Part shown: positions 1 to 5,736 of the stretch, in pieces
How positions within the stretch are numbered: the stretch's first letter is position 1
Layout of the letters: each line of letters opens with the position of its first letter
Assembly: GCA_902494465.1 (NCBI GenBank)
Contig: CABUTH010000124.1
Span: forward strand, 1 to 5,736
From: an uncultured Collinsella sp.
Lineage (GTDB): Bacteria > Actinomycetota > Coriobacteriia > Coriobacteriales > Coriobacteriaceae
Direction of reading: 5' to 3'
Length of the DNA stretch: 5,736 nt
Position numbers and translations under genes: made by a program
Notes under the pieces: generated by a model
What the model was told of the DNA's origin: nothing
What the model saw: the letters and a program-made list of their open reading frames with translations, nothing else
The model's database searches: none

Positions 1-225
1 CAGGGGCATAAAGTTGCATGAAAAGGCGGACTGACGGCCTTTGGTGACCGTGCCGACGACCATTTCGAGCGGAATATCCCGCAGGCCGACGCTCACTCGC
101 TGACCTAAGGGGAGCTGAGCAACCAAGCTATCGAGGTCCGTAAGGTATGGATGCTCGCTTTGGCTAATGGCGCGACGGCGTCCCTGCTCGCCGCGCTTGC
201 GTGCTTGACGATAGGCCTCTTCCAT
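1..225 (-). CDS. N-terminal part of a ParB-like / BMP-family substrate-binding-type protein (partial, 3' end outside window)
   Basis: The frame opens at ATG (223-225), has a purine-rich Shine-Dalgarno (GGGAG in 234-240) about 8 nt upstream, and stays open for 75 codons to the window edge. The protein starts MEEAYRQARKRGEQ, is very basic at the N terminus, and continues through SEHPYLTDLD, VGLRDIPLEMVVGT and a KGRQSAFSCNFMPL segment. From memory of the family, this order (HPYLxxLD, then xGLxDIPLxxIVGTxTxGR, then FxxNFMPL) is the N-terminal ParB-like region of proteins annotated as BMP-family ABC transporter substrate-binding proteins in Clostridia and Coriobacteria. There is no signal peptide, which is usual for that group. 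Coding is supported by the start, the ribosome site and the GC-rich third positions. The family is a recollection, not a search result, and the function remains unknown. Confidence 0.7.
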   Translation of the reverse strand, partial: MEEAYRQARKRGEQGRRRAISQSEHPYLTDLDSLVAQLPLGQRVSVGLRDIPLEMVVGTVTKGRQSAFSCNFMPL

Positions 226-280
226 GGTGTCTACTCCCTTAGTCGTTTAAACAACGATATGAACCATGGTACCACGAATG

Positions 281-320
281 AAAACCACTACAAAGATGCC
301 TGTCCCCTTTGCGGTGGTTT
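281..320 (-). repeat. REP-like hairpin element, copy A, at the mscS stop codon (possible terminator)
   Basis: An imperfect palindrome: arm 282-295 pairs with 307-320 (13 of 14 positions including one G-T wobble), leaving a loop that contains CCTGTCCC. It begins AAAACC (281-286), carries CCTGTCCC at 299-306 and ends GGTTT (316-320). Copies at 1330 and 1385 share this layout. Read on the minus strand, the stem is followed by TTTTCATT, so it could act as a weak intrinsic terminator for the channel gene. The TAA stop codon of that gene (319-321) lies in its outer edge. Confidence 0.7.
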
Positions 321-1086
321 AGGCGATGATGGGGGCGATGGCGCGGATGCAGGCGTCGGCTGCCGTGAAAGTAGTGCTGTCGTCGCTGACGATAAAGATG
401 ATCTTTCCTTTGATGCCAAAGTCGCCGATTTCGCTAAAGAGTACGTAGGGCTCCTTGTCAAAGCCCGAGATGGGCGAGACGGCCGTTTTGGTTGCGCTCG
501 TGAGCTCGTCTGCCAGCACGTCAAGGGAAGCCCACTTAGACGTGTCCTTTACGGCAACGGGCACGGCCACGCGCCCAAAGGGCATCAAATGCACGAGCGT
601 GTTCTTGGAGATGTTGGAATTGGGCACAATGATGGTCTGTCCACAGGCATCCTCAATCGTTGTATGGCGCCAAGTGATGTCTTGGACCACGCCCGACACG
701 CCGCCGACCTCGATATTGTCGCCGGGTTTGATGATGCCCATAAAGGTCACCTGCATGCCGCCGATAAGGTTTGATAACGTGTCCTGAAAGCCGAGCGAGA
801 TGGCGATGCCGCCGACGCCAAGAGCGGCGACAAGCGCGTTTGCGTTAATGCCAAAACAGTTGTCGAGGATAAAGCTGCCGCCAATCATCCAGATGACGGC
901 GCGCGCGATGTTGATGAAGATACTCGATGCCGGAAGCGGGTTATCGTCTCGGTTAAGCAGATGGTTCAGGGTCTTGGATACGACCTTGGCGGCGACGGCG
1001 GTGCCTATCGCCAAGATGACGGCCCAGATGATGTTGTGGACCCACCGTTGCTCAAAGAAATGAAGAATCGGCTCAAACAATTCCAT
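319..1086 (-). CDS. MscS-family small-conductance mechanosensitive ion channel
   Basis: A 255-residue integral membrane protein that should open on membrane tension and release solutes during hypo-osmotic shock. Hydrophobic segments lie near residues 18-36, 56-76 and 83-112. The last is the pore helix: ALVAALGVGGIAISLGFQD then TLSNLIGG is rich in small residues, as in Escherichia coli MscS TM3. The beta domain follows with IKPGDNIEVGGVSGVVQDI and the family hallmark TTIEDACGQTIIVPNSNI (about 142-159), then a C-terminal alpha/beta domain. The length is close to E. coli MscS (286 residues), with a short C-terminal tail. I chose the ATG at 1084-1086 because AGGAGG (1097-1102) lies 10 nt upstream. 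The frame stays open a further 60 codons upstream, see 1087-1266. The gene ends in hairpin copy A. Confidence 0.9.
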   Translation of the reverse strand: MELFEPILHFFEQRWVHNIIWAVILAIGTAVAAKVVSKTLNHLLNRDDNPLPASSIFINIARAVIWMIGGSFILDNCFGINANALVAALGVGGIAISLGFQDTLSNLIGGMQVTFMGIIKPGDNIEVGGVSGVVQDITWRHTTIEDACGQTIIVPNSNISKNTLVHLMPFGRVAVPVAVKDTSKWASLDVLADELTSATKTAVSPISGFDKEPYVLFSEIGDFGIKGKIIFIVSDDSTTFTAADACIRAIAPIIA

Positions 1087-1266
1087 GTAGGGAAAACCTC
1101 CTAATGATCGTTCAACCATGATACCCACCAAGAAGCCCGTCCGATCAAATTCGGACGGGCCGATAACTTGAGATGGGGTGGCCGCGGTGGCGTAAGCTGG
1201 GGCGCCGGCGAGCACGCCGGCAAGGAGTGCGGCGGTCAAGGCGAGACGGGGAAGAGAGCTTCTCGT
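1087..1266 (-). other. In-frame signal-peptide-like segment upstream of the channel gene, lacking a canonical start
   Basis: The frame of the channel gene continues upstream without a stop to a TAA at about 1312-1314. Its early part reads RSSLPRLALTAALLAGVLAG followed by APAYATAATPSQ: basic start, hydrophobic core and an AYA cleavage-like site, with GC-rich third positions typical of real coding sequence. There is no ATG at its head. The only well-placed codon is ACG (1264-1266), 7 nt after AAGGA. A TTG at 1237-1239 has no clear ribosome site and would cut off the basic end. It may be a start lost by an ATG-to-ACG change, a rare non-AUG start, or the remnant of an exported-protein gene fused to the channel leader. 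The AGGAGG used for the chosen channel start lies inside this segment. Confidence 0.4.
1135..1160 (-). promoter_or_regulatory. Perfect 10-bp hairpin in the leader of the channel gene (possible attenuator or terminator)
   Basis: GCCCGTCCGA (1135-1144) and TCGGACGGGC (1151-1160) are exact complements around a 6-nt loop. On the minus strand the stem is followed by TTCTTGG, a weak U-rich tail, and ends 48 nt before the channel start codon. It could end or attenuate transcripts entering from upstream, or fold the leader RNA. If the upstream signal-like segment is translated, the hairpin lies inside coding sequence. The stem is seen directly; its role is inferred. Confidence 0.5.
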
Positions 1267-1329
1267 GGCAGTTTCCTTAGTCCTTAACCAGTAGTTCCTG
1301 CTGACGCTGGATTATCGACATAATATGCG

Positions 1330-1369
1330 AAAACCGCCGCAAGGGCGCCTGTCCCTTAGCGGCGGTTTT
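1330..1369 (-). terminator. Strong intrinsic terminator of the ABC operon; REP-like element copy B
   Basis: Arms AAAACCGCCGC (1330-1340) and GCGGCGGTTTT (1359-1369) are exact complements. An inner AAGGG (1341-1345) / CCCTT (1353-1357) stem with one bulged base leaves the 7-nt loop CGCCTGT. On the minus strand the stem is followed by TTTTCGC. It lies 53 bases past the ATPase stop, so it probably ends the importer operon. The stem is flanked by A and T runs on both sides and could also work on the plus strand. It shares the AAAACC / CCTGTCCCTT layout of copies A and C. Confidence 0.8.
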
Positions 1370-1384
1370 GACGTTTGCGCAGAT

Positions 1385-1424
1385 AAAACCTGCCAAAATA
1401 AACCTGTCCCTTTTTGGTAGGTTT
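1385..1424 (-). repeat. REP-like hairpin element, copy C, at the ATPase stop codon
   Basis: AAACCTGCCAAAA (1386-1398) pairs with TTTTGGTAGGTTT (1412-1424) over 13 positions; the single exception is a G-T wobble on the plus strand, which becomes a C-A mismatch on the minus strand. The loop contains CCTGTCCC (1403-1410). It lies 55 bp from copy B, start to start, and the ATPase stop codon (1423-1425) falls at its edge. On the minus strand it is followed by TTTTATCT, so it may be a first, weaker terminator ahead of copy B. Confidence 0.75.
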
Positions 1425-2217
1425 AGCTCAGCAGCATGCGGTCGTTGGCGAGCTCGCCGCCTGAGACCTCCTCGAACTTCTGCAGCAGGTCGGCTACGGT
1501 GAGCGACTTCTTCTCATCGCCCGCCACGTCGTAGATCACGTGGCCTTCGTGCATCATGATCAGACGGTTGCCCAGACGGATGGCGTCGTTCATGTTATGC
1601 GTGACCATGAGCGTGGTCAGGTGGTTCTCGTCGACGATCTCCTCGGTCAGGTTGAGCACCTTAGAGGCCGTCTTGGGGTCGAGGGCCGCCGTGTGCTCGT
1701 CGAGCAGCAGCAGGCGCGGCCTGGTGAGCGTGGCCATCAACAGGGTGAGTGCCTGGCGCTGGCCGCCCGAGAGCAGGCCGACCTTGGCGTTGAGACGCGT
1801 GTCCAGACCAAGGTCCAGGCGCTTGAGTAGCTCAACGTACTCATCTTTCTCGGCCTTGGTGACGCCCCACGAAAGGCCGCGACGCTGGCCGCGACGCTTG
1901 GCGAGGGCCAGGTTCTCGGCGATTTGCATGTCGGCAGCGGTACCGCGCATGGGGTCCTGAAACACGCGGCCCAGGTACTTGGCGCGCTGCGACTCGCTCA
2001 GGCGCGAGATGTCGGTGCCGTCGAGCTCAATAACGCCCGAATCGAGCGGGTACACGCCGGCGATCATGTTGAGCAGCGTGGACTTGCCGGCGCCGTTGCC
2101 GCCGATCACGGTTACAAAGTCGCCGTCATTCAGGGTGAGGTCGACGCCGGTGAGCGCGCGCTTCTCGGTGACGGTGCCCTTGTTAAAGGTCTTCTTGACG
2201 TGCGAGAGCTTAAGCAT
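1423..2217 (-). CDS. ABC transporter ATP-binding protein (COG1101 type, importer ATPase)
   Basis: A 264-residue cytoplasmic ATPase that would power the adjacent permease. All core motifs are intact: Walker A GGNGAGKST (39-47), Q-loop in VFQDP (Q87), signature LSGGQ (149-153), Walker B LLLLDE (169-174) with D-loop AALDPK, and switch histidine VTHN (H207). The opening MLKLSHVKKTFNKGTVTEKR and the long insert after the Q-loop (ENLALAKRRGQRRGLSWGV) resemble ATPases that accompany binding proteins of the TrpX / COG2984 group. I chose the second ATG (2215-2217): the GGGGG run in front of it (AAGGGGG, 9-nt spacer) is well placed, whereas it abuts the first ATG (2224-2226). The gene overlaps the permease by 8 bases, which suggests translational coupling, and ends in hairpin copy C. 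Confidence 0.93.
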   Translation of the reverse strand: MLKLSHVKKTFNKGTVTEKRALTGVDLTLNDGDFVTVIGGNGAGKSTLLNMIAGVYPLDSGVIELDGTDISRLSESQRAKYLGRVFQDPMRGTAADMQIAENLALAKRRGQRRGLSWGVTKAEKDEYVELLKRLDLGLDTRLNAKVGLLSGGQRQALTLLMATLTRPRLLLLDEHTAALDPKTASKVLNLTEEIVDENHLTTLMVTHNMNDAIRLGNRLIMMHEGHVIYDVAGDEKKSLTVADLLQKFEEVSGGELANDRMLLS

Positions 2218-3133
2218 CTGCCTCATCCCCCTTCGTGTAGGAGCTGCGGAGCTTATAGCGCTCCCAAACCACGGGCACGCACAGGGCCACGGCGACGATC
2301 ACGGCGGAGAGCAACTTCATGTCGTTGGCGTCCATGCCCAACTGCAGCACGATGGCGCGGATAAGGAAGTACACCACGGAGCCAAAGACGGCGGAGGCAA
2401 GACGGACGCCAAACTGCGTGAGGCCGCCGGGCAGCAGACGGCCGAGCACCTCACCGATAACAATGGCGGCAAGACCGATAACGATGGCACCGGTGCCCAT
2501 ACCAATGTCGGCATACTTCTGGCTCTGGCAGATGAGCGCGCCCGAAAGGCCGATGAGGGCGTTGGAGAGCACGAGGGCGATCATCTTGGTGGAGTTGGTG
2601 TTGACGCCCAGAGCGCGGATCATGTACTCGTTGTTGCCGGTGGCGCGCAGCGCCGAGCCGATCTCGGTGCCAAAGAACCAATACAGGATGGCAACGATAG
2701 CCACGGCGAGCAGGATGCCCAAGATGATGGCAACGGTGGACTGCGGCAGACCGGTCATATTGCTGACGGCCGAGAATACGGTGCCCTTGGCAAGAATGGG
2801 CGTATTGGACTTCCCCATGATGCGCAGGTTGATGGACCACAGGCTGATCTGGGTGAGGATTCCGGCGAGAATCGCGGGAATCTCGAAGACGGTGGTCAAA
2901 ATGCCCGTGACGGCACCCGCGATGGCGCCGGCGCACATACCGGCCAGCACGGCGAGCAGCGGGTCGACGTTGTTATTGACGATGAGCACAGCGCAGACGC
3001 AGCCGCCGAGGGCAAAGCTGCCGTCGCAGGTCATATCGGGAATGTCGAGCAGGCGGAACGTGATAAACACGCCAAGCACCATAATGCCCCAGAGGACGCC
3101 CTGCGAAACGGCGCCCTGCAATGCAATGAGCAT
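2210..3133 (-). CDS. ABC transporter permease (BPD_transp_2 / COG4120 type)
   Basis: A 307-residue, very hydrophobic membrane protein that would form the channel of the importer. It opens with MLIALQGAVSQGVLWGIMVL and the RLLDIPDMTCDGSFALGG segment characteristic of this permease group. About eight to nine hydrophobic stretches follow. The cytoplasmic coupling motif is GTEIGSALRATGNN (155-168), the EAA-like loop that contacts the ATPase in branched-chain-type permeases. A basic hydrophilic tail (RYKLRSSYTKGDEADA) ends the protein. The start is well supported: AGGAGG (3142-3147) lies 8 nt upstream of the ATG (3131-3133). The gene follows the binding-protein gene after 203 bases and overlaps the ATPase gene. 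In Streptococcus the same gene set transports aromatic amino acids (TrpXYZ); the substrate here is unproven. Confidence 0.92.
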   Translation of the reverse strand: MLIALQGAVSQGVLWGIMVLGVFITFRLLDIPDMTCDGSFALGGCVCAVLIVNNNVDPLLAVLAGMCAGAIAGAVTGILTTVFEIPAILAGILTQISLWSINLRIMGKSNTPILAKGTVFSAVSNMTGLPQSTVAIILGILLAVAIVAILYWFFGTEIGSALRATGNNEYMIRALGVNTNSTKMIALVLSNALIGLSGALICQSQKYADIGMGTGAIVIGLAAIVIGEVLGRLLPGGLTQFGVRLASAVFGSVVYFLIRAIVLQLGMDANDMKLLSAVIVAVALCVPVVWERYKLRSSYTKGDEADA

Positions 3134-3237
3134 GCTTCATACCTCCTAGGATAGGGTGGACACGTGATTCACCATAATAACGGTAACAATGCATAGAAGA
3201 GCTGCGGACAGACGTTTTGTTTTACCTGAAACAAGCA

Positions 3238-3266
3238 GGGCGGACGCCGGTCTACAGCGCCCGCCC
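3238..3266 (-). promoter_or_regulatory. GC-rich hairpin between the binding-protein and permease genes
   Basis: GGGCGGACGC (3238-3247) pairs with GCGCCCGCCC (3257-3266) with one mismatch around a 9-nt loop. On the minus strand it is followed by TGCTTGTTTC, a poor U tract. It lies 70 bases past the binding-protein stop and 105 bases before the permease start. A stem here could stop part of the transcripts or protect the upstream mRNA from 3' decay, so that the binding protein is made in excess, as is common in ABC importers (inference). The rest of the 203-base gap shows a good ribosome site but no convincing promoter. Confidence 0.55.
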
Positions 3267-3310
3267 CTGTGGCTCAGATATTGAATAACGCGGCTAAAGC
3301 GCGAGCACGG

Positions 3311-3351
3311 GCTCTAGACGCATGCCGCGTATAGCATTACGCGTCCAGAGC
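3311..3351 (-). promoter_or_regulatory. Hairpin spanning the stop codon of the binding-protein gene
   Basis: GCTCTAGACGC (3311-3321) and GCGTCCAGAGC (3341-3351) pair over 11 positions; the one exception is a G-U wobble in the transcript. The 19-nt loop contains the TAA stop (3337-3339). An alternative inner CGCGT/ACGCG stem is also possible. There is no T run after it, so it is more likely an mRNA-stabilising or processing structure than a terminator. Confidence 0.45.
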
Positions 3352-4317
3352 GGAAAGGTCGATGCCCAGGGCCTCGGCCATCTCGTCGTTCTTGACGACG
3401 ACCAGGTCTTTGCTCGAGAGGTGCTTGATCGGCATGTCTTCGGGCTTGGCCTCGCCCTTCAGGATCTTGACGGCCATCTCGCCCGCGGCGTAGCCCAGGT
3501 CCTCATAGTTGATGGAGAGGGTGAACAGGCCGCCGGCCTTACACATGCCCTCCTCGCCAGTCACGAAGGGAAGCTTGTTCTCCTTGCAGATCTGGCCGAC
3601 CTGCGAGGCGCCCGCGGCGATGGTGTTGTCAGTGGGGGAGTACAGCGCATCGACCTTGCCCACGGCAGACTCGACGACGGACTGAATCTCGTTGGAGCTC
3701 GAGACGGTGAAATCGGTGTACTCGAGCCCCAGCTTGTCGAGCTCCTTCTTGGCGGCCTTGATCTGGACGTCGGAGTTGGACTCGGCGGTGCAGTAGAGTA
3801 GGCCGACCTTTTTAATGTCGGGCAGGACCTTCTGCATCATCTCGAGCTGCTCGGCGACCGGGGTGAGGTCGGAAGCGCCCGTGACGTTGGTGCCCGGCTT
3901 GTCGTTGTCCTGGACCAGGCCGGAGGCGGCGTAGTCGGTGATGGCACAGCCCACGATGGGGATATCGGCCGTGGCGCCGGCGGCAGCCTGCGCGGCGGGC
4001 GTGGCGATGGCATAAATCAGGTTGACGTTGTCGCCCACAAACTTGTCGGCAATGGACTTACACGTGGACTGGTCGTTCTGGGCGTTCTTCTGGTCGATCT
4101 TGACCTTAAGGCCGCTCTTCTTGATGGCCTTGACGAAGCCGTCGTTGGCGGCATCGAGCGCGGAGTGCTCGGTGAGCTGCAGAACGCCGATGGTGTAGTC
4201 GGAACCGGCGGCAGCGGAGCCGGAACCAGAGTTGCCGCCGCATCCGGCGAGCGGGGCGAGCGCGAGCAGGCCGGCGGAGACCAGAAGGCTCCTGCGGCTG
4301 ATGGTGATGTCCTTCAT
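3337..4317 (-). CDS. ABC transporter substrate-binding lipoprotein (ABC_sub_bind / COG2984, TrpX-like)
   Basis: A 326-residue lipoprotein that would capture the substrate outside the membrane and deliver it to the permease. The signal is MKDITISRRSLLVSAGLLAL with lipobox LAGC (Cys26), then a Gly/Ser-rich linker. The SRRSLL segment resembles a twin-arginine signal. The mature part follows the family pattern: YTIGVLQLTEHSALDAANDG, NAQNDQSTCKSIADKFV, LIYAIATPAAQA, TGASDLTPVAEQLEMM, VGLLYCTAESNSDVQIKAAK, LYSPTDNTIAAGA, PFVTGEEGMCKAGGLFTLS and NYEDLGYAAGEMAVKIL. The chosen ATG (4315-4317) has GGGGG 7 nt upstream; a TTG further upstream would only add a non-signal-like extension. This is the first gene of the importer set and lies directly downstream of the WYL regulator gene. 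The substrate could be an aromatic amino acid by analogy with TrpX, but no ligand-specific residue was identified. Confidence 0.93.
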   Translation of the reverse strand: MKDITISRRSLLVSAGLLALAPLAGCGGNSGSGSAAAGSDYTIGVLQLTEHSALDAANDGFVKAIKKSGLKVKIDQKNAQNDQSTCKSIADKFVGDNVNLIYAIATPAAQAAAGATADIPIVGCAITDYAASGLVQDNDKPGTNVTGASDLTPVAEQLEMMQKVLPDIKKVGLLYCTAESNSDVQIKAAKKELDKLGLEYTDFTVSSSNEIQSVVESAVGKVDALYSPTDNTIAAGASQVGQICKENKLPFVTGEEGMCKAGGLFTLSINYEDLGYAAGEMAVKILKGEAKPEDMPIKHLSSKDLVVVKNDEMAEALGIDLSALDA

Positions 4318-4331
4318 ATCATTACCCCCAG

Positions 4332-4407
4332 TATAAAAATGGCTGGAAACACTGCACTGGGACAAAGTGCAAGTGGAACTATAGTAGCGCTGATGTCCAT
4401 TTTTACA
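4332..4407. repeat. Interrupted 11-bp inverted repeat bracketing the importer promoter
   Basis: TATAAAAATGG (4332-4342) and CCATTTTTACA (4397-4407) are complementary at 10 of 11 positions, centres 65 bp apart. One arm covers the candidate -35 box, the other lies just upstream of the ribosome site. It could fold in the DNA or RNA, or mark two protein sites; this is inference. Confidence 0.4.
4353..4371. promoter_or_regulatory. Operator-like palindrome near the transcription start of the importer operon
   Basis: TGCACT (4353-4358) and AGTGCA (4366-4371) form a perfect 6-bp dyad with a 7-bp centre, 19 bp in all. It falls just downstream of the start point expected from the candidate promoter, a usual place for a repressor site. 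It could equally be a small 5' RNA hairpin. Confidence 0.4.
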
Positions 4408-4408
4408 A
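4381..4408 (-). promoter_or_regulatory. Candidate promoter of the importer operon
   Basis: On the minus strand TTGTAA (4403-4408) is followed after 16 bp by TACTAT (4381-4386), each matching the sigma-70 consensus at 4 of 6 positions. An overlapping TATAGT (4378-4383) is an alternative -10 box with a 19-bp spacer. The transcript would start near 4374, about 57 bases before the lipoprotein start codon. This is a weak match that may need an activator. Confidence 0.35.
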
Positions 4409-4435
4409 CAGCCTGGCGGGTTTTTTAATACAGAA

Positions 4436-4468
4436 TCGGATGGGCGGTACGGGTAGTCGAATGGGCGG
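4436..4468. repeat. 12-bp direct repeat spaced 21 bp, upstream of the importer promoter
   Basis: TCGGATGGGCGG (4436-4447) and TCGAATGGGCGG (4457-4468) match at 11 of 12 positions and start 21 bp apart, two helical turns. They lie between the regulator stop codon and the candidate promoter, 28 and 49 bp upstream of its -35 box, where activator sites are often found. Protein binding is inferred. No terminator for the regulator gene is visible in this gap. Confidence 0.5.
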
Positions 4469-4477
4469 CGGAGGGTC

Positions 4478-5263
4478 TTATGCGGCGGAGGAGGCGTCGT
4501 CCTCGTCCAGGGCGGCGAAGAGCTTCTTGCCGTCGAGCAGGCGCGTGCTGACGTTTCTCATACGGGCGATCTCGACGGTGCGCAGCGTATCGTCGGTGCC
4601 TCGGGCGTCGTAGACCGTTCCCAGCAGATACGAGATGCCATCGCGCTGCCTGATGGCAAAGGGACGGAGTGTCATCCGTGCTGCTTCGGTTTCGCCGCGT
4701 GTCGTGACGCTCGAAATATCAAAACTCACCGTGGTTCCGTGGTCGATGGCCTGCTCGACGAGCTCGCACGTGTCGATGCGCTTGATGGGCGTGCGTGTTG
4801 CCTTGGTAGCCTTGCTGCCTGCGCTTGGAACGGGTTCGGGTGTATCGAGGTAGCCGCGAACGTCGGCACTCGCCATGGCAACTAAGTGCTGCGCCATGCT
4901 CTTGCGGATAGCGATAGGCGTGGAGCGGTTGCGCATGACCATACCGTGGAGCCGGATGATCTCTTCGTCGGTGAGCGGGCGGGTAAGAAGTTTGTAGCCC
5001 ACGCCGCGTTTGTACTCAATTTCGTATCCGGCATGGCGAAGCGCGGAGATGGCGGTGTAGATGCTGCGCCGCGCCGCCGAGATGGGCATGCGAGCGGGGT
5101 CGTCGGGATGGGCGAGGCGCCGGATCAACTCATCGGTAAGCATGGCCTTGTCCTCGCCGGTGTTTTCGCTTAATAGTTGCAGGATGCGAACGGCGCGATA
5201 GGCTGCCATCGAGGCGGCGCCCCTCGTCGTGGTGTCGTAGGTTTCAACAGCGGCTTCGGTCAT
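4478..5263 (-). CDS. WYL-domain transcriptional regulator (winged-helix N terminus)
   Basis: A 261-residue cytoplasmic DNA-binding protein. Residues about 19-92 form a winged-helix region (AYRAVRILQLLSENTG, then AARRSIYTAISALRHAGYEI and EYKRGVGYKLL, typical of a recognition helix plus wing). A helical middle part follows, then a linker rich in Ser, Lys and Thr (about 143-160). A C-terminal WYL-like domain spans about 165-245: TTVSFDISSV, MTLRPFAIRQRDGISYLLGT, YDAR and LRTVEIARMRNVS. The signature is degenerate: the WYL triplet is replaced by SYL within ISYLLG. WYL domains bind small ligands or nucleic acids. I chose the ATG at 5261-5263 because AAAGGA lies 10 nt upstream, while a GTG three codons earlier is too close to it. 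Its place in front of the importer genes suggests it may control them (inference). Confidence 0.85.
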   Translation of the reverse strand: MTEAAVETYDTTTRGAASMAAYRAVRILQLLSENTGEDKAMLTDELIRRLAHPDDPARMPISAARRSIYTAISALRHAGYEIEYKRGVGYKLLTRPLTDEEIIRLHGMVMRNRSTPIAIRKSMAQHLVAMASADVRGYLDTPEPVPSAGSKATKATRTPIKRIDTCELVEQAIDHGTTVSFDISSVTTRGETEAARMTLRPFAIRQRDGISYLLGTVYDARGTDDTLRTVEIARMRNVSTRLLDGKKLFAALDEDDASSAA

Positions 5264-5267
5264 GGTG

Positions 5268-5318
5268 CCCACGTCCTTTCCGTTTTGGGTGGCGACGGTA
5301 TGGAGCCTAGGACGTGGG
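5268..5318 (-). promoter_or_regulatory. 9-bp inverted repeat masking the ribosome site of the WYL regulator gene
   Basis: CCCACGTCC (5268-5276) and GGACGTGGG (5310-5318) are exact complements 33 bp apart. In the minus-strand mRNA the 3' arm lies directly after and partly within the AAAGGACG ribosome site and ends 4 bases before the ATG. Folding would hide the start region. It could also be a dyad operator, though the long spacing makes an RNA fold more likely. Confidence 0.45.
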
Positions 5319-5380
5319 GCTTTCCCAGGGGCGCAGGGCGCTCTGGGCGGTCGGTAGTCGTCGGCAAACGGCGGGTCGAG

Positions 5381-5443
5381 TTTTCAACAGCCCTGCTCAA
5401 CTGACCAAAAACTTGCCAAAAGCTTGACGGATGCTGTTGAAAA
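5381..5443. repeat. 11-bp inverted repeat enclosing an 11-bp tandem repeat, upstream of the WYL gene
   Basis: TTTTCAACAGC (5381-5391) and GCTGTTGAAAA (5433-5443) are perfect complements with centres 52 bp apart, about five helical turns. Between them CCAAAAACTTG (5405-5415) is followed directly by CCAAAAGCTTG (5416-5426), 10 of 11 matching. The right arm overlaps the T run of the asnS terminator. The arrangement suggests a regulatory site for the regulator gene. I found no convincing -35/-10 pair in 5264-5439. Confidence 0.55.
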
Positions 5444-5472
5444 AAGCGCCCCTCGGCTTGCCGAGAGGCGCT
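5440..5472 (-). terminator. Intrinsic terminator of asnS
   Basis: AGCGCCCCTCGGC (5445-5457) and GCCGAGAGGCGCT (5460-5472) pair over 13 positions with one G-U wobble in the transcript. The apical pairs probably open to leave the loop CAAG. On the minus strand the stem runs directly into six Ts (5445 down to 5440). It lies 40 bases past the asnS stop codon and isolates asnS from the regulator gene. The bases between 5473 and 5512 show nothing else. Confidence 0.9.
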
Positions 5473-5512
5473 GGCGTGATGCACTGGAACGCGTTTGGTG
5501 GCGCTATGGCGA

Positions 5513-5736
5513 TTAGAAGTCGGCGTTGCCCACGGTGCGCGGGTGCGGCAGGACGTCGCGGATGTTGCCCACGCCGGTGAGGTACATCACCAAGCGCTCG
5601 AAGCCCAGACCGTAGCCGGCGTGCTTGCAGGAACCGTAGCGGCGCAGGTCAAGGTAGTACTTGTACTGCTCGGGATTCATGCCCAGGTCCTTGATGCGGG
5701 CCTCGAGCAGATCCAGGCGCTCCTCGCGCTGGGCGC
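5513..5736 (-). CDS. asnS: Asparaginyl-tRNA synthetase, C-terminal end (partial)
   Basis: The last 73 codons plus TAA of a class II aminoacyl-tRNA synthetase; the 5' part lies outside the window. The enzyme joins asparagine to its tRNA in the cytoplasm using ATP. Diagnostic sequence: [20 protein letters not shown] followed by [20 protein letters not shown] and RTVGNADF at the end. [10 protein letters not shown] is class II motif 3 with its ATP-binding arginine. The ending IRDVxPxPRTxGNAxF is typical of AsnS; AspS also carries an IRDVIxFP-type sequence but has a longer tail after it. The preceding [20 protein letters not shown] and [10 protein letters not shown] also fit AsnS. The gene ends with its own terminator. 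Confidence 0.93.

Follow-up and report, generated by a model that had tools for sequence, protein, structure and literature searches.

Canonical REP/RAYT systems, exemplified by E. coli TnpAREP, consist of intergenic palindromes of 20 to 40 bp and of a repeat-specific transposase gene that lies between inverted copies of the repeat. TnpAREP requires GTAG and cleaves REP DNA in single-stranded form at CT dinucleotides, and loop or stem features are important in other such transposases (PMC8266576). The repeats associated with TIRYTs share the motif GGGGWSAS, and moderately abundant TIR families are known, some of which are self-complementary (De Nocera et al. 2013, PMC3733652). RAYT subclass 2.1, characterized by the motifs NHxH and Y[IV]xLNP (Table 1 of PMC6006769), probably corresponds to the TIRYTs, and the main text of the 2018 survey records no REP-like sequence near subclass 2.1 genes (Quentin et al. 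2018, PMC6006769). For this subclass, one source thus gives no REP-like repeats (PMC6006769) and the other gives TIR families (PMC3733652); here, clear hairpin families are found together with a transposase. The main texts of both papers contain neither Collinsella nor CTGTCCC or GGACAG, and a literature search, with most subscription journals outside its coverage, found no description of the Collinsella repeats reported below. They represent hairpin families with their own transposase in common gut bacteria, in a class that is poorly described.

The window, a stretch of 5,736 nucleotides from an uncultured Collinsella sp., best matches genomes of the Collinsella aerofaciens group, for example L019 (97.7% over 5,750 aligned bases). 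Its Pfam-matched genes are all on the minus strand and comprise the end of a class II tRNA synthetase gene, ABC substrate-binding, permease, and ATPase genes, and an MscS-type channel gene. The family A hairpin (281..320, minus strand), supported by further copies of the family and by orthologous sites, reaches into the stop codon (319-321) of the MscS-type gene. The family B hairpin (1385..1424, minus strand) likewise reaches into the stop codon (1423-1425) of the ABC-ATPase gene, and a G+C-richer hairpin, element C (1330..1369, minus strand), is located between A and B. The shared frame described in the first-pass annotation was recovered in full: AAAACC starts at 281, 1330, and 1385, the tag word CCTGTCCC always begins 18 positions later on the plus strand (299..306 in A, 1348..1355 in C, and 1403..1410 in B), GGTTT is placed 16 to 17 bp past the start of the tag, and TTTT follows each stem on the minus strand. 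Read on the gene strand (minus), element A has the form AAACC..GGGGACAGG..GGTTTT with GGGACAGG as its tag; most orthologues of element C carry TCTGTCCC at the tag position.

The tag word occurs three times in the window, compared with 0.21 expected, and a count of at least three was reached in 1 of 200 dinucleotide shuffles. Predicted folding energies of minus-strand RNA at sites 1, 2, and 3 were -15.5, -28.6, and -11.2 kcal/mol (z scores of -2.1, -4.8, and -1.0), and those of plus-strand RNA were -13.9, -28.6, and -15.9 kcal/mol (z scores of -1.9, -4.2, and -3.9). The gene-strand fold of site 3 (B) does not exceed shuffled sequence, since its z score is only -1.0 and 29 of 200 shuffles fold equally well. 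A search of the window against Rfam gave 0 matches at the gathering score.

The trio is not a single element with three different stems. Of 17 readable relatives (L009 and L010 were unreadable), 15 have B and then C, and L007 and L013 do not. At this site, L007 holds a single ordinary A hairpin and no B, with ACCACC in place of the GCCGCC of the others; L013 holds the start of an A hairpin, broken by an insertion sequence, and likewise no B. Because these two relatives carry A and not B, element C is read as an A hairpin in which both stem arms have changed, two stem pairs having gone from A-T to G-C, and B is read as a presence/absence site of a separate family. The extent first given for B holds for the hairpin, and the B unit is longer than that by a conserved left foot outside it (1376..1384, plus strand). 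This foot reads GCGCAGATA in the window and mostly TTTNCCCAGAT before AAAACC in the family (37 rows, orthologous copies counted).

Some of the compared loci differ in other respects. The L013 insertion sequence, which we take to be IS3-like from the ends of its transposase, apparently lies within the A loop twice, at 6791-8706 (site 1) and from about 4530 (site 2); CTG stands at both junctions of the site 1 insertion, and part of the element is masked in L013. Apparent end remnants of the same type of insertion sequence are seen in L012 (site 1) and L232 (L144 site). At about 5794-5850 in L016 (site 3), part of the stem and tag of the B element is duplicated in tandem within the element (CCAAAAAGGGACA repeated). 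Around 1180-1300, the window retains only a remnant resembling a signal peptide, where L003 (3852-5875) has a 5'-nucleotidase-like gene, in two overlapping frames, between the ATPase and MscS genes; other relatives carry this gene as well.

Copies were counted in 43 genomes of the genus Collinsella and 395 genomes of the order Coriobacteriales. The pattern AAACC-N11-13-CCTGTCCC-N7-11-GGTTT gave 17, 18, 17, 11, 0, and 0 copies in six genomes and 0 for the backwards control. When the spacing of this strict frame was widened slightly, 22 of the 43 genus genomes contained 9 to 27 copies each (433 in total; control, 0), and the copies among those listed were mainly A (AAACCACCACAAAGGTGCCTGTCCCCTTTGTGGTGGTTT) or B (AAACCTGCCAAAATAAACCTGTCCCTTTTTGGCAGGTTT). 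Allowing up to two mismatches, the A core gave 16 to 36 matches per genome in these 22 and 1 to 12 in 8 others. Order-wide it was present in 30 of 395 genomes (control, 0), and the matches listed from beyond the genus set were the symmetrical GGGGACTGTCCCC variant. Each of the three hairpins is a member of a dispersed repeat family that occurs in the Collinsella aerofaciens group. The many copies per genome and their excess over the controls agree with what the first-pass annotation expected of a repeat family, and the excess of the tag word over shuffles places the trio beyond chance. Another dispersed repeat lies in the flank of a B element (L052:1365-1419, query 166-220); it has matches in many of 42 genomes, often as close inverted pairs.

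A search for a transposase, as had been suggested, gave matches to PF01797 (Y1) in 37 of the 43 genus genomes, some of them IS200-type, and one such transposase is flanked by B hairpins. This RAYT lies between inverted B hairpins in three genomes, at L093 (G001), L104 (G009, where its frame is truncated), and L106 (G035), and so shows the repeat-flanked-transposase arrangement (REPtron/TIRtron). Counted from the first position of the Y1 match, the hairpins are at about -380 and +590 to +875. The B-RAYT (252 amino acids, counted from an internal Met) contains NHIH (SHIH in G001), YIHLNP, and a long C-terminal part, as in subclass 2.1. When a helix-turn-helix domain was sought with Pfam at E values up to 1, Y1_Tnp alone was reported. 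The protein scored 70.4 bits with the NCBIfam REP-associated tyrosine transposase model, below the cutoff of 80, and matched the TnpAREP structure 4er8 in the PDB with an E value of 1.2e-5. Its homologues occur in 212 of the 395 order genomes. As the 22 family-carrying genomes contain only two full-length B-RAYTs and one truncated B-RAYT, most B and A copies are orphans.

For A, no stem was found beside any of 92 RAYT loci. The closest case comes from L164, whose genome does not belong to the genus set and whose RAYT has an A-like inner core (CCCAAAGGTGCCTGTCCCCTTTGGG) next to it. Inspection by eye of one A cluster (G002:C7, two of its three copies, read in L038) found no RAYT-like open reading frame of at least 70 amino acids. 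Family A may be a relic or may be moved in trans, and a RAYT that is now lost or unsampled may have spread it.

The 92 RAYT loci comprise the Y1 loci of the genus set and the best 30 homologue loci of the order-wide search, with eight IS200-type loci excluded; removal of 11 exact duplicates left 81. From 500 bases upstream to 1,000 bases downstream of the Y1 match, [CT]CTGTCCC was found upstream 40 times on the minus strand and 2 times on the plus strand, and downstream 41 times on the plus strand and 5 times on the minus strand. It is thus in the inverted arrangement 81 times and in the opposite one 7 times, and the reversed word, used as a control, was found 2 times in all. An inverted tag pair is present at 24 of the 81 loci, any tag at 35, and none at 46. 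Many of these loci are orthologous (10 of the 81 represent a single locus), and the count was therefore repeated with one locus per 70%-identity cluster. Across the 38 clusters, the corresponding numbers were 16/1 upstream and 16/2 downstream (32 inverted, 3 opposite), and 12 clusters contained a locus with an inverted tag pair.

Other RAYT loci have CCGTCCC, ACGTCCC, or CTGACCC at the tag position. The type of tag tracks the RAYT tree, requiring 17 changes compared with a mean of 35.5 after shuffling (0 of 200 shuffles as low); this tree holds 70 of the 81 loci, after short, broken, or motif-less frames were dropped, and near-copies add to the clustering. A CTCAGA stem has 65 matches in G023 and 71 in G020 and flanks the RAYTs of both, that of G020 containing a stop. 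A GGGAAAA stem has 87, 128, and 123 matches in G038, G031, and G042, some symmetrical copies being counted on both strands (97 distinct places among 100 rows listed for G031), and flanks the RAYTs of all three; it has 4 matches in G005 and 0 in G159 and G160. Stems vary between RAYT lineages, and the tag is constant. In addition, a RAYT type of about 282 amino acids (L086-L092 and L094-L097) has flanking repeats with GTCTGTCCC 5' of an ATGAGTG hairpin, and the same tag may therefore sit outside the stem.

Because the tag is inverted around RAYT genes and is constant across lineage-specific stems, the hairpins are a RAYT-type repeat system; it lacks the canonical GTAG tag and comes nearest to the GGGGWSAS TIR class, which has been little studied. 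Membership of the trio in a RAYT-type system of a poorly described class is well supported. Like the TIRYT/TIR systems, the Collinsella system has a Y1 transposase with NHxH and YxxLNP, a C-terminal extension, and flanking inverted repeats with GGGGWSAS, a motif that A matches fully (GGGGACAG) and B and C match at 7 of 8 positions. Unlike them, the Collinsella repeats form hairpins that carry the word in their loop, number dozens per genome, lie near gene ends, and belong to the Coriobacteriales. The REP/BIME-like character proposed earlier stands as far as dispersal, high copy number, gene-end position, and the Y1 link are concerned; like REPs, the hairpins are short palindromes with many intergenic copies, and 1 of 28 distinct elements lies inside a predicted gene. 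It fails for canonical REP/BIME, since GTAG is lacking. Neither GTAG nor GTGG stands at the 5' hairpin foot, the tag CCTGTCCC is instead in the loop or 3' shoulder, and in one sister family it is 5' of the stem. Canonical GTAG REPs were rejected as a candidate after the flank profiles (37 B and 31 A rows) yielded no GTAG consensus. Nor do the hairpins at sites 2 and 3 form a BIME, in which adjacent REPs alternate in orientation, as both have the same orientation; G031 and G038 do contain close pairs of alternating orientation, with another stem. The B-RAYT shares the HUH/Y1 fold family with IS200/IS605 elements but differs in its tyrosine motif, which is YIHLNP and not Y...Q, and in having one match per genome.

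We estimate a probability of about 0.8 that the hairpins spread as non-autonomous single-strand elements through Y1 (HUH) transposases and were retained at gene ends as predicted terminators. The transposase would fold out the hairpin in single-stranded DNA, read the tag and the cognate stem, and cut and rejoin DNA near the tag. The compared loci yielded no fresh insertion whose empty site is clean and dated; only site polymorphism was observed there.

An explanation compatible with this transposition reading is that the compensated stems arose mainly by mutation, through template switching between the arms of the palindrome, and are uninformative on RNA function. Switching from arm to arm would keep the arms complementary and would sometimes flip or symmetrize the loop. 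One orthologous gene end has the loop in both orientations (L011 versus L016), a symmetrized loop such as GGGGACACTGTCCCC in most relatives, and four complementary combinations at the top of the stem, all of which favor this mechanism. In an alignment of 12 of 19 orthologous loci for this gene end (9 distinct rows; 7 loci with an insertion or another arrangement or length were left out), 0 of 500 shuffles attained the observed covariation score, and three pairs changed on both sides, which 32 of 500 shuffles reached. At a second site, L130, the score was reached by 198 of 500 shuffles; here the tag is lost and the stem is retained in 6 of 12 loci, which also fits selection. The covarying stems of the first-pass annotation are therefore supported at one orthologous site, and their value as a sign of selected structure is reduced: the pattern fits hairpin selection, arm-to-arm copying, or both, as copying within palindromes gives an equal result and covariation need not mean selection on RNA. 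We consider a mainly mutational origin quite possible, at somewhat less than even odds.

Placement was scored for 54 of 55 fetched element loci, representing 28 distinct elements after removal of orthologous copies. Genes were predicted with a codon-score caller (own script) and not taken from annotation. This caller replaced longest-ORF calling, which put 20 of 55 elements inside ORFs, because the latter was judged unreliable in G+C-rich DNA; the switch favors the gene-end reading. The distinct elements comprised 18 codirectional, 6 convergent, and 2 divergent cases, 1 at an edge, and the 1 inside a gene. Among the 25 that have a gene 3' end as a neighbor, 16 lie within 20 nt of it, compared with 31% for positions drawn at random within those gaps, in line with the gene-end placement that had been predicted. 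What stands out is the distance to the 3' end alone, because other gaps of the same loci have a similar gene arrangement (13 codirectional, 6 convergent, 2 divergent). The tag strand is opposite to the abutting gene in 13 of the 16 and the same in 3, and A and B of the window conform to the majority.

In the window copies the stem is followed by four T, with about four T on either strand, and RNA of either strand would present a stem and then about four U, at which transcription could end. A consensus terminator scan did not pick up any of the window elements, and the poor gene-strand fold of site 3 also speaks against termination. As judged from stem and T run, the hairpins are predicted terminators, and their placement near gene 3' ends and the exchange of A and B at one gene end make such a role likely. 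It is unlikely, in our view, that they are nothing but plain intrinsic terminators that share or converge on a favored hairpin, with the transposases irrelevant. Their nearness to gene 3' ends, with A and B overlapping stop codons in the window, is as expected of such terminators, and so is the stem that outlasts the tag at L130. The same applies to one gene end at which 19 of 21 loci have A or an A-like hairpin (degenerate in L232) and 2 of 21 have B; A and B replace each other there. Intrinsic terminators resemble the hairpins in stem, U run, and position but lack the fixed loop word and the dispersed-repeat character. A loop word is unneeded for termination yet recurs, it is inverted around RAYT genes (40/2 and 41/5; 16/1 and 16/2 by cluster), B flanks a RAYT, and other Collinsella carry the tag on different stems with 65 to 128 matches. 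Very improbable is recognition of the loop word by an RNA- or DNA-binding regulator of the host, with the RAYT link due to hitchhiking: a conserved loop word on variable stems and the 13-to-3 orientation bias would suit it, but the GTCTGTCCC-ATGAGTG repeats linked to RAYTs have the tag beyond the stem as well, its type tracks RAYT phylogeny, and the window has no Rfam match.

Spread by Y1 transposases with retention at gene ends remains our preferred explanation, under which, by analogy with TnpAREP, a Collinsella RAYT would read CCTGTCCC plus its own stem. More tentatively, and with doubt that all parts hold together, we propose a modular code of single-strand transposition for the Coriobacteriales, in which the near-constant loop tag would be read by the catalytic core of subclass 2.1 RAYTs and the exchangeable stems by the RAYT of each lineage. 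The hairpins would double as interchangeable terminators at gene ends, with turnover at stop codons, and would stay palindromic through arm-to-arm template switching. The shared tag and the lineage-specific stems constitute a testable recognition code, and the gene end at which A and B are exchanged lends itself to a natural test of whether mobile hairpins are recruited as terminators.

Two further features were seen among the RAYT loci. In L081-L083, L098-L101, and L113-L115, a RAYT with an open frame of 278 to 348 amino acids reads SVHADP or SVHANP, with Ser at the position of the catalytic Tyr, and the sister copies in L075, L077, L078, and L107 retain Tyr; the Ser form is possibly a domesticated gene. 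At the L119 locus, near-identical tRNA-like stretches and hairpins are present on either side of the RAYT.
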